Source: Pedobacter sp. PACM 27299
Lineage (GTDB): Bacteria; Bacteroidota; Bacteroidia; Sphingobacteriales; Sphingobacteriaceae
Length of the DNA: 64,000 bases
Direction: 5' to 3'
Assembly (NCBI RefSeq): GCF_001412655.1
Contig: NZ_CP012996.1
Span: forward strand, 4,526,001-4,590,000
The notes under the pieces are model-generated. The model searched no databases. It saw only the letters and a program-made list of their open reading frames with translations, and had not been told where the DNA came from. Position numbers and translations under genes: made by a program. Below, piece after piece: positions 1-64,000 of this stretch. Each line of letters opens with the position of its first letter. Positions within the stretch are counted from its first letter, which is position 1.

Positions 1-2407
1 CCATTGCCAATGGCGCTGTAGGTACAGCAAATCCTGTTAGTGAGATGGCTGATTTCTCAATTTCCGAAGCTTTGCCTGAAGCATCACCAATAAAGAATTT
101 TCCTACGGCTAAAGCAGGAAGACCTGTTCCTGCTGTTCTTGAATCCACATAAGCTTTTGTGGCTGCATCCTGACCTGCATCAGGCTCGGCAAGGTTCATC
201 AATTTAAAATTTGTGGTCCCATCGCCGAAAGAAATGTCTGCTTTTGGACCTGCAAAATCGCTCAGCGAAATGGCTGATTTCTTAAACGGCTCTGCCTTAT
301 TTACACTATTTCCAACCAGAATATGGTCTGTAGCTAAGGTCATCGTTGCTGGATTGGCCACCTTAAGATCCACATAAGCCTTCGTTGCAGCATCCTGAGG
401 TTGTTTCGGATCAGCCATAAAATTGATCTGAAACATATTATTTACATTATCTGCATCTCCCATCTCAATATTCGCTATTGGCTTTGCAAATCCACTCAAG
501 GGGATTTGAACTTTAGGAATCGCGGTTGCTTTTCCTGTCGCACTTCCAACAAACATATTGTCTTCAGGGAGTCTCAATAATTTTTCCGGGGCCGTAAAAA
601 GACCATCTACATATTTCTTATTTACCCCATCAGTTTCTACTTTAGGTTCGGCAAGGTCAGTCAATATCACACCGCCAAAAGACACACTTTTTATCGGTAC
701 CCCAAAACCACTTAAAGGGATTGTATTTTTTAACACATCTGCTGCTTTCCCATTGGCATCCCCTACAAAAAAATTGTCTGCCGTTAAGTTCAAACTGGAA
801 GCTGGGATCTTTAGTTCATCCACATATTTTTTAGTTACTGCATCCAATTCGGTCTCTGGCGCTTTCAGATTGGTAATTTTAAAACCAGCCATAGATAGCT
901 CCTTAGTAGGATCAGCAAATCCAGTGATTGAGATGCCGCTTTTTAATATTGGGCTCGCCACATTCAGGTCACTACCAATTAAAAAGCTTCCCTTCGCCAG
1001 GGTAATTTTGTTGGGATTGATCGCTCTGGTATCTACATAATTTTTAGTAGCTGCATCCTGCGGATCTAAAGGTTCTCCAAGGTTGACGATTTTAAATTTC
1101 GCTCCTGCTCCGCTTACCCCCATAGATACATTATCTATGGCTTTATCAAATCCAGAAATAGGGATCAGGTTTTTTGGAGTTGGGGTAGCCACATTTAAAA
1201 TACTTCCTACAAAAAAGTTATTGGATGGCAATGTCAGAGCTGCTGGGTCCGCGAACAGGCCATCAACATAACCTTTGGTTGCGGCATCATTCGCTAAAGA
1301 TGGACCTTTCAGATTTTTAATCGCAAAATTACTGGTGCCATTCCCCATACGAACATCCGCTGTTGGGAAACTAAAACCACTCAATGGGATATTTCCTTTA
1401 TCCAACTTTTCGTTGAGAATGGCTAAATTATTAATGGTCAGTTTACCAACACTGTTTAACGTTGCATCACCAGATAGAGGAACAGAAACTGCTTCATTGG
1501 AAGCATTCCCCACAAAAATATGACCTTCACTCAGCACATTGTCTATCGACACCCAGCCGATGCTATTGTAGACATAAAGTTTATGATCAGACTGGTTATA
1601 AAACAAATCTCCTTCTCTTACCTTTACAACCGAAGGATCAGGATTTGTATTTCCCGTAGGCGTAGATCCATTGGTAGAGATTTTAAACCATAAAGCACCA
1701 TTGTAGATATAAGTATTGTTATCGTCTTTATTGAAGAACATTTCCCCTGCCTTTGCCGGATTTGGGAACTCAGATTTAGTACCGCTGGCAATGACTCCAC
1801 CACCTAAAGTGATCCAGCCTTTTTCTGTAAAGGCATAAAGTTTTTTGTCGGTTACGTTATAGAAAATATCACCGAATTTAGGGTTTTTAGGAATCTCTGC
1901 ATCGGTACCCGATTTAAATGCACGTATATCCTTATCTATATCTTGAATTGCGGCATTCATAACCGCTATTTTTAAAGCATCATTTGCATACTCTGGATCA
2001 AATGTTCCTAATGAATATCCATTTGCCGTAGGTCTAAACAATGCCCCCATCGCATATGGTGTAGGATAGGTTAAATAATCAAAAGCTGCTCCCCTTAAAT
2101 AAGTTACATCAACTGTTAGTTTTCCCCCGGCAATGCTCACAATTTTATCAATCCTATAGGTTTGGCCTGCAAAATCAGCTATTATGTCTCCTGGTAATAT
2201 TTCAGATACTGAGAAAATAAAAGCAGGATCAGTAAATGTCCCTTCAATAGAATAATTCGAATTAGCCGAAGTAGGAGTTTCTGACGCACCGCTAATATAG
2301 AACCTCCCACTAAGTGATGTCTGAGCTTTACTTTCAAATCCACAAAAAACGTATATAAGTGTCAATAAAAACACATAAAACAGACTTCTTCCTATTCCAA
2401 ATTTCAT
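1..2407 (-). CDS. Large secreted tail-fibre-like repeat protein, C-terminus outside window
   Basis: The minus frame is open from an ATG at 2407 to the left edge, about 802 codons, so the gene is partial. The N-terminus is a signal peptide (MKFGIGRSLFYVF..., cleavage probably after SKAQ). About 280 residues of unique sequence follow, including pieces of the form GDIFYNVTDKKLYAF and GEMFFNKDDNNTYIYNGALW. Then a unit of roughly 75-80 residues repeats about six times, each carrying IPLSGF-like, MG..FKI.NL and DAATK.YVD motifs. The same DAATKKYVDD element occurs in the upstream gene, and such elements are common in phage tail fibres and Bacteroidota surface proteins. The start lies only 29 bases after the upstream stop, so the two are probably one transcript. 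Function is unknown; I infer an exported fibrous surface or adhesive protein. Confidence 0.8.
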   Translation of the reverse strand, partial: MKFGIGRSLFYVFLLTLIYVFCGFESKAQTSLSGRFYISGASETPTSANSNYSIEGTFTDPAFIFSVSEILPGDIIADFAGQTYRIDKIVSIAGGKLTVDVTYLRGAAFDYLTYPTPYAMGALFRPTANGYSLGTFDPEYANDALKIAVMNAAIQDIDKDIRAFKSGTDAEIPKNPKFGDIFYNVTDKKLYAFTEKGWITLGGGVIASGTKSEFPNPAKAGEMFFNKDDNNTYIYNGALWFKISTNGSTPTGNTNPDPSVVKVREGDLFYNQSDHKLYVYNSIGWVSIDNVLSEGHIFVGNASNEAVSVPLSGDATLNSVGKLTINNLAILNEKLDKGNIPLSGFSFPTADVRMGNGTSNFAIKNLKGPSLANDAATKGYVDGLFADPAALTLPSNNFFVGSILNVATPTPKNLIPISGFDKAIDNVSMGVSGAGAKFKIVNLGEPLDPQDAATKNYVDTRAINPNKITLAKGSFLIGSDLNVASPILKSGISITGFADPTKELSMAGFKITNLKAPETELDAVTKKYVDELKIPASSLNLTADNFFVGDANGKAADVLKNTIPLSGFGVPIKSVSFGGVILTDLAEPKVETDGVNKKYVDGLFTAPEKLLRLPEDNMFVGSATGKATAIPKVQIPLSGFAKPIANIEMGDADNVNNMFQINFMADPKQPQDAATKAYVDLKVANPATMTLATDHILVGNSVNKAEPFKKSAISLSDFAGPKADISFGDGTTNFKLMNLAEPDAGQDAATKAYVDSRTAGTGLPALAVGKFFIGDASGKASEIEKSAISLTGFAVPTAPLAM

Positions 2408-2436
2408 TATATCTTGCTTCAATAAATCTCAATAAA

Positions 2437-5400
2437 TTAAAAACTCAACACTGCAGTATATGTCTTAAATGGTCCAGGAACAAACCTCATCACCATAACA
2501 TTATTACCTATACTTTCAAGAGAAAATATATTACTTACACCCTTCACTCCAGATACCCAATAATTAGCAGGGTACCCTGAGAATCTATCAATCACATTAA
2601 TATTCGCTGGCGGCCAAAAATCATCTACTGTACTATTATTCATGTTTGCGTCTCTAATCTCAAATAATACAACAGGAGCTTGTTCAGCTGGAGTCTTACC
2701 AAACATTGTATTATCAATATTTATCCTTAGCACATCTAGTCTTGTCCCTGCAGGAACATTAACTATAAATTTAGTTTTTAGTCCCGGTACATCACCATCT
2801 ACCTGGGCTATAGTTATTCCATCTCCACTTGCTTTAACCATTGCATAAGCTAAACTATTTGGATGATAGTACTTTATGGTACCTCCACCACCTCCAGTAC
2901 CTCCACCCGTAGCCGGAGTAGCCCAGGTTGCGGCTGTTCCAGCTGCATTTACTGTTAATACTTTATCTTTATCTCCCGCTGTAATGATCGGATATGGCGT
3001 CAATTTGCTTTTTTCTGCTGGTAACATTAAACCTGCCTCAGTGGTTGAACTTGCAGGAATCACAGCAGCAACATTACTTGTAGAACTATTGATCGTTCCA
3101 TTTGTAGCACTGGCAGTATAAGTAAGATCTGTCTTAGTAGAAATTACTCCGGCTGCATCAATCGCAATACCGGCACCTGTTTTCACCCCACCCAATGCAG
3201 CAGCTGTAGCTGCAGGCAAAGTGTAAGTAGCACCGCCACCAGCTGCTGGTGTTACCCAGGTCGCATCGCCCGAAGCATTAGCGGTAAGCACTTTACCTGC
3301 ATCAGCGGCAACAGGGCTTGTAATTTTATTTAATTTAACTTTATCAGTGGCTGGCATTAATCCAGCAGCAGTAGTGGTTGCACCGGTAATCGTTGCTCCA
3401 GCTCCTGCTGCAGTACTGGACTGCAGGGTTCCGTTGATTGGGCCTACTGTATACGTCAGGTCTGTTGGCACAGGTGTTCCCGGAATCGTAATGTTTGCAG
3501 AGCCATCAAAATTAACTCCGTTGATTGTTCTTGGTGTACTTAGTTTTGTCGCTGTTGTGGCATTAAAACTACCCGTACCATCTCTTTTTACAATAGTATT
3601 TGCCGTACTCGCTGTGGTTGCGGCATTGGCCAGGTCTACCCCTGATTTAATATTTGCAGCAGTTGCTCCGCCAACAGTTGCGACTAAAGGAAGGTCTGCT
3701 GTTCCTGAAGCATGTGCTAAATCACCTGCCAATTTAAGGATACCTTTTGTGGTAGAAGTTGCTGGTGAGCCACCTCCCACCTGAGCATCCACATAAGTTT
3801 TCACTGCTTTGGCAGTAGGGTATTTAATATCTGATCCAGCATCTGTGGTAATGCTAAGGGTTTTGTTACTAACCTCCTCTTTATCATCGATGCCCAGTTC
3901 TGTTTTAAGCGCTGCAGGCGTCACCTGTCCTAAGGTGGTTGCGCTAGTTGCTTTGATATAATTCCCTGCAGTATAGGAGTTCATTCCAGTACCGCCATTT
4001 GCTACGCCTACTGTTCCTGTAACTGTAGTTGCCGAACTTGCGTTTCCTGTCAGGTCCCCAACAATTTTCCCTGTTCCATCTCTTTTAACGATGGTATTTG
4101 CGGTAGCTGAGGTAGTTGCAGCGTTCGCTGCATTTGCACCATTGGCTACCTGTGCAGCGGTTATTCCACCAACGAAAGCAACTTTAGGGGCTGCTGCCGT
4201 TCCGTTTAAATCACCAGCCAATTGTAAGATACCTTTCCCAGATAAGGTTGCATCTGGTGCTCCTGCTGAAGTAGAGGCATCCACATAGGCTTTTACAGCT
4301 TTTACACTTGGATATTTCTGATCAGATAAAGCATCTGTGGTAATACTTAGACTTTTATTAGCCAGCAGCTCTTTGTCATCTAGCAGGGCCTGGGTAGCAA
4401 TACTGACTGGCTTATTGGCATCACTGGTATTATTTACATTGTTTAAGCCAAGATCTGCAGCCGTTAAGGTTACATTTCCTGTTTTTGTATTTACGGATTG
4501 TACACCCGCACCTGGCGTAAGAATTTCTTTCCAGTTGTTCAAAGCACTTGCTGGAAGTGCTGCCAGCACAAAACTTTTAGATTCGCTGGTATTAATTACT
4601 GTACTTCCCACCTGGGCTCCCGAAATGGCCAGCATCTCTGCCTGTGTGGTCACTACATTTACTGAAGAGAAAGAAATTGCAGGAATCTGGCTGGAAGGAA
4701 TTTTTCCATTGCCATCTAAGGTGGCTACCCCATTTACTGCTGCTTTCTCGGCTCTATCAATTTTATCCTGCAAAGCAGTTTTTGTGGCATCACTAATGAT
4801 TTTATCCTTATCGGCAACGTTAGATACTTTATCTAAGCCCAGGTCTGCTTTTAACTGTGTTTTAGTAATTTGTGCGAGTTTCGTTGGCGTTTCTGCAATT
4901 AGGATTCCTCCTGTGGCATAAGTATTCAATCCTGTTCCACCTTTTGCAACTGGTAAAAGAGTGATCAAAGGTTCTTTTAGTGCTAAGCCAGGAACGGTAG
5001 GTGCTTCTGCAATACCTCCAAGATCTCCGGCCAGCTGCACCTTACCCAATAATACGGAGGTTGCATTTGGCACCCCTCCTGCTCCGATTACAGCAGCATT
5101 TACTTTATCCTCTACATAAGTACGTACGGCACTTTCTGAAGGGTATTTATTAGGTGAGTTGGTAGCCAGTGTACCATCTGTGGTTTTATTTGCCACATCT
5201 TCTTTAGCATTAATGCCCAGATCTGCTTTTACCTGATCAGGTGTTCTTTGCTGTAAAGTAGTTGCATCCACCGCATTGATATAATTTCCTGGTGTGTAAG
5301 AAACAATGCCGGTACCACCATTAGGTACCTGGACTACTCCGGTAACAGAGGTTGCAGAAGTCGCAGTGGAAGCATTACCAATTAAATCACCAGTCACTTT

Positions 5401-7347
5401 TCCGACTACAATATTGCCATTGGCATCTCTTTTCACGATGGTTTCCCCCAGATTGGCAGCAGTTGCTGCATTTGCTAGGTCTACCCCTTTTTTAATGTCA
5501 GCTGCAGTTACGCCCCCAACCTTAATTACTTGCGGCGCATCAGCTGTTCCACCGAGGTCATTTGAAAGCATCAACTGACCTTTTAAAGTCGTTGTTGCAT
5601 CTACAATAGCGCCTTTTGAGTCAATATAAGACTTAACTGCTTTTACCGATGGATACTTGATATCTGAAGCGGCATCTGTTAGAATAGAAGTGCTTTTATT
5701 TGCTTTATCTTCTTTGGCGTCCAGTGCAGTTTGCGTTAATGTACTGATGGGTTTATCAAGGTCACTTACGTTATCTACATTACCAAGGCCTAAATTTGTT
5801 TTTGCATCAGCGGCATTGGTTGCACCTGTACCACCATTTGCAATCGCTATAATACCGGTCACATTTGTGGCATTTCCTGGAATATTTCCAGTGACTTTAC
5901 CCCCGCTTACGGTTCCTATTTTAGCATCAGTTACACTGCCATCTTTAATTTTATCGGCAGTAATCGCATTGTCAGCAATAGAGAGAGGTGTTGCATTTCC
6001 GTCGCCGGTTAAGGTGGCGTCATGCTTTACGGAAGTCATCCCACCACCAGCTGCAGTGGTGATTTTTGCTTGTAATTCTTCTAATGCAGCCTGTACATTG
6101 GTGGAGGTTACCCCTCCCCTTGGATCTACAGGTACAGTACTCGCTACTTGTTTTCCTCCCGAACCGCCATTTCCTAATAAGCCCTGTAAATCAACTTTAC
6201 TATTTCTTGGTCCAGAGATCGAGATCACCGTCCCTTCCAGGCTTAAACTTTGGTTTAAATCGGCTAAACTCACCGTATTACTGCCTCTAATAGACAGGTT
6301 ATATCCAGCATCAAAGCTCAGCATGGGTAATGCCCCACCTGCTACTAATTTATCATCTACATATTTTTTAGTTGCTGCATCCTGATTATTAGTCGGATCT
6401 AACAAGTTTGTTAATTTAAAACCGCCCATAGAAACATTCTTTGCCGCTGCGCCGAATCCACTTAAGGGGATATTCTTTTTGTCTAAATCAACATTTGCGA
6501 TAGAACCATCTGCAATCTTTATAGAAGTAACCGCATTATCCGCCAGATCAAGGGTTAAGTCTGTCAACACTGCTTCTCTTCCGTTGCCAATGGCAATAGT
6601 TCCAGATGACGTGACTGCTTTCCCCATTCCAGGTAAAGAATTCCCCGGAGTTCCCGGATCTCCTTTTTCTCCTTTAAGTCCTTGATCTCCTTTTATACCT
6701 TCTGGACCAATTAATCCTTGAATTCCCTGAAGCCCCTGATCCCCTTTTAAACCTTGTTGACCAGTTAATCCCTGAATGCCCTGAGCCCCTTGGTCTCCTT
6801 TTAATCCCTGTAGTCCGTTTGATCCCTGATCACCTTTCAGTCCCTGATCTCCTTTTAAACCTTGTTCCCCTTTATCGCCTTTATCCCCTTTTGGGCCGAC
6901 TAATAAAATACCATTATTTGGCCATGCTCCTGCTGTTTTTGGCCCATAAAGGCTGTTATTACCTAAATGAAGGTAAAAATCACCATTGGTACCAATCATT
7001 GGAGAAGGCGTTGAAGCACCACTTAAAATGGTATTTCCACTGGCTCCAGTTCCGCCGCCAGCACTTAATTCCGAGTTATTTACCAATCGCTGCCATTGGC
7101 CGTTATTAAAATAATAGAAACCAGGAAGCGTATTGGTTTGGTAGATCAATAAACCATTGGCAGGATTATTGATCCCTTCACGTTGAATAAGGGTGAGTCT
7201 AGGAATAAGTAAACCTTTGGAAGTAGAGAGCACTTCAAGCTGCGCACTGGCATCCGGTACGTTAGTACCTATTCCTACCTGAGCTTTTGCACCAAATGCA
7301 AATAGCAACCCAATAAGCATGGCGTATTGCTTAACTGTTTTATTCAT
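2437..7347 (-). CDS. Giant secreted protein with collagen-like segment and tail-fibre-like repeats (1636 aa)
   Basis: A signal peptide (residues 1-23, ending AKAQ) precedes a VGIGTNVPDASAQLEV head, a start common in Bacteroidota exported structural proteins. Residues about 151-237 are 29 uninterrupted Gly-X-Y triplets rich in GDQ, GLK and GIQ. Then come DAATKKYVDD, a VTSTNVQAALEELQ element, and at least four divergent copies of a unit of about 150-220 residues with ANGGTG, NLGL..V.N.SD, YPS.KAVK.YVD, GDL.GTA and NTIVKRDG motifs. These are tail-fibre-like signatures. The last 150 residues are non-repetitive (IKYYHPNSLAYAM to the end) and may be a folded tip domain. No membrane anchor or T9SS CTD is visible. 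Long shadow frames on the opposite strand come from the biased composition. The role is inferred to be a trimeric surface fibre or adhesin. Confidence 0.85.
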   Translation of the reverse strand: MNKTVKQYAMLIGLLFAFGAKAQVGIGTNVPDASAQLEVLSTSKGLLIPRLTLIQREGINNPANGLLIYQTNTLPGFYYFNNGQWQRLVNNSELSAGGGTGASGNTILSGASTPSPMIGTNGDFYLHLGNNSLYGPKTAGAWPNNGILLVGPKGDKGDKGEQGLKGDQGLKGDQGSNGLQGLKGDQGAQGIQGLTGQQGLKGDQGLQGIQGLIGPEGIKGDQGLKGEKGDPGTPGNSLPGMGKAVTSSGTIAIGNGREAVLTDLTLDLADNAVTSIKIADGSIANVDLDKKNIPLSGFGAAAKNVSMGGFKLTNLLDPTNNQDAATKKYVDDKLVAGGALPMLSFDAGYNLSIRGSNTVSLADLNQSLSLEGTVISISGPRNSKVDLQGLLGNGGSGGKQVASTVPVDPRGGVTSTNVQAALEELQAKITTAAGGGMTSVKHDATLTGDGNATPLSIADNAITADKIKDGSVTDAKIGTVSGGKVTGNIPGNATNVTGIIAIANGGTGATNAADAKTNLGLGNVDNVSDLDKPISTLTQTALDAKEDKANKSTSILTDAASDIKYPSVKAVKSYIDSKGAIVDATTTLKGQLMLSNDLGGTADAPQVIKVGGVTAADIKKGVDLANAATAANLGETIVKRDANGNIVVGKVTGDLIGNASTATSATSVTGVVQVPNGGTGIVSYTPGNYINAVDATTLQQRTPDQVKADLGINAKEDVANKTTDGTLATNSPNKYPSESAVRTYVEDKVNAAVIGAGGVPNATSVLLGKVQLAGDLGGIAEAPTVPGLALKEPLITLLPVAKGGTGLNTYATGGILIAETPTKLAQITKTQLKADLGLDKVSNVADKDKIISDATKTALQDKIDRAEKAAVNGVATLDGNGKIPSSQIPAISFSSVNVVTTQAEMLAISGAQVGSTVINTSESKSFVLAALPASALNNWKEILTPGAGVQSVNTKTGNVTLTAADLGLNNVNNTSDANKPVSIATQALLDDKELLANKSLSITTDALSDQKYPSVKAVKAYVDASTSAGAPDATLSGKGILQLAGDLNGTAAAPKVAFVGGITAAQVANGANAANAATTSATANTIVKRDGTGKIVGDLTGNASSATTVTGTVGVANGGTGMNSYTAGNYIKATSATTLGQVTPAALKTELGIDDKEEVSNKTLSITTDAGSDIKYPTAKAVKTYVDAQVGGGSPATSTTKGILKLAGDLAHASGTADLPLVATVGGATAANIKSGVDLANAATTASTANTIVKRDGTGSFNATTATKLSTPRTINGVNFDGSANITIPGTPVPTDLTYTVGPINGTLQSSTAAGAGATITGATTTAAGLMPATDKVKLNKITSPVAADAGKVLTANASGDATWVTPAAGGGATYTLPAATAAALGGVKTGAGIAIDAAGVISTKTDLTYTASATNGTINSSTSNVAAVIPASSTTEAGLMLPAEKSKLTPYPIITAGDKDKVLTVNAAGTAATWATPATGGGTGGGGGTIKYYHPNSLAYAMVKASGDGITIAQVDGDVPGLKTKFIVNVPAGTRLDVLRINIDNTMFGKTPAEQAPVVLFEIRDANMNNSTVDDFWPPANINVIDRFSGYPANYWVSGVKGVSNIFSLESIGNNVMVMRFVPGPFKTYTAVLSF
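6637..6897 (-). repeat. Collagen-like Gly-X-Y tract inside the 1636-aa protein
   Basis: The segment encodes 29 consecutive Gly-X-Y triplets, starting GPKGDKGDKGEQ and ending GEKGDPGTPGNS. At DNA level it is a run of near-identical 9-18 base blocks, so it is prone to length change by slippage. Such tracts form triple helices in other bacterial and phage proteins, which fits a trimeric fibre. Confidence 0.85.
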
Positions 7348-7737
7348 GAGATTACGGTATTGTTAATTTAGATCGTGATAGTATAGCTTTTACCCAAGAC
7401 ACCAATTTCCAGGTGCAGGGGTCTGATTCATTAATAATTCTTAAGGATATCCCGAAATAATTGGCCACAGATGTAGCAAAGTATGTTCTGGACTATGACT
7501 ATTTTTGCAGCGTTTCGGTTCTTTTTTCTTTACTGGAAACATAATGAATACCATAATATTGAACAACAAGGCATTTGCTTTTTTGTACATATTGGAAGGT
7601 CAACATCTTACAAAAAACATCAATCCGGAAGCAAAGCTAATATAGATAAATGGAATATTATTGTAACTATAGTAAAATAATTGATGTAACCTGCAATAAT
7701 TTTACTTAAAAGACTGTATATCAGTAGTTTTTAATTT

Positions 7738-7753
7738 TACCCATTTATGGGTA
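7738..7753. promoter_or_regulatory. Perfect inverted repeat, possible operator
   Basis: TACCCAT-TT-ATGGGTA is a perfect palindrome with 7-base arms in the otherwise non-coding gap upstream of the giant-protein gene. It could bind a dimeric regulator. No regulator gene lies beside it, so the role is guesswork. Confidence 0.3.
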
Positions 7754-7824
7754 TTGCAAAACTTATTGAACTAAAAAGAACAAAAGCCTCAATTATGGGA
7801 TTAATATCTTGACTTTAGCTTATC

Positions 7825-7851
7825 AAACGCCCTGCAAAATGCAGGGCGTTT
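7825..7851. terminator. Hairpin terminator downstream of the 8003-10201 gene
   Basis: The sequence aaacgccctgca-aaa-tgcagggcgttt gives a 12-bp perfect stem with a 3-base loop. It lies 150 bases beyond the stop of the minus-strand glycosidase gene. The flanking T run is short, so termination strength is uncertain. Confidence 0.6.
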
Positions 7852-8002
7852 AGTCAACAGACGATTGGCCTTTGGGAGGTATTTATATTTTAATTATCTT
7901 TTTTAACCGAAACACTTTTGTTTTTTGAGGTATAACAGCACCTTTCCATTTTTCGAAACTTTCCAATTGCTTTATGTTGCGATAAATATCTTGCATCGAA
8001 AT

Positions 8003-10201
8003 TTATTCATTAATTTTTATCCAGGTATAACTTTCTGGCTTCATTACCACAGGAAGCTTAATGTTATATTCCCGATCCAGCGTATATTTTTTAGGTGTTC
8101 CATTTTGAACGCTTAAGGTCGCTGTGTTTTTTAATCCGGTATAATACATAGGAATTTTAAGTTCTCTTTTTATTTCTTCTTTCAGTGGATTGTATAATAA
8201 TATCATCCCCTTCGTTTTCAGCTGTGGATTCACGTGCATCAATCCATCCCAATCCCTGTCATCAGCCCTTCGTAAATGGATGATGTCTGCGTTTAGAATT
8301 TCCCGATTCTCTTTATACCAGCCGACTACCTTTTGCACCATTTTCCTGGTTTCTTCGGTATCATACAACCTCGGGCCACGGTAACAGGCTTGAATACCAG
8401 CACCATAATATTGCACCATCAACTGTTCGTAATCTTTTAAATGGTCTTTTAAAGGTTCCAAAACAGCTTCTGGCCCACCACCCTGGTATTTTGTAAGGGG
8501 CACAAATCCCCATACCATGGATGGAATCTCGTCCCAGGTTCCATCAAAAATGTTCTGACGATTCAGGATCATCTGCTGTTCACGCGATAGGGAGAAATTC
8601 ACTTCTCTGTAACCGATGCCAATTTTATTGATGCCGTCCATGAAATACCAATCTGGTGCATTCACATAGATCCCATTTTCATTACACCAATGGTATAGAC
8701 TTTTTTGCAATTCCATCTGTTTCCACTGGGAATCTGCCAATCCTTCATGGCCAGGGTGACTCGTAGAGGCACATACATCTCCTGGATAAGGACCATCGTT
8801 TTCGAAGATGTCGAATCCGGTTTTACTCATGAAGGTCTTCAATTTTTTCAGGTAGCCTAAGCCCCAGTTACTGCCAAAGCAAGGTGCATTTACAAAAAAA
8901 GCACCGCCTGGTTTACCTGTTTTAGGATCAATCACATCATCAGCATCGCTGATTTTACGTGAGCTAAACAAAGAATAACTGCCGATAAATAAGCCTTTAC
9001 TATGGGCATAATCACTCAATGTTTTCCATTTATGGAGATTGGTACTACTGGTATCCTCCATATTACAATGGCTGCCAAAGCTCAGAATCAAGGCTTCATA
9101 ACCCGTTGCGGCACATTGATCAATTGCAGTACGCACTTCCTCGTCGTTTTTACTCACGAGGTGCATGAAAATCGGGTTTGCGGTGGTCCATGGCATGGTG
9201 GTTCGGTACATTTTCCGAATGGCCAATCCTCTTCTTTCCCGATCGTAACTGTCCATCAGCAACTCATTGGTACGGATCGACTGAAATGCAGTTCCTGCTT
9301 TCAGTTCCACACCTATATTTCTACTGGGATGAACTTCTAATAAACATGGGGTTTGGTAGTCGTAATTAACCTGAGAGGTATACAATTTATCGACTTTCCA
9401 ATGGGTACTCTGGTCGCTGATCGGGTAACGCATGGCATTGTTAAAAGCGAAATTACTTTCCAGGTAAATCCCCTGTGGTACCTTCATTCCCCGCGCTGTA
9501 GTATGGTCTAAAGATGCTGCGCCAACCACTGCACTTTCTTCCTCTACTACCGCCAGAACTTCATTGACCACCTGGTCCAACTGAATAGATTTTCCAGAAT
9601 TATTCTTTATGCTGAGCCATTTGGTGATTAAAGGAAGGCCATCATAAATGGCATAATTCACTTGTACTTCGATATTTTTTAAAGCAGGCAAGTCTGATTG
9701 ATAGCTGAAGGAAAGTACTTTTCCAACTGCTTGTTTTTTATTCCCGGCCCACATTTGTGTTTTCCAGTTCAGGAAGGGTCTTAATTCGGCAATCTGATGG
9801 GCAACATAGTGAAAACTACTGTCTCCGGCCTTAAAATCTTTGATCCAGGAAGGCAATAAATATGCATTTTCTTTTTGACCATATAAACCGCCAACATTGT
9901 AATTCCGACCATCAATAACCAGGCGTGCTTCTGGTTTTACAGCCCTGAGCAATTGCTGCCCGTTCATCAGGTTGATGAAATCGACACAAGCTACATCAGG
10001 GCTGATCCTAAAAGTTCTTTTCAGCAGGCCATTATCGAGCACTACTTCTTTTTTCTCAGGAACCGCATATATCTTAGCGGGATAAGCGGTGTTATCCAGC
10101 AACCAATCTTTTTTGACAGTTTGCGCGTTTAACCCAGTACCATTAAAAATTAAAAGCGAATACGCTGAAATTCTTAAGGCTGAAAAAATCAATCTTTTCA
10201 T
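8003..10201 (-). CDS. Secreted glycoside hydrolase, probably alpha-galactosidase-like (732 aa)
   Basis: A signal peptide (to about residue 27, LNAQ) is followed by an N-terminal beta-rich region of roughly 300 residues and then a TIM-barrel-like part with EALILSFGSHCNMED, GFDIFENDGPYPGD and GIYVNAPDWYFMDG segments. The acidic residues at strand ends (FENDGP, NAPDW, FDGTWDE) are the plausible catalytic sites. The C-terminus is a small beta domain. The overall layout resembles clan GH-D enzymes (GH27/GH36-like), but I cannot assign the family from sequence alone. The next gene upstream on the same strand is a GH29 fucosidase 138 bases away, so the pair probably trims a fucose/galactose-containing glycan in the periplasm or at the surface. 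Confidence 0.6.
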   Translation of the reverse strand: MKRLIFSALRISAYSLLIFNGTGLNAQTVKKDWLLDNTAYPAKIYAVPEKKEVVLDNGLLKRTFRISPDVACVDFINLMNGQQLLRAVKPEARLVIDGRNYNVGGLYGQKENAYLLPSWIKDFKAGDSSFHYVAHQIAELRPFLNWKTQMWAGNKKQAVGKVLSFSYQSDLPALKNIEVQVNYAIYDGLPLITKWLSIKNNSGKSIQLDQVVNEVLAVVEEESAVVGAASLDHTTARGMKVPQGIYLESNFAFNNAMRYPISDQSTHWKVDKLYTSQVNYDYQTPCLLEVHPSRNIGVELKAGTAFQSIRTNELLMDSYDRERRGLAIRKMYRTTMPWTTANPIFMHLVSKNDEEVRTAIDQCAATGYEALILSFGSHCNMEDTSSTNLHKWKTLSDYAHSKGLFIGSYSLFSSRKISDADDVIDPKTGKPGGAFFVNAPCFGSNWGLGYLKKLKTFMSKTGFDIFENDGPYPGDVCASTSHPGHEGLADSQWKQMELQKSLYHWCNENGIYVNAPDWYFMDGINKIGIGYREVNFSLSREQQMILNRQNIFDGTWDEIPSMVWGFVPLTKYQGGGPEAVLEPLKDHLKDYEQLMVQYYGAGIQACYRGPRLYDTEETRKMVQKVVGWYKENREILNADIIHLRRADDRDWDGLMHVNPQLKTKGMILLYNPLKEEIKRELKIPMYYTGLKNTATLSVQNGTPKKYTLDREYNIKLPVVMKPESYTWIKINE

Positions 10202-10339
10202 CTTCAGTTTAATTTGGTTTATTTTGTTTTAGATCTTCACCTTAATCAAAGGTGGAAACCTGCATTCTATAATTCCATCTCAGCACCTGAAAACTCGAAG
10301 GTGCTTCATCCTTGTTCACGCCTCCTATTCCTCTACCTG

Positions 10340-11893
10340 CTATTTAGCAGCAGGACGAAGGTATAATCCGATTTCTGCAATCGCTGGTGTCAGTCTGGAA
10401 GAAAGCATACGTAACCTAACTTCATTAGCCGTCACAGCCGGAAACCGCAGTAAACGTTTGTAACCGATAGTCGTCCCCTCAACAATTTTCTTCCAGGTTT
10501 CCCCCTCTTTATATTCCAGTACAAATGATTCTACACGCTGTCCAAGCTGCAGGTTTTCCTGCAGCGACAGCACATCAAATTTCTGCGGTTTATCCATTTT
10601 GAATTCCAGCACATCAGGTGTGGATTTGTCCCTCATTTTCCAGTAAGAACTGTCTTTCCCATCAAATAAAAGGGCTGTTTTTTTCGGATTGCTGCCAGTT
10701 AGCTTTGCAGTTTTCAATAGATTATTGGCAAAGGTTTCATCGAGTTGTTTTTTGAAACCTCTTAGTGCATTTACATCACTTTCGTTGATCAATCCTTCTT
10801 TATCTGGTGGAATATTCAACAGCAATACGCCATTACGACCAACAGAGCTGTAATAGATATCCATTAATTTCTCCGGAGTTTTCACTTTATCGTTTTCTGC
10901 CGGATGATGGAACCATCCCGGGCGGATCGACACATCAATTTCTGCTGGGTACCAGACTAGGCTTTTCGCTTTTGCAATTTTCGCTCTGCCCCCCAGGTCA
11001 TTGTCCATCATATCTCTTGGTGCGAATTCTGCTGCTTTCTGAGAATTATCCGCAATCACTTCAGTGCGCATCTGATCTGCCGGAACCACACTCCACTCTG
11101 TCTCTCTGCCATAACCGGTTTCTGTTCCTACCCACCTCACATCAGGGCCAGAAACAGCAATAGTTGCTGCTGGCTGTAATTTACGGATCAGGTTATACCA
11201 TCTATTATATTCATAAACCTGCTTTTTACCAGAAGGTCCTTCACCATTGGCACCGTCAAACCAGACCTCATCAATCTGGCCGTATTGTGTCAATAATTCG
11301 GTTAATTGATTGATGAAATAATCATTGTAGGCCATGCTTCCGAAATACGGGGAATTGCGATCCCATGGAGAAAGGTAAATACCGAAACCAATGCCAAACT
11401 CTTTACAAGCAGCAGCCATTTCTTTCACAATGTCGCCCTCTCCGTTTTTCCAGGGGCTATTTCTCACAGAATGTTCCGTATATTTACTTGGCCATAAACA
11501 GAAGCCATCATGGTGTTTAGCAGTTAAGATGACTTGTTTGAAACCAGCATCTTTACATACTTTTACCCATTGGCGGGTATCTAGTTTCTCAGGATTGAAG
11601 ATCTTCGGGTCTTCTGTTCCATCTCCCCATTCTTTATTGGTAAATGTATTAATTCCAAAATGGATAAAAGCGGTCAGTTCGAGTTGCTGCCACCTCAGCT
11701 GCCTTGGGGAAGGTATTACATTTGCTGCTTTTCTGATGATATCAGCTTCTGTATCTGTTGGGCTGATCTTGACATAATTCTTATCCGTGAAAATTTGTGC
11801 AGTTCCTTTTTGCGGCAAACCGGCAAGGACTCCACAAGTAAAGACTGCAGCAATCTGACTCAGTACTTTAGCCCCTAAAACTTTTGTTCTCAT
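10340..11893 (-). CDS. Secreted alpha-L-fucosidase, GH29 (517 aa)
   Basis: It hydrolyses terminal alpha-L-fucose from glycans. The N-terminus is a signal-peptide-like segment (to about residue 33, KGTAQ). The GH29 barrel shows the typical FIHFGINTFTNKEWG, TAKHHDGFCLWPS and DEVWFDGANGEG motifs; the Asp of WFDG is the family's nucleophile. The Trp-Ser-rich LSPWDRNSPYFG segment and the C-terminal 130-residue beta-sandwich (FDVLSLQENLQLGQRVESF) are typical of Bacteroidota GH29 enzymes and suggest subfamily B (alpha-1,3/4-fucosidase), which is inference. It is followed on the same strand by a second glycosidase. No SusC/SusD pair is nearby, so this is not a complete polysaccharide utilisation locus. 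Confidence 0.9.
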   Translation of the reverse strand: MRTKVLGAKVLSQIAAVFTCGVLAGLPQKGTAQIFTDKNYVKISPTDTEADIIRKAANVIPSPRQLRWQQLELTAFIHFGINTFTNKEWGDGTEDPKIFNPEKLDTRQWVKVCKDAGFKQVILTAKHHDGFCLWPSKYTEHSVRNSPWKNGEGDIVKEMAAACKEFGIGFGIYLSPWDRNSPYFGSMAYNDYFINQLTELLTQYGQIDEVWFDGANGEGPSGKKQVYEYNRWYNLIRKLQPAATIAVSGPDVRWVGTETGYGRETEWSVVPADQMRTEVIADNSQKAAEFAPRDMMDNDLGGRAKIAKAKSLVWYPAEIDVSIRPGWFHHPAENDKVKTPEKLMDIYYSSVGRNGVLLLNIPPDKEGLINESDVNALRGFKKQLDETFANNLLKTAKLTGSNPKKTALLFDGKDSSYWKMRDKSTPDVLEFKMDKPQKFDVLSLQENLQLGQRVESFVLEYKEGETWKKIVEGTTIGYKRLLRFPAVTANEVRLRMLSSRLTPAIAEIGLYLRPAAK

Positions 11894-12022
11894 TGTATGC
11901 GTTGATAAATTGCCTCACCGTTAAATAATATGGTAGGACAATTCAAAGAAAGCAGGAATTTGAGGTATAAAGTTTGGGTTAATTGTCAAAACGTTAAGCT
12001 TTTTTGGCAATTAGTATAATGG

Positions 12023-12637
12023 TTATCTTTTGGTCAGTTCAGAACCAAACACTTTATCCCAAATATCAGAAGTTACCCCATAACCTTTAGTCGCATCATC
12101 ATAATGGTGCAGCATGTGGTGCTGTTTTAACTTTTTCCAGAAAGGATTATTGAATTTAGCATGGTGCAGCATATAATGTGTCATATCATAAAACAGGTAG
12201 CCCATGATGAAACCGGCAAAGAAACCATCCAGCATATTTACAGGGAATATTGCGCGGAAAAGAAAATAGAACGCAGCAGCCAAAGGAATGCTGGCAGATG
12301 GTGGCATCACCAATCGCTGGGCATCATTCGGATAATCATGATGTACCCCATGAAAGATGAAATGAATCCTTCTACCCCATTCGGATTTCGGATAGAAATG
12401 AAACACAAAACGATGTAATATATATTCTGTAAATGTCCAGATGAAAAGTCCTAATAACACATGACCTATTGCAGTAAGTATTGAATTGAGTACTACCGCC
12501 TGCCAGCAAAAATATACAATAACAGGAACGTATACCAGCAACGGCACAAAATATGGGATCTTAGATAAACTTTCTAAAAGCGGACTCTTGAACATTCTGA
12601 TAGATTCCGGAGAATTGGAGATAAAATTCTTTTTCAT
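12023..12637 (-). CDS. Fatty acid hydroxylase / sterol desaturase family membrane protein (204 aa)
   Basis: This is a di-iron membrane oxygenase with the expected histidine clusters: HRFVFH, HGVHHDYP, HYMLHH and HHMLHHYDD, set between about four hydrophobic spans (residues 28-68 and 100-140). Length and motif order match bacterial FA2H-like proteins, which add a 2-hydroxyl to fatty acyl chains. Sphingobacteriaceae make sphingolipids with hydroxylated acyl chains, so that is the likely substrate, by inference. It is monocistronic. A TAAGTTTG -7-like box lies upstream (12674 down to 12667). Confidence 0.8.
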   Translation of the reverse strand: MKKNFISNSPESIRMFKSPLLESLSKIPYFVPLLVYVPVIVYFCWQAVVLNSILTAIGHVLLGLFIWTFTEYILHRFVFHFYPKSEWGRRIHFIFHGVHHDYPNDAQRLVMPPSASIPLAAAFYFLFRAIFPVNMLDGFFAGFIMGYLFYDMTHYMLHHAKFNNPFWKKLKQHHMLHHYDDATKGYGVTSDIWDKVFGSELTKR

Positions 12638-12666
12638 CGTATGGCAATTCGTTTTTTACAAGTTCG

Positions 12667-12674
12667 CAAACTTA
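12667..12674 (-). promoter_or_regulatory. Putative Bacteroidota -7 box for the fatty acid hydroxylase
   Basis: The minus strand reads TAAGTTTG, an exact TAnnTTTG match about 30 bases before the start at 12637. No clear TTG -33 element is seen at 17-23 bases, so support is partial. Confidence 0.35.
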
Positions 12675-12810
12675 GGGAGGAATCCTGAACATTTACCCCC
12701 TAATAGTCAGTTATGAAACTTTTATGACATTAATTAACCCGCTGCAGCTGACTTCTGTTTCAGGTATGGCTGATGTTTTCTTTTTCTTAAAGATAAGCAA
12801 AAAATGTATT

Positions 12811-12828
12811 TCTTACGATATGGTAAGA
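12811..12828. promoter_or_regulatory. Inverted repeat, candidate operator of the dioxygenase/esterase operon
   Basis: TCTTAC-gatatg-GTAAGA has perfect 6-base arms and ends 20 bases before the TAAATTTG -7 box at 12849. A protein bound there would cover the -33 region. Related operons in Bacillus are under MarR-type (MhqR) or HxlR-type control; the regulator here is not in the window. Confidence 0.4.
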
Positions 12829-12848
12829 TCCAGGAAAATCCATAGCTG

Positions 12849-12856
12849 TAAATTTG
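12849..12856 (+). promoter_or_regulatory. Putative -7 box of the 12880-15488 operon
   Basis: TAAATTTG is an exact TAnnTTTG match 24 bases before the start codon at 12880. The -33 region has no good TTG and is instead occupied by an inverted repeat, which suggests a regulated promoter. Confidence 0.45.
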
Positions 12857-12879
12857 TATTGTAATTTAACAATTGAGCT

Positions 12880-13815
12880 ATGAAAAATGAAATTTTAGGT
12901 ATCCACCACATTACTGCAATCGCAGGCAATGCAAAGAAAAATTATGATTTTTACACCCGTATACTGGGCTTGAGGCTGGTTAAAAAGACCGTCAATTTTG
13001 ATGATCCAAATACGTATCATTTTTACTATGGTGATGAGTATGGAACTCCTGGGAGTATTTTAACCTTCTTCCCATGGGAAGGGATTGGCGCTGGCCGTCG
13101 CGGAACCAGACAGGTGACTGAGATTGGTTATAGCGTTCCTGCAGGAAGTCTTGATTTCTGGCAAAAAAGATTAGAAGAAAACAATGTCATTTATAATAAA
13201 CCTGCGGTAAAATTTGGAGAAAGGTACCTGACCTTTTTGGATCCTGATGGGTTAAAATTTGAATTAACAGAAGCACAGTATCCAGATACCAGGCCGCAAT
13301 GGGAAACTAAAGAAGTGACGAAAGCCCATGCGACACATGGATTTCACCACATCACCATTACCAGTAATAAAATAGAGGCTACCGCAGCAATTCTGACCGG
13401 TGTTTTAGGCTACAGATTACTGACTACAGAGGTAAACCGCTCCCGTTTTATTACAGATGCAGTACCACATGCAGCTATTGTAGATTTAGTAGAAGCTCCA
13501 GGTGAAGCAATCGGTCATGTGGCAGGTGGGTCTGTACATCATGTTGCCTTCAGGGTAAAAGATGAGGAAACATTGATGTATTTCAGAGATCAAATTGTAA
13601 AATTGGGCTTGAACATCACGGAAAAAATCGATCGTAATTATTTTTACTCGTTGTATTTCCGCGAACCAGGAGGTGTACTTTTTGAATTGGCCACCGACAA
13701 TCCGGGATTCACCATCGATGAACCTTTGGAAGAATTAGGCACGCATTTAAAATTACCTGCACAATACGAAAGTAACCGTACCATTATTGAAGGTATTTTA
13801 CCAAAACTAGATTAA
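12880..13815 (+). CDS. Ring-cleaving dioxygenase, VOC superfamily, MhqO-like (311 aa)
   Basis: Two tandem VOC modules are visible: residues 1-140 beginning LGIHHITAIAGNAKKNYDFY and residues 150-300 beginning HGFHHITITSNKIEA. Likely metal ligands are His of GIHHIT, His of HHVAFR and Glu of LFELATDNPGF. The two-module length matches the LinE/MhqO-type extradiol dioxygenases, which open hydroquinones or catechols. The gene starts a tight operon: the esterase start follows one base after its stop. In Bacillus, MhqO and MhqD are induced together by quinones, so the same pairing here suggests detoxification of quinone-like electrophiles. The actual substrate is unknown. Confidence 0.8.
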   Translation: MKNEILGIHHITAIAGNAKKNYDFYTRILGLRLVKKTVNFDDPNTYHFYYGDEYGTPGSILTFFPWEGIGAGRRGTRQVTEIGYSVPAGSLDFWQKRLEENNVIYNKPAVKFGERYLTFLDPDGLKFELTEAQYPDTRPQWETKEVTKAHATHGFHHITITSNKIEATAAILTGVLGYRLLTTEVNRSRFITDAVPHAAIVDLVEAPGEAIGHVAGGSVHHVAFRVKDEETLMYFRDQIVKLGLNITEKIDRNYFYSLYFREPGGVLFELATDNPGFTIDEPLEELGTHLKLPAQYESNRTIIEGILPKLD

Positions 13816-13816
13816 T

Positions 13817-14452
13817 ATGTATATCCATCATAAAAACATCAGTACTGCCGGATTGCCTGTGAATTCGGTAGCTAAAGCGATCATCTTTGTACATGGTCGT
13901 GGCGCATCTGCGGAAGATATCCTTTCCTTAAATCAACATTTACAGGTAAATGATGCCGCTTTGTTTGCGCCGCAGGCTACCAACCACAGCTGGTATCCTT
14001 ATAGTTTCATGGCTCCGGTTACAGAAAACCAACCGGCCCTGGATTCCGCGTTATCAGTGATCAAAGAATTAGTGGAAGAAATTGAAGCACAAGGCATTCC
14101 TCAAAACAAAATCTTCTTTGTAGGGTTTTCACAAGGTGCATGTCTGACTTTAGAATACGTCAGTAGAAATGCAGGGCGATACGGAGGTGTCGTTGCTTTT
14201 ACAGGTGGATTAATTGGTGAACAGCTTGATCTGTCCAATTATTCGGGAGATTTTAACCAGACGCCGATATTGATCAGCACTGGAGATCCAGATCCGCATG
14301 TGCCTGTATCGAGGGTAAATGAAAGTAAAAAGATACTGGAAGAAATGAATGCACAGGTCACTGTTAGCATTTATCCAGGAAGAGTTCATACCATTAGTAA
14401 AGCAGAGCTGGAATTGGCCAGAACCTTGGTTTTTCAGCTCACAAATAGTTAA
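13817..14452 (+). CDS. Alpha/beta hydrolase, phospholipase/carboxylesterase family, MhqD-like (211 aa)
   Basis: A cytosolic serine hydrolase. The nucleophile elbow is GFSQGACLT (about residue 100), the acid is probably the Asp in GDPDPHVP and the base the His in GRVHTISK, giving a complete triad. HGRGASAEDIL near residue 30 supplies the oxyanion region. Length and motifs match the family of MhqD and acyl-protein thioesterase-like esterases. It lies between the dioxygenase and a pirin, so it probably hydrolyses an ester or thioester formed during aromatic or quinone detoxification; this is inference. Confidence 0.8.
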   Translation: MYIHHKNISTAGLPVNSVAKAIIFVHGRGASAEDILSLNQHLQVNDAALFAPQATNHSWYPYSFMAPVTENQPALDSALSVIKELVEEIEAQGIPQNKIFFVGFSQGACLTLEYVSRNAGRYGGVVAFTGGLIGEQLDLSNYSGDFNQTPILISTGDPDPHVPVSRVNESKKILEEMNAQVTVSIYPGRVHTISKAELELARTLVFQLTNS

Positions 14453-14461
14453 GATTAAATT

Positions 14462-15178
14462 ATGGCACAGACCGTATTACATAAAGCAGACAGCCGCAGC
14501 ATCGCAGATCATGGCTGGTTAAAAAGTTTTCAAACCTTCAGTTTTGGAGGGAATTATAACCCGGAGCGCATCCAATTTGGTGCATTGAGGGTATTAAATG
14601 ACGATACAATTGATGGAGGCACCGGATTTGGAGAGCACCCTCACGACAATATGGAGATTATCTCCATTGTATTGGAGGGTGGCTTGAAACATGAAGACAG
14701 TATGCACAATGTGGCCATTATTGAGCCGGGAGAGATTCAGGTGATGAGTGCCGGAACAGGTATTTACCACCAGGAGTATAATAAGGAAGAAAATGTGCCT
14801 GCCAAATTCTTACAGATCTGGCTGTTTCCAAATCAACGGAATGTGACACCTAGATATCAGCAGGAACGTTACGATACTACTTTATTGCCAAACCAGTTTA
14901 TTCAGATTTTATCTCCGGATAAAAACGATGCGGGCGTATGGATTTATCAGGATGCCTGGTTTCATCTGGGGAAATTTGATGCTGGATTAAAAACCGACTA
15001 CACTTTAAAAGGTAAAGGGAATGGCGTTTATGTTTTTGTGATCAAAGGATCGATTCAGGTGAATGGACAGGATTTAACAGAACGTGATGGTTTGGGGATC
15101 TGGGAAGTTGACAAACTGAACATCAATATATTAACAGATGCGGAAGTACTCTTAATGGAAGTACCTATGAATTATTAA
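14462..15178 (+). CDS. Pirin family protein, YhhW-like bicupin (238 aa)
   Basis: The N-terminal cupin carries the pirin signature: FGEHPHDNMEIISIVLEG and QVMSAGTGIYHQEYN, giving the metal ligands His, His, His and Glu. The C-terminal half is the second, degenerate cupin. Some relatives (E. coli YhhW) have quercetin 2,3-dioxygenase activity. It starts nine bases after the esterase stop, within the same operon. A role in flavonoid/quinone turnover or redox sensing fits the neighbours but is not proven. Confidence 0.88.
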   Translation: MAQTVLHKADSRSIADHGWLKSFQTFSFGGNYNPERIQFGALRVLNDDTIDGGTGFGEHPHDNMEIISIVLEGGLKHEDSMHNVAIIEPGEIQVMSAGTGIYHQEYNKEENVPAKFLQIWLFPNQRNVTPRYQQERYDTTLLPNQFIQILSPDKNDAGVWIYQDAWFHLGKFDAGLKTDYTLKGKGNGVYVFVIKGSIQVNGQDLTERDGLGIWEVDKLNINILTDAEVLLMEVPMNY

Positions 15179-15182
15179 GTCC

Positions 15183-15488
15183 ATGAAAAAGAAAGAAATA
15201 CTGGTGATGTGCTGTCACCCGGGAATTTTAACCACCTTGATCCGATTGATTGAAAAGTCTGGAGAATTTGCAGTTGCCGGTGCGGCAACTGCAGCGGAAG
15301 CATTAAATAGCTTTCGTTCCGGAGCTTTTGACCTCGTATTGATAGGTGCTGGCCTGAGTCCTGAAGCGGAGCAGGAACTGGAAAAAGAACTAAAAAAAAT
15401 TAGACCAGAAACCCCTGTGGTCTACCACTTTGGCGGTGGAAGCGGCTTACTTTTCAGCGAGATCAAACAAGGCCTGGATCAGGCCTAA
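15183..15488 (+). CDS. Degenerate response-regulator receiver domain protein (101 aa)
   Basis: The length and alternating pattern fit a stand-alone receiver fold: KKKEILVMCCHPGIL in place of the usual VDDD strand, then AATAAEALNSFRSGAFDLVLIGAGLSPEAE. The phospho-acceptor Asp expected in the FDLVL-x-D position is Gly, the acidic pair after strand 1 is replaced by Cys-His, and the lysine switch is not obvious. It should therefore not be phosphorylated in the normal way. It begins 4 bases after the pirin stop, as the last gene of the operon. It may be a protein-interaction module; the exposed Cys-Cys pair could be redox active, which is speculation. Confidence 0.7.
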   Translation: MKKKEILVMCCHPGILTTLIRLIEKSGEFAVAGAATAAEALNSFRSGAFDLVLIGAGLSPEAEQELEKELKKIRPETPVVYHFGGGSGLLFSEIKQGLDQA

Positions 15489-15546
15489 TGTTTTTTTATT
15501 GTTTTATATTGACGTTTAGCATCTTTAAATGGTCGATTTTTTGTTA

Positions 15547-15580
15547 TTTTGAGTGTTATTAATACACCGAGCTATCTTTA
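15547..15580 (+). promoter_or_regulatory. Putative promoter of the pentose phosphate operon
   Basis: TTTTG (15547-15551) and TATCTTTA (15573-15580) are separated by 21 bases, close to the Bacteroidota TTTG-N19-23-TAnnTTTG pattern with one mismatch at the last base. The predicted start of transcription falls only a few bases before the ATG at 15593. Confidence 0.4.
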
Positions 15581-15592
15581 CATCAATTACAC

Positions 15593-16354
15593 ATGCCTGA
15601 AGCAGAGAAAAACAGCAACATTTTATCCATCGACATAGGTGGAACCAGCATTAAGGCTTGTATTTTAGATGTTAAAGGAGAACTCCTATCTGAATACACC
15701 AAAATCCCTACTCCAAAAAACTCTAGTCCGGAGGTAGTGATCAAATGTATCAAGGACCTGGCTTCAAAGCTGGACCAGTCATTTGTTAAAATTTCTATCG
15801 GTTTTCCCGGATATGTGAAATGTGGTGTGGTACTTACTGCCCCAAATCTCGCAAAGAACAAATGGAATAATGTGGACCTTGCCCAACAGATCAGTGATAC
15901 CTTTGGCAAACCAGTACGTTTGGTAAATGACGCCGATCAGCAGGCCTTAGGGGTAGTATCTGGAAAAGGTTTTGAAATTGTATTTACAGTGGGGACCGGT
16001 TTCGGCACTGCCTTATTATACGACGGTGACCTGCTTCCTCACCTGGAACTCGCACACTTCCCTATTAGCAAGAATAAAGACTACGACGATTACATCGGCG
16101 ACAGGGGCTTTAATAAGGTTGGCAAAAAGGATTGGAATGAACGCTTACAGCGTGTTATTGAAATTTATAAAACCGTATTTAATTACGACACCCTATATAT
16201 CGGTGGTGGCAATTCAAAAGAAATTACTTTTCAGTTAGACCCTAACATCATACTCGTTTCCAATAAAGATGGAATCAAAGGTGGTGCAAAGCTATGGGAC
16301 TTGGAAGATAAATTTCATGTATTTACTACTCACCCTAAAATCAACAACAAATAA
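15593..16354 (+). CDS. ppgK: ROK-family kinase, polyphosphate glucokinase-like (253 aa)
   Basis: It probably phosphorylates glucose to glucose 6-phosphate. The phosphate loop SIDIGGTSIK is at residues 12-21, with GFPGYV, the catalytic Asp in LVNDADQQALG, and TVGTGFGTALLYDG following. The CxCGxxGC zinc motif of ordinary ROK sugar kinases is absent, and the LLPHLELAHF and DWNERLQR segments resemble actinobacterial polyphosphate glucokinases, so polyphosphate is a likely phosphoryl donor. The ROK ELGH motif reads ELAH here. The stop codon overlaps the gnd start, so it is coupled to the oxidative pentose phosphate genes and supplies their substrate. ppk1-ppx lie 15 kb away. Donor specificity is inference. 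Confidence 0.75.
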   Translation: MPEAEKNSNILSIDIGGTSIKACILDVKGELLSEYTKIPTPKNSSPEVVIKCIKDLASKLDQSFVKISIGFPGYVKCGVVLTAPNLAKNKWNNVDLAQQISDTFGKPVRLVNDADQQALGVVSGKGFEIVFTVGTGFGTALLYDGDLLPHLELAHFPISKNKDYDDYIGDRGFNKVGKKDWNERLQRVIEIYKTVFNYDTLYIGGGNSKEITFQLDPNIILVSNKDGIKGGAKLWDLEDKFHVFTTHPKINNK

Positions 16355-17766
16355 TGAACAAGTACACTTTAGGAATGATTGGCCTGGGCACGATGGGCCG
16401 CAATTTATTGCTTAACATGGCCGACAATGGCTATTCTGTAACCGGTTATGACAAGAGTCCTGACATGTTGAAGAAGCTGGAAGAGGACGGAAAAGCACAT
16501 CAATTGAAAGGTTTTGCCGTACTGGAAGACTTTATACAGAGTTTGGAATTGCCAAGAAGAATCGTTCTTCTGGTACCAGCGGGTGCAATTGTAGACAGTG
16601 TAATTCAAGAGCTTGTTCCATTATTGGATAAAGGTGACCTGATCATTGACAGTGGAAATTCTCATTTTACAGATACCAGCAGAAGAGCAGAAGAACTTGC
16701 AGCGCAAGGATTCCATTTCTTCGGTATGGGTATTTCTGGTGGTGAAGAAGGTGCAAGATTTGGTCCTAGTATGATGCCTGGTGGTGATAAAGAAGCTTAT
16801 AATGCAGTTAAGCCAATTCTTGAAGCAGTTTCTGCGAAAGTAAACGGTGATCCTTGTGTGGCTTATATCGGCCCTGGTGCTTCCGGTCATTTCGTGAAAA
16901 TGGTGCATAACGGTATTGAGTACAGTGTGATGCAAATCCTTGCGGAGACCTATGACTTGTTGAAAAACAGCCTTGGTTATAACAACGAACAGATTTATGC
17001 TACTTTCGATAAATGGAATAACGGCAGATTGAAGTCGTTTTTATTGGAGGTAACCAAAGACATTTTCAAAGTAAAAGATGTGAAATCTGGTGGTTACCTG
17101 ATTGATGTGATCAAAGATCAGGCGAAATCTAAAGGTACTGGAAAATGGACTTCTCAGGTTTCTATGGACCTGCAGTTGCCAATTCCAACGATTAATGAGT
17201 CGGTGAGTGCAAGAGATCTTTCTAAGTTCAAAACTTTACGCGTTGCTTTAGGTGCGGCATTGCCTCATCCATCACAAAAAGTAGAAAACACAGTAGAGTT
17301 TGAAGCACATTTAGAGCAGGCGCTTTATTTTGCCATGATCACTTCTTATGCTCAGGGCTTACATTTATTAGCACAAGCATCTATTGAATATAAATATGAA
17401 CTGAACTTACAAGAGATCTCACAGATCTGGCGTGGCGGATGTATCATCAGAGCGGTATTGTTAGAAGATATTTATCAGGCCTATAAAAAACACCCTGAGC
17501 TTCCTCATTTATACTCCGATGAAAGTATCCAGAAACAGTTAAAAGACATTTTACCAGGAACTAGAAATGTGGTGATTACCGCCATTCAACATGGTATTGC
17601 GGTACCTTGCTATGCTTCTGCCCTGACCTATTATGACTCGTTAAGAACTGCAAATTCGCCTTTAAACTTAACGCAGGCACAAAGAGACTTTTTTGGTGCA
17701 CATACTTTTGAACGCACAGACGAAGAAGGTATTTTCCATGCCAACTGGAACGAAAATAACCTATAA
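16354..17766 (+). CDS. gnd: 6-phosphogluconate dehydrogenase, decarboxylating (470 aa)
   Basis: It converts 6-phosphogluconate to ribulose 5-phosphate, CO2 and NAD(P)H. The Rossmann motif is GLGTMG at residues 10-15. The substrate-binding and catalytic segments GNSHFTDT, GMGISGGEEGARFGPSMMPGG and GHFVKMVHNGIEY (catalytic Lys) are intact, as is the C-terminal helical domain ending in RTDEEGIFHANW. Length is that of the usual long-form dimeric enzyme. It overlaps the kinase gene by one base and precedes zwf by 33 bases. Confidence 0.97.
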   Translation: MNKYTLGMIGLGTMGRNLLLNMADNGYSVTGYDKSPDMLKKLEEDGKAHQLKGFAVLEDFIQSLELPRRIVLLVPAGAIVDSVIQELVPLLDKGDLIIDSGNSHFTDTSRRAEELAAQGFHFFGMGISGGEEGARFGPSMMPGGDKEAYNAVKPILEAVSAKVNGDPCVAYIGPGASGHFVKMVHNGIEYSVMQILAETYDLLKNSLGYNNEQIYATFDKWNNGRLKSFLLEVTKDIFKVKDVKSGGYLIDVIKDQAKSKGTGKWTSQVSMDLQLPIPTINESVSARDLSKFKTLRVALGAALPHPSQKVENTVEFEAHLEQALYFAMITSYAQGLHLLAQASIEYKYELNLQEISQIWRGGCIIRAVLLEDIYQAYKKHPELPHLYSDESIQKQLKDILPGTRNVVITAIQHGIAVPCYASALTYYDSLRTANSPLNLTQAQRDFFGAHTFERTDEEGIFHANWNENNL

Positions 17767-17799
17767 ATAACCCAGTGAACTAATACAACAATTTCACAA

Positions 17800-19311
17800 A
17801 TGAAAACAAGCATCAACGTCAACCCAACCATAATCGTCATTTTTGGTGGTACCGGTGATTTAAATTTGCGCAAACTTGCGCCTGCACTTTACAATCTATA
17901 TGCTGATGGTTTTATGCCGTCAAAATTCGAGATTATTGGTACAGCCCGAAAGAAGCTTACGGATGATGACTTCAGAAAAACACTAATGGGCGGTGTAAAC
18001 AGCTTTTCAAGATCCGGTAAGGTGAAAGAAGAGAAGTGGAGCAAATTTGCAGCACATATTTCTTATAGTCCTGTAGATGTGGAAGCGCCGGAAACTTTTG
18101 GTGTTTTAAAAGCTAATATTGAAAAGTTCCAGGAGGAATTTGGACCAACTACACAGGTGCTTTATTACCTGGCTGTAGCGCCAAACCTTTTCCCACTGAT
18201 TGCGAAATGTCTTTCTGAATATGAATTGGCAGGTGATGAAGACAATTGCAGAATTGTAATTGAAAAGCCTTTTGGAAGAGATTTAGAGACTGCAAAAGAA
18301 CTGAATGCCATTCTTACCGGCATCTTTACCGAGAAACAGATCTATCGTATTGACCACTACCTGGGTAAAGAAACCGTACAAAATATCATGGCTTTCCGAT
18401 TTGCGAACTCCTTCCTGGAGCCGTTATGGAACCGTACTTACATTGATCACGTACAGATTTCTGTAACCGAGCAATTGGGTGTTGGCGAAAGAGGGGGTTA
18501 CTATGAAAGTGCAGGTGCATTAAGGGATATGATCCAGAATCACCTGTTACAATTGCTTTGTCTGATCGGAATGGAAACGCCAATTAACTTTGACGCTGAC
18601 GAGATCAGAAATAAAAAAGTAGATGTATTGAAAGCGATGCGTCCTTTTAGTCCGGAAGATATCAGATTTAGTACCGTCCGCGGACAGTATTCTAAAGGAT
18701 GGGTTGAAGGAAAAGAAGTACCGGGATATAGACATGAAACTGGTGTTGATCCAGATTCTAATACCGAAACTTTTGCTGCAATTAAGTTCTTCGTGGACAA
18801 CTGGAGATGGCAAGGCATTCCTTTCTATGTTCGTACAGGAAAGCGTTTGTTCCAGACTTCTTCATTGATCACGATTCAGTTTAAAGACGTACCTCACCAG
18901 GTATTCCCCTCTGCGGTAACTGAACATTGGCAGCAAAACAGGCTGATCATCAGTATCCAGCCGGAAATGAGTATCCGTTTACAGGTACAGGCGAAAAGAC
19001 CAGGTTTAGACATGGTATTAAACCCAGTAGATATGGTGTTCGATTATAAAGGAACGTATTCTTCTCAAGCACCAGAAGCTTATGAAACCTTGTTATTGGA
19101 TGTCATGACAGGTGATCAAACGCAGTTTATGCGTGCAGATCAGGTAGAAAGTGCCTGGGAATTATTGATGCCTATCGTGAATGCATGGGGCAATAAAAAA
19201 TCATTGAGCTTCCCGAATTATCCGGCAGACTCATGGGGCCCGGAAGATGCAGAAGCATTAATTGCCAGAGACGGCTTCCACTGGTTCACTTTACCATTGA
19301 AAGAAGATTAA
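17800..19311 (+). CDS. zwf: Glucose-6-phosphate 1-dehydrogenase (503 aa)
   Basis: It oxidises glucose 6-phosphate to 6-phosphogluconolactone with NADP reduction. The nucleotide-binding loop FGGTGDLNLRK is at residues 15-25 and the active-site signature RIDHYLGKE holds the substrate-binding Lys and catalytic His. EKPFGRDL and the C-terminal GDQTQFMRADQVE are also typical. It is third in the ppgK-gnd-zwf-pgl operon. A hairpin lies between it and pgl. Confidence 0.97.
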   Translation: MKTSINVNPTIIVIFGGTGDLNLRKLAPALYNLYADGFMPSKFEIIGTARKKLTDDDFRKTLMGGVNSFSRSGKVKEEKWSKFAAHISYSPVDVEAPETFGVLKANIEKFQEEFGPTTQVLYYLAVAPNLFPLIAKCLSEYELAGDEDNCRIVIEKPFGRDLETAKELNAILTGIFTEKQIYRIDHYLGKETVQNIMAFRFANSFLEPLWNRTYIDHVQISVTEQLGVGERGGYYESAGALRDMIQNHLLQLLCLIGMETPINFDADEIRNKKVDVLKAMRPFSPEDIRFSTVRGQYSKGWVEGKEVPGYRHETGVDPDSNTETFAAIKFFVDNWRWQGIPFYVRTGKRLFQTSSLITIQFKDVPHQVFPSAVTEHWQQNRLIISIQPEMSIRLQVQAKRPGLDMVLNPVDMVFDYKGTYSSQAPEAYETLLLDVMTGDQTQFMRADQVESAWELLMPIVNAWGNKKSLSFPNYPADSWGPEDAEALIARDGFHWFTLPLKED

Positions 19312-19336
19312 AAACATAAAATAAACATTGTTCAAG

Positions 19337-19382
19337 AGGCTAATCCTGATACGGTCTACACCGATTTAGGATTAGCCTTTTA
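19337..19382 (+). terminator. Hairpin between zwf and pgl (attenuator or mRNA-processing site)
   Basis: AGGCTAATCCT (19337-19347) pairs perfectly with AGGATTAGCCT (19368-19378), followed by TTTT. The stem is 11 bp with a 20-base loop. Because pgl continues in the same direction 20 bases further on, partial termination or 3'-end protection of the zwf mRNA is more likely than a full stop. Confidence 0.6.
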
Positions 19383-19401
19383 GCTAATAAAACAAATACG
19401 A

Positions 19402-20127
19402 ATGAACTTATTGATTTATAAAACCCAGGAAGAATTACAGCAGGATTTAGTGGATTATATTGTTGCAATTGCCAACAAAGCGATTGAAGAACAAGGCTAT
19501 TTCAATTTTGTACTGACCGGGGGCAACTCTCCAAAAGAATTGTACCACTCACTGGCTACAACCTATAAAGATAAAATCGACTGGACTAAAGTATATTTCT
19601 TCTTCGGCGATGAACGGAATGTGATGCCTGATCATGAAAGCTACAACGGCTTAATGGCAAAAAGAGCCATGCTCGACCTGCTGGAGATTCCTGCAAACCA
19701 GATTTTTTATGTAGATACTACCCTTGCTCCTGAAAAAGCAGCAATCGAGTATACGAAAGCAATTAATGCCCATTTCGATGGTGCTGACCTTTGCTTTGAC
19801 CTGATTTTGCTGGGTATGGGTGATGATGCACATACAGCTTCCCTATTCCCAGGAACTACGATCCTGAATAATAAAGAAGTAGAAGTGGACTCTGTGTTTG
19901 TAGAGAAACTTTCTACTTACCGCATCAGCTTTACTGCTCCTCTAATCAATAAAGCAAAGAATATTGCATTCTTAGTATTTGGTGAGAATAAAGCAGAAGC
20001 AGTGAAACATGTGATCGAAGATCAAAAGAAAAACCCAAAATTATATCCTACACAATTGATTAAACCAGTAGACGGAAGCGTGACCTGGTTTTTAGATGAT
20101 GCTGCCGCAGCTCTATTAGATCATTAG
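19402..20127 (+). CDS. pgl: 6-phosphogluconolactonase, DevB/SOL type (241 aa)
   Basis: It hydrolyses 6-phosphogluconolactone, joining the zwf and gnd reactions. Family motifs are FVLTGGNSPKELYHSL near residue 35, VYFFFGDERNVMPDHESYN near 70 and DLILLGMGDDAHTASLFPG near 135. The length is standard. It is the last gene of the operon and ends at a clear terminator. Confidence 0.95.
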   Translation: MNLLIYKTQEELQQDLVDYIVAIANKAIEEQGYFNFVLTGGNSPKELYHSLATTYKDKIDWTKVYFFFGDERNVMPDHESYNGLMAKRAMLDLLEIPANQIFYVDTTLAPEKAAIEYTKAINAHFDGADLCFDLILLGMGDDAHTASLFPGTTILNNKEVEVDSVFVEKLSTYRISFTAPLINKAKNIAFLVFGENKAEAVKHVIEDQKKNPKLYPTQLIKPVDGSVTWFLDDAAAALLDH

Positions 20128-20147
20128 TCTATATTTTAAAATCGGTT

Positions 20148-20185
20148 AAAAAGACCGGCTTCCTATCAGGATAGCCGGTCTTTTT
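20148..20185 (+). terminator. Rho-independent terminator after pgl
   Basis: AAAAAGACCGGCT pairs with the AGCCGGTCTTTTT strand, with a 10-base loop and a T run on the plus strand. It ends the pentose phosphate operon. Confidence 0.85.
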
Positions 20186-20523
20186 ATTATTGGGACTTCA
20201 GAATTTTCATTTAGCGTAATCCAATACAACAAGTCATTGACAATGTGGTAATTTGAGGAGATACAACCCCAAAAAACAGCAATAATTTTATCAAATCCAG
20301 GAATAATACGCGTTCCAAAAGTTAATGATTTTTTACAATCATATAGGTTTTCGTTACAATAAGAGAAAGAAACAATGTTGATTTTCTTAATGAGAAATAT
20401 TTTTCACCACAACCAATTATTAAAGAGAATAACGAATCATATATACCTCAAATTGGAATAAAAAGCTTAATTCCTTAAAATGGAATGAACAATATGAACA
20501 GCCGTTAAACACCTATTCTCTAT

Positions 20524-20531
20524 TATGTTTG
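20524..20531 (+). promoter_or_regulatory. Putative -7 box of the adhesin operon
   Basis: TATGTTTG is an exact TAnnTTTG match 66 bases before the start at 20598. No strong TTTG is found at -33, so an activator may be needed. Confidence 0.35.
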
Positions 20532-20551
20532 AGTAACGTAAAAAAATAGCT

Positions 20552-20579
20552 GTTTTATCGGCCCTGAGGGTAATAAAAC
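20552..20579 (+). promoter_or_regulatory. Inverted repeat in the adhesin operon leader
   Basis: GTTTTAT (20552-20558) and ATAAAAC (20573-20579) form perfect 7-base arms around an inner CCC-tga-GGG. It lies between the -7 box and the start codon, 18 bases before the ATG, so it can fold in the mRNA or act as an operator. Confidence 0.4.
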
Positions 20580-20597
20580 AATAAAAACTCTCTTAAA

Positions 20598-23500
20598 ATG
20601 TCGCTGTTCAGTTTAAAAAACATAAGTAGAAATTGTTTTTTATTACTATTAACGATTACGTTAATTGTGATCTGGGGAGGCGATGTGAAAGGACAACGGG
20701 TATATGGACAATATGTTGTAACGACTCCTGCAAATTCAGGTGGTTCGCCAGGAGCAGGTGGTGCGGGTGGACTTTTAGGCGGTGCTGGTAATCAAGGAAC
20801 ATTTTTAGTAACGAATCCAGGAAATGCAAGTGATGGTGACTTAACAAATTTTGCAACCCTTAGTGCAACTAGTGGTAGTGGAGGTAATTTAGGCGGAAAT
20901 GTAGGTCAACTTTCTACTGCATTTATCAACCTAAACTTTACAGGCTCTGTTACGCCAGCAGCTCAAAATGCGATTATTTTTAAACTTACAGGTGGAGATT
21001 TAACTAAAATTTTTGTACAAGCATATAATGGCACTACACCTGTTGGCACCGCACAAGCAGTTAGCGGTCTGTCAAAAACAGGCTCCGGTGATTATATTTT
21101 TACACCTACTGCCGCATGTAATTCTATAGGAATTATAATCAACACAGCTGTTTCAGGTTTACTTGGAGTTACCTCAATTAATAATGCAAATATTTATTAC
21201 GCTTATTTCATGGATCCAACCTGTTCCTTAAGCAGTTATACAACCACTAGTATGACTGGAATAAACGTCAGTTCTACTTTTCTAACCCCAGACAATGCAA
21301 TTGACGGAAATATAACAACTTATTCCAGATTATCTACCGGACTCGGCGTAGCAACAACCTTAAATCAGGACATATACTTATCTAAATTAACAGGTGCTCA
21401 AGACGCAGCTACCATCACCTTTTCTATTCCACCATCTGTTCTGGCAGCCGGTGTTGCTGCTTACATTAATATAATCACTTATAATGGTACAACAAATGTT
21501 GGTCAGATAGCCTTTTCTGGACTCTTGCTAGGTACTGATTTATTAAACTTAGTAAAATCCGGATTACCAACTACGCTCTCTTACGCACCTGGTGTCCCTT
21601 TTAATCGTATTCAGATTTCCAGCTCTTCTTTGGTCGGATTGGCGACTAGTTTAGACATTTATGAAGTTACTACCACTCCTGCGAAGCCTACTTTTACCTC
21701 GACAACTACACAAAATGTGACCATTTGCGCTGGAAACCCTGCCACCTTAAACGCTATACCAGCTAGTTCAGTTAATGAATTGAGGTGGTATTCTGCCATA
21801 ATGGGTGGAGCATTATTACATACCGGTAACTCTTATACACCAATCCCTACGCCTACCGCCGATACAACTACTTATTTTGTAGCGACTGGAAAAATAGGTT
21901 GTACTATTGAATCAGAACGTGTTCCAGCCAAAATAATCGTCCGACCGTTACCTGTTGTAGCTGCGATTACCGGAACTTTATCTACCTGTATGGGCTCAAC
22001 AACCCAGTTGGGAAATCCTACCACTGGTGGTGCATGGTCTAGCCTAAATACAGCTATTGCAACCATAAGCAGTACTGGGCTTGTGAGTGGTGTTGCTCCA
22101 GGAACAGCCACAATTAACTATGTCGTCAACGGGACAAACGGTTGTCCGACTACGGTATTAGCAACCATCACCATAAACGCTTTACCTGTGGTTAATGCAA
22201 TTACGGGAACTTTATCTGCCTGTATCGGTAATACCACACAATTATCCAGCAGCACTTCTGCTGGAGTTTGGACCAGCGGCACTCCTGCTGTGGCCACTAT
22301 AAACAGCAGCGGATTAGTGACGGGAGTAACCACCGGAACTTCCCTGATCACTTATACGGTAACCAATGGAAATGGTTGTGTAGCCAGTCAAACCGCAACA
22401 GTAACCATCAACGCTTTACCGGTAGTTTCCGCTATTACTGGAACATTAACTGCATGTATAGGTAATACCACACAATTATCCAGTACTACTTCTGGTGGAG
22501 TCTGGAGCAGTGGTACTCCTGCCGTGGCCACTGTAAGCAGCAGCGGGTTAGTGACTGGTGTAACTTCCGGAACTGCTGTGATTACCTATACCGTAACCAA
22601 TGCGAATGGTTGTACTGCTTCGCAAATGACAACTGTCACCATCAATCCTTTACCAGTTGTTGCCGCTATTACCGGCACTTTAAGCGCCTGCATCGGCAAT
22701 ACTACTCAATTATCCTGCAGCACTTCTGGTGGAGTCTGGACCAGTGCGACTCCTGCTGTAGCTACTGTAAACAGCAGCGGATTACTCACCGGAGTAACTG
22801 CCGGAACGTCAGTGATCACCTATACAGTGACCAATGCAAATGGTTGTATCGCTAAGCAAACCGCAACCGTCACCATCAACGCTTTACCTGTAGTTGCTGC
22901 GATTACAGGAACGTTATCTGCCTGTATCGGTAATACTACTCAATTATCCAGCACCACTTCTGCTGGAGTCTGGACTAGCGGTACTCCGGCTGTGGCAAGC
23001 ATAAATAGTAGTGGATTGGTAACTGGCCTAACCTCCGGAACATCCCTAATTACTTACACAGTGACCAATGGAAACGGCTGTGTCGCTACACAAACAACGA
23101 CAGTTACCATCAATGCTTTACCAGTAGTTGCTCCTATTACAGGGACAATGAGCACGTGTATAGGTAAAACAACTCAGCTAGCCAATACGACAAGTTCAGG
23201 AGTATGGAGCAGTGTTAATCCAACTATTGCGACTGTAAACAGTGCTGGTCTGGTAACTGGTGTTGCTGTTGGAACAGCTACAATTAACTATACAGTAACC
23301 AATTCAAATGGTTGTATCACAATAGTGACTACCAGCGTGGCTGTTCATTTGCAACCTGCCCTCCCAGCGATTAGTCAGAAAAACTTATGCTTAGGCCAAT
23401 CCATAGACCTGAACACACTAAATCCAAGCGATGGAAACGGAACAACAGGCGGCAATTACTCCTGGTCTGCGATTGGTGCAGGAGGAACTCCTCTAAGCGC

Positions 23501-23633
23501 TACTCTGGTCTCCCCTGCACTTGGCAATACCACCTATTACTTAAGATATACAAAAGATGGCTGCTTCAGCGACAGCAGTGTGCTGATCATTATGCACCCA
23601 AAACCGCCTACCCCTCATGTCACTTTAAATTAA
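20598..23633 (+). CDS. Secreted protein with six BIG2-like Ig repeats, adhesin-like (1011 aa)
   Basis: A signal peptide (about residues 1-34) precedes two related 170-residue segments with GDLTNFATL and DGNITTYSRL motifs, probably lectin-like or sandwich domains. A short Ig-like segment (NVTICAGNPATL) follows, then six 78-residue bacterial Ig-like repeats with the core LPVV-AITGTLSACIG, GVWTSGTPAVATV and SSGLVTGV. The protein ends in an SDSSVLIIMHPKPPTPHVTLN-type tail with no CHU_C or other T9SS sorting domain. It heads a three-gene operon whose last member does carry that domain. I infer a surface adhesin or gliding-associated protein delivered with its partners. Confidence 0.8.
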   Translation: MSLFSLKNISRNCFLLLLTITLIVIWGGDVKGQRVYGQYVVTTPANSGGSPGAGGAGGLLGGAGNQGTFLVTNPGNASDGDLTNFATLSATSGSGGNLGGNVGQLSTAFINLNFTGSVTPAAQNAIIFKLTGGDLTKIFVQAYNGTTPVGTAQAVSGLSKTGSGDYIFTPTAACNSIGIIINTAVSGLLGVTSINNANIYYAYFMDPTCSLSSYTTTSMTGINVSSTFLTPDNAIDGNITTYSRLSTGLGVATTLNQDIYLSKLTGAQDAATITFSIPPSVLAAGVAAYINIITYNGTTNVGQIAFSGLLLGTDLLNLVKSGLPTTLSYAPGVPFNRIQISSSSLVGLATSLDIYEVTTTPAKPTFTSTTTQNVTICAGNPATLNAIPASSVNELRWYSAIMGGALLHTGNSYTPIPTPTADTTTYFVATGKIGCTIESERVPAKIIVRPLPVVAAITGTLSTCMGSTTQLGNPTTGGAWSSLNTAIATISSTGLVSGVAPGTATINYVVNGTNGCPTTVLATITINALPVVNAITGTLSACIGNTTQLSSSTSAGVWTSGTPAVATINSSGLVTGVTTGTSLITYTVTNGNGCVASQTATVTINALPVVSAITGTLTACIGNTTQLSSTTSGGVWSSGTPAVATVSSSGLVTGVTSGTAVITYTVTNANGCTASQMTTVTINPLPVVAAITGTLSACIGNTTQLSCSTSGGVWTSATPAVATVNSSGLLTGVTAGTSVITYTVTNANGCIAKQTATVTINALPVVAAITGTLSACIGNTTQLSSTTSAGVWTSGTPAVASINSSGLVTGLTSGTSLITYTVTNGNGCVATQTTTVTINALPVVAPITGTMSTCIGKTTQLANTTSSGVWSSVNPTIATVNSAGLVTGVAVGTATINYTVTNSNGCITIVTTSVAVHLQPALPAISQKNLCLGQSIDLNTLNPSDGNGTTGGNYSWSAIGAGGTPLSATLVSPALGNTTYYLRYTKDGCFSDSSVLIIMHPKPPTPHVTLN
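21948..23351 (+). repeat. Six tandem 234-base BIG2-like repeats
   Basis: Units start at 21948, 22182, 22416, 22650, 22884 and 23118, each 234 bases (78 codons). The middle four are very similar at protein and DNA level, while the first and last are more divergent, which is the pattern expected of expansion by unequal recombination. The period was checked on the TTA codon that starts each LPVV motif. Confidence 0.9.
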
Positions 23634-23660
23634 CCTACATAAACTCTTAAAACTTAAATT

Positions 23661-24455
23661 ATGAAAACGAAATTCAAAACCCTGAGCCTAATTGCAATTA
23701 CATTTATCTTATTTGCATTACCTTTCAGCTCCTCTGCAGCTTCTTTTGCACTTTACTTATGCGGAGGGGCTACTGCCGGACTGATTCCTGACGCTGCTGT
23801 CAATGCCACGCTAAAAAATGGTGATAAAATTATGTGGCAAGAATTCGATGCTGCAGGAAATACCCCAATTGGTAGCCCTATAACGGTAACAGTAGCCGCA
23901 GATGCCACTCCACTACCTTTCACCGTAGGAAGCGGACTAAGTGTAGGCGCTCATTATTTTAAAGTATTTATTATTGCTGTTAACCCAAATAACTGTTCGG
24001 GGGATTTATCTGATCCATTCAGCCTTTATGTTTTACCTACCGCTGCTGTTGCTATTGGAACACCTTCCCAAACTAGTTTCTGCGAGGCCAATTCCAATCC
24101 AACTACCCAAAATTCAGTACTTACTGCCACTGCAACAGCATTAGATGCAGCACTTACAGATGTAACGTATGCATTTACCTGGACTGCAACAAAAGATGCG
24201 GCGGCTGTAACTGATGTAACTACCATTGGAGCAATCGGCCCAGTAAGCCCTGTAAATGTGAATACTTTTACTTTAAACAACACTGCAGGACATGGTGCTT
24301 ATATATTCAAAGCAGGTGTTAAATATGTGATTGCTCCTGGGAATGGCGTATTAAAATCACCTAGTGACCTGGGCTGTCCAGCAGAATCTGCGGCATCAGC
24401 AACGATTACTGTAACTCCTAAACCAGGCAAACCAGGTATCCAAATTGCGTCCTAA
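23661..24455 (+). CDS. Secreted protein of unknown function (264 aa)
   Basis: A clear signal peptide (residues 1-27, SSSAA) is followed by two Ig-like or beta-sandwich segments, each with a Cys pair (LYLCGGAT...NNCSGDL and TSFCEANS...LGCPAES). The tail TPKPGKPGIQIAS closely resembles the end of the preceding 1011-residue protein (HPKPPTPHVTLN). It starts 27 bases after that gene and ends 17 before the next, so it is the middle gene of the adhesin operon. No enzyme motif is visible. Confidence 0.75.
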   Translation: MKTKFKTLSLIAITFILFALPFSSSAASFALYLCGGATAGLIPDAAVNATLKNGDKIMWQEFDAAGNTPIGSPITVTVAADATPLPFTVGSGLSVGAHYFKVFIIAVNPNNCSGDLSDPFSLYVLPTAAVAIGTPSQTSFCEANSNPTTQNSVLTATATALDAALTDVTYAFTWTATKDAAAVTDVTTIGAIGPVSPVNVNTFTLNNTAGHGAYIFKAGVKYVIAPGNGVLKSPSDLGCPAESAASATITVTPKPGKPGIQIAS

Positions 24456-24472
24456 TCATTAGCTCATAATTA

Positions 24473-25414
24473 ATGTTTAACAGAAAAACAGGTTTTGTGT
24501 CAGGTATGCTGTTGCTCAGTGCAACGGCATGCTTTGCGCAATCTAGTGGCCAGGCAACTGCAGTAATCCCTGCTGGTTCGTCCCTAAAACTTAGGGCTGC
24601 TTCTGTTAATGCAGTGAGTTACCAATGGTTAAAAAATGGTGTCATTATACCGGATGCCACTAATATTGAATATGCCGCTTTCGATCCCGGCATCTACACC
24701 GTAATTTCTTACAATACAAATGGCTGCGCTTCCGATATTTCAGACCCCCTCCTGCTCACTGGCGGGACGGTACTGGTGTTGAGTGCAGATGTGATGATCA
24801 CCAAAAGTTCAGAGAATAAATCGATCACCGTAAATGATGCTTTTGAATACCTGTTACAGGTAAAAAACAATGGCGTCGGCTCTGCCAGCAATGTGAAAGT
24901 TCAGGACATCCTTCCGGAAAACATGGTCTTAGAACAGTTGCTTCACCCTAGCGTAGGTTACGCCGATTATACATTGGGCAGTAGAACCGTCTTATGGCAG
25001 ATTCCAAAACTGGAGAATGGAGAATCAGCAAACTTAAGAATCAGAGTTAAACCTTCGAAACCCGGTATGCTGGAAAACACAGCGACTGTTTCCGCCACAG
25101 AATCAGATCCTGATCTGTCAAATAATACTTCTACCAACCGGAAATCAGTAACAGATTTAATTATTCCGAATGTATTTACGCCAAATGGTGATGGAAAAAA
25201 CGACACGTTTACCATCCCACAATTGGAAAGATATCCTGAAAATGAACTGAGTATTTTCAATCGCTGGGGATCAGCAGTACTGGAGAAAAAACCTTACAAA
25301 AATGACTGGGATGGCTCTCAGCTATCAGAAGGTACTTATTTCTACCTGTTGAAGGTTAAAATGGCCAATAATACCTGGGAGGTATACAAAGGATTTGTCA
25401 CGATTATCCGTTAA
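24473..25414 (+). CDS. Gliding-motility-associated C-terminal (T9SS type B) protein with DUF11 domain (313 aa)
   Basis: After a signal peptide (to about residue 23, CFAQ) comes an Ig-like segment ([16 protein letters not shown]), a DUF11 domain (residues about 105-215: [20 protein letters not shown]...[17 protein letters not shown]) and a CHU_C/gliding-motility C-terminal domain ([37 protein letters not shown]). CHU_C domains direct export through the type IX secretion system and surface attachment. It is short for the class; the long Ig-repeat part sits in a separate upstream gene. A strong terminator follows. Confidence 0.9.
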
Positions 25415-25440
25415 AATATAAAATATGCGCTCGATAGTTG

Positions 25441-25479
25441 AAAAAATCCGGCTCCTCTTCCTGAGGTAGCCGGATTTTT
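25441..25479 (+). terminator. Rho-independent terminator after the adhesin operon
   Basis: AAAAAATCCGGCT pairs with AGCCGGATTTTT across a 14-base loop, with a T run on the plus strand, 27 bases after the stop at 25414. Confidence 0.85.
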
Positions 25480-25545
25480 CATTTTTAGGAATTTTTAATA
25501 CAATGTATGCCCTCAACAACAAAAAACAAATCATCAAGACCTTAT

Positions 25546-25560
25546 GTTATTCACAATAAC
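25546..25560. promoter_or_regulatory. Perfect palindrome upstream of the type III PKS operon
   Basis: GTTATT-cac-AATAAC is a perfect 6-base inverted repeat ending 11 bases before the ATG at 25572. Its position at the probable transcription start makes it a candidate repressor site. No regulator gene is adjacent. Confidence 0.4.
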
Positions 25561-25571
25561 TATGAAAAGAG

Positions 25572-26699
25572 ATGGAATCTAAGATTGAAGTACTGATAAT
25601 AGGAGCTGGACTATCTGGATTAACGGCAGCACTTCATTTTTTAAAATCAGGATTTCCAGTTACGATGGTAGAAAAATCGTCCTATCCTCATCATAAAGTT
25701 TGTGGCGAGTACTTATCAAATGAAGTAATACCCTATCTGGAATGGCTAGGTATCGATTTAAACCTATTGTCTCCCGTATCCATTGATAAATTTCAATTTT
25801 CCACGAATGACGGACAACTGCTGCAAGCTACTTTGCCTTTGGGTGGTTTGGGAATCAGCAGGTATGCTTTAGATCATTTCCTTTTTCAGGAAGCGATAGC
25901 CAGGGGCTGTCATATCATCCAAGATACAGTAGTAGACCTGATTTTTAATGAAGATCTGTTCCTTGTTAAAATGGCAAATCACGACCCGATTACAGCAAAA
26001 ATTGTGATTGGTGCTTACGGCAAACGAGATGGCCTGGATCAAAAACTATCCCGCAGCTTTATTCAAAAAAAATCACCATGGCTCGCTATAAAGGCACATT
26101 ATGATGGTTCCTTCCCTGATGATCTGGTAGGCCTCCACAATTTTGAAGGTGGCTATTGCGGCGTTTCAAAAGTTGAAAAAGACAGGATCAATATCTGCTA
26201 CCTTGTTGACTATGCTACTTTTAAAAAGTATAAAAGCATTCCAGAACACCGTTTGCAGGTACTTTATAAAAACCCTCATTTGAGAAGAATATTTGAAACT
26301 TCGAAACCCTTGTTTGATCAGCCTTTAACCATTGGACAAATATCTTTTGAGAAGAAAACAGTCATAGAAAACCATGTACTGATGATTGGTGATACTGCCG
26401 GTCTGATCCATCCTTTTTGTGGAAATGGAATGGCAATGGCCATTCATAGTGCAAAAATTTGTGCATCCAGCGTGATCGCCTATCTGGAAGGAGGATTGTT
26501 ATCCAGGTCAAAACTGGAAAAACAGTACCGAACCTCGTGGAATCAAAATTTCCTGAGTCGCATCACTGCGGGAAAAATAATGTCTGGAATTCTAAGAAAA
26601 AAACAACTGACCAGTAAATTCATGCGTATATTAATAAAATATCCCTTTCTATTGTCCATGATGATCAAGCAAACCCACGGCAAACCGATAATACCCTAA
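25572..26699 (+). CDS. FAD-dependent oxidoreductase, geranylgeranyl-reductase/hydroxylase-like (375 aa)
   Basis: The FAD-binding motif GAGLSGLTAALHFL is at residues 11-24, followed by the group signature HHKVCGEYLSNEV and the second FAD motif MIGDTAGLIHPFCGNGMAMA near residue 275. This layout belongs to flavoprotein monooxygenases and reductases acting on lipid or aromatic substrates. It is the first gene of the polyketide operon, with the methyltransferase beginning three bases after its stop. In the Streptomyces srs operon a flavoprotein hydroxylates the alkylresorcinol made by a type III PKS; a similar tailoring role here is inference. Confidence 0.8.
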   Translation: MESKIEVLIIGAGLSGLTAALHFLKSGFPVTMVEKSSYPHHKVCGEYLSNEVIPYLEWLGIDLNLLSPVSIDKFQFSTNDGQLLQATLPLGGLGISRYALDHFLFQEAIARGCHIIQDTVVDLIFNEDLFLVKMANHDPITAKIVIGAYGKRDGLDQKLSRSFIQKKSPWLAIKAHYDGSFPDDLVGLHNFEGGYCGVSKVEKDRINICYLVDYATFKKYKSIPEHRLQVLYKNPHLRRIFETSKPLFDQPLTIGQISFEKKTVIENHVLMIGDTAGLIHPFCGNGMAMAIHSAKICASSVIAYLEGGLLSRSKLEKQYRTSWNQNFLSRITAGKIMSGILRKKQLTSKFMRILIKYPFLLSMMIKQTHGKPIIP

Positions 26700-26702
26700 C
26701 CA

Positions 26703-27452
26703 ATGGTAGATACCACTTATAGAAGCGAATTGCCAGAAATTATGGATAACTTTTCCATGGAAGGAGAAATATTAAAAGACGCACTCGACAAAATAGCAGG
26801 AATTAACCAATTGTTGGGAGGCAATAAAGTGACGCTTGATGGGGTAAAAAAACTCCTGAATGAGGCTACGTCTCCCTTAAATAAGCCTGTAGCAACAGGA
26901 GTTACCTCACACAGCACCACAATCAGTATACTTGATGTGGGTTGCGGCAATGGAGATATGCTGCGTGTTTTAGCAGATTACGCCGCCAGCCATCAGTTGA
27001 AATTTAAACTCAAAGGCATAGATGCCAATGCTTTCACTATTCAACATGCCAGTCGGCTGTCCGCTTCTTACGAAAACATCAGTTATGAATGTATAGACAT
27101 TTTCGACAAATCCGCCTTAAACGTCCCTTTTGATATTATTTTATGCACGCTTACTTTACATCATTTTAAAGACCCAGAACTCCTGCATTTACTCTCTATT
27201 TTTAAAGAAAATGCAAGTTTAGGCATTGTCATTAATGATTTACAGCGCAGTGCGATTCCGTATTACCTGTTTATCGCCTTATGTTTCGTTTTCCGGCTCA
27301 ATAAAATGTCAAAAGAAGACGGACTGATTTCTATCTTAAGGGGATTTAAAAGAAAAGATCTGGAACAATACGCCAGTCAATTGAAACTAGTAAACACCTC
27401 CATCCGTTGGAAATGGGCATTCCGTTACCAATGGATTATCCCGACCATATGA
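26703..27452 (+). CDS. Class I SAM-dependent methyltransferase (249 aa)
   Basis: Motif I is ILDVGCGNGDMLRV at about residues 76-89, with an acidic motif II in LKGIDANAF and a motif IV-like FDIILCTLTLHHF. The first 65 residues are helical and lie before the Rossmann core. It sits between the flavoprotein and the type III PKS, and its stop overlaps the PKS start in an ATGA arrangement. The likely role is O- or C-methylation of the PKS product; the target atom is unknown. Confidence 0.82.
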   Translation: MVDTTYRSELPEIMDNFSMEGEILKDALDKIAGINQLLGGNKVTLDGVKKLLNEATSPLNKPVATGVTSHSTTISILDVGCGNGDMLRVLADYAASHQLKFKLKGIDANAFTIQHASRLSASYENISYECIDIFDKSALNVPFDIILCTLTLHHFKDPELLHLLSIFKENASLGIVINDLQRSAIPYYLFIALCFVFRLNKMSKEDGLISILRGFKRKDLEQYASQLKLVNTSIRWKWAFRYQWIIPTI

Positions 27453-28501
27453 GCGTAAAAATTATAACAGTAGCAAAAGCAATTCCTGAATTTTCAAGAA
27501 CCACCAGCGAAATTATCCCCTTTCTTGACAGCTGGCTGGCTGCACAGGAAGAGCGTTTCAAAAGAAAAGTCAAGAAAGTTTTTGAGAATGCAATGGTGGA
27601 TCAACGATATTCTATAATGTCGCCAGAGGATGTTTTTGGAAAAACATCTTTTGAAGAACGCAATAACCTGTACATCCGGGAAGGCATCAAACTTGGCACT
27701 ACCTGTTTAAGGGAGGCGCTGGCCAAAGCAAATTGGAAATCTACCGACCTGGACTATATCATTACCGTCAGCTGTACTGGTATCATGATTCCCTCTTTAG
27801 ACGCTTATCTGATCAATGCTTTGAACCTTCGACAAGACATTGTGCGTCTTCCGGTGACTGAGATGGGCTGTGCTGCAGGCATCTCCGGCATCATTTATGC
27901 CAAGAACTTCTTAAAAGCAAATCCTGGAAAACGAGCAGCTGTTGTGGCAGTAGAATCCCCAACAGCCACCCTGCAGTTGAATGATTTTTCTATGGCCAAT
28001 ATGGTCAGTGCCGCCATTTTTGGCGATGGTGCAGCCTGTGTTTTATTATCAGCGGATGAAAATGACTCCGGTCCTGAAATTATTGGGGAAGAAATGTATC
28101 ATTTCTACAATTCCGAGCAGCTCATGGGTTTTCATTTGAGTAATACCGGTCTGAAAATGGTGCTGGACGTCGATGTTCCGGAAAACATAGCCGCTCATTT
28201 TCCAGAAATCATCCACCCATTTTTAAAGAAACATGATTTAACCCTGCAAGATATTGATCATTTGATCTTCCATCCAGGGGGGAAAAAGATCATTCAGGTG
28301 GTAGAAGAACTTTTCGGAAATTCCGGCAAAAACATCCTGGATACTAAAGAAATATTGCGGCAATACGGTAATATGTCTAGTGCTACCGTCCTGTATGTTC
28401 TGGAACGATTTATGGAAAAGCAGCCGAAAAAAGGAGATTTTGGTCTGATGCTCAGCTTTGGACCCGGTTTTTCTGCGCAGAGAATATTATTAAAGTGGTA
28501 A
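27449..28501 (+). CDS. Type III polyketide synthase, chalcone/stilbene synthase family (350 aa)
   Basis: It extends an acyl starter with malonyl units and cyclises the product. The catalytic triad is complete: Cys in VTEMGCAAGISG, His in IFHPGGKKI and Asn in YGNMSSATVL. The C-terminal GFGPG-like loop reads SFGPGFSAQ. I chose the ATG at 27449 because it overlaps the methyltransferase stop as ATGA and starts with SVKIITVAKAIPE, the usual N-terminus; an in-frame ATG at 27407 would add 14 unlikely residues. Bacterial relatives make alkylresorcinols or alkylpyrones from fatty acyl starters. The downstream ketosynthase and ACP suggest a specific acyl-ACP starter. Confidence 0.93.
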   Translation: MSVKIITVAKAIPEFSRTTSEIIPFLDSWLAAQEERFKRKVKKVFENAMVDQRYSIMSPEDVFGKTSFEERNNLYIREGIKLGTTCLREALAKANWKSTDLDYIITVSCTGIMIPSLDAYLINALNLRQDIVRLPVTEMGCAAGISGIIYAKNFLKANPGKRAAVVAVESPTATLQLNDFSMANMVSAAIFGDGAACVLLSADENDSGPEIIGEEMYHFYNSEQLMGFHLSNTGLKMVLDVDVPENIAAHFPEIIHPFLKKHDLTLQDIDHLIFHPGGKKIIQVVEELFGNSGKNILDTKEILRQYGNMSSATVLYVLERFMEKQPKKGDFGLMLSFGPGFSAQRILLKW

Positions 28502-28525
28502 CTTTACCGGATAATTGAAACAAAT

Positions 28526-28972
28526 ATGAACAAAGAAGAAATCCTAACCCACTTACCTTATAGCAAGCCATTTTTATTTGTTGACGAACTATTATCTATC
28601 GATGAGAATGGTTCTATTGGAACTTATACGTACGATAAAGACCTTGATTTTTACAAAGGACATTTCAAAGATAACCCAGTAACTCCAGGCGTAATTTTAA
28701 CGGAAACTATGGCACAGATCGGACTGGTTTGCCTGGGTATTTTCCTGACTGCCACTGCCACTTCCGGACTTCCAGGACACGTGATGCTGACCTCTACTGC
28801 CATTGATTTCATGAAACCAGTTTTTCCGGGAGAAAAAGTAACTGTAACTACTGAAAAAGTGTATTTCCGTTTTAAAAAGCTCCATTGTAATGTTCAAATG
28901 ACCAATGCAGCAGGTGAAGTAGTTTGTAAAGGAACGATTTCAGGAATGGTAACCAATAAAATGAATGCCTAA
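28526..28972 (+). CDS. 3-hydroxyacyl-ACP dehydratase, FabZ-like hotdog protein (148 aa)
   Basis: LPYSKPFLFVDEL at residues 9-21 and FYKGHFKDNPVTPGVILTETMAQIG near 50-75 are FabZ/FabA family signatures; the catalytic His is in GHF and the catalytic acid is the Glu in LTETMAQ. The C-terminal hotdog strand (VYFRFKKLHCNVQM) is intact. It overlaps the ketosynthase start by 8 bases. Within this operon it probably dehydrates a carrier-bound intermediate when the starter chain is built. Confidence 0.88.
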   Translation: MNKEEILTHLPYSKPFLFVDELLSIDENGSIGTYTYDKDLDFYKGHFKDNPVTPGVILTETMAQIGLVCLGIFLTATATSGLPGHVMLTSTAIDFMKPVFPGEKVTVTTEKVYFRFKKLHCNVQMTNAAGEVVCKGTISGMVTNKMNA

Positions 28973-30242
28973 CAGAGTGGTCATAACAGGTATGGGTGTA
29001 GTTGCACCAAATGGAGTTGGTTTAACTCCATTTCTTGAAGCTATACAGAAGGGCCGCTCCGGCATCAGTTACCATCCCTTATTGGCCAGCCTTGAATTTT
29101 CCTGTCAGATTGCAGGTACGCCTGTGCTTTCTGAGTCCTTAATTGCCAGCTATTTCTCTGAACTTGAATTGAGAAACTTCAACAGTTCAGGTATCTTATA
29201 TGGCGTTATCGCAGCAATGGATGCCTGGAAAGATGCAGGACTAACAATTGATACTTCAGCAGAACCGGATTGGGAGAGCGGGACAATATTTGGCAGCGGC
29301 ACTTCCGGAGTAGATAAATTCCGGGAGGCCATTTACAAAATCGATGCCCTGCAAACCCGCAGATTAGGCAGCAATGTAGTTTCCCAAACAATGGCCAGCG
29401 GTATCAGTGCTTATATCGGTGGAAAGCTGGGACTAGGCAATCAGGTCAGCAGCAACTCATCGGCCTGTACAACTGGCACAGAAAGTATTTTAATGGCTTA
29501 TGAGCGCATTAAATCCGGACAGGCGACTAGAATGCTTGCGGGAAGCACCAGCGACAGCGGGCCTTATATCTGGGCCGGATTTGACGCCATGAAAGTTTGT
29601 ACATTTAAGCATAATGAATCTCCGCAAACGGGTTCCCGTCCAATGAGTGCAAGTGCCAGTGGATTTGTGCCCGGAAGCGGCGCCGGTGCATTTGTTGTGG
29701 AATCGCTGGAGAGTGCCTTGGCCAGAGGTGCTAGAATTTACGCAGAAATCCTGGGTGGGAATATCAACTCAGGCGGACAAAGAGGTACAGGTACCATGAC
29801 TGCCCCAAATGCAATGGCAGTACAGCACTGTATCCGAAAAGCGATTCAAGACGCAGGGATCCAGGCCAGCGAGATCGACCTGATCAACGGACACCTCACC
29901 GCTACCTCAAAAGATACCCTAGAGATCCAAAACTGGTCTGAAGCACTGGAAAGATCCGGCGAAGATTTTCCTTATATCAATTCTTTAAAATCAATGGTCG
30001 GGCATTGCCTGACTGCTGCAGGCAGCATTGAATGTGTCGCAGCCCTATTGCAGATGGAGCGGAGTTTTATCGCCCCAAACCTCAATTGCGAAGACTTGAA
30101 TCCAGCCATCACCGCATTGATTTCGGCCAATAAAATTCCCCAGAAACAAATCCCTCATCCCATCCGTATTCTTGCGAAAGCCAGCTTCGGTTTCGGAGAT
30201 GTGAATGCCTGTATCATTTTTAAAAAACATATTGACAACTGA
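28965..30242 (+). CDS. Beta-ketoacyl-ACP synthase, FabF-like (425 aa)
   Basis: It condenses an acyl group with malonyl-ACP. VITGMGVVAPNGVG opens the thiolase fold. The Cys-His-His triad is present: Cys in SSACTTGTES, His in INGHLTATSKDT and His in MVGHCLTAAGSIE. The first His motif is unusual because FabF normally has HGTST whereas this reads HLTAT. FGFGDVNACIIF near the end replaces the usual FGFGGHNA-like loop. The sequence differs enough from housekeeping FabF to suggest a specialised substrate. It is coupled to the dehydratase and followed by a dedicated ACP. Confidence 0.88.
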   Translation: MPNRVVITGMGVVAPNGVGLTPFLEAIQKGRSGISYHPLLASLEFSCQIAGTPVLSESLIASYFSELELRNFNSSGILYGVIAAMDAWKDAGLTIDTSAEPDWESGTIFGSGTSGVDKFREAIYKIDALQTRRLGSNVVSQTMASGISAYIGGKLGLGNQVSSNSSACTTGTESILMAYERIKSGQATRMLAGSTSDSGPYIWAGFDAMKVCTFKHNESPQTGSRPMSASASGFVPGSGAGAFVVESLESALARGARIYAEILGGNINSGGQRGTGTMTAPNAMAVQHCIRKAIQDAGIQASEIDLINGHLTATSKDTLEIQNWSEALERSGEDFPYINSLKSMVGHCLTAAGSIECVAALLQMERSFIAPNLNCEDLNPAITALISANKIPQKQIPHPIRILAKASFGFGDVNACIIFKKHIDN

Positions 30243-30308
30243 GCTGTTTGTAAGAAACACCATCTATGATCCATCAATATGTTAGCCATACCATTTCACA
30301 AAGAAAAC

Positions 30309-30563
30309 ATGGACAGATCCGTTTTACTCTCCAAATTAAAAGTCATTGTTGCCAATTACAGCCATGATAAAGACGCTTTAGAGTACCTCAATGAAAGCAC
30401 AGACTTCATTAAAGACCTTAAAATTAATTCTGCCAATCTGGTAGATGTGGTCTTAGACGTAGAAGAAGAATTTGATATCGAAATCGACAACCTGTCGATG
30501 GAAAGAATGATCAATGTGAGTGCAGCGATGGAGATCATCAGCGACAAATTGAAAGAAAAATGA
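30309..30563 (+). CDS. Acyl carrier protein (84 aa)
   Basis: A four-helix carrier protein with the attachment region DLKINSANLVDVVLDVEEEF; the Ser in INSANL should bear 4'-phosphopantetheine. The usual DSL motif reads NSA here, and EEEFDIEI on helix III is typical. I prefer the ATG at 30309 (MDRSVLLSKLK) over 30279 because ten extra residues would precede the first helix. The stop overlaps the phosphopantetheinyl transferase start (ATGA). It probably carries the chain made by the neighbouring ketosynthase and dehydratase. Confidence 0.85.
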   Translation: MDRSVLLSKLKVIVANYSHDKDALEYLNESTDFIKDLKINSANLVDVVLDVEEEFDIEIDNLSMERMINVSAAMEIISDKLKEK

Positions 30564-31027
30564 TAGGAAATGATATTATTGATTTGCGACAGGCCATGCT
30601 GGAAAGCAACTGGCGCAGAAAGGGATATCTGGACAAACTATTCTCCACAAAAGAACAAAATTGGATTCTGAAAGCTAAAGATCAAACGCAAATGGTTTGG
30701 TTGTTGTGGAGCATGAAAGAATCAGCCTATAAAATTCATTCCCGGAGAAACAACTGGCGCGCATTTGCTCCTTTAAAACTGACTTGTCAAACCCTGGAAA
30801 TCAAAGGAGAACGGGTTACCGGCAACGTGCAATGTGAAAATATTACGTTCTTCACGCAAAGCATGCTCAGCCAGCATTTCATTCATACGGTTGCAACAGA
30901 GCAATACCCCTTGCCCACTATTAAGGTGAGTATTAGCAGCTATAATCCCATGGATCCAAGTTATAGAAATACAGATCCGGCCACAGTGAGTCACCATGGC
31001 CGATACCTGGCATTGGCCTATTTATAA
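30560..31027 (+). CDS. 4'-phosphopantetheinyl transferase superfamily protein, AcpS-like (155 aa)
   Basis: MIGNDIIDL at residues 1-9 matches the AcpS/Sfp first Mg-binding motif, and WSMKESAYKIHSRR near residue 50 matches the second motif with its Glu and Lys. The C-terminal SSYNPMDPS...VSHHGRYLALAYL part is less typical. The gene overlaps the ACP by four bases, so it most likely loads that carrier. It is the last gene of the operon, converging on ppx. Confidence 0.8.
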   Translation: MIGNDIIDLRQAMLESNWRRKGYLDKLFSTKEQNWILKAKDQTQMVWLLWSMKESAYKIHSRRNNWRAFAPLKLTCQTLEIKGERVTGNVQCENITFFTQSMLSQHFIHTVATEQYPLPTIKVSISSYNPMDPSYRNTDPATVSHHGRYLALAYL

Positions 31028-31052
31028 TTGGCCAGTTTTATCTGTAGCGCTG

Positions 31053-31934
31053 CTAACTTAAGTTTTCTTCGATTAAAAGATTGATAATCCCATCAGCAAG
31101 CCCAACTTTGGGCACATATATCTGCTTAATTCCCGTCCATTTTAACAAGGTAATGTAAATCTCACAAGCCGGAATAATTACATCCGCACGATCTGGATTT
31201 AAGCCAAATACCTGAATCCTTTCTTTTAAAGAATGACCGTTCAGGTTATTGTAAAGGGTCTTCAATTTCAAAAAAGACATTGGCATCCCTTCTTTCTCAT
31301 CAGACATCCGGTATAGCTTGTTGATGTTTCCACCAGTACCGATAGCGGCAAGGTTTTTTAGTGATTTTGTGTTTTCTTTAACCCACAATTTCATCTCTTC
31401 CCAGGTTTCTTCCCTATCTTGATTGTCCAAAATCCTGATCGTTCCAATATCAAAAGATTTTGAGGCCACCGGAATGCGGTTTACAAACACGGAAAGTTCC
31501 GTACTTCCACCACCTACATCAATATATAAATAGCTTTTTTTATTGTCGAGTGTTTCCTCAATATGGTTGGCATAAATGATGTTTGCCTCCCTTTGTCCAT
31601 GGATAATTTCCAGCTTAAGGTCACATACTTCCTTTACCTGCTTGATGATTTCTCCTCCATTTTCTGCTTCACGCATGGCCGAAGTTGCACAAGCAAGGTA
31701 TTTAGACACCTGATATACATCCATCAGGTTTTTAAATGCGCTCATGGTTTTTAGTAAATCTTCCGTTTTTCTCTTAGAAATGCGGTGATCTAAAAAAGCA
31801 TCATCCCCCAAGCGTAAAGGAACCCTGATCAATGTATTTTTCTTAAAGCCAAAACCTTCCTCAGTTTTAGTGATGTCGGCAATTAACAACCTCACGGCAT
31901 TGGACCCTATATCTATAGCAGCATATCTAAGCAT
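31053..31934 (-). CDS. ppx: Exopolyphosphatase, Ppx/GppA family, short form (293 aa)
   Basis: It removes terminal phosphate from polyphosphate, or pppGpp in GppA-like members. Motifs are AIDIGSNAVRLL at residues 6-17, LACATSAMREAEN, YIDVGGGSTELS and AIGTGGNINKL. At 293 residues it has only the two actin-like domains and lacks the C-terminal HD-like domain of E. coli Ppx. It starts five bases after the ppk1 stop, so the maker and degrader of polyphosphate are co-transcribed. Confidence 0.92.
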   Translation of the reverse strand: MLRYAAIDIGSNAVRLLIADITKTEEGFGFKKNTLIRVPLRLGDDAFLDHRISKRKTEDLLKTMSAFKNLMDVYQVSKYLACATSAMREAENGGEIIKQVKEVCDLKLEIIHGQREANIIYANHIEETLDNKKSYLYIDVGGGSTELSVFVNRIPVASKSFDIGTIRILDNQDREETWEEMKLWVKENTKSLKNLAAIGTGGNINKLYRMSDEKEGMPMSFLKLKTLYNNLNGHSLKERIQVFGLNPDRADVIIPACEIYITLLKWTGIKQIYVPKVGLADGIINLLIEENLS

Positions 31935-31939
31935 TGGCT

Positions 31940-33997
31940 TTATTGATGTTTATTTTTTAAGTAATTATAGGTTTGAACCTGTGCCCTTACCTTTGTTTTA
32001 AGTCTATTTTTATGGTACTTATTATTGTTCATTTTCGTGATGTCCCGGGCTTTCACATTGTCCTGAAGCTGAAATTCAATGATGTCACGAATTTCTTGTT
32101 TCACCTCTTCATCCAGCACTGGAAAACCAACCTCAACGCGGTGCTCGAAATTCCTGCTCATCAGATCTGCAGAAGAGAGAAACATCTCTTCTTTGCCATT
32201 ATTCCCAAAAATGAAAACCCTGGCATGCTCCAGAAATTTGTCGATGATACTGATGACTGTGATATTTTCACTATAACCAACCACTCCGGGCACCAAGGTG
32301 CAGATTCCTCTCACGATCATCTTTACCTGAACTCCTGCATTGCTGGCCTCATATAATTTCTCTACAATTCCCTCATCCGCAAGACTGTTTACTTTTAAGA
32401 TCATATAAGCAGGTTTCCCTGACTTGGCGATCTTAATCTCACGATCGATCAATTGATAAAATTTAGTACGTGTTTCCAGTGGAGAAACGATCAGATGCTT
32501 AAATCCGCTGACCACCGTTTTTTTATTCAAGCCATCAAACAGTTTCACCAGGTCCTGTGTAATTTCCTTTTTTGCCGTGAAAATACTATGGTCACAATAG
32601 ATGCCTGCGGTTTTTTCATTGAAATTACCAGTGGCCAGGTTGGCATAATAAACAGCTTTCCCTTTTTCCATTCGTTTAACCAAACAGATTTTCGAATGTA
32701 CTTTATAATCCGTCAATCCATAATTGACATTTACCCCTTCTTCTTTTAATCTCGTGCTCCAGAAAATATTTGCCTTTTCATCAAATCTTGCTTTTAACTC
32801 TACCAGACAGTTTACCTTTTTACCGTTTTTAGCGGCATTGATTAAGGCGTTAACCACTTTTGAGTTCTCGGCAAGGCGATAAAGGGTGATGTTAATCTCA
32901 GTCACCTTCGGATCAATTGCCGCCTCCCTTAAGAATAAAATGATATAATCATAAGATTGGTAAGGTAAGTTTACCAGGTAATCTTTCTCTGCCAGCTTAT
33001 TGAAAATACTTTCTGTACGGTGTAATCCAGCTACTTTCAAAGGAACATTCGGCGGATATTCCAGCTCTTTCCCACCTACATTCGGGAAGGCAATAAAATC
33101 ACCAAAACGATGGTATCTATTTCCAGGAATCAAACTCTCCGCTTCAATCTTCATCTTATTCAACAATACGGTCAGCATCTCGAAAGGCATTTCCGTATCG
33201 TATAAAAGTCGCATAGGTTTCCCTCTTTTTCGCTTATCCAGACTGCTCTTTAATTCTTCAATAAATTTATCACTGACTTTTTTATCGATATCTAATTCTG
33301 CATCTCTGGTCAGTTGTATAGAATAAGCGTCAATAACGTCATAATTAAATACATAAAAAATATCGTCCAGACAGTATTTAATAATATCCTCAGCCAAAAT
33401 GATAAACTTTAATCCATTGGTTTCTGGTAATACAAGGAATCGGGGAAGATTTGGGGGCAATTCTATGAGTGCATATCTGGCACTTGTTTTAGAAGAGGCC
33501 TTTGAAAGGCGCACGAAGAAATAAAGATACCTGTCTTTTAGCTCAGGGAAGGGTTTTTCCAGATCGATCATAATGGGCACGAGGTTAGAAAGGATTTTAT
33601 CTCTAAAATGGTTCCTTACAAACTCACCTCTAGCCACATTTAATTGTGTTTCATTGAGGATAAAAATCCTGTTCTGTGCCAGTTCATTGATCAGTGTGGC
33701 TTGGAAAAGCAATTCAAATTTCCGCTCCTGTCGCACCACAATATTCTTTATTTCATTTAGGATCTTTTTAGGGTTGAAACCCAATAAGGCCTTCGCTTTT
33801 TCATTCAGATTTGCCAAACGGCTCATAGTGGCTACCCTCACCCTATAAAACTCCTCCAGATTGGAAGAAAAGATAGAAAGGAATTTGATCCTTTCTATCA
33901 AGGGTACAGTTTCATCCGCCGCTTCCTGCAAAACCCGCTCGTTAAAATATAACCAGCTGATCTCTCTATTTAGGAATGGTGCCTTTTTTCGTGTCAT
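31940..33997 (-). CDS. ppk1: Polyphosphate kinase 1 (685 aa)
   Basis: It polymerises the gamma phosphate of ATP into polyphosphate. The N-terminal FLNREISWLYFNERVLQEA is the PPK1 N domain; SNLEEFYRVRVATM follows. The catalytic core has YKVHSKICLVKR with the autophosphorylated His and ATGNFNEKTAGIYCDHS, plus HARVFIFGNNGKEEMFLSSADLM in the C2 domain. Length is normal. It is the first gene of the ppk1-ppx operon; polyphosphate made here could feed the ROK kinase at 15593. Confidence 0.96.
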   Translation of the reverse strand: MTRKKAPFLNREISWLYFNERVLQEAADETVPLIERIKFLSIFSSNLEEFYRVRVATMSRLANLNEKAKALLGFNPKKILNEIKNIVVRQERKFELLFQATLINELAQNRIFILNETQLNVARGEFVRNHFRDKILSNLVPIMIDLEKPFPELKDRYLYFFVRLSKASSKTSARYALIELPPNLPRFLVLPETNGLKFIILAEDIIKYCLDDIFYVFNYDVIDAYSIQLTRDAELDIDKKVSDKFIEELKSSLDKRKRGKPMRLLYDTEMPFEMLTVLLNKMKIEAESLIPGNRYHRFGDFIAFPNVGGKELEYPPNVPLKVAGLHRTESIFNKLAEKDYLVNLPYQSYDYIILFLREAAIDPKVTEINITLYRLAENSKVVNALINAAKNGKKVNCLVELKARFDEKANIFWSTRLKEEGVNVNYGLTDYKVHSKICLVKRMEKGKAVYYANLATGNFNEKTAGIYCDHSIFTAKKEITQDLVKLFDGLNKKTVVSGFKHLIVSPLETRTKFYQLIDREIKIAKSGKPAYMILKVNSLADEGIVEKLYEASNAGVQVKMIVRGICTLVPGVVGYSENITVISIIDKFLEHARVFIFGNNGKEEMFLSSADLMSRNFEHRVEVGFPVLDEEVKQEIRDIIEFQLQDNVKARDITKMNNNKYHKNRLKTKVRAQVQTYNYLKNKHQ

Positions 33998-34003
33998 GTA
34001 TAA

Positions 34004-34031
34004 ATAAAAAATCCCTGTAAGAAACAGGGAT
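34004..34031 (-). terminator. Rho-independent terminator after the histone-like gene
   Basis: ATCCCTGT (34011-34018) pairs with ACAGGGAT (34024-34031). The A run at 34005-34011 becomes a T run when read on the minus strand, downstream of the stop at 34107. Confidence 0.75.
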
Positions 34032-34106
34032 GCTCAAAACTGCAAATTCTATTGTTAAGTCAGTGTTAATTATCACCTCCACATAGAATTAAAACTTAAC
34101 CTCCCG

Positions 34107-34691
34107 TTATTTGCTTTCTACGGCATCTTTTGCAGGTGTTGAATCCGTTGCTGCTGGTTTTTCCACCGCTGATTCAGCAGGCGCATTGCCTGATTCAGGT
34201 GCTTTTTCCGGAGCTTTAGCCGCTGCAGGAGCCGTTGTTTTTTTAGCAGGTCTGCCGACACTGGATTTAGCTACAGGCGATTTTGCCGCTGGAGCTTTCG
34301 TTGCAGCAGTTTTAGCAGCAGCAGGTGCTTTTACAGCTGTAGCAGCTTTTGCAGCAACAGGTGCTTTTGCAGCCGTTTTAGCTGGAACTTTCGCTGCAGC
34401 AGGTTTTACTTTTACAGCTGTTTTAACGCCAGCAGCAGATTTTTGAACTGCTCCATTTACTGCTTCAGTCACTTCTTTCTTCACTACAACTGCTTTGTCA
34501 GCTGTTTTTTTGGCAACAGATTTTGCTTTAACTGTTGCTTTTTTTAAGGGCTTAGCCAAGGCAACAGCGGCTTTTTCTTCGGTAGCAATCGCCGCAACTT
34601 TTACGCTTTGAACCACCGGTTTAGCTTTTGCTACTGCTTTCTTAACCACTTTCTTTGCTTTCTTTACCTCCTTATTCAACTCTTTTTTCAA
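34107..34691 (-). CDS. Histone H1-like Lys/Ala/Pro-rich protein, C-terminal part after a frameshift (194 aa as read)
   Basis: The sequence is almost wholly K, A, V and P, with KKAVAKAKPVV-type blocks like eukaryotic H1 tails and bacterial Hc1/AlgP proteins, so it probably binds DNA. As read, the only start is a TTG at 34691 that overlaps the stop of the preceding frame. Upstream of that TTG the same frame stays open for 11 codons (FEKKAEKKAKS) and matches the composition. Adding one T to the run at 34722-34724 joins it to the N-terminal frame as AAG-CCT-TTT-GAA and gives a 287-residue protein. I therefore treat this and the next entry as one gene. Confidence 0.65.
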   Translation of the reverse strand: MKKELNKEVKKAKKVVKKAVAKAKPVVQSVKVAAIATEEKAAVALAKPLKKATVKAKSVAKKTADKAVVVKKEVTEAVNGAVQKSAAGVKTAVKVKPAAAKVPAKTAAKAPVAAKAATAVKAPAAAKTAATKAPAAKSPVAKSSVGRPAKKTTAPAAAKAPEKAPESGNAPAESAVEKPAATDSTPAKDAVESK

Positions 34692-34969
34692 AGATTTAGC
34701 CTTTTTCTCTGCTTTCTTTTCAAAGGCTTATTAGCTTTTGCTGCTTCTTCCAATTTTTGATTTACAGCTTCTTTCACTTCAAGGAATTTAGTCGACAATT
34801 TTTTTGCAACTACTTTACTCGCTTTTGCAATGTCATCACCAATCTTCTCTGCATCATGTCCCAAATGTTTTACCACTTCGAAAAACTTCTCACTTAGACT
34901 TTTCTCCAATTGTTTTTTCGCTGCACTTTTAGCAACTTTCTTTTCTACTCTTGATTTTTTGCCTTTCAT
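34688..34969 (-). CDS. Histone H1-like protein, N-terminal part before a frameshift (93 aa as read)
   Basis: Residues 1-82 are a basic start (KGKKSRVEKKVAKSAAKK) and an amphipathic helical region (SLSEKFFEVVKHLGHDAEKIGDD). The last 11 residues (LKRKQRKRLNL) are out of character and arise after the probable one-base deletion at 34722-34724. The true product is probably 34107-34969, a 287-residue nucleoid-associated protein. A natural programmed frameshift is less likely because no slippery heptamer is visible. Confidence 0.65.
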   Translation of the reverse strand: MKGKKSRVEKKVAKSAAKKQLEKSLSEKFFEVVKHLGHDAEKIGDDIAKASKVVAKKLSTKFLEVKEAVNQKLEEAAKANKPLKRKQRKRLNL

Positions 34970-35044
34970 ATTCGTTTATTTATAAGTTTTTAGGTTGATC
35001 AGATAAATAGGACACTGCTCAGTTCATATTCCTCGTTTAATGTT

Positions 35045-35052
35045 TATATTTG
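35045..35052 (+). promoter_or_regulatory. Putative -7 box for yajQ
   Basis: TATATTTG matches TAnnTTTG exactly, 68 bases before the ATG at 35121, giving a leader of about 60 bases. No convincing -33 TTG lies at the expected distance. Confidence 0.3.
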
Positions 35053-35120
35053 TAAGGATCACCCACTACGGGTTAAATTTCAATTAAATCTAATATTTTT
35101 TTTATTCTAAAGCTATAATC

Positions 35121-35612
35121 ATGCCCACTTTCGATATTGTAAGTAAAGTTGACGCGCAAACATTTGATAACGCGATGAACAATGCCAAAAAAGAAATCCT
35201 AAATCGTTATGATTTCAATACTTCTAAGAGTACAATTGATCATGATAAGAAAACTAACCAGATCACGATTGTTACTGAAGATGATATGCGTTTAAAAGCG
35301 ATTCAGGATGCTATCATCTCCAGAATGGTTAAACAAGGACTAGACTCCAACAGTTTGGACTTTGGAAAAGAAACCTATGCTTCTGGAAATATGATCAGAA
35401 AAGAGATTTCAATCAAAGAAGGTATCGACAAAGAAACTGCTAAAAAAATTGTTGCAAAAATAAAAGCCAGTGGATTAAAAGTTCAGGCGTCTATGATGGA
35501 TGACCAGGTTCGAGTACAGAGTAAGAGCATTGATGACCTACAGGGTGTCATTGCACTTTGTAAAGGTGAAGATTTTGGCCAGCCATTACAATTCATCAAC
35601 ATGCGTAATTAA
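35121..35612 (+). CDS. yajQ: YajQ family nucleotide-binding protein (163 aa)
   Basis: MPTFDIVSKVD at the N-terminus, the NRYDFNTSKSTIDHD segment and the C-terminal QSKSIDDLQGVIALCKGEDFGQPLQFINMR are diagnostic. The fold is two ferredoxin-like repeats. Some proteobacterial members bind cyclic di-GMP; whether this one does is not known. The gene is single and followed by a hairpin. Confidence 0.95.
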   Translation: MPTFDIVSKVDAQTFDNAMNNAKKEILNRYDFNTSKSTIDHDKKTNQITIVTEDDMRLKAIQDAIISRMVKQGLDSNSLDFGKETYASGNMIRKEISIKEGIDKETAKKIVAKIKASGLKVQASMMDDQVRVQSKSIDDLQGVIALCKGEDFGQPLQFINMRN

Positions 35613-35628
35613 ACATTTACTGCTATCC

Positions 35629-35661
35629 AAAGCTGACCGTATTTTCAATGCGGTCAGCTTT
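35629..35661 (+). terminator. Hairpin terminator after yajQ
   Basis: AAAGCTGACCG pairs with CGGTCAGCTTT across an 11-base loop. The following T run is short (TTTGATTT). Its position inside the longer frame starting at 35648 shows that the acetyltransferase really starts later, at 35711. Confidence 0.7.
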
Positions 35662-35710
35662 GATTTCTCTCTTCATTTTTTTCAAACCCGTATACCAAAA
35701 ACACGAGCCA

Positions 35711-36154
35711 ATGGAAATTATTGATAGTGGATTTGTTTATTCTGATGATCCTCAGAAAATTGATCCGATTGCCATTCATCATTTTTTAAGTACCCAATCT
35801 TATTGGGCACAAAATATCCCGCTGGAAACGGTAAAAAAGTCTATTGCACATTCTTTGTGTTTTGGCATTTATACGGAAGGAAAACAGGTTGGTTTTGCAA
35901 GATGGATTACCGATCGGGCAACCTTTGCTTATATGGCAGATGTCTATGTAGAAGAAATTTACCGCGGCCAAGGCCTGGCAAAAAAGCTGATGTCCTTAAT
36001 GCTTTTTCATCCAGACCTGCAAGGATTAAGAAGGTATATGCTGGCTACAGTGGATGCCCACGGTTTATATACTCAATTTGGATTCAAACAAATAGACCAC
36101 CCGGATCGGCTGATGGCTATCGTCATTAAAGACCCCTACCTGGATAACGAATAG
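35711..36154 (+). CDS. GNAT family N-acetyltransferase (147 aa)
   Basis: The acetyl-CoA-binding motif A is VYVEEIYRGQGLAKKLM near residues 85-101, preceded by QVGFARWITDRATFAYMADV. The C-terminus YTQFGFKQIDHPDRLM is typical. The closest type is the small cytosolic GNAT group with unknown substrates. I chose the ATG at 35711 because the upstream extension to 35648 would read through the yajQ hairpin. Confidence 0.88.
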   Translation: MEIIDSGFVYSDDPQKIDPIAIHHFLSTQSYWAQNIPLETVKKSIAHSLCFGIYTEGKQVGFARWITDRATFAYMADVYVEEIYRGQGLAKKLMSLMLFHPDLQGLRRYMLATVDAHGLYTQFGFKQIDHPDRLMAIVIKDPYLDNE

Positions 36155-36175
36155 TAAAAAGCCAGTAGAAGCACG

Positions 36176-36210
36176 AAGTCCATTAAAGATTTGATCTTCA
36201 ATGGACTTTA
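36176..36210. terminator. Bidirectional hairpin between convergent genes
   Basis: AAGTCCATT (36176-36184) pairs with AATGGACTT (36201-36209), and the inner AAGAT/ATCTT extends the stem. It lies between the acetyltransferase (plus) and the 36257 gene (minus). Confidence 0.6.
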
Positions 36211-36256
36211 TACTACACTATTTATATATTTTTATATATTGATATTTAGCTATCAA

Positions 36257-37570
36257 TTACACAGTTTTTACATCTCCTTCGCTGTAATCTCTGATATCAG
36301 CGATATATCCGTTCAGGATCAGGAAGTCAAACAATGGCTTTGCATCCGGTGTGACAGGCATATTCGCACTGGTAATCACCGTATTGGTTTTTTTATCCAG
36401 GAAAGGATAGGCAAATAAACGTACATTTTTGCTAAACATATCACTCACATAACTCAGCAGCTGACTAGAATAGTTTTCTCCAAAATTACTGGAGTTGAAC
36501 ACAAATTTCAAGTTGTTGATGTTGGTAGAGATCCCTACACTCTTTGGCTTGCAGCGGTCTAGGTATTTTGCCAGTTTATTGTGTCTGGCAAAGTTAGACA
36601 CCATCACAAGGTTGCCCGTTTTACACATATCTTCAGCTCGTTTTGCAACGGCTTCCAGATCGAAACTTTCCGGCTCATCATCTCCTGCACTCAGCACATT
36701 AGATAAGAGTACCTCAATCAATACGCTTAAATTCTCTTTACTGACACTCTCTGAGCGGACAAACTGGTCTACCGCTTTGTTTAACATGCTAAAATTCGGA
36801 TTCGATTTCTGCGCATATTTGGTACGTAGAATCATAATGTCCTTTTTATAAAGCAAGTCTTTCGGCAGACAAGGGTTTCCTAATGAATCAAAAATGGCTG
36901 CATCAGAAAAGTCCTTTACAATCAGATAAAGGTTTAAAAGAATATTGTTAATCTTTCCAAAAGCAGGCCCGCTCACAGAAATAAGGTCGATCTCTACAGA
37001 ACCTACTGTCAGGTTATCTGCTAAAGATTCGATCATTGTTTTAGGATCGTTATTATAATAAAACGCTGCGTAAACTAAATTCACACCAATAATACCCAAT
37101 ACATTCTGCTGTAAAGCAGCATCAGTATCCAGCAGCCTTACATGGAAAAATATCTCATTAGGCTCTCCTCCTGGTTCCGATTGAAAACGAATTCCAATCC
37201 AGCCATGCGGATCATTTGATTTATTGTAATTTAAGGTCGTTACGGTATCTGCGAAAGCAAAGAAAGTACGGTCATCATACTTCACTCCATTCAATCTTTC
37301 ATTTAACAGGCCAAACTCATGACCTAACATTTTCAACAATCTGGATTGACTCACATACCGTCCTGATTCTTCTACACCATAAATGGCATCACTGAAAGTC
37401 ATATCATATGCAGACATGGTTTTCGCAACCGTTCCAGAAGCAGCACCCGCAGTAAAAAAGTTACGGGCCACTTCTTGTCCCGCGCCAATTTCTGCAAAGG
37501 TTCCGTAAATCTTAGGGTTTAAGTTAATCTTCAAAGCTTTACGCTTGGTATCCAGAATTTCTCTTTCCAT
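36257..37570 (-). CDS. Conserved protein of unknown function (437 aa)
   Basis: It has no signal peptide or membrane span. The N-terminal KIYGTFAEIGAGQEVARNFF, GAASGTVAKTMSAYDMTFSDAIYG and SRLLKMLGHEFGLL segments look strongly conserved. I recall Bacteroidota relatives sometimes being labelled nicotinate-nucleotide adenylyltransferase, but the NadD HxGH motif is absent, so I do not accept that name. A frame extension to 37645 adds 25 residues (MIFKFLTQDRQF...) that look non-coding, so I use the ATG at 37570. It is divergent from the ABC ATPase gene. Confidence 0.7.
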   Translation of the reverse strand: MEREILDTKRKALKINLNPKIYGTFAEIGAGQEVARNFFTAGAASGTVAKTMSAYDMTFSDAIYGVEESGRYVSQSRLLKMLGHEFGLLNERLNGVKYDDRTFFAFADTVTTLNYNKSNDPHGWIGIRFQSEPGGEPNEIFFHVRLLDTDAALQQNVLGIIGVNLVYAAFYYNNDPKTMIESLADNLTVGSVEIDLISVSGPAFGKINNILLNLYLIVKDFSDAAIFDSLGNPCLPKDLLYKKDIMILRTKYAQKSNPNFSMLNKAVDQFVRSESVSKENLSVLIEVLLSNVLSAGDDEPESFDLEAVAKRAEDMCKTGNLVMVSNFARHNKLAKYLDRCKPKSVGISTNINNLKFVFNSSNFGENYSSQLLSYVSDMFSKNVRLFAYPFLDKKTNTVITSANMPVTPDAKPLFDFLILNGYIADIRDYSEGDVKTV

Positions 37571-37663
37571 GCTGCAAAAATAACACAATAAGACGGAATT
37601 CAGGCCATAAAATTGCCTATCTTGAGTCAAAAATTTAAAGATCAAAACAAAGCTTGATTTCCG

Positions 37664-39385
37664 ATGCTAAACGTCACCAACCTCCATATAGAATTCCTGA
37701 ATAAAGATGAAAAATCCTGGCACAATGCGGTGAGCGACATTAGTTTCCGTGTAGACAAAGGAAAAGTTTTGGGAATCGTTGGAGAATCGGGATCAGGAAA
37801 ATCTGTCACCTCTTTTTCGATTATGCGGCTTCATGATCCTTTAAATACAAAGATTACCGGAGATATTGAATTTGATCGAATCGACTTACTGCAGCTTTCT
37901 GCCGAGGAAATCCGCAAGTATAGGGGCAATAAAATTGCCATGATTTTTCAGGAACCTATGACTTCTTTGAATCCGGTATTTACCTGTGGCTACCAGGTTC
38001 AGGAAGCGATTATGCTCCACCAAAACAGCTCAAAAGCATTGGCTAAAGCCAAGACTATTGCCTTATTTGAGGAAGTACAATTGCCGCGACCAGAACAAAT
38101 CTTTGAAAGCTATCCGCATCAGCTTTCCGGCGGACAAAAGCAAAGGGTGATGATTGCGATGGCACTAAGTTGTAACCCGGAACTTTTAATCGCCGATGAG
38201 CCCACTACAGCGCTGGATGTGACTGTCCAAAAAACGATCCTCCAACTGCTCATGCGGATAAAAAAAGAAAGGGATATGGCTATGATTTTCATCTCCCATG
38301 ATTTGGCGGTAATCACTGAAATTGCCGATCAGATTGCAGTGATGTATAAAGGCCAAATCGTGGAACAAGGCCCAACAAAATCCATATTTGAGGCCCCAAA
38401 ACACCCCTATACGAAAGGTCTCCTGGCTTGCAGGCCAAACCCGATGCAGCTGTTAAAGAAACTACCCGTAGTTGCTGATTTTTTATCCGGAGATCCAGCG
38501 CTTGCAGCCGCCCATCTTTTAGAAAGCAACACCTATCAGCCCCAGGAAATCAGCGAGAGAAGAACGTTTTTATATGGACAATCTCCAATTCTACAAGTCA
38601 AAAACTTATGTACCTGGTTTCCAATTCGCAAAGGTTTATTTGGAAAAACTACTGATTATGTAAAAGCCGTAGATCAGGTAAGCTTTGAGGTATTCCCTGG
38701 AGAAACACTTGGCCTCGTTGGAGAATCTGGCTGTGGCAAAACGACTTTGGGCAGGAGCATTTTAAGATTGATCAACCCAACTTCAGGCCAGTTGATTTTC
38801 GAAGAAAAAGAACTCTGTAAATTACCTAAATCTGAGCTAAGGAAAATAAGAAGAGACATACAGATCATCTTCCAGGACCCTTACTCCTCTTTAAACCCAA
38901 GATTAACCATTGGCAATGCTTTAATGGAACCTTTACAGGTACATGAGCTATTCGATAACGATACAAAAAGAAAAGCCCATGTCATGGAACTTCTGGAAAG
39001 AGTAGATTTAAATCCGGATACCTACAATAAATATCCTCATGAATTTTCTGGCGGCCAAAGGCAGCGTATTGTGATCGCAAGAGCATTGGCTTTACAACCA
39101 AAATTTATCATTTGTGATGAATCCGTATCCGCACTTGACGTGTCTGTTCAGGCACAGGTACTGAATTTATTAAGACAGTTACAGCAGGATTTCGGCCTTA
39201 CTTACATCTTTATTTCGCATGATCTTTCTGTGGTAAAACATCTTTCTGATCGGATTATTGTGATGAACAAAGGCAAAATAGAAGAATTGGATTTTCCAGA
39301 AGAGATTTACTTCCATCCAAAAGCGGAGTATACTAAGAAACTAATTGCGGCAATACCTGGCTTTTCTCCTAAAGATCAGGATTAA
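37664..39385 (+). CDS. Fused double ABC transporter ATPase, Opp/Dpp peptide type (573 aa)
   Basis: Two complete nucleotide-binding domains lie in tandem. In the first, Walker A is GESGSGKS near residue 42, the signature is LSGGQKQR and Walker B is LLIADEPTT. In the second, Walker A is GESGCGKT near 352, the signature FSGGQRQR and Walker B FIICDESVS. Each is followed by the oligopeptide-type C-terminal extension (HPYTKGLLACRPNP, KAEYTKKLIAAIPG). It probably powers oligopeptide or nickel-type uptake. No permease or binding-protein gene is adjacent, so the membrane partner is encoded elsewhere. Confidence 0.92.
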   Translation: MLNVTNLHIEFLNKDEKSWHNAVSDISFRVDKGKVLGIVGESGSGKSVTSFSIMRLHDPLNTKITGDIEFDRIDLLQLSAEEIRKYRGNKIAMIFQEPMTSLNPVFTCGYQVQEAIMLHQNSSKALAKAKTIALFEEVQLPRPEQIFESYPHQLSGGQKQRVMIAMALSCNPELLIADEPTTALDVTVQKTILQLLMRIKKERDMAMIFISHDLAVITEIADQIAVMYKGQIVEQGPTKSIFEAPKHPYTKGLLACRPNPMQLLKKLPVVADFLSGDPALAAAHLLESNTYQPQEISERRTFLYGQSPILQVKNLCTWFPIRKGLFGKTTDYVKAVDQVSFEVFPGETLGLVGESGCGKTTLGRSILRLINPTSGQLIFEEKELCKLPKSELRKIRRDIQIIFQDPYSSLNPRLTIGNALMEPLQVHELFDNDTKRKAHVMELLERVDLNPDTYNKYPHEFSGGQRQRIVIARALALQPKFIICDESVSALDVSVQAQVLNLLRQLQQDFGLTYIFISHDLSVVKHLSDRIIVMNKGKIEELDFPEEIYFHPKAEYTKKLIAAIPGFSPKDQD

Positions 39386-39401
39386 AAAACTGATCAATTA
39401 T

Positions 39402-40295
39402 TTAATGAATTTCCGGCTCTGCTGAACCACTGGCCAACTGGATAATTGCCGTATTGAGCAACCTCCTTACGGCGCGTTCTTTTACCTTATCATAATGTTT
39501 CAAAAGCACCATCACTTTAAAGACGGCAACATCTTTATTGATGGCAATCGTTTTGATCGACAAGCCACCTTCTACTACGTTATCAGCGTCATTTTCAATC
39601 GCTTTTTCCAGATATTCCTCCAGAAAATCCGGTGTATAACTGTGTCTCAGTGACAGGTCAAACTCTATGCTCAATTTCTTTGTATTCTGCTTGGATTGAT
39701 TCACGATTACAGTACTAAAAGCAACTGAATTTGGAATGATCACCATATCACTGTCTTCATTTTGAAGAATCATATTAATCAGCGTAATGTCCAGAATTTT
39801 ACCTTCATACTCTCCCAATTTAATATGGTCACCTAAAGACAATCGATCTGAAAACATAATGATCAACCCATTGATCATATTGGTGATGTAATCTTTAAAA
39901 GTTACTGCTAAAGCTGCCGCCACAATGGATACACTGAACACCAGGTCTAAAGGATTGACACTAAACAAAGTGGTCAATGCCAAGGCCATAAAGGCCGTAT
40001 TTAAGATCGACACGACCCTATTGATGCCCAGGATAAAATTGTCCTTCACCGTCTTTTTTAACCGGTGCTTTTTGATATACCAAAAAATCACTACTTGCCT
40101 AAGGACGGAAACCAGCAAACTAGGTCCTAAAAACAAGATGCAGGCTTTGTTTAATTTACCGAGAAAAAGGTATTTTTCATACAATTGCGGAACCTCGATC
40201 GCAAAATAAATCAGTGCCATACAAATCACTGCCTTAATGAGGATCATGATCAGCTCTTTTCCTGTTTCCCGCTCTTTATCGTCTATAGTTATCAA
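39402..40295 (-). CDS. Mechanosensitive ion channel, MscS family (297 aa)
   Basis: Three hydrophobic spans lie at about residues 15-35, 50-75 and 88-125, followed by the MscS beta domain signature AVTFKDYITNMINGLIIMFSDRLSLGDHIKLG and the IPNSVAFSTVIVNQS segment. The C-terminal alpha/beta part is short. It likely releases solutes on hypo-osmotic shock. The usual Gly/Ala-packed pore helix is less regular than in E. coli MscS, so gating properties cannot be inferred. Confidence 0.88.
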   Translation of the reverse strand: MITIDDKERETGKELIMILIKAVICMALIYFAIEVPQLYEKYLFLGKLNKACILFLGPSLLVSVLRQVVIFWYIKKHRLKKTVKDNFILGINRVVSILNTAFMALALTTLFSVNPLDLVFSVSIVAAALAVTFKDYITNMINGLIIMFSDRLSLGDHIKLGEYEGKILDITLINMILQNEDSDMVIIPNSVAFSTVIVNQSKQNTKKLSIEFDLSLRHSYTPDFLEEYLEKAIENDADNVVEGGLSIKTIAINKDVAVFKVMVLLKHYDKVKERAVRRLLNTAIIQLASGSAEPEIH

Positions 40296-40415
40296 AACCT
40301 ATTTTCTTTAATAAAACCTTATTTATTCAAAGATACAAAAATCAGCCATCCATTATCACAGATTTAAGCCCTTTTACAACGCCGTATTGCCTGATTAAAG
40401 ACATTTAACTGGGCA

Positions 40416-40450
40416 TTTGACAGCTTTTCCACTTCAAATTGTTACCTTCG
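40416..40450 (+). promoter_or_regulatory. Putative promoter for rnr
   Basis: TTTG (40416-40419) and TACCTTCG (40443-40450) are 23 bases apart, one mismatch from the Bacteroidota pattern. The transcription start would fall near 40457, after the first in-frame ATG at 40452, supporting translation from the ATG at 40470. Confidence 0.4.
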
Positions 40451-40469
40451 AATGATTCATATCTATACT

Positions 40470-42599
40470 ATGGCAAAAAATAAATCATCTCACTTAGAAC
40501 TCGTTTTAATACAATTAATCAGCGACGTTCTGGAGAAAAGCAATAAAGAGGCCCTGAATTACAAACAGGTGTCTGCAAAATTAAACATTACAGATTCCGA
40601 TGCTAAGGAAACCATCCTCGATATATTAAAGCAACAGGCTAAAAAAGGCATTTTCGCAGAACCTGAACGTGGCAAGTTCAGATTGAAAGACCTGAAAACA
40701 TTTATCATTGGAAAAGTCGACATGACTGCCGATGGTGCGGCGTTTATCGTCCCTGACGATGAGTTTGAAAAAGATGTATTCGTCTCTTCCCGTAAACTTC
40801 ACAATGCCCTGCATGGCGATAAGGTAAAAGTTTACATTTACGCCAAGAAAAGTGGACGTAAGAACGAAGGCGAAGTAGTCGAGATCATTCAACGTGCAAA
40901 AACTGACTTCATTGGTGTCATCAAGATCTCCGACCGGTTCGCTTTTGTAAACGTGGACGATAAGAAAATGCTGCATGATATTTTTGTTCCTTTGAGCGAC
41001 CTTAACGGGGCAAAAAACGGGCAAAAAGTACAGGTTAGCATTACAGACTGGCCGGAAGGTGCAAAAAATCCGATCGGAAAGATCAGCACCATCCTTGGAG
41101 AACAAGGAGAGAACAATACAGAAATGAACGCAATTCTTGCGCAGTATGGCTTCCCTTTAAGCTTCCCACCAGAAGTAGAAAAAGAGGCTAATGCCATTCC
41201 TGAACAGGTTTCCGCTGCAGAAATTGAAGGCCGCAGAGATTTCAGAGATACCGTAACTTTCACGATTGACCCTGCCGATGCGAAAGATTTCGATGATGCC
41301 ATTTCCTTTAAAAAACTGGACAATGGAAATTACGAAATCGGTGTGCACATTGCCGATGTTTCTCATTATGTAAGGCCAAATTCGGCGCTGGATAAAGAAG
41401 CGTATGGCAGAGCAACCTCTGTTTACCTCGTAGACCGTGTAATTCCAATGCTTCCGGAGCGTCTAAGCAATGGCGTATGCTCTTTACGTCCGAACGAAGA
41501 TAAGCTGTGTTTCGCCGCTGTTTTTGAACTGGATGAAAAAGCAAATATCATCACCCAATGGTTTGGCCGTACGGTAATACATTCTAACAGACGATTCAGC
41601 TATGAAGAAGCGCAGGAAGTAATCGAAACCAAGGAGGGCGATCATGCAGAAGAAATTCTAAAACTGAATGAACTGGCCTATATCCTGAGGGAAAAGAAAT
41701 TTAAAGAGGGTGCCATCAGTTTTGAAAGTACCGAGGTCAAATTCAAGCTTGATGAGTATGGCAAGCCGATTGGCGTGTACGTAAAAGAACGTAAAGATGC
41801 CCATAAACTGATTGAAGATTATATGCTGCTGGCCAATAGAAAAGTAGCGGAATTTATCGCCAAAAAAGGAAAAGGCAAGCAAAAATATACTTTCATTTAC
41901 CGCTCTCATGATTCTCCGAATCTGGAAACCTTAAACACCTTCGCACTTTTTGCGGCACGTTTCGGCTACAAGATCAATACGAAATCAGATAAAGAGATTG
42001 CAAAATCTCTGAATTACCTGATGGAAGACGTGGAAGGTAAAAAAGAGCAAAACGTATTGACACAACTGGCTATTCGTTCCATGGCTAAGGCAGTTTATAC
42101 CACTAAGAAAACCAGCCATTACGGCTTGGCATTCGACCATTATACCCACTTCACCTCTCCAATCAGACGTTACCCTGATGTGATGGTTCACCGTCTTCTT
42201 GCCGCTTATCTGAACGGAGAGAAATCTGCAAATGAAGAAGAATATGAAATTGCAGCTTCCCATTCTTCAGCGATGGAAAAACGTGCTGCTGATGCAGAAC
42301 GCGCTTCGATCAAATACAAACAAGCGGAATACCTGGAAGATAACATTGGAAACACCTACACAGGAATCATTTCCGGCGTTACTGAATGGGGTATGTACAT
42401 TGAACTAATGGCCAATAAGTGCGAGGGCATGATTCGCTTGAGAGACTTAACGGACGATTTCTATGTACTTGACGAGAAAAACTACTGTATTGTTGGACAG
42501 CGTAAAAAGAAAACTTATCAGCTGGGCGATGAAGTACAGGTAAAAGTGAAAAAAGTAGACCTCTCGAAAAGACAAATAGATTTTTCTTTAATCCAATAA
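40470..42599 (+). CDS. rnr: Ribonuclease R (709 aa)
   Basis: A 3'-5' exoribonuclease. The order is an N-terminal winged-helix region (residues 1-70), two cold-shock domains (about 70-230), the RNB domain with signature TIDPADAKDFDDAI near residue 275 and FTSPIRRYPDV near 560, and a C-terminal S1 domain (NTYTGIISGVTEWGMYIEL). The metal-binding Asp residues of the DAKDFDD motif are intact. The ATG at 40470 (MAKNKSSHLEL) is chosen over 40452 on promoter position. Confidence 0.96.
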   Translation: MAKNKSSHLELVLIQLISDVLEKSNKEALNYKQVSAKLNITDSDAKETILDILKQQAKKGIFAEPERGKFRLKDLKTFIIGKVDMTADGAAFIVPDDEFEKDVFVSSRKLHNALHGDKVKVYIYAKKSGRKNEGEVVEIIQRAKTDFIGVIKISDRFAFVNVDDKKMLHDIFVPLSDLNGAKNGQKVQVSITDWPEGAKNPIGKISTILGEQGENNTEMNAILAQYGFPLSFPPEVEKEANAIPEQVSAAEIEGRRDFRDTVTFTIDPADAKDFDDAISFKKLDNGNYEIGVHIADVSHYVRPNSALDKEAYGRATSVYLVDRVIPMLPERLSNGVCSLRPNEDKLCFAAVFELDEKANIITQWFGRTVIHSNRRFSYEEAQEVIETKEGDHAEEILKLNELAYILREKKFKEGAISFESTEVKFKLDEYGKPIGVYVKERKDAHKLIEDYMLLANRKVAEFIAKKGKGKQKYTFIYRSHDSPNLETLNTFALFAARFGYKINTKSDKEIAKSLNYLMEDVEGKKEQNVLTQLAIRSMAKAVYTTKKTSHYGLAFDHYTHFTSPIRRYPDVMVHRLLAAYLNGEKSANEEEYEIAASHSSAMEKRAADAERASIKYKQAEYLEDNIGNTYTGIISGVTEWGMYIELMANKCEGMIRLRDLTDDFYVLDEKNYCIVGQRKKKTYQLGDEVQVKVKKVDLSKRQIDFSLIQ

Positions 42600-42639
42600 T
42601 ATTAAAACAGATACTTCGGTAAATTCCTTTGCAAAAAAC

Positions 42640-43608
42640 ATGTATACTCCTTCCCAATTACAAGAAATTATAGAAAATGCTATTTATAAGATCGAATACC
42701 CAGCACATCCTGCAAAACTTTATGAGCCGATCCGATATATCATGAGCCTTGGTGGCAAAAGAATCAGACCAGCCTTAGTTTTAATGGCTGCTGATTTATT
42801 TGACACCGACATTGAGCAGGCGATCCCTGCTGCATTGGCCATCGAGACCTTTCATAATTTCACTTTAATTCATGACGATATTATGGACAATGCGCCATTG
42901 CGCAGAGGTCAGCAAAGTGTTCATGAAAAATGGGGGGTTAACAATGCCATACTTAGCGGCGATGTCATGATGGTAGAGTCCAACAAACACCTCTCTATGT
43001 TAGCTGGCAATGTGCTTAAAGACGCATTAGACACCTTTAACGCCACCGCCCAAGGTGTCTGTGAGGGTCAGCAGCTGGATATGGAGTTTGAAGAGCGTGA
43101 CGTAGTGGGTATTGCAGAATACATCAATATGATTCGTTTAAAAACAGCGGTCTTATTAGGCGGGGCAATGAAACTTGGTGCTCAGGTTGCAGGTGCAAGC
43201 CCAGAAGATGCTGCACAGCTTTACGAGTTTGGAGAAAATATCGGAATTGCCTTCCAGTTACAGGATGATATTCTAGATGTTTATGGTGATCCGGAAAAAT
43301 TTGGAAAACAGGTTGGCGGCGACATTATTGCCAATAAAAAGACCATGCTCCTGTTGAAACTAAAAGAACTGGCGGAGCCTGCGGATCTACTGGAAATGGA
43401 ACAGCAAAGCAGCAACACTGATTTCGATGATAAAATTGCCAACATGACCATTTTATACAATAAGTATGACATCAGAGGTCTGGCCAGCCTGGAAATGAGA
43501 AACTACTCCGACAAAGCCTTCCAGGCTCTGAGCGCATTAGCGGTCCCTGAGGAACGAAAAAAAGAATTGATACTACTTTCTAATCAACTGATGAATAGAG
43601 AGCACTAA
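42640..43608 (+). CDS. Polyprenyl diphosphate synthase (322 aa)
   Basis: A trans-isoprenyl chain-extending enzyme, probably for the menaquinone side chain or a similar polyprenyl tail. The first Asp-rich motif is LIHDDIMDNAPLRRG near residue 85 and the second is QLQDDILDVYGDP near 205. GGKRIRPALVLM near 35 is the diphosphate-binding region. Small residues before the first motif would allow long products, but chain length cannot be read with confidence. It is 40 bases downstream of rnr and may share its transcript. Confidence 0.92.
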   Translation: MYTPSQLQEIIENAIYKIEYPAHPAKLYEPIRYIMSLGGKRIRPALVLMAADLFDTDIEQAIPAALAIETFHNFTLIHDDIMDNAPLRRGQQSVHEKWGVNNAILSGDVMMVESNKHLSMLAGNVLKDALDTFNATAQGVCEGQQLDMEFEERDVVGIAEYINMIRLKTAVLLGGAMKLGAQVAGASPEDAAQLYEFGENIGIAFQLQDDILDVYGDPEKFGKQVGGDIIANKKTMLLLKLKELAEPADLLEMEQQSSNTDFDDKIANMTILYNKYDIRGLASLEMRNYSDKAFQALSALAVPEERKKELILLSNQLMNREH

Positions 43609-43658
43609 GACGCTTAAAATCAACACAAAGACAAAATAGGCAGCTATAAGGAGAACCA

Positions 43659-44621
43659 TTAATCTTCTAATAGCTGCTTTACTTTTTCTGCAGTCAATGG
43701 TTTGACAAAAAAATCCTTAACACACATAAAGGATTTAGCCCTCAACCTCTCTCTGGGGTCTATGGAAGAAGAGACAATAATGACATCTACAAAGATCTGA
43801 TGTTCTTCCATCATCTGTAGAAATTTCCATCCATCAATTTCGGGCATGTGCAGATCCAGCAGGATCAGATCGGGATTGTTCTCTTTAATGTATCCCAAAG
43901 CGATTTGAGGATCATTGAACAAGGCTATTTTTTTTTCATGATATTGTTTCCGAATCAGCATCTGATGCAGTCTATTGGTGATCACATCATCATCTACGAG
44001 CACAATATGGTTGGTATCGGTCTTTTCCGTAAGTTCTGCAAAGAGGTCTTCATCCTCTTGTTTATGCATCATAGAGTTGAGCATCTTAATGATCCCATCC
44101 AATTTTACGGCCTGCAGGTTAATGTCATTCAGCAACTGATTGATTTTAGCCATTTCAAAGCTCTCTAGCTGCTGGTAATTGGTTAATGTAGAAAGGCTCA
44201 GAATATTGGTGATGGGCGCCCTCAATTCATGCGAGGTCAGATGAGAATACTCTCCCAGCATTTTCAGAGAGCCGGACCGATCATTATCATTGACCAGTGT
44301 ACACAATACCTGGTCTGCAGCCCCTGCTTTAAACAAAGGGGTAAAAATAATCTGAAGAAACAGATCATTGATATTCTCAATTCCAAATCGCTGTACAATG
44401 CTGAAACTTTGTCCGCCGAAACACCTGATCAGCAAACTTTGAAAATTCTTTCTGTATTTCTGTGTAATGATTTCCACAGCTGAGTCCCCAATTGAGGGAG
44501 ATTTTAGCAGAAAGCCATCCAGGTAGTCCTGTGCTTCCATTTTAAAAGACACCAGCTGGTATTTTTTATCTATGGTAAAAAAAGAGCAGTCTGCAGCTTC
44601 GCAAATCCTTCTAATTGGCAT
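43659..44621 (-). CDS. HisKA-receiver signalling protein lacking a kinase ATPase domain (320 aa)
   Basis: Residues 1-115 look like a PAS-type sensor segment (CSFFTIDKKYQLVSFKMEAQDYL). Residues about 125-185 form a histidine-kinase dimerisation region with an intact H box, YSHLTSHELRAPITNIL. Instead of the expected HATPase domain, a receiver domain follows directly (residues 197-320: HIVLVDDDVITNRLHQ, phospho-acceptor in DLILLDLHMPEIDGW, Lys in FVKPL). The reading frame is continuous across the junction, so this is not an obvious frameshift. It cannot autophosphorylate; it may accept phosphate from another kinase or bind one as a heterodimer. Confidence 0.8.
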   Translation of the reverse strand: MPIRRICEAADCSFFTIDKKYQLVSFKMEAQDYLDGFLLKSPSIGDSAVEIITQKYRKNFQSLLIRCFGGQSFSIVQRFGIENINDLFLQIIFTPLFKAGAADQVLCTLVNDNDRSGSLKMLGEYSHLTSHELRAPITNILSLSTLTNYQQLESFEMAKINQLLNDINLQAVKLDGIIKMLNSMMHKQEDEDLFAELTEKTDTNHIVLVDDDVITNRLHQMLIRKQYHEKKIALFNDPQIALGYIKENNPDLILLDLHMPEIDGWKFLQMMEEHQIFVDVIIVSSSIDPRERLRAKSFMCVKDFFVKPLTAEKVKQLLED

Positions 44622-44829
44622 ATTTTAAGTCTTTTAACGCACTTAATGAGTATAAACAGCCTATAAATACTTTCCTCCTGGTTTTCATTTATTAGCCTTA
44701 GCATTAATACAATTGAATTCTGTTTTGGATAAACTGGTACCTAAACAGATTATGGAGTCATAATTGCCTTATTTATCAAACAATTAACTCATTTGTAATC
44801 AACGCAAATCAACGAAATATATATTAGTT

Positions 44830-45183
44830 ATGCAAGAAATTCTATCAAAGAAGGATATTGGGGACAGGATTAAAGACTTGAGGGCTATAAATGGTCATTC
44901 CCAGTCGTTAATTGCGGAGGTTCTTAATTTATCAAGAAGTAATTATTCTCAAATAGAACTTGGAAATCAGTACCCCACCTTTCATACGCTTCATAAACTG
45001 GCCAGGTATTATGGCAAAACCTACCATTGGCTGATTCATGGTGAAGAGGAGGAGCATTCAGCAGCGGGCTGTGAGACTGCAAACCAGATTATTCAGGAAC
45101 TGGAGCAGACCTTAAAGCAATTCAGCAGTGCAGTAGATAAGCTAGCAAAGGAATTGGATCTACTGAAAGAGAAAGTCCACTAA
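44830..45183 (+). CDS. XRE-family transcriptional regulator (117 aa)
   Basis: Residues 10-68 are a Cro/C1-type helix-turn-helix: IGDRIKDLRAINGHSQSLIAEVLNLSRSNYSQIELG. The rest is a helical, coiled-coil-like tail (IIQELEQTLKQFSSAVDKLAKELDLLKEKV), probably for dimerisation. It is divergent from the HisKA-receiver gene with a 208-base gap between them. Its target is unknown and no phage genes are near. Confidence 0.88.
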   Translation: MQEILSKKDIGDRIKDLRAINGHSQSLIAEVLNLSRSNYSQIELGNQYPTFHTLHKLARYYGKTYHWLIHGEEEEHSAAGCETANQIIQELEQTLKQFSSAVDKLAKELDLLKEKVH

Positions 45184-45201
45184 AATAATAATTAAGCAAA
45201 C

Positions 45202-45238
45202 AAAAAAGGGCCATTACATTACGTAATGGCCCTTTTTA
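45202..45238. terminator. Strong bidirectional terminator between the XRE gene and rpmA
   Basis: AAAAAAGGGCCATTAC pairs with GTAATGGCCCTTTTT around a 5-base loop, with A/T runs on both sides. It lies 13 bases beyond the restored rpmA stop at 45251, which supports that stop as the real end of rpmA. Confidence 0.9.
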
Positions 45239-45250
45239 AATATTGTTCTA

Positions 45251-45633
45251 CTATTCTGCTTTTGCAGCAGCTTTCTTAGCAGGTGCTTTTTTAGCTGGAG
45301 CAGCTTCTTCCGTTGCAGGAGCGGCTACTTTTTCAGCTTTAGCAACTGGTGCTACTACTTCTTCTTCAGTAATTACTACTGGAAAAGGCAAGATAGAAAC
45401 ATAAGATTTGTTGTCTTGTTTCTTTTGAAGATTACAGTACCATCAACTAAAGCGAATAAAGTATGGTCTTTACCAATACCTACTCCTTTATCAGGATGGT
45501 GTTTTGTACCGCGTTGGCGTACGATGATGTTTCCAGAGATTGCTACCTGTCCACCAAAGATTTTGATACCAAGGCGTTTACTATGCGATTCACGTCCGTT
45601 TCTCGAACTACCGGCTCCTTTTTTGTGTGCCAT
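45251..45633 (-). CDS. rpmA: 50S ribosomal protein L27, one-base frameshift in homopolymer
   Basis: [22 protein letters not shown] and [21 protein letters not shown] are classic L27. As read, the frame goes wrong after VDGTVIFK (Phe69) and stops at 45376 with the tail [15 protein letters not shown]. Other L27 proteins continue with KKxDNKSYVS. Adding one A to the four-A run (minus strand, 45426-45423) restores [16 protein letters not shown] and a 127-residue protein ending at 45251, with an Ala/Lys/Glu/Pro-rich tail ([15 protein letters not shown]). L27 is nearly essential, so a sequencing or assembly error is the likeliest cause. It follows rplU by 57 bases. Confidence 0.85.
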
Positions 45634-45690
45634 GATTTATATTTTATGAACTACCTGATGATCTGGTAACTCGTTTTGTTTAACAATTAA

Positions 45691-46002
45691 TTATAAACTG
45701 ATACCAGAGATCTGGATTTTAGTGAAGTACTGGCGGTGACCATTTTTCTTTTTGTAACCTTTTCTACGTTTCTTTTTGAAAACGATTACTTTATCACCTT
45801 TTAAATGAGACACGATCTTAGCTGAAACCGAAGCGCCTTTCAAAGTAGGAGCACCTACAAGAATTTTACCATCTTCTTCAACCAACAATACATTGTCAAA
45901 TTCAATACTAGCGCCTTCATCTCCTTGCAAACGGTGTACAAAAAGGTGCTGGTCTTTTGCAACTTTGAATTGCTGTCCTGCTATATTTACTATTGCGTAC
46001 AT
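45691..46002 (-). CDS. rplU: 50S ribosomal protein L21 (103 aa)
   Basis: [23 protein letters not shown] and [28 protein letters not shown] are the standard N- and C-terminal parts of L21. It precedes rpmA in the usual L21-L27 operon. A TATATTTG -7 box lies about 48 bases upstream on the same strand. Confidence 0.97.
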
Positions 46003-46049
46003 TGTTAAATAATTATTATTTTAAACTGTTTATTTTTTTTATCGAGGTG

Positions 46050-46057
46050 CAAATATA
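46050..46057 (-). promoter_or_regulatory. Putative -7 box of the rplU-rpmA operon
   Basis: The minus strand reads TATATTTG, an exact TAnnTTTG match, leaving a leader of about 40 bases before the rplU ATG. The -33 element is not obvious. Confidence 0.45.
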
Positions 46058-46086
46058 GAATTAATTATTTTAAATCCATAACAGAT

Positions 46087-46599
46087 TTACTTTTTCTTTC
46101 CATACCTTTCTTCTGCGTCATTGATACTCTGTGACACAAGGGTTTTCATTTGCTCTGCCAGCCCTTTTAATTTAGGGATTTCATTGTAATCCGTCAGGTA
46201 AATTACCTTTTTGGATTTTTTCTTGTAATTGAATGTGATCTCATAACGCAATGCTTTATTAGAATCCAGATTGGTCCCCTGGTTGGCAATTACGTCAGGG
46301 AAGTTCCAAAAACCAATCTCCGCAGCTTTGCTGTGTAAATACAGCATGTCATTGTGACGAAGCTTTACATTTGTTTTGATGACTGAGTCTCTCCCATCCA
46401 CATACTGATAATCCCCTGTTTCGGAATTATAAGTGTTCTCCAGATTATTACCTACGCCCCATTTGTATTCAATAGATTTGAATTCTGTAGATTTAAAGGG
46501 CGCATTACGAAACATTGGCGTGTAATAGATGACACAATAGGCCAGAAAAGGGACGACAATGGTGAATAATAGGAAGATTTTCTTCGCGTTTGTACTCAT
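46087..46599 (-). CDS. Membrane-anchored protein of unknown function (170 aa)
   Basis: One N-terminal hydrophobic span (residues 8-27) anchors an otherwise soluble, probably periplasmic domain. Notable segments are EYKWGVGNNLENTYNSETGDYQY, VKLRHNDMLYLHSKAAEIGFWNFPD and ALRYEITFNYKKKSKKVIYLTDYNEIPKLKGL. It has no recognisable catalytic motif. It lies 33 bases downstream of the symporter gene on the same strand and may be co-transcribed. Confidence 0.7.
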   Translation of the reverse strand: MSTNAKKIFLLFTIVVPFLAYCVIYYTPMFRNAPFKSTEFKSIEYKWGVGNNLENTYNSETGDYQYVDGRDSVIKTNVKLRHNDMLYLHSKAAEIGFWNFPDVIANQGTNLDSNKALRYEITFNYKKKSKKVIYLTDYNEIPKLKGLAEQMKTLVSQSINDAEERYGKKK

Positions 46600-46632
46600 G
46601 TTATGTATTGTAATTATTGGTGTGTTTATAAA

Positions 46633-48018
46633 TTAGTCGAGGGGCTCAGTGAGCTCACCTTCCCATTTGCTGACCACCGCTGTTGCGATGCTATTTCCAA
46701 CAACATTAGTTGCAGATCTACCCATATCCAATAATGGATCTATACCGATCAGCAAGGCCAGTCCAGCTTCCGGAATATTAAAGGTGGCAATTGTTCCTGC
46801 AATCACGACTAAAGATGCTCTAGGCACGCCTGCAATTCCTTTACTGGTTAGCATTAGGATCAATAACATCGTAATCTGCTGTTCAAAAGACAAATGAATG
46901 CCATAAGACTGCGCAATAAATAAGGAAGCAAAGGTCATGTACAGCATGGATCCATCGAGGTTAAAGGAGTAACCCAACGGCAATACAAAACTCACAATTT
47001 TATCTTTACAGCCAAAACGCTCTAGCTGAAGCATGGTTTTAGGATAAGCGGCCTCACTGCTTGCGGTACTAAAAGCAAGCAATACCGGTTCTTTCATTCT
47101 GTTCATCAGGTTAAACACCCGACCTTTAAGAATAGTCCAGCCGATCATAATCAAGACCATCCACAGCAACAACATACTGCCATAGAATTCTCCGATAAAT
47201 ATAGCATAGGTAGACAATACGCTTAAACCTTGCTTGGCCACAATCGCAGCCATGGCACCAAATACAGCGAAAGGAGCAAAGTTCATCACATATCCGGTTA
47301 CTTTAAGGATCACGTGTGCAACTGCATCAAAGAATTTAATGATGATCTGACCTTTTTCTCCTATTGCAGCTGTTGCGACGCCAAAGAATAGCGAGAACAC
47401 AACAATTTGCAGGATTTCATTGGTTGCCATTGCCTCTGTCATACTTTTAGGGACAATGTGCGAGATGAAATCTTTCATGGAAAGTGCTACTTTATGAATT
47501 CCAGTATCCGCATTTGCAGGAGGTAAAGGTAAATTCATGGCTAATCCTGGCTCAAAAATATTAACCATGATCATTCCGAGAATCAGCGACAATAATGACG
47601 CACTCATGAACCACAGCATGGTTTTTCCACCAATACGGCCTACCGCTTTAATATCACCCACTTTTGCTACACCAACCACCAGGGTAGAGAAAACAAGGGG
47701 GGCAACGATCATTTTGATCAGTCTCAAAAAGATATCACTTAATAAAGTCAGTGGCTCTAATGCCTTTTCTCTCAATTTTTCCGCTTCTGCTCTTGCTTTA
47801 GTAGCGACTACCTTTTGCGTTTTCAGTTCAGCATATTGCTGTACAGTCGTATCTTTAACGCTGAGCAATTTTACTTCAACATTTTTAAGCTGAGTTTCTG
47901 TTTTGGCAATGTTTTCATTGTAATCTTTAAATGAAGAGACATTTAAATAATATCCTAATCCAACACCTAATACCAAGGCCAGAAAAATGAAAAATGTTAA
48001 CTTATTATTTTTTGACAT
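46633..48018 (-). CDS. Dicarboxylate/amino acid:cation symporter, DAACS family (461 aa)
   Basis: A membrane carrier for glutamate/aspartate or C4-dicarboxylates driven by sodium or protons. Family motifs are LRLIKMIVAPLVFSTLVVGV, the re-entrant STASSEAAYPKTMLQLE and SFNLDGSMLYMTFASLFIAQ. An unusual feature is a roughly 60-residue charged, coiled-coil-like insert between the first and second membrane spans (about residues 32-90, TETQLKNVEVKLLSVKD...KARAEAEKLREKA). The substrate cannot be fixed from sequence. Confidence 0.92.
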   Translation of the reverse strand: MSKNNKLTFFIFLALVLGVGLGYYLNVSSFKDYNENIAKTETQLKNVEVKLLSVKDTTVQQYAELKTQKVVATKARAEAEKLREKALEPLTLLSDIFLRLIKMIVAPLVFSTLVVGVAKVGDIKAVGRIGGKTMLWFMSASLLSLILGMIMVNIFEPGLAMNLPLPPANADTGIHKVALSMKDFISHIVPKSMTEAMATNEILQIVVFSLFFGVATAAIGEKGQIIIKFFDAVAHVILKVTGYVMNFAPFAVFGAMAAIVAKQGLSVLSTYAIFIGEFYGSMLLLWMVLIMIGWTILKGRVFNLMNRMKEPVLLAFSTASSEAAYPKTMLQLERFGCKDKIVSFVLPLGYSFNLDGSMLYMTFASLFIAQSYGIHLSFEQQITMLLILMLTSKGIAGVPRASLVVIAGTIATFNIPEAGLALLIGIDPLLDMGRSATNVVGNSIATAVVSKWEGELTEPLD

Positions 48019-48165
48019 ACTAACTTTTAAAGTATTTATACAGTTTGTAAAACTACAACAATTACTTTATTCTCTAAATATTATTACCAAAGCAACTAAC
48101 TTTATACATTCAACTTGTAACAAAAAGCTATATTTTTATCTAACCAAATAATAAAAAGACGCATA

Positions 48166-48663
48166 TTGAAAGAGAAAGACCTGTTATTTAAGCAAATCTT
48201 CGACACCAATTCCAAGAAAATATTCCATCTTTGTTACGGTTATACTGGCGATCAAGACGCTGCAAATGACCTGCTTCAGGAGACTTTTCTTAAGGTTTGG
48301 CAGAACCTGGACAAGTTCCGGAATAAGTCGCTGATCTCCACCTGGATTTATAGAATTGCAGTAAACACTTGCCTTACCTATTTAAGGTCAGAAAAGCGTC
48401 AGGCAAAAGATGAACTCACAGAAAACATCATTGAAACCCGTCCGGAAGAGCTCTCTGAAAAGAACGAGCAGGTCGCATTACTTTATAAATCGATCTCTCA
48501 ACTGGAAGAAAACGACCGTTTAATCATTACTATGGTATTGGATGAATTGCCATATCATGAGATTGCGGACATCTCAGGAATCAGCGAGGGGAACCTGAGG
48601 GTAAAAATCCATCGCATAAAATTAAAACTTACAGAATTATACAATCAGCATGCAAGAATTTGA
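48166..48663 (+). CDS. ECF-type RNA polymerase sigma factor (165 aa)
   Basis: Sigma region 2 is at residues 8-75 (FHLCYGYTGDQDAANDLLQETFLKVWQNLDKF, then ISTWIYRIAVNTCL) and region 4 at 105-160 (LEENDRLIITMVLDELPYHEIADISGISEGNLRVKIHRIK). There is no ATG; the start is TTG at 48166. The gene overlaps the next by 14 bases, the arrangement usual for a sigma factor and its membrane partner. Confidence 0.92.
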   Translation: MKEKDLLFKQIFDTNSKKIFHLCYGYTGDQDAANDLLQETFLKVWQNLDKFRNKSLISTWIYRIAVNTCLTYLRSEKRQAKDELTENIIETRPEELSEKNEQVALLYKSISQLEENDRLIITMVLDELPYHEIADISGISEGNLRVKIHRIKLKLTELYNQHARI

Positions 48664-49249
48664 TCAGATACAATCGCTTTGGCAATCCCATACTGTAGCA
48701 GTTAAACTATCTTCAGATGAGATGCTGGCACAGGCAAAAAAGGAAGTAAATTCCATACGCAGACGGTCGATTTTAAACATCGCAGGTATGGGCATCTCTT
48801 TTCTTGCTGTGGCAAGTTTATGGGTATTCTTTGATTTTCAATCCTGGACTACCGATGCCGGAATTGCAGTAGTGCTTCTGGCAATTGCCGCCTCTATATT
48901 TATGTTATATAAAGGGCACTTATTAATTTCTAAAAATGATTTCACTACCCACCCGAATGAGTTTCTGAATCGATTGAAACAATATCAGCTTAGCAGATTC
49001 AGCCTCTACCATCAGATGTACTGGATTTACACTGCTGCGCTGAGTATCGGTTCGGCACTTTACCTCATTGAAATCGTGACTTATATGCCACTCTGGGCAC
49101 AGGTACTCATCGTTCTTTTCACTACGCTATGGATGGTATTTTGTTCCACACTCGTGAGAAAAGCAGTCATTAAAAAAGATAAAGAAAGAATTTCTTTATT
49201 AATTGAGAAGTTCGAACGTTTAGGAAGTCAGTTTCAGGAACAGCCTTAA
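48650..49249 (+). CDS. Membrane protein coupled to the ECF sigma factor, possible anti-sigma factor (199 aa)
   Basis: The first 40 residues are cytoplasmic and helical (FDQIQSLWQSHTVAVKLSSDEML), then two hydrophobic hairpins (residues about 44-90 and 125-170) give about four membrane spans, and the C-terminus is charged. The classical zinc-binding anti-sigma motif is absent. The 14-base overlap with the sigma gene suggests a regulatory partner; this is inference. A terminator follows. Confidence 0.7.
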   Translation: MQEFDQIQSLWQSHTVAVKLSSDEMLAQAKKEVNSIRRRSILNIAGMGISFLAVASLWVFFDFQSWTTDAGIAVVLLAIAASIFMLYKGHLLISKNDFTTHPNEFLNRLKQYQLSRFSLYHQMYWIYTAALSIGSALYLIEIVTYMPLWAQVLIVLFTTLWMVFCSTLVRKAVIKKDKERISLLIEKFERLGSQFQEQP

Positions 49250-49275
49250 CCGGCTTCAGTCTAACCAGGATCAGT

Positions 49276-49308
49276 AAAAAAGGAGCGATGCAAATGGCTC
49301 CTTTTTTT
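49276..49308 (+). terminator. Rho-independent terminator after the sigma operon
   Basis: AAAAAAGGAGC pairs with GCTCCTTTTTTT around a 10-base loop, 27 bases after the stop at 49249. Confidence 0.85.
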
Positions 49309-49314
49309 GTAATT

Positions 49315-49566
49315 TAGCTTAGCATAGCTTGTTTAATTTACATTAGCTTGAGCTGGGCTTGTGACTTTTCCTGACAGACCTTTAAGTATGCCTTAGCAGG
49401 GGGCTGGCAGGGCTTTGTAGGGCCTGCTCCCCTATCAAAGCTCAGCTAGCAACTTGTCACCCCTCTGCATGGACCGAGGAGTACCAGACGACATCCTCCA
49501 CTTCATCCCAGGAAAATTAAGACGCAAAAAAAAAGTCAGCTCCATTACGAAGTTGACTTTTCCTTT
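49315..49566. ncRNA. GC-rich structured intergenic element, candidate RNA or dispersed repeat
   Basis: This stretch of the 417-base gap is clearly richer in G and C than its flanks and carries nested complementarity. TAGCTTGAGCT (49344-49354) pairs with AGCTCAGCTA (49439-49448) with one bulge, enclosing a hairpin in which AGGGG (49398-49402) pairs with CCCCT (49429-49433) and GCAGG pairs with CCTGC. It ends in a terminator-like AAAAGTCA/TGACTTTT stem at 49531-49561. No gene-length frame exists on either strand. It could be a small RNA, or one copy of an intergenic repeat family. Orientation is unknown. Confidence 0.4.
49531..49566. terminator. Terminator-like hairpin at the end of the structured element
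   Basis: AAAAGTCA (49531-49538) pairs with TGACTTTT (49554-49561) with A and T runs outside. It may end the structured element on the plus strand or the 49667-50122 gene on the minus strand. Confidence 0.55.
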
Positions 49567-49666
49567 TATTAACTAACCCAAATTTAAATCATCCGAAATT
49601 ATATCTGGATTTCCTACTCCAAATATAGGTAGGAATCAAAATTCCTGATAAGCGAAAATCACCAAG

Positions 49667-50122
49667 TTAAATATTTTCGTTAAATCTATTCACTTGTGTA
49701 ATTTCCCAAAGGCCTTCATCTCCACGTTCAATGGTAATGAAATTGCGTTGTACAAACAGGGGAAATTTAAGGTCTACGCGTACTACAGTCAGCGTGTTAC
49801 TGCTGGATACAATTTCATAGTCCGATTCGCAGTTCAGATCTGTTTTACCTGTTTTTTTATAAAATGAAACCAATTGCTGCTTGGAGTGCTTTCCTATTTT
49901 TTTTCCCAGACAGACACACACTTTTGCATTATCGCTCAATACTAAATTAAGCAGTTTGGCATCCATGTGCGTGCTTGCATCAATGAATGCATTTACAACT
50001 GTAAGGGGTTTATTATTTACTGTTTTTTTGAGCAGTCGATCATCATTATTCAGCGGGCGACTGGAGCCGAATGTGCTACCGATACAAAGCATCAGAAAGC
50101 ACGTAAATAAAATCTTTTTCAT
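49667..50122 (-). CDS. Secreted SnoaL/NTF2-like protein (151 aa)
   Basis: A signal peptide (residues 1-19) precedes an NTF2-like alpha+beta domain: VVNAFIDASTHMDAKLLNLVLSDNAKVCV, then QQLVSFYKKTG and the C-terminal strands NFITIERGDEGLWEITQVNRF. Domains of this type often bind small ligands or are subunits with no catalysis. No partner gene is adjacent, so the function is unknown. Confidence 0.65.
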   Translation of the reverse strand: MKKILFTCFLMLCIGSTFGSSRPLNNDDRLLKKTVNNKPLTVVNAFIDASTHMDAKLLNLVLSDNAKVCVCLGKKIGKHSKQQLVSFYKKTGKTDLNCESDYEIVSSSNTLTVVRVDLKFPLFVQRNFITIERGDEGLWEITQVNRFNENI

Positions 50123-50205
50123 GAGCAGTTTTTTTATTAAAAATAACTCAACAATCTGACTATCAATATGCTAAAAACACTTTTCAATAGAAATCGCAAG
50201 AAAAA

Positions 50206-51063
50206 CTAGCGATATTGACCGGGAGTAATGTGGAAAGAATTTCTAAAAAGCCGAATGAAGGAACTCGGGCATTCAAAACCTACGATATCTACAATTTCAT
50301 TGACTGGATAGTTGGTATGTTTTAGAAAATATTTGGCCTGACGCAACCTGATGCTGGTCAGGAATTGATGCGGCGATTGATGATAGGCTTGTTTAAAAGT
50401 TCTCAGAAAATGGTTGACCGAAAGACAGGCAATCCTGGCAATCTCTTCTAAACAAATGTTTTTATTATAGTTACTGATGATATAATCTCTTGCGATACTC
50501 AGCCTTCTCAAAATTTCAGATTTGGTCGTATGGCTTAGAAATTTCAAAGAAGCTTCTCTGTTTACGACTTCTGCATTATAGAGGGCATAATAGTTAACCA
50601 GGCAATGTTCAAGATAAGTATTCAATAATAAATTATCCTTACTCCCTTGTTCGACCTGCTTTTTCAGGTTCAGGAGGTTAAATTTCATATCTCCCTGCAG
50701 TGGATAAATGGCTTCTACAAAAACAGGTGCGATTCGTTGGTTAGCCTCAGGCTCATCTAATAACAATTCATCCTTTACGGTTCTGGAATACTCAAAATCA
50801 ATCACAAAATCAGGATCGAAAAGTACAGACATGGAATCGACTTTCACCGAAGAATCAATTATTCTAGAGTAAGCAGTGTCCTGGTTCAAAAAGATAAAAT
50901 TTCCTGAGTAAAGATTCAATTCCCGATTGGCAATTGTATACGCTGCAGCCCCATTAAAGATCATCTGAATGGCATACTTCCCTTTTGTAAACGGAGAATT
51001 TGCCTCATAAGCAGATTCCATAATGACCTCATTCTTATCGACTAATGTTTTCTGAAACGTCAT
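50206..51063 (-). CDS. AraC-family transcriptional regulator (285 aa)
   Basis: The C-terminal 100 residues are a double helix-turn-helix AraC domain: NICLEEIARIACLSVNHFLRTFKQAYHQSPHQFL and VNEIVDIVGFECPSSFIRLFRNSFHITPGQYR. The N-terminal 170 residues have a cupin-like ligand-binding character (SGNFIFLNQDTAYSRIID). It follows the VOC gene by 10 bases in one operon, divergent from the sensor kinase. The ligand is unknown. Confidence 0.9.
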   Translation of the reverse strand: MTFQKTLVDKNEVIMESAYEANSPFTKGKYAIQMIFNGAAAYTIANRELNLYSGNFIFLNQDTAYSRIIDSSVKVDSMSVLFDPDFVIDFEYSRTVKDELLLDEPEANQRIAPVFVEAIYPLQGDMKFNLLNLKKQVEQGSKDNLLLNTYLEHCLVNYYALYNAEVVNREASLKFLSHTTKSEILRRLSIARDYIISNYNKNICLEEIARIACLSVNHFLRTFKQAYHQSPHQFLTSIRLRQAKYFLKHTNYPVNEIVDIVGFECPSSFIRLFRNSFHITPGQYR

Positions 51064-51073
51064 TTCCTTTTAT

Positions 51074-51439
51074 TTAAGCGTCTGTATAATCTCTTTCCTC
51101 CAGTAACAAAATATGATTTCCTGAGGGGTCAAAAAACTCACATGACAGGCCTTTTGTCCGATAGATTGGTACAGAGAACAGCTCTATACCTTGTCTTTTG
51201 AGCTTACAAAAATCCCGCAGGCAATCGTCTGTATAAATTACTGTGGGTTCAGTTTCGGGTTCAAAATGTTTCACCAGCATTAAACGATGGCCATTAAACA
51301 TTTTCAACACCGGACAATTTATCCCGGCAACCAACAGCTCCTCCTCTTTTTTCAAACCCAACTTCTCTATAAAGAAAGCAGCCGCTAATGAAATGTCTCT
51401 TACAAAAATGACCTGGTAATTTAACTCATCAGCCATCAT
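51074..51439 (-). CDS. VOC (glyoxalase-like) domain protein (121 aa)
   Basis: A single VOC module: LNYQVIFVRDISLAAAFFIEKLGLKKEEE, FNGHRLMLVKH and the C-terminal CEFFDPSGNHILLLEERD, where the Glu pair and upstream His may bind metal. The start is set at 51439 (MMADELNYQ) because the longer frame to 51547 would include two palindromic sites in the divergent promoter. It is the first gene of the operon with the AraC regulator. The substrate is unknown; some VOC proteins give resistance to antibiotics or electrophiles. Confidence 0.75.
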   Translation of the reverse strand: MMADELNYQVIFVRDISLAAAFFIEKLGLKKEEELLVAGINCPVLKMFNGHRLMLVKHFEPETEPTVIYTDDCLRDFCKLKRQGIELFSVPIYRTKGLSCEFFDPSGNHILLLEERDYTDA

Positions 51440-51506
51440 AGGAAGTAGCAGGTTAGTTTTTAATAATTTATTCAACAAATTTAAGCTTCGAAAACCAGCA
51501 TCTGTT

Positions 51507-51520
51507 CCCCCTTGAGGGGG
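51507..51520. promoter_or_regulatory. Palindromic operator candidate 1 in the divergent promoter
   Basis: CCCCCTTGAGGGGG has perfect CCCCCT/AGGGGG arms around a 2-base centre and is followed by TATATTT. A second near-copy lies exactly 38 bases downstream. It lies 68 bases upstream of the VOC start and 103 upstream of the sensor kinase start. Confidence 0.55.
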
Positions 51521-51544
51521 TATATTTCTCCCATTGCAAAAAAT

Positions 51545-51558
51545 CACCCTTAAGGGGG
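51545..51558. promoter_or_regulatory. Palindromic operator candidate 2 in the divergent promoter
   Basis: CACCCTTAAGGGGG contains the perfect CCCTTAAGGG palindrome and is followed by TATTTTTT, as in site 1. It ends 26 bases before the TATATTTA -7-like box at 51584-51591, a position suited to activation of the sensor kinase gene. Confidence 0.55.
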
Positions 51559-51583
51559 TATTTTTTAATTCTCTCAGTATAAA

Positions 51584-51591
51584 TATATTTA
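51584..51591 (+). promoter_or_regulatory. Putative -7 box for the sensor kinase operon
   Basis: TATATTTA differs from TAnnTTTG only at the last base and lies 32 bases before the GTG start. A T-rich stretch (51561-51567) is at the -33 position without a clean TTTG, consistent with a promoter needing an activator at the adjacent palindrome. Confidence 0.4.
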
Positions 51592-51622
51592 CGGTGGTTT
51601 AAACCATCAATTCCCACCCATA

Positions 51623-54541
51623 GTGTATTACAAAACGATTTTTTCCATTGGACTGTTCCTACTGTTAGGCAGTATGTACAGCTTTGCGCAGCGGTATAAT
51701 TTCCGCCAGTATGATATTGAAGATGGCTTAACGCAATCGCAGGTCACGGCAGTTACTCAGGACAGCAAACGCCGTTTATGGATCAGTACCCTGGGTGGTT
51801 TAAGCTGTTTTAATGGCAAGCAGTTTTCTAGTTATACCAAATCTAATGGCCTGAATAACAACTTTGCCCTGGCACTCAGCTTAGGAAGGAATGATGAAAT
51901 ATGGCTGGGTACTTCCCGGGGCATTTCCAAATTTAACGGCAATCGCTTCAATAATTACGCACAAACCAAAGAATGGGTGAGCAAACTAGCCACCAGCGCC
52001 AATGGAATAGTATATGGTCTCTCCTCTTCCAGGCTTTTTAAAACCGACGAAAAGCAAATCACTTTTCTAAATGTCAGCAATGATCCTAAGGAAAATGTAA
52101 CGGCTTTAAAAGTTGACGATAAAGGAAAAATTGCTGTAGCAATTTCAGAAAAAGGCATTTTTTTCCTGGAAAAAGACCGTTGGGTACCACATCCACAAAA
52201 TGAGCTATTAAAGAACCTGGTGATCTCTGACTTTTTCACAGACCATCAGCATCGGGATAAATTCTGGCTGCTGGCAGCCGATGGCTTATATGGTTTGGAT
52301 ACCAAGCGGATGCGTCAATATGTATCCGGGAAATTTACAGCTATAGAACAGGATGCCAAGAACAATATATGGATCGGTTATAGTACAGGGGCCTATTACC
52401 TGAGCAGCAGCAGCCTGATTCACTTTAACGGAAAAAATGGTTTTACAAACAACATGGTCAATGCCATCTTTAAAGATGCAGAAAACAACATTTGGCTGGC
52501 AACGGATGGAACCGGCCTTTTCAGATATGTAGACAGGGATTATGTGATTTTCGATGAATCTCAGGGGCTCAATAGTAAAATCGTCATGAGTCTGGCGAAT
52601 GGTCCTTCTGCCGATGAAATATGGATCGGCACTTATGGTGGTTTATTTCAGTATAAATCGGGAAAAATTAAAGAAATCCCTATTCCTTCCACCCTAGAGG
52701 ATAGTAAAAACATCAATTTTCTATATAACGACCATCAAAAAAACATCTGGATTGGAACAGTTTATGGCGGGCTTTGGTGTTATGATGGTAAAAAAATCAA
52801 TCAGATGGCATTAGACCGACATTCTATTGCCTATAATGCCATTTTAGAAGACAGCAAAGGTAAGATTTGGCTCTCTACCAATGCAGGCTGCTATTTGCTG
52901 AATAAAAAGACAAAACAATTGGAATGGGTGAGTAAACAATTTGGCAGTACTCTTTTGGAAACTCCAGAGGGAGAAATTCTTGTGGGTACCCAGGATGGCA
53001 TTTACGCCATTAATATCCCTGGACAAACCAAACCATTAAACCTGCCGCAACTCAACGGCTCCTCCATCCTTTGCATGGAAAAATTAGGGAAAAATACCTT
53101 ACTCTTTGGAACTTCGGACAATGGGATTCTAATTTGGGATCGTAAAACCGGGAAAACCAAATCCATAAATACCCATCAAGGTCTGGCATCCGATCATATT
53201 TATAGCTTACTGCTGGATCAGCAGGGGATTTTATGGGTCGGTACCGGTAAAGGCATCAATAAAATTAACATCAAGGATTTTAGTGTAATCCGCAATAACA
53301 ATGAACCTAATTTATTAGTAGAATGTAATCAAAATGCCATTCTTCAGCGGGATAATGACATCTGGGTGGGTACAACCAAAGGCGCAGTCGTGTACAACCG
53401 CAACCACGAGTTAAAACCTTCGGTCCCTCCTTTCATCTATATCAATTCGGTTACTGCATTTGCCCAGAATAAAGGAAGGCAAAACAAGCAGCAAACGGTA
53501 TTTAAAGGGAATGAACTGAGTAATATGGCAACTCTTCCCTATCAGCAGAACAACCTCAACATCAATTTTACCGGGATCTTTTTAGCCAATCCCGATGGCT
53601 TGGTGTATCAATATCGATTAGTTGGACTAGACAACAAGTACAGTGAAAGTATCAGCAATACTTCCATGAATTTCTCTTCCATTCCTCCAGGAAGGTATAC
53701 TTTTCAGGTAAGAGCCATTACAAAAGCAGGTATAGCCTCATTAAATACGGCTTCGTTTTCATTTGAGATTACCCCACCATATTATCAAACGGGTGTATTC
53801 CGACTGTTTATCTTTGTGCTCATTGTGTTTTTGATGTTACTCATGGTTTACATCATTCTGAACTTGAATGAGCGCAAGCGAAAATTAAGGTTAACAATCA
53901 AGCTGGAAGAGCAATTTAAGGTCAGAAAACAGACGGCTGAAGATTTTCATGACGATCTCGGTAACAAATTGACCCGAATCTCCGTCTTATCAGAAGTATT
54001 GAGCAGTATGATCGATGAACATGATACAGAAAAGAGAAGTATCATCTCAAAAATCAACGACAATGTAAATGAATTATATAGGGGTACTAAAGACATATTG
54101 TGGTCGCTAAATCCTAAAAATGACAAGCTAACCGAGCTGTTAGGGCATATCCAGGAATTTGGAAAGGAAATGTTTAACAACACGAATGTAGCGTTCCGGT
54201 CGCATATTGACCTGGGGGGATACGATGGAAAACTATCATTAGATGTGAGCAGAAACCTGCTCATGATTTTTAAGGAGGCGATTCACAATGCGCTGAAACA
54301 CGCAAAACCGGGGATGGTTGTGTTTTCAGCAACAGTAGATGGGGAAACTTTGAAAATCGTTGTAAAAGACGATGGACAAGGGCTTGATCCCATAGGATCC
54401 ATGGATGGTCATGGGATAAACAATATGAATGTGAGAGCAAAAAGAATCAATGCAAAATTAAACATCAATTCAGACTCAACTGGTACAGAGATTAAATTAA
54501 CCGTTAGTCTTTCCACTTTAATGCGTCTTAAAAATGTATAG
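51623..54541 (+). CDS. Sensor histidine kinase with beta-propeller and Y_Y_Y sensor domains (972 aa)
   Basis: The start is GTG. After a signal peptide (to about residue 22, SFAQ) come many two-component propeller repeats of the form IWIGT..G...F.G (residues about 25-620), a Y_Y_Y domain (about 640-715, YQYRLVGLDNKY and PPGRYTFQVRA), one membrane span near residues 728-750, a HisKA_3-type phosphorylation site in FHDDLGNKLTRIS and an ATPase domain with IFKEAIHNALKHAK and DDGQGLD. There is no receiver domain, so this is a classical kinase rather than a one-protein hybrid. It overlaps its response regulator by 8 bases. It probably senses an extracytoplasmic ligand. Confidence 0.93.
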   Translation: MYYKTIFSIGLFLLLGSMYSFAQRYNFRQYDIEDGLTQSQVTAVTQDSKRRLWISTLGGLSCFNGKQFSSYTKSNGLNNNFALALSLGRNDEIWLGTSRGISKFNGNRFNNYAQTKEWVSKLATSANGIVYGLSSSRLFKTDEKQITFLNVSNDPKENVTALKVDDKGKIAVAISEKGIFFLEKDRWVPHPQNELLKNLVISDFFTDHQHRDKFWLLAADGLYGLDTKRMRQYVSGKFTAIEQDAKNNIWIGYSTGAYYLSSSSLIHFNGKNGFTNNMVNAIFKDAENNIWLATDGTGLFRYVDRDYVIFDESQGLNSKIVMSLANGPSADEIWIGTYGGLFQYKSGKIKEIPIPSTLEDSKNINFLYNDHQKNIWIGTVYGGLWCYDGKKINQMALDRHSIAYNAILEDSKGKIWLSTNAGCYLLNKKTKQLEWVSKQFGSTLLETPEGEILVGTQDGIYAINIPGQTKPLNLPQLNGSSILCMEKLGKNTLLFGTSDNGILIWDRKTGKTKSINTHQGLASDHIYSLLLDQQGILWVGTGKGINKINIKDFSVIRNNNEPNLLVECNQNAILQRDNDIWVGTTKGAVVYNRNHELKPSVPPFIYINSVTAFAQNKGRQNKQQTVFKGNELSNMATLPYQQNNLNINFTGIFLANPDGLVYQYRLVGLDNKYSESISNTSMNFSSIPPGRYTFQVRAITKAGIASLNTASFSFEITPPYYQTGVFRLFIFVLIVFLMLLMVYIILNLNERKRKLRLTIKLEEQFKVRKQTAEDFHDDLGNKLTRISVLSEVLSSMIDEHDTEKRSIISKINDNVNELYRGTKDILWSLNPKNDKLTELLGHIQEFGKEMFNNTNVAFRSHIDLGGYDGKLSLDVSRNLLMIFKEAIHNALKHAKPGMVVFSATVDGETLKIVVKDDGQGLDPIGSMDGHGINNMNVRAKRINAKLNINSDSTGTEIKLTVSLSTLMRLKNV

Positions 54542-55166
54542 TCAGCCGGAATCAAGAATTGTGATCATTGAAGATGATCAAACCATTAGAGAAGGGTATG
54601 CTTACTTAATTAACCACACTTCTCCTTATCAGGTAGTGGCTACTTATCCTTCGTTCGATGCGGCAAAACATAAAATCAGTAAAGATCAGCCAGATGTGAT
54701 CATTCTGGATATCCAGCTTCCTGGTACCAATGGCATTGATGCTCTTCCACAATTGAAAAAACTGCTGCCACAGGTATACATTATCATGCTGACTGTTTAT
54801 GAAACTGAGAAGACTATACTTGATGCGCTGGCCAATGGAGCATCCGGTTATTTCACCAAAAACACCCCTACAGCCAAATTGATTGAGGCCATAAAGGATG
54901 TACTGAATGGTGGTGGTCCGATGAGTCCTGATGTAGCTAAAACAGTGATTCTTTCCCTCCAAAAGAATCCGGACAGTCCACTTACTAAAAGAGAAACCCA
55001 AATACTAGAGCTGATGACCACTGGTAAAGATCGCGGACAAATTGCCAAAGAACTTTTCATAGAGGTGGAAACCGTAAAAACTCATACCAAAAACATCTAT
55101 ACGAAGCTGAATGTAAATACCAAAGCCGAGGCGATACAGGTGGCAAAAGATAAAAAGCTGGTTTAA
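54534..55166 (+). CDS. NarL/LuxR-type response regulator (210 aa)
   Basis: The receiver domain (residues 1-125) has IVIIEDDQTIREG, the phospho-acceptor in DVIILDIQLPGTNGID and the conserved Lys in YFTKNTPTAKL. The LuxR helix-turn-helix (about 145-205) is LTKRETQILELMTTGKDRGQIAKELFIEVETVKTHTKNIY. It is the cognate partner of the overlapping kinase gene. The two palindromes upstream of that gene are plausible binding sites for it. Confidence 0.95.
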   Translation: MYSQPESRIVIIEDDQTIREGYAYLINHTSPYQVVATYPSFDAAKHKISKDQPDVIILDIQLPGTNGIDALPQLKKLLPQVYIIMLTVYETEKTILDALANGASGYFTKNTPTAKLIEAIKDVLNGGGPMSPDVAKTVILSLQKNPDSPLTKRETQILELMTTGKDRGQIAKELFIEVETVKTHTKNIYTKLNVNTKAEAIQVAKDKKLV

Positions 55167-55186
55167 TGACGCGCTAAAAATGCAAC

Positions 55187-55228
55187 ATCAAACGGCCGTA
55201 TCCTTTTTAGGAATACGGCCGTTTGATT
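55187..55228. terminator. Bidirectional terminator between convergent genes
   Basis: ATCAAACGGCCGTATCC pairs with GGAATACGGCCGTTTGAT with a single bulge and a 6-base loop. It sits between the response regulator (plus) and the lipoprotein gene (minus). Confidence 0.85.
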
Positions 55229-55247
55229 TGATCCAGCAACTATCTCG

Positions 55248-55874
55248 CTATTCTTTTATCTCATTTGTTGAAAAACTGTTTCCATTTAACCGGTATTGCA
55301 GCATTTTCACTGTTTCCGCTTTATTCGTGGTATCTTTCTCATCCTTTACAGGGAAAGAACGGAAAAGGTCTCCATTTTTAATGATAAACTTGTCGCCACC
55401 AGCATAATTCTTCTTCATGGAAGCACTCAATGGAGGGAAGTTGATTTTCCTGAATTCTCCACCAGCATACTCATAAACATTCAGATCCAGCACATTTTTC
55501 TTGCTCAGCAACTCAATATAGATTTCTGGGTTACCATCATTGTCAAGGTCCATGTTCCAGGCATCAGTAATGATTCCCTTACGTTCATTAGAAAAAGATT
55601 TATAATTATTTCTTAGCGTATCTGACAAAAGAATCAGGTATCCGCCAATGCTATCCACTCCTTTCCCCCAGCTAACCACTTCAAAATTAACACCAGGTCG
55701 GATGGCAATGTCCTTGTAAAAAGGAAACTGACCCTTTGTTTTTTTAGCTTCAGTGGTGTTGGCGGTAGTCGATGGAGCAGTGATCTTTTCAGATGTACTG
55801 TTTCCGCAAGCGGCCAATAAAAGCAGCCCTGCAAACAACAGGGGCAGCTTTAGGAAATATTTACCTGGTTTCAT
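55248..55874 (-). CDS. Lipoprotein of unknown function, possibly PliI-like (208 aa)
   Basis: The lipobox is LLAACGN, so Cys23 is the probable lipidated residue. A Thr/Ala-rich linker follows, then a domain with NFEVVSWGKGVDSIGGYLILLSD, ITDAWNMDLDNDGNPEIYIELLS and LNVYEYAGGEFRKINFPPL. The DLDNDGNPE segment looks like a calcium-binding VCBS-type loop. The overall pattern resembles inhibitors of I-type lysozyme (PliI), but I cannot confirm it; treat this as a suggestion. Confidence 0.65.
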   Translation of the reverse strand: MKPGKYFLKLPLLFAGLLLLAACGNSTSEKITAPSTTANTTEAKKTKGQFPFYKDIAIRPGVNFEVVSWGKGVDSIGGYLILLSDTLRNNYKSFSNERKGIITDAWNMDLDNDGNPEIYIELLSKKNVLDLNVYEYAGGEFRKINFPPLSASMKKNYAGGDKFIIKNGDLFRSFPVKDEKDTTNKAETVKMLQYRLNGNSFSTNEIKE

Positions 55875-55911
55875 TTATATATATATTTTGCAATTTGTTT
55901 CTTTTTGCAGC

Positions 55912-57813
55912 CTATTTCGTTTTTACATCAGCAGCACCATTGTTCAGAATGGTTTCTGTAACTACACTTTGTTTGCCAGTTGGAGTGATCACGATTGTTT
56001 TCAATACACGTTTCTCTCCTTTAGGAACGATCACTTTCATCCCCTTAGTATACAAATTTGCCGCTGTTGAAGGACGGGTAAGGTCTAGCGTATAGTAAAT
56101 ACTAGCGCCCGGCATTGGTTCTTTCAGATCAATGCTGATCGTTTCGCCATTGATTACCTTTTCATTTAATCCCAATGGTGTAGGTACCCAGTAGTTAGTC
56201 CCTGTTTTATCTAATCTAGCCAAATGCAAAGGAAGACGTTCTTCAGAGAAGTTTTTCAAGTCTTTACGTTCTGGTTGTGACCAGGCGATTTCCGCAAGGG
56301 AGAAAATTCTTGGCATAATCATGTATTCCACTTTTGCAGGCGTTTGGATGTATTCTGTCCATAAATTAGCCTGAACACCGATGATGTATTTTTGCTGATC
56401 TGCTGTCAATTCCTTTGGCATTGGATCATAGTTATAAACCTTAGCATAATTAGAAAGACCGCCAATATTTGTTGGTTCGTCCTCAGAAGTAGATTGTTTA
56501 TGATCGAAATATAAACCACCGCCGTTAGGTGTCATGATCACATCATGGCTTTGCTGTGCTGCAGCAATACCGCCTTCAGTACCTCTCCAAGACATTACTG
56601 TTGCATTTGGTGCTAATCCACCTTCGAGGATCTCATCCCATCCGATAATCTGACGGCCTTTTGCATTCACATGTTTTTCAATTCTTTGGATGAAATAGCT
56701 CTGTAAACCATGCTCATCTTTCAAGTTCAGGTCTTTAATCATTTTCTGGCAGAAAGCACTTTCTTTCCAGTATTCTTTAGGACATTCGTCACCACCGATG
56801 TGGATATATTTAGAAGGAAATAAAGCGATGACTTCATCTAATACATTTTCAAGGAACTTGAAAGTATTGTCGTTAGGTACAAATACGTCGTCAAATACAC
56901 CGAATGTTTGTTGTACTTGTTTTCCTTTTCTGCTGCCTGACCATGGCGTTTTTGCATCTACAAAGGTATCTCTTTCCGGAAAGCAGCTCAATTCCGGGTA
57001 AGCAGCAATTGCTGCTGAAGCATGCCCAGGAAGCTCAATTTCAGGAATCACATTGATGTACCTTGCCGCAGCATAAGCAATCACGTCTTTCACTTCATTT
57101 TGCGTGTAATAACCTTTATATTCTTTATTATCTGTAGCTACACCTGGATGATGACCGATGATGGTTCCATTTCTTTTACCACCAACTTCTGTTAATCTAG
57201 GGTATTTTTTGATTTCAATTCTCCAACCCTGATCATCTGTTAAATGCCAATGGAAATTGTTCATTTTATAGTCAGACATCACGTCGATGTATTTTTTAAC
57301 CAGTGCCACAGGGTACATGTGACGAGATACATCCAGGTGCATCCCTCTGTATTTGAAACGTGGATAATCATTAATTTCTGCAGCAGAGATCAAGATCTGG
57401 TTATTTGCTTTTTCAGGCATCAGCTGCATCATAGATTTCATTCCATAAAACAAACCTGCTTCTGCGCCAACAATTGTAATATTTTTATCCGTAATATTGA
57501 TTTTATAACCTTCAGCAGGTAATTTATCAGCGCCTACAGAAGTCAGGATGATCGCTCTTTCATTCGCTGCTGCTGCTTTAGCCGGCCTTAGTGCAAATCC
57601 AGCTTTAGTAACTACAAAAGCATTGAATAGATCTGCTATTCTTGAGTTTTTCGGGTCATTGGAGACTAAAACTACCGTTTTATCCAATTTAAAGTTACCA
57701 TTGGACTTCTTTACAGATACGGGAGCGGGAATAATACCCATGTTCTGATCCTGCTGTGCAGAAGCTTCTATTGCAATAAATGCCAACAGAACAATTGTAA
57801 ATAATTTCTTCAT
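55912..57813 (-). CDS. Secreted beta-N-acetylhexosaminidase, GH20 (633 aa)
   Basis: It releases terminal GlcNAc or GalNAc. A signal peptide (residues 1-19) is followed by the GH20b N-terminal domain (about 25-150) and the barrel: RYKGMHLDVSRHMY, NNFHWHLTDDQGWRIEIK, IPEIELPGHASAAIAAYPEL and IHIGGDECPKEYWK, where the Asp-Glu pair of GGDE is catalytic. The C-terminal LTADQQKYIIGVQANLWTEY segment is intact, followed by a short beta domain. It is monocistronic. With the fucosidase at 10340 it suggests use of host- or plant-type glycans or chitin fragments. Confidence 0.95.
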   Translation of the reverse strand: MKKLFTIVLLAFIAIEASAQQDQNMGIIPAPVSVKKSNGNFKLDKTVVLVSNDPKNSRIADLFNAFVVTKAGFALRPAKAAAANERAIILTSVGADKLPAEGYKINITDKNITIVGAEAGLFYGMKSMMQLMPEKANNQILISAAEINDYPRFKYRGMHLDVSRHMYPVALVKKYIDVMSDYKMNNFHWHLTDDQGWRIEIKKYPRLTEVGGKRNGTIIGHHPGVATDNKEYKGYYTQNEVKDVIAYAAARYINVIPEIELPGHASAAIAAYPELSCFPERDTFVDAKTPWSGSRKGKQVQQTFGVFDDVFVPNDNTFKFLENVLDEVIALFPSKYIHIGGDECPKEYWKESAFCQKMIKDLNLKDEHGLQSYFIQRIEKHVNAKGRQIIGWDEILEGGLAPNATVMSWRGTEGGIAAAQQSHDVIMTPNGGGLYFDHKQSTSEDEPTNIGGLSNYAKVYNYDPMPKELTADQQKYIIGVQANLWTEYIQTPAKVEYMIMPRIFSLAEIAWSQPERKDLKNFSEERLPLHLARLDKTGTNYWVPTPLGLNEKVINGETISIDLKEPMPGASIYYTLDLTRPSTAANLYTKGMKVIVPKGEKRVLKTIVITPTGKQSVVTETILNNGAADVKTK

Positions 57814-57893
57814 TTGTTTTTTTGTGTTTTTTTAATTTGGTTAATCGAGCGCAGTTTTAAATTGACTGCACAAGATAAAAAAACCTTTGATAC

Positions 57894-57928
57894 AAAAAAA
57901 GGCGGAATTCTTACAAATTCCGCCTTTT
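57894..57928 (-). terminator. Rho-independent terminator after trxB
   Basis: GGCGGAATT (57901-57909) pairs with AATTCCGCC (57916-57924), with an A run at 57894-57900 that is a T run on the minus strand. It lies 20 bases beyond the trxB stop. Confidence 0.85.
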
Positions 57929-57947
57929 CGAACAATATTGTTGTCGA

Positions 57948-58910
57948 TTAAGATAAAACTTTTACCTCATCTTCTTTCGCAGCCAGGTAACGTTCTGCAT
58001 CTAAAGCAGCCATACATCCTGAACCAGCGGCGGTTACCGCCTGACGGTAATAATGATCCTGTACATCACCAGCAGCAAAAACACCTTCTACATTAGTTTT
58101 TGTTGATCCTGGAATAGTTTTAAGGTAACCGGTTTCATCCATATCTAACCATCCTTTAAAGATGTCTGTATTTGGTTTATGACCAATAGCCACGAAGAAA
58201 CCATCTACAGGAATCTCCGATTCCACACCAGTTTGGTTGTTTAATACCCTTACAGCAGTTACATTTTTACCATTACCCAGGATTTCCTGAGTTTCAGTAT
58301 GGTAAATAATTTCAATATTAGGTGTATTTAACACCCTGCTTACCATTGCTTTTGAGGCTCTGAATTCGTCTCTTCTTACCAGCATGTACACTTTTTTACA
58401 AAGTTTAGCTAAGTAAGTAGCTTCTTCCGCGGCAGTATCACCAGCACCAACAATGGCAACATCCAATCCTTTAAAGAAGAAACCATCGCACACTGCACAG
58501 GCAGAAACACCAAAGCCATTATATTTTTGCTCAGAAGGCAAGCCTAACCATTTTGCGGTGGCCCCTGTTGAGATAATTACCGTATCTGCAGTAATGGTTT
58601 TAATATCATCTACTACCACTTTATGTGGCATTGAAGAAAAATCCACTGAACTTACGTAACCAAAACGGATGTCAGTTCCAAAGCGTTCTGCTTGCTTACG
58701 GAAATCTTCCATCATTTCAGGACCCATTATTCCAGCAGGATAACCTGGAAAATTATCAACGTCTGTGGTTTGTGTCAATTGTCCACCCGGCTCCATACCG
58801 GTATACATTACTGGTTTCAGTTCTGCACGAGCGGCATAAATTGCTGCAGTATATCCTGCCGGGCCTGACCCTATAATTAAACATTTAACGTGTTCTATTT
58901 CTTGTGACAT
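57948..58910 (-). CDS. trxB: Thioredoxin-disulfide reductase (320 aa)
   Basis: It reduces thioredoxin with NADPH. The FAD motif GSGPAGYTAAIYAARA is at residues 13-28, the redox-active Cys pair is in SACAVCDGFFF near residue 140, the NADPH motif is GAGDTAAEEATYL and the C-terminal FAD motif is GVFAAGDVQDHYYRQAVTAAGSG. All are intact. A good promoter lies upstream. Confidence 0.97.
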   Translation of the reverse strand: MSQEIEHVKCLIIGSGPAGYTAAIYAARAELKPVMYTGMEPGGQLTQTTDVDNFPGYPAGIMGPEMMEDFRKQAERFGTDIRFGYVSSVDFSSMPHKVVVDDIKTITADTVIISTGATAKWLGLPSEQKYNGFGVSACAVCDGFFFKGLDVAIVGAGDTAAEEATYLAKLCKKVYMLVRRDEFRASKAMVSRVLNTPNIEIIYHTETQEILGNGKNVTAVRVLNNQTGVESEIPVDGFFVAIGHKPNTDIFKGWLDMDETGYLKTIPGSTKTNVEGVFAAGDVQDHYYRQAVTAAGSGCMAALDAERYLAAKEDEVKVLS

Positions 58911-58931
58911 ATTATTTTTTCTGTTATACTA

Positions 58932-58962
58932 CAAAATTACGCTTTTCTACAACGCTTAGCAA
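58932..58962 (-). promoter_or_regulatory. Promoter of trxB
   Basis: On the minus strand TTG (58962-58960) is followed after 20 bases by TAATTTTG (58939-58932), matching the Bacteroidota TTG-N20-TAnnTTTG consensus exactly. The predicted start of transcription is about 15 bases before the ATG. Confidence 0.6.
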
Positions 58963-59035
58963 GTCCCATCGTGCCCGAAGGCTGCATTATGAGGCAGCGA
59001 TTATAAAATGATACCGGGTGATTTGTTCAGAAAAA

Positions 59036-60664
59036 TTAGGTTTGAATGATCCCTACATTAAAAGCTTTTTTAATTGGAGATTGATTTGCGGCCTCTATGC
59101 CCATAGAAATCACCTTCCGCGTTTCCAGAGGGTCGATTACGCCATCTACCCAAAGCCTGGAGGCAGCATAATATGGTGTTGTCTGACTATTATACCGATC
59201 GGTAATTTCTTTTAAAAGTTCGGCTTCTTTCTCTGGAGTGATGGTTTCCCCTTTTGCTTTTAAAGAGGCTTCCTGGATCTGTAACAATACTTTTGCTGCT
59301 TGTGAGCCACCCATTACCGCTATTTTAGCACTCGGCCAGGCATAGATCAATCGGGGATCATAGGCTTTACCACACATCGCATAGTTACCTGCACCATAAG
59401 AATTGCCCAATACAATCGTGAATTTAGGGACTACAGAATTGGCCACAGCATTTACCATTTTGGCACCATCTTTAATAATTCCTCCTTGCTCAGATCTGCT
59501 GCCTACCATAAATCCAGTTACATCCTGTAAAAATACCAAGGGAATTTTCTTCTGGTTGCAGTTCATAATGAACCTGGCTGCTTTATCGGCACTATCCGAA
59601 TAAATCACGCCACCAAACTGCATCTCTCCTTTTTTAGACTTCACTACTTTACGCTGATTGGCCACAATTCCTACTGCCCAGCCATCTACCCTGCCTAATC
59701 CACAGATGATGCTTTGGCCATACAGTTGTTTATATTCTTCAAAATCGGAACCATCTACTAAGCGATGAATAATTTCCAGCATATCATAAGGTTTCTCTCT
59801 GCTTTCCGGCAGGATTCCATAAATATCTTCCGGATTCAACTTCGGCATTTCCGGCTTAATGCGATCAAATCCAGCAACTTCTGGTTTACCCAGCATACTC
59901 ATAAGGTTACGAATGCTGTCCAGGCAAGCCTGGTCATTGGGATGTTTGTAATCAGTTACACCAGAAATCTCACAATGAGTAGTTGCACCACCTAGCGTTT
60001 CATTGTCGATATCCTCACCAATGGCTGATTTCACCAGGTAGGAACCCGCAAGAAATACTGATCCTGTACCATCGACAATCATTGCTTCATCACTCATAAT
60101 CGGCAGGTAAGCACCCCCAGCAACGCAGGAGCCCATAATTGCAGAGATCTGCACAATTCCATCTGCAGACATTAGTGCATTATTTCTGAACATCCGGCCA
60201 AAATGTTCTTTATCAGGAAAAATTTCGTCCTGCATCGGCAGGTATACTCCTGCACTATCCACCAGATAAATCACTGGCAATCGGTTTTCCATGGCAATTT
60301 CCTGTGCCCTTAAATTCTTTTTGGCGGTCATAGGAAACCAGGCACCGGCCTTTACGGTTGCATCGTTCGCAATGATCATACATTGCCTACCGGAAACATA
60401 GCCAATTCCAGCCACTACGCCTGCCGAAGGGCATCCCCCCTGCTCAGCATACATGCCATCTGCAGCAAAAGCACCAACCTCCAGAAATTCAGTTTCTTTA
60501 TCAATCAGATAAGCAATCCGCTCTCTTGCTAAAAGCTTACCTTTATCTTTTTGTTTTGCTGCATTCTTTGCTCCTCCACCTTCATATATCTTTTTAAGCC
60601 TCGTCTTCAACTCGTAAACCGACTGCTTATTCAAATCTTCATTTTTGTTGAATTCTATATTCAT
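59036..60664 (-). CDS. Acyl-CoA carboxylase beta (carboxyltransferase) subunit, MCC-like (542 aa)
   Basis: A carboxyltransferase with two crotonase-like halves. GGGAKNAAKQKDKGKLLARERI at the N-terminus, LPVIYLVDSAGVYLPMQDEIFPDKEHFGR and IMGSCVAGGAYLPIMSDEAMIV, then the C-terminal GSRSEQGGIIKDGAKMVNAVA and GAGNYAMCGKAYDPRLIYAWPSAKIAVMGG. The DEIFPDKEHFGR type loop favours methylcrotonyl-CoA carboxylase-like enzymes of leucine breakdown over propionyl-CoA carboxylase. The biotin-carrying alpha subunit is not in the window. Confidence 0.85.
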   Translation of the reverse strand: MNIEFNKNEDLNKQSVYELKTRLKKIYEGGGAKNAAKQKDKGKLLARERIAYLIDKETEFLEVGAFAADGMYAEQGGCPSAGVVAGIGYVSGRQCMIIANDATVKAGAWFPMTAKKNLRAQEIAMENRLPVIYLVDSAGVYLPMQDEIFPDKEHFGRMFRNNALMSADGIVQISAIMGSCVAGGAYLPIMSDEAMIVDGTGSVFLAGSYLVKSAIGEDIDNETLGGATTHCEISGVTDYKHPNDQACLDSIRNLMSMLGKPEVAGFDRIKPEMPKLNPEDIYGILPESREKPYDMLEIIHRLVDGSDFEEYKQLYGQSIICGLGRVDGWAVGIVANQRKVVKSKKGEMQFGGVIYSDSADKAARFIMNCNQKKIPLVFLQDVTGFMVGSRSEQGGIIKDGAKMVNAVANSVVPKFTIVLGNSYGAGNYAMCGKAYDPRLIYAWPSAKIAVMGGSQAAKVLLQIQEASLKAKGETITPEKEAELLKEITDRYNSQTTPYYAASRLWVDGVIDPLETRKVISMGIEAANQSPIKKAFNVGIIQT

Positions 60665-60795
60665 TTGGGCAAGTTAAATCTATTTTCCAATGAAACAAAA
60701 GTCCGTTTCGGGCTTTGGTATAAAGCCTTCATTTGTTTCCTCTGCAGCTAGAAATTTCTGCCAATTATTTTAAACCAGATGCTTTAAGGCCAACA

Positions 60796-61020
60796 TTATG
60801 GATCTTTTAACTTTTCCATATTTCCCAGCAGTTCCTTCAAATCTGAATAGCAAGTCAGTACGCGCAGCCTTTCCTGCCGGTTTGTTTTAATGGAAACCTG
60901 ATAAGCCCAAGACCTGTACAGCTGATATAAAACATCCCATACTTCTTCCGGAGGATAGTCTTTCAAGAAAGACCGTACCAATAAATTTAACCGATGTGAT
61001 TGCTTACGATTTAGCCGCAT
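60796..61020 (-). CDS. Small protein of unknown function (74 aa)
   Basis: A basic, helical small protein (LNRKQSHRLNLLVRSFL, PPEEVWDVLYQLYRSWAY, KELLGNMEKL) with no signal peptide. An in-frame TGA lies shortly before the ATG, so the start is firm. The composition looks like real coding, but I recognise no family. Confidence 0.5.
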   Translation of the reverse strand: MRLNRKQSHRLNLLVRSFLKDYPPEEVWDVLYQLYRSWAYQVSIKTNRQERLRVLTCYSDLKELLGNMEKLKDP

Positions 61021-61437
61021 CTTTAATCATTTCCATTATCCGTAAAAAATATCTGCTGCTTTTGCAGCTTTACTTTAAGCTGTACGATTTGCCCAGAATA
61101 CCTCGAAATACCAGCGTACTGGGTATTTCGGCAACTGTCCTTTCCATGGCATTTTTTCCATAGAGAGGAAATGTACATGGATTTTGCTGACAAAACAAAG
61201 CCATCATAAAAAAGCATACTCTTTTCCTACTGAGATAATTTTACGTTAATAATTTAATGAAAAAGGGATGGGATAAATTGATAGTCAGGCTTAAACAAAT
61301 TTAAACCAGCTAATCGAAGCTATATATTTTAATCTATTGAGTGGTTATAAAAAAGTAATTATCTTCTTTTACCTTTTAAAATTTACAAAGCAAATCCATT
61401 AGGAATAAACTAGTAATTTTTAGGATCAATAATTGCG
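61021..61437. other. 417-base region upstream of the DUF389 gene
   Basis: It is AT-rich and without a convincing gene. A 64-codon minus frame (61023-61217) ends two bases before the small-protein ATG but looks like chance. It contains a hairpin at 61104-61130 (CGAAATACC pairs with GGTATTTCG, and an inner CCAG pairs with CTGG). The promoter of the 61438 gene should lie near the right end, but I see no exact TAnnTTTG. Confidence 0.5.
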
Positions 61438-62772
61438 ATGATTTTAAAAATACAGACCATGAATGAGCTATACAGCGTACTCAAAAAGTTTTTCAATTAT
61501 CGATTCAACTTACAGGAAGATAGTGCTCCGCAGGCAGAAACTATCGCCTCAATCAAGAAGAATGTTGCTTTTAAAGGTGCCAATTTATGGACTTTGATTT
61601 TCGCGATTTTTGTAGCGTGTATAGGACTAAACGTTAACTCTACGGCAGTCATTATTGGTGCGATGCTGATCTCCCCATTGATGGGTCCTATTGTGGGAAT
61701 TGGCCTTGGAATCGGCACTAACGACTTTGATCTGGTTAAAAAGGGACTTAGAAACTTAACCCTGGCCACTATCATCAGCATTATTGCTTCCACGCTATAT
61801 TTTAGTTTTACCCCACTTCATGAGGCTTCTTCAGAGCTACTAGCCAGAACTTCGCCATCTATATGGGATGTTTTTATTGCTACTTTAGGTGGATTAGCAG
61901 GTATTGTAGCTGCGACCAGAAAAGAAAAAAGTAATGTAATTCCAGGTGTAGCCATCGCAACGGCCTTAATGCCTCCATTATGTACTGCCGGATTCGGAAT
62001 TGCCACCGGAAATTTGTACTATTTTATGGGGGCAATTTATCTGTACTTCATCAATAGTGTCTTTATTTGCGTGTCTACCTTTCTGATCGTTCGTTACCTG
62101 AAATTCAGAAAGAAAACTTTTGAGAACAAAGAGGATGAACAAAAAGTAAGTCGTTATATCTGGATCGTGGTGATGATTACCATCGCCCCAAGTATTTACC
62201 TTACTTATCAGATCGTAGGTAAAAGTATATTTGAAAACAATGCAAACAGATTTATCAGTCAGCAGTTAAATTACACCAATACACAGGTGATTTCGAAAAA
62301 GCTGAAGTACAATAGAAAAGGAAGTGAAATTGACTTGCTACTGCTTGGTGCAGAACTTTCCCCGCTGCAATTGGATTCTTTAACCAAAAAACTCCCTAAC
62401 TATCAGCTGAAAGGAACAAAGTTATTGATCAGGCAGGGCTTGAATGCTAAAAATGAAGTAGATCTTTCCCAGATAAAAGCCAGCATTCTGGAAGATGTTT
62501 TTAAAAGCAATAGCGAATCTACTACTGTTAATGATCCGTTACAGTTATTGCTGCCAGATTTAAAGCCAGAACTCCGGGTACTTTATCCAGATTTAAAAAA
62601 TTACAGCATCAGCAATACTGTATTTAACAGACTGGATTCTAATCAGTCGGATACGCTCACAATGGTGGTGGCTTCTTTTTACAAGCCGATTCCAATAGCT
62701 GATCAGGATAGGCTGAGGTTGTGGTTGAAAAGCAGGGTAAAAGCAGATTCTTTAAAGCTGATTGTTTTGTAA
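61438..62772 (+). CDS. DUF389 family membrane protein (444 aa)
   Basis: The family core is clear: NVNSTAVIIGAMLISPLMGPIVGIGLGIG, LATIISIIASTLYF and GVAIATALMPPLCTAGFGIATGN, followed by two further spans, giving about six to seven membrane segments in residues 50-265. The C-terminal 170 residues are soluble and carry a short LLGAELSPLQLDSLTKKLPNYQLKGTKLLIRQ segment. Function of the family is not established. A second ATG at 61459 (MNELYSVLKK) could be the real start. Confidence 0.88.
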   Translation: MILKIQTMNELYSVLKKFFNYRFNLQEDSAPQAETIASIKKNVAFKGANLWTLIFAIFVACIGLNVNSTAVIIGAMLISPLMGPIVGIGLGIGTNDFDLVKKGLRNLTLATIISIIASTLYFSFTPLHEASSELLARTSPSIWDVFIATLGGLAGIVAATRKEKSNVIPGVAIATALMPPLCTAGFGIATGNLYYFMGAIYLYFINSVFICVSTFLIVRYLKFRKKTFENKEDEQKVSRYIWIVVMITIAPSIYLTYQIVGKSIFENNANRFISQQLNYTNTQVISKKLKYNRKGSEIDLLLLGAELSPLQLDSLTKKLPNYQLKGTKLLIRQGLNAKNEVDLSQIKASILEDVFKSNSESTTVNDPLQLLLPDLKPELRVLYPDLKNYSISNTVFNRLDSNQSDTLTMVVASFYKPIPIADQDRLRLWLKSRVKADSLKLIVL

Positions 62773-62796
62773 AGAAAGGGCATTCATCTGTAATTC

Positions 62797-63492
62797 CTAG
62801 GGTAGCAAATCAACGTACCAATATCCTGAGACCTCCCCTTCTTCAGCATTTGGTTTTGGAAACTCTTTATATACCTTTTCTCCAAGACTGAATTGAATTG
62901 GGCTCTTAAAAATCGGGCCATCAAAAACAAAGGTATGAAACTCCCCATTCTCGCCGCAAGGATCAATTCCGGCAGGCAGATCGGCGATAAAATGCTCATC
63001 AATCACTCTACCACAGAAACCTTCCAATCCTTTCTGGGCGCAGACTACAATTGTCCGGTATCCCAGCGAAATAAACTCGCTGATCAGTTCTTTTGTATCG
63101 CGTTTCCATAAAGGGAATACAGCCTTTAATCCTATTTGTGACAATTTTTGCTCCCTGTACGTTCTCAAATCCTCCAAGAAAATATCTCCGAAAATTGAAT
63201 ATTCTACTCCTTTACTACGAAGGGCATCCAAGTGTATATGCATACTTTCTTCATAGGCCTCCATGGTTGGTGCTTCAGACAATCGGACCTGGTATAAGGG
63301 GATCCCTATACTTTCCGCCTGGGCAATTAACAGGGCTTCTCTTACTCCGTGCATGCTCACCCGATTAAAAGCTTCATTTACTGTAGTCAATAAACAGCGA
63401 ACTTCGAAAGCATTGGCTGCTAAAATATGGTGTAATGCCAGGCAGCTATCTTTTCCACCACTCCAGTTAAACAGGCTAATCTTTTTATCCAT
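62797..63492 (-). CDS. Dph6/DUF71-like ATP-binding protein, ATP-pyrophosphatase type (231 aa)
   Basis: The N-terminal PP-loop SGGKDSCLALHHIL (residues 10-23) and EYSIFGDIFLEDLRTYREQ and FCGRVIDEHFIADLPAGIDPCGENGEFHTFVFDGPIF match the diphthine-ammonia ligase family, whose second half binds substrate. Bacteria have no diphthamide, so the target must be something else. The enzyme probably adenylates a carboxylate and adds an amine. Neighbours give no clue. Confidence 0.88.
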   Translation of the reverse strand: MDKKISLFNWSGGKDSCLALHHILAANAFEVRCLLTTVNEAFNRVSMHGVREALLIAQAESIGIPLYQVRLSEAPTMEAYEESMHIHLDALRSKGVEYSIFGDIFLEDLRTYREQKLSQIGLKAVFPLWKRDTKELISEFISLGYRTIVVCAQKGLEGFCGRVIDEHFIADLPAGIDPCGENGEFHTFVFDGPIFKSPIQFSLGEKVYKEFPKPNAEEGEVSGYWYVDLLP

Positions 63493-63573
63493 GAGGCTGC
63501 AATATTACAAGAAATTCTGGTGTTGAAGCCAACAAACACACTTTTTTGCTGACATAAACGTTAAATTTAACGT

Positions 63574-64000
63574 ATGAAACTAAAAATAATTCTATTTCTT
63601 CTGGGCTGTCAGACTGCAGTTTACGCACAGAACTTCAAGTTTCCGACCTTAGCAAACCAAGGAAAATCTCTAGCAGATATTGTTCCTGAAAAATGGAAAA
63701 TCCTGGATTCTGTGTCTGGAGATCTGAACCAGGATCATGTAAATGATCTGGCTGTGATTTTAGAATACCATCAGCAAATCCGCGAAAGCAGGGCTTATGG
63801 AGACAATACCACAGACCTCATCACAGAAATCCAAAAACCAAGGATCCTGGCTATCTATTTTAAAACCAGGAACGGTTATCAATTGGCTGCACAAAATAAC
63901 AACTTCATTTTACGGTCGGAAGAAGGCGGTAAAATGGGTGATCCATTACGTCCAATGGGCATTGAACAAGGACAGCTTTCTTTATCCTTTCAAGGAGGTG
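63574..64000 (+). CDS. Secreted protein, C-terminus outside window (at least 142 aa)
   Basis: The frame is open from the ATG at 63574 to the right edge. A signal peptide (MKLKIILFLLGCQTAVYAQ) is followed by the segment SGDLNQDHVNDLAVILEYHQQ, which has the Asp-rich loop of FG-GAP/VCBS-type beta-propeller repeats. The rest (KPRILAIYFKTRNGYQLAAQNN, FILRSEEGGKMGDP) supports a soluble exported domain. It begins on the plus strand, divergent from the Dph6-like gene, with 81 bases between them. Confidence 0.7.
   Translation, partial: MKLKIILFLLGCQTAVYAQNFKFPTLANQGKSLADIVPEKWKILDSVSGDLNQDHVNDLAVILEYHQQIRESRAYGDNTTDLITEIQKPRILAIYFKTRNGYQLAAQNNNFILRSEEGGKMGDPLRPMGIEQGQLSLSFQGG

Follow-up and report, generated by a model that had tools for sequence, protein, structure and literature searches.

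In the 64,000-nucleotide stretch of the Pedobacter sp. PACM 27299 genome analyzed here (the window), seven co-directional genes occupy positions 25572-31027 of the plus strand and encode, in this order, an FAD-dependent oxidoreductase (FMO), a methyltransferase (MT), a type III polyketide synthase (PKS), a dehydratase (DH), a ketosynthase (KS), an acyl carrier protein (ACP), and a phosphopantetheinyl transferase (PPTase). An initial annotation had described a compact hybrid operon of these seven genes, all of which are supported by Pfam or NCBIfam matches; its start for the first open reading frame, 25546, was wrong and is corrected to 25572. Three gene pairs overlap (MT-PKS, DH-KS, and ACP-PPTase). 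Upstream of the operon, a hairpin read from the sequence, AATCCGGCT...AGCCGGATT followed by a T run (25445-25480, plus strand), is a putative terminator of the preceding gene and is not among the four sites returned by the terminator scan. Site scanning yielded 22 promoter-like sites versus 13.2 expected and 4 terminator-like sites versus 5.4 expected.

The PKS (27449-28501, 350 amino acids) matches the N- and C-terminal Chal_sti_synt domains of Pfam with 76.6 and 73.5 bits, respectively (gathering score 27). Its start was assigned to the ATG at 27449, which forms an ATGA overlap with the MT stop codon, rather than to the TTG at 27407, because the protein read from the TTG meets stop codons inside its matches in many relatives, whereas that read from 27449 meets none in any of the 47 matches listed, and because the ATGA overlap recurs in 64 of the 98 loci having an MT match. 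The catalytic triad C141-H275-N308, numbered from the protein start, is invariant in 100 of 100 operon sequences, this set for residue counts comprising the window, 98 related loci, and the locus L192. Structure comparison revealed a CHS-type fold closest to those of PKS11 (31-32% identity) and CylI (26-27%), with 21% identity to germicidin synthase (3v7i) in the structure alignment. Position 228, the probable counterpart of ArsB W281, holds F in 98 of 99 sequences and Y in one; since the same column contains W in PKS11 and L in CylI, this residue does not decide between a resorcinol and a pyrone product. The DarB model gave 22.8 bits against a cut-off of 550, indicating that the enzyme is not a DarB-type ketosynthase. 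The best NCBIfam model was DpgA (193 bits, well below the cut-off of 425), and this match could be taken to mean that the PKS makes a DpgA-like aromatic starter, which is loaded onto the ACP and elongated into an aryl chain by the KS and DH. Such a reversed order appears very improbable given the sub-threshold score, the proximity of PKS11 and CylI among solved structures, and the absence of any ligase or acyl transferase family from the conserved unit.

The two genes preceding the PKS encode the likely tailoring enzymes, a role already proposed for the methyltransferase and flavoprotein and supported by the present analysis. The FMO (25572-26699) belongs to the aromatic hydroxylase/halogenase/GG-reductase superfamily and matches Pfam FAD_binding_3 with 39.9 bits (gathering score 22), while the class I SAM-dependent MT (26703-27452) matches Methyltransf_25 with 45 bits (gathering score 27) and NCBIfam PRK06202 with 113.7 bits, below the cut-off of 243. 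A WxWxIP motif is typical of FAD-dependent halogenases; the FMO protein of the window contains no WxW, and the motif is therefore absent. In the fold comparison of the FMO, hydroxylases come next, no more than about 2.5-4 Z units behind, with 13-18% identity among the matches listed. Together, these observations argue against a halogenase producing a halogenated phenol lipid, an assignment to which we give little credence.

The downstream genes constitute a fatty-acid-type cassette. The DH (28526-28972) matches the FabA-like family of Pfam with 48.8 bits (gathering score 23) and is labeled a FabZ-like 3-hydroxyacyl-ACP dehydratase because its NCBIfam FabZ score, 69.3 bits, does not reach the equivalog cut-off of 113; its His-x13-Glu active site (HF..P..PGV...E, His46 and Glu60) is conserved in 97 of 97 readable sequences. 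The FabF-like KS (28965-30242) matches the N- and C-terminal ketoacyl-synt domains with 99.1 and 90.4 bits (gathering score 20.8) and carries the catalytic set C168-H310-K342-H347, with the Cys invariant in 96/96 and the His, Lys, and His in 95/95 readable orthologs. All 95 readable operon KSs display FGFGD in place of FGFGG, the latter motif being found in two other KSs of the same genome. For the ACP (30279-30563, with a start at 30279 or 30309), Pfam returned no match at E <= 0.001, and the NCBIfam acyl carrier protein model matched at an E value of 3.7e-9 but short of its cut-off; the phosphopantetheine-bearing Ser51, within NSANLVD, is present in 93 of 93 readable orthologs. The 4'-phosphopantetheinyl transferase (30560-31027) matches Pfam ACPS with 43.6 bits (gathering score 25) and contains the motif WSMKESAYK, which is similar in relatives; two further ACPS-family genes lie elsewhere in this genome. 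The complete catalytic residues noted earlier for the PKS, KS, DH, and ACP are thus not only confirmed but also invariant in readable orthologs.

The operon is conserved in Bacteroidota. The same gene order, FMO-MT-PKS-[ER]-DH-KS-ACP-PPTase, where ER is a variably present gene, recurs in the window and 98 related loci, with matches to the FMO and PKS in 99/99, the MT in 98/99, the DH and KS in 97/99 each, the ACP in 93/99, the PPTase in 81/99, and the ER in 41/99. Both loci lacking DH and KS matches are cut by contig ends, as three of the six loci without an ACP match are or may be, and the 18 loci without a PPTase match include Aequorivita and Dokdonia rows. A divergent PPTase candidate was noticed by eye in L081. 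No other neighboring family is as widely common to the neighborhoods of these 99 loci. Because the 98 loci fall under 33 genus labels, some of which are codes, this recurrence is more than chance. These neighbor-family and match counts, as well as those for the FGFGD motif and PKS position 228, omit L087 and L088, which form a second type III PKS clade with 36-38% identity and a different neighborhood. The two trees omit 18 of 101 loci, namely L087, L088, and shortened or MAG rows, and additionally include L192 or L193 along with other KSs. When the KS was used to query 5.8 billion proteins, at least 8000 matches were obtained, and the named rows among the best 120 listed were Pedobacter or Flavobacterium, a sign that this KS may belong to a large family. 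Type III PKS clusters are reported as the second most common antiSMASH class in Flavobacteriaceae, at 9% (PMC7440613). In five amphibian-skin Pedobacter isolates, a type III PKS cluster with seven genes in common is described in passages that give no product and in which the authors found no clear link to fungal inhibition (PMC10452622).

The initial annotation had linked the ACP module to the PKS, and the distribution of the two halves bears out their association. Among 89 genomes of the genus sample, the PKS and KS orthologs are jointly present in 73 and jointly absent in 16, such that the KS occurs in 73/73 PKS carriers and is missing from 16/16 non-carriers, in counts that ignore kinship. 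In the class sample, a PKS match at E < 1e-100 was found in 26 of 395 genomes, all 26 of which contain the KS, kinship again being ignored. PKS distances over 78 loci correlate with those of the FMO (r 0.80), KS (0.83), MT (0.77), DH (0.73), and ACP (0.53), uncorrected for kinship, and the observed value was reached by 0 of 999 permutations. Unlinked fatty-acid and PKS genes, which the annotation had named as evidence against its proposal, do occur in one genome (G022), where the operon is split between two mid-contig places; the separation is physical, and both halves are retained. The DH-KS-ACP-PPTase cassette, with or without the ER, also exists without an operon-type PKS (L184-L186 and L188-L190), and it therefore has uses of its own: L184 and L186 adjoin ppk/ppx-like genes, L189 and L190 lie amid glycosyltransferase-like genes (named by eye), and L188 is near a DarB gene scoring 634.8 bits (cut-off 550). 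Such PKS-less cassettes (L184, L186, L188, L189, and L190) and the separable halves of G022 would suit a cassette making a special fatty acid for another purpose, such as lipid or glycan decoration, beside a PKS that takes ordinary acyl-CoA, the halves sharing only a promoter or niche. Against this stand the matching occurrence of PKS and KS across the genus sample, maintained even in the split genome, and the fixed gene order among the compared loci, and we regard such a division of labor as unlikely.

A variable component is the inserted gene of about 265 codons, which lies between the PKS and DH in 41 of 99 loci and is absent from the window, where a junction of only 24 bases (28502-28525) separates the two genes. 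By spacing and best match, it is predicted to encode a FabL-like enoyl reductase. FabL is its best match in both the PDB and NCBIfam; since the highest NCBIfam score (154.5 bits for L084, followed by 127.9 for L083 and 126.3 for L079) falls below the cut-off of 328, the gene is called FabL-like rather than FabL. The Y-x6-K spacing, described for FabL in the passage concerned (PMC9260719), is conserved with Tyr in 41/41 and Lys in 40/40 readable sequences, and the usual SDR serine column holds S in 24, A in 16, and G in 1 of 41. A ketoreductase identity was rejected on the basis of the PDB match, the NCBIfam match, and this spacing. The families conserved in the operon therefore include no ketoreductase, as had been claimed, and a FabG over its cut-off is present elsewhere in this genome. 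Relocation of the enoyl reductase within this genome was likewise rejected, as no ortholog was found and the best five hits share 26-30% identity. Own-genome SDR hits (12 loci, L210-L221, several being the same gene) displayed no clear enoyl-reductase spacing by Y-x3-K/Y-x6-K, and a single NCBIfam model for housekeeping FabI gave 27 sub-threshold hits here and likewise stayed below cut-off in 14/14 control genomes, making it uninformative. In the PKS tree, the ER is absent from 46 of 83 scored rows, implying at least 8 state changes, 4 of them forced by starred branches of this quick tree, while the KS and DH active sites remain intact in all readable rows, including ER-less ones. In aryl polyene synthesis, KS and DH together with FabG give a polyunsaturated chain. 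The intact KS and DH of ER-less lineages, and the missing ortholog here, could accordingly be read as signs of a polyunsaturated chain and hence of a phenol or pyrone with a polyenyl tail, which might be a pigment. The missing enzyme could nevertheless be replaced by a housekeeping enoyl reductase, and the conserved unit (window and 98 loci) contains neither DarB-type genes nor further aryl-polyene families, which also supports the earlier view that this is neither an aryl polyene nor a flexirubin cluster; a polyene tail is therefore considered doubtful.

Taken together, the operon probably assembles a fatty chain on a carrier protein of its own and converts it into a methylated, oxidized phenol-type lipid. 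In the specific route that we favor, with moderate confidence, a dedicated type II fatty-acid cassette feeds the PKS with acyl-ACP, and the resulting alkylresorcinol-like compound is then methylated and oxidized. The PPTase would arm the ACP, on which the FabF-like KS and FabZ-like DH would build or extend an acyl chain, with ketoreduction and malonyl transfer coming from outside the operon through housekeeping FabG and malonyl transfer. Enoyl reduction would be carried out here by a housekeeping enzyme and in other lineages by the operon's own FabL-like enzyme. The PKS may then take the acyl chain as a starter, add malonyl units, and cyclize it to a core most likely of the alkylresorcinol type, a pyrone being possible, after which the MT would methylate and the FMO hydroxylate or oxidize the ring, resulting in a methylated hydroxy- or quinone-type lipid. 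In published accounts, the ArsA fatty-acid synthase passes chains from its ACP domain to ArsB and ArsC, and hexanoyl-ACP was used by two type III PKSs of Streptomyces (PMC6274091); operons combining a methyltransferase, an oxidoreductase, and a PKS are described as leading to alkylresorcinols (PMC10896814) and to polyketide quinones (PMC9927152). A broader scenario, in which this private line of Bacteroidota passes acyl-ACP directly to the PKS to make a phenol or quinone for the membrane, and in which the FabL-like gene has been lost repeatedly, changing a saturated tail into a polyunsaturated one in lineages such as this, is offered as a speculative extension with a low chance of holding in full.

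The gene set is common to many related bacteria, and in the open-access literature searched (titles, openings of abstracts, and passages, with subscription papers outside the scope), neither an operon joining a PKS to such a cassette nor a described product was found. Carrier proteins are usually regarded as dispensable for type III PKSs. If the favored route is correct, an operon that keeps such a PKS together with its own ACP, PPTase, and elongation enzymes across families would represent a line fed naturally by acyl-ACP and well suited to studying the hand-off, and the patchy enoyl reductase would provide a natural experiment on tail chemistry.

Among known systems, the nearest solved PKSs keep gene company different from that of this operon; judging from the entry titles, the CylI structure contains a resorcinol product and that of the mycobacterial PKS11 alkylpyrone intermediates. 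ArsA is a type I synthase carrying its ACP as a domain, whereas the window operon encodes the ACP, KS, and DH as individual type II proteins and covers only part of the steps. The ars operon of Azotobacter vinelandii (ArsA-D) is likewise described as uniting PKSs with a dedicated fatty-acid synthase, and germicidin synthase and SCO7671 of Streptomyces coelicolor as type III PKSs accepting hexanoyl-ACP, in passages that mention no dedicated cassette (PMC6274091). For the front half, the nearest described relatives found, compared through their published descriptions, are three-gene operons. In Mycobacterium and Streptomyces, pkqABC likewise combines a PKS, a methyltransferase, and an oxidoreductase and leads to methylated quinones; unlike the window operon, it places the PKS first and is described as three genes with no mention of a fatty-acid cassette (PMC9927152, PMC8730385). 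The hidABC genes for cyanobacterial hierridins and the Planctomycetota operons also place genes for a methyltransferase, an FAD oxidoreductase, and a type III PKS side by side, in the order MT-oxidoreductase-PKS rather than the oxidoreductase-MT-PKS order of the window and compared loci, and the KS, DH, ACP, and PPTase present here do not figure in their description (PMC10896814). Their PKSs are reported to make alkylresorcinols, and one methylation was seen when the G. maris genes were expressed together (PMC10896814). By analogy, the front half of the Pedobacter operon is best read as functioning in the manner of the hid, planctomycete, and pkq triads.

The window represents 64 kb of a single-contig genome of 6.15 Mb, whose closest named relatives in the trees belong to Pedobacter. 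At 25572-31027 on its forward strand lies a seven-gene operon encoding, in order, an FAD oxidoreductase (FMO), a methyltransferase (MT), a type III polyketide synthase (PKS), a FabZ-like dehydratase (DH), a FabF-like ketosynthase (KS), an acyl carrier protein (ACP), and a phosphopantetheinyl transferase (PPTase). The MT-PKS, DH-KS, and ACP-PPTase pairs overlap, and the PKS begins at ATG 27449, its start codon overlapping the MT stop as ATGA, an arrangement common to 64 of the 98 loci with an MT match. Three forward-strand genes precede the operon (20598-25414), the first with repeated segments recognized by eye and the last with a product bearing a CHU_C type IX secretion signal. Downstream, and oriented towards the operon, lie a ppx gene matching Pfam Ppx-GppA and, as judged by eye, a ppk-like gene. 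Elsewhere in the window, a 1636-aa protein (2437-7347, reverse strand) contains collagen-like G-x-x-GDKG stretches, and a 194-aa Lys/Ala-rich protein (34107-34691, reverse strand) resembles by eye a histone H1-like tail.

Across 99 loci, including that of the window, matches were found for FMO (99), MT (98), PKS (99), DH (97), KS (97), ACP (93), PPTase (81), and an eighth gene (41) located between PKS and DH in part of the relatives. No PPTase was detected in 18 of the 99, and two sequences (L123 and L163) stop shortly after the PKS. Only these eight families are widely shared among neighbors, the next commonest reaching 26 loci under three labels; because the loci were collected via their PKS, such linkage figures apply to PKS carriers. 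In a Flavobacterium MAG (L151), a 553-aa open frame at about -633 from the PKS seems to cover both MT and PKS, the result of either fusion of the two genes or misassembly.

Active sites are intact across the operon loci, including the PKS triad (100/100), the KS cysteine (96/96 readable) and its His, Lys, and His (95/95 readable), the DH catalytic pair (97/97), and the ACP serine (93/93). The KS gating-loop motif reads FGFGD in place of FGFGG in the window (30186-30200), in 95/95 readable operon KSs, and in all nine other cassette KSs examined, whereas two other KSs of the same genome carry FGFGG.

In a genus sample of 88 genomes plus the window's own, a few of them below 90% complete, PKS and KS orthologues were both present in 73 of 89 and both absent in the same 16, although these joint-presence counts, like the distance correlations, were computed without ancestry correction. 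Reading the two match lists placed both genes on a single contig in 71 of the 73 carriers. They lie on two contigs in G028, a 300-contig assembly, and in G022, where FMO-MT-PKS and DH-KS-ACP-PPTase each occur mid-contig with full-length matches. Among 395 evenly drawn class genomes, a PKS match at E < 1e-100 was present in 26, each of which also possessed the KS. A phylum draw of 395 genomes yielded 33 PKS matches of at least 64% identity, every one inside the class, whereas other classes yielded only relatives at 33-37%. Named carriers among the best 80 matches listed include Pedobacter, Flavobacterium, Chitinophaga, Spirosoma, Aequorivita, Dokdonia, Aquimarina, and Winogradskyella.

The eighth gene encodes an SDR of ~265 aa. 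FabL is both its closest solved structure and its top NCBIfam model (154.5 bits, cut-off 328), and six residues separate Tyr and Lys in all readable rows, a Y-x6-K spacing attributed to FabL in a review (PMC9260719). The protein is therefore most likely a FabL-like enoyl reductase (ER) rather than a ketoreductase, albeit below the curated FabL score; the customary SDR serine is not conserved. On a quick PKS tree, ER presence requires at least eight changes of state, four of them forced by starred branches. Its occurrence in the most divergent operons (L079-L083) and in four PKS-less cassettes (L184, L185, L186, and L188) suggests repeated loss, the direction of change being inferred. No ER orthologue was found elsewhere in the window's genome.

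KS relatives of 48-57% identity occur in varied gene sets that lack this PKS beside them, so the fatty-acid-type cassette can evidently move between contexts, of which the PKS operon is one. ACP-ER-DH-KS-PPTase sets (L184:8970-12629 and L186:5867-9903) lie a few genes away from ppk- and ppx-like genes, L185 has ER-KS-KASIII-DH-ACP, and the L188 cassette is close to a DarB gene. DH-KS-ACP-PPTase (L189:9147-11790) and a contig-start KS-ACP-PPTase (L190:43-2206) adjoin glycosyltransferase- and asparagine-synthase-like genes (named by eye). In the KS tree, which has several long branches, one change separates PKS-operon KSs from PKS-less ones, at a weak support of 54. A ppx/ppk neighborhood is common to L184, L186, and the window operon.

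The acyl chain would most likely be built on the operon's ACP, passed to the PKS and cyclized there, after which the product would be methylated and oxidized. Precedent for such an ACP-to-PKS hand-over comes from ArsB and ArsC, which are supplied with chains by the ArsA ACP, and from two Streptomyces enzymes that accept hexanoyl-ACP (PMC6274091).
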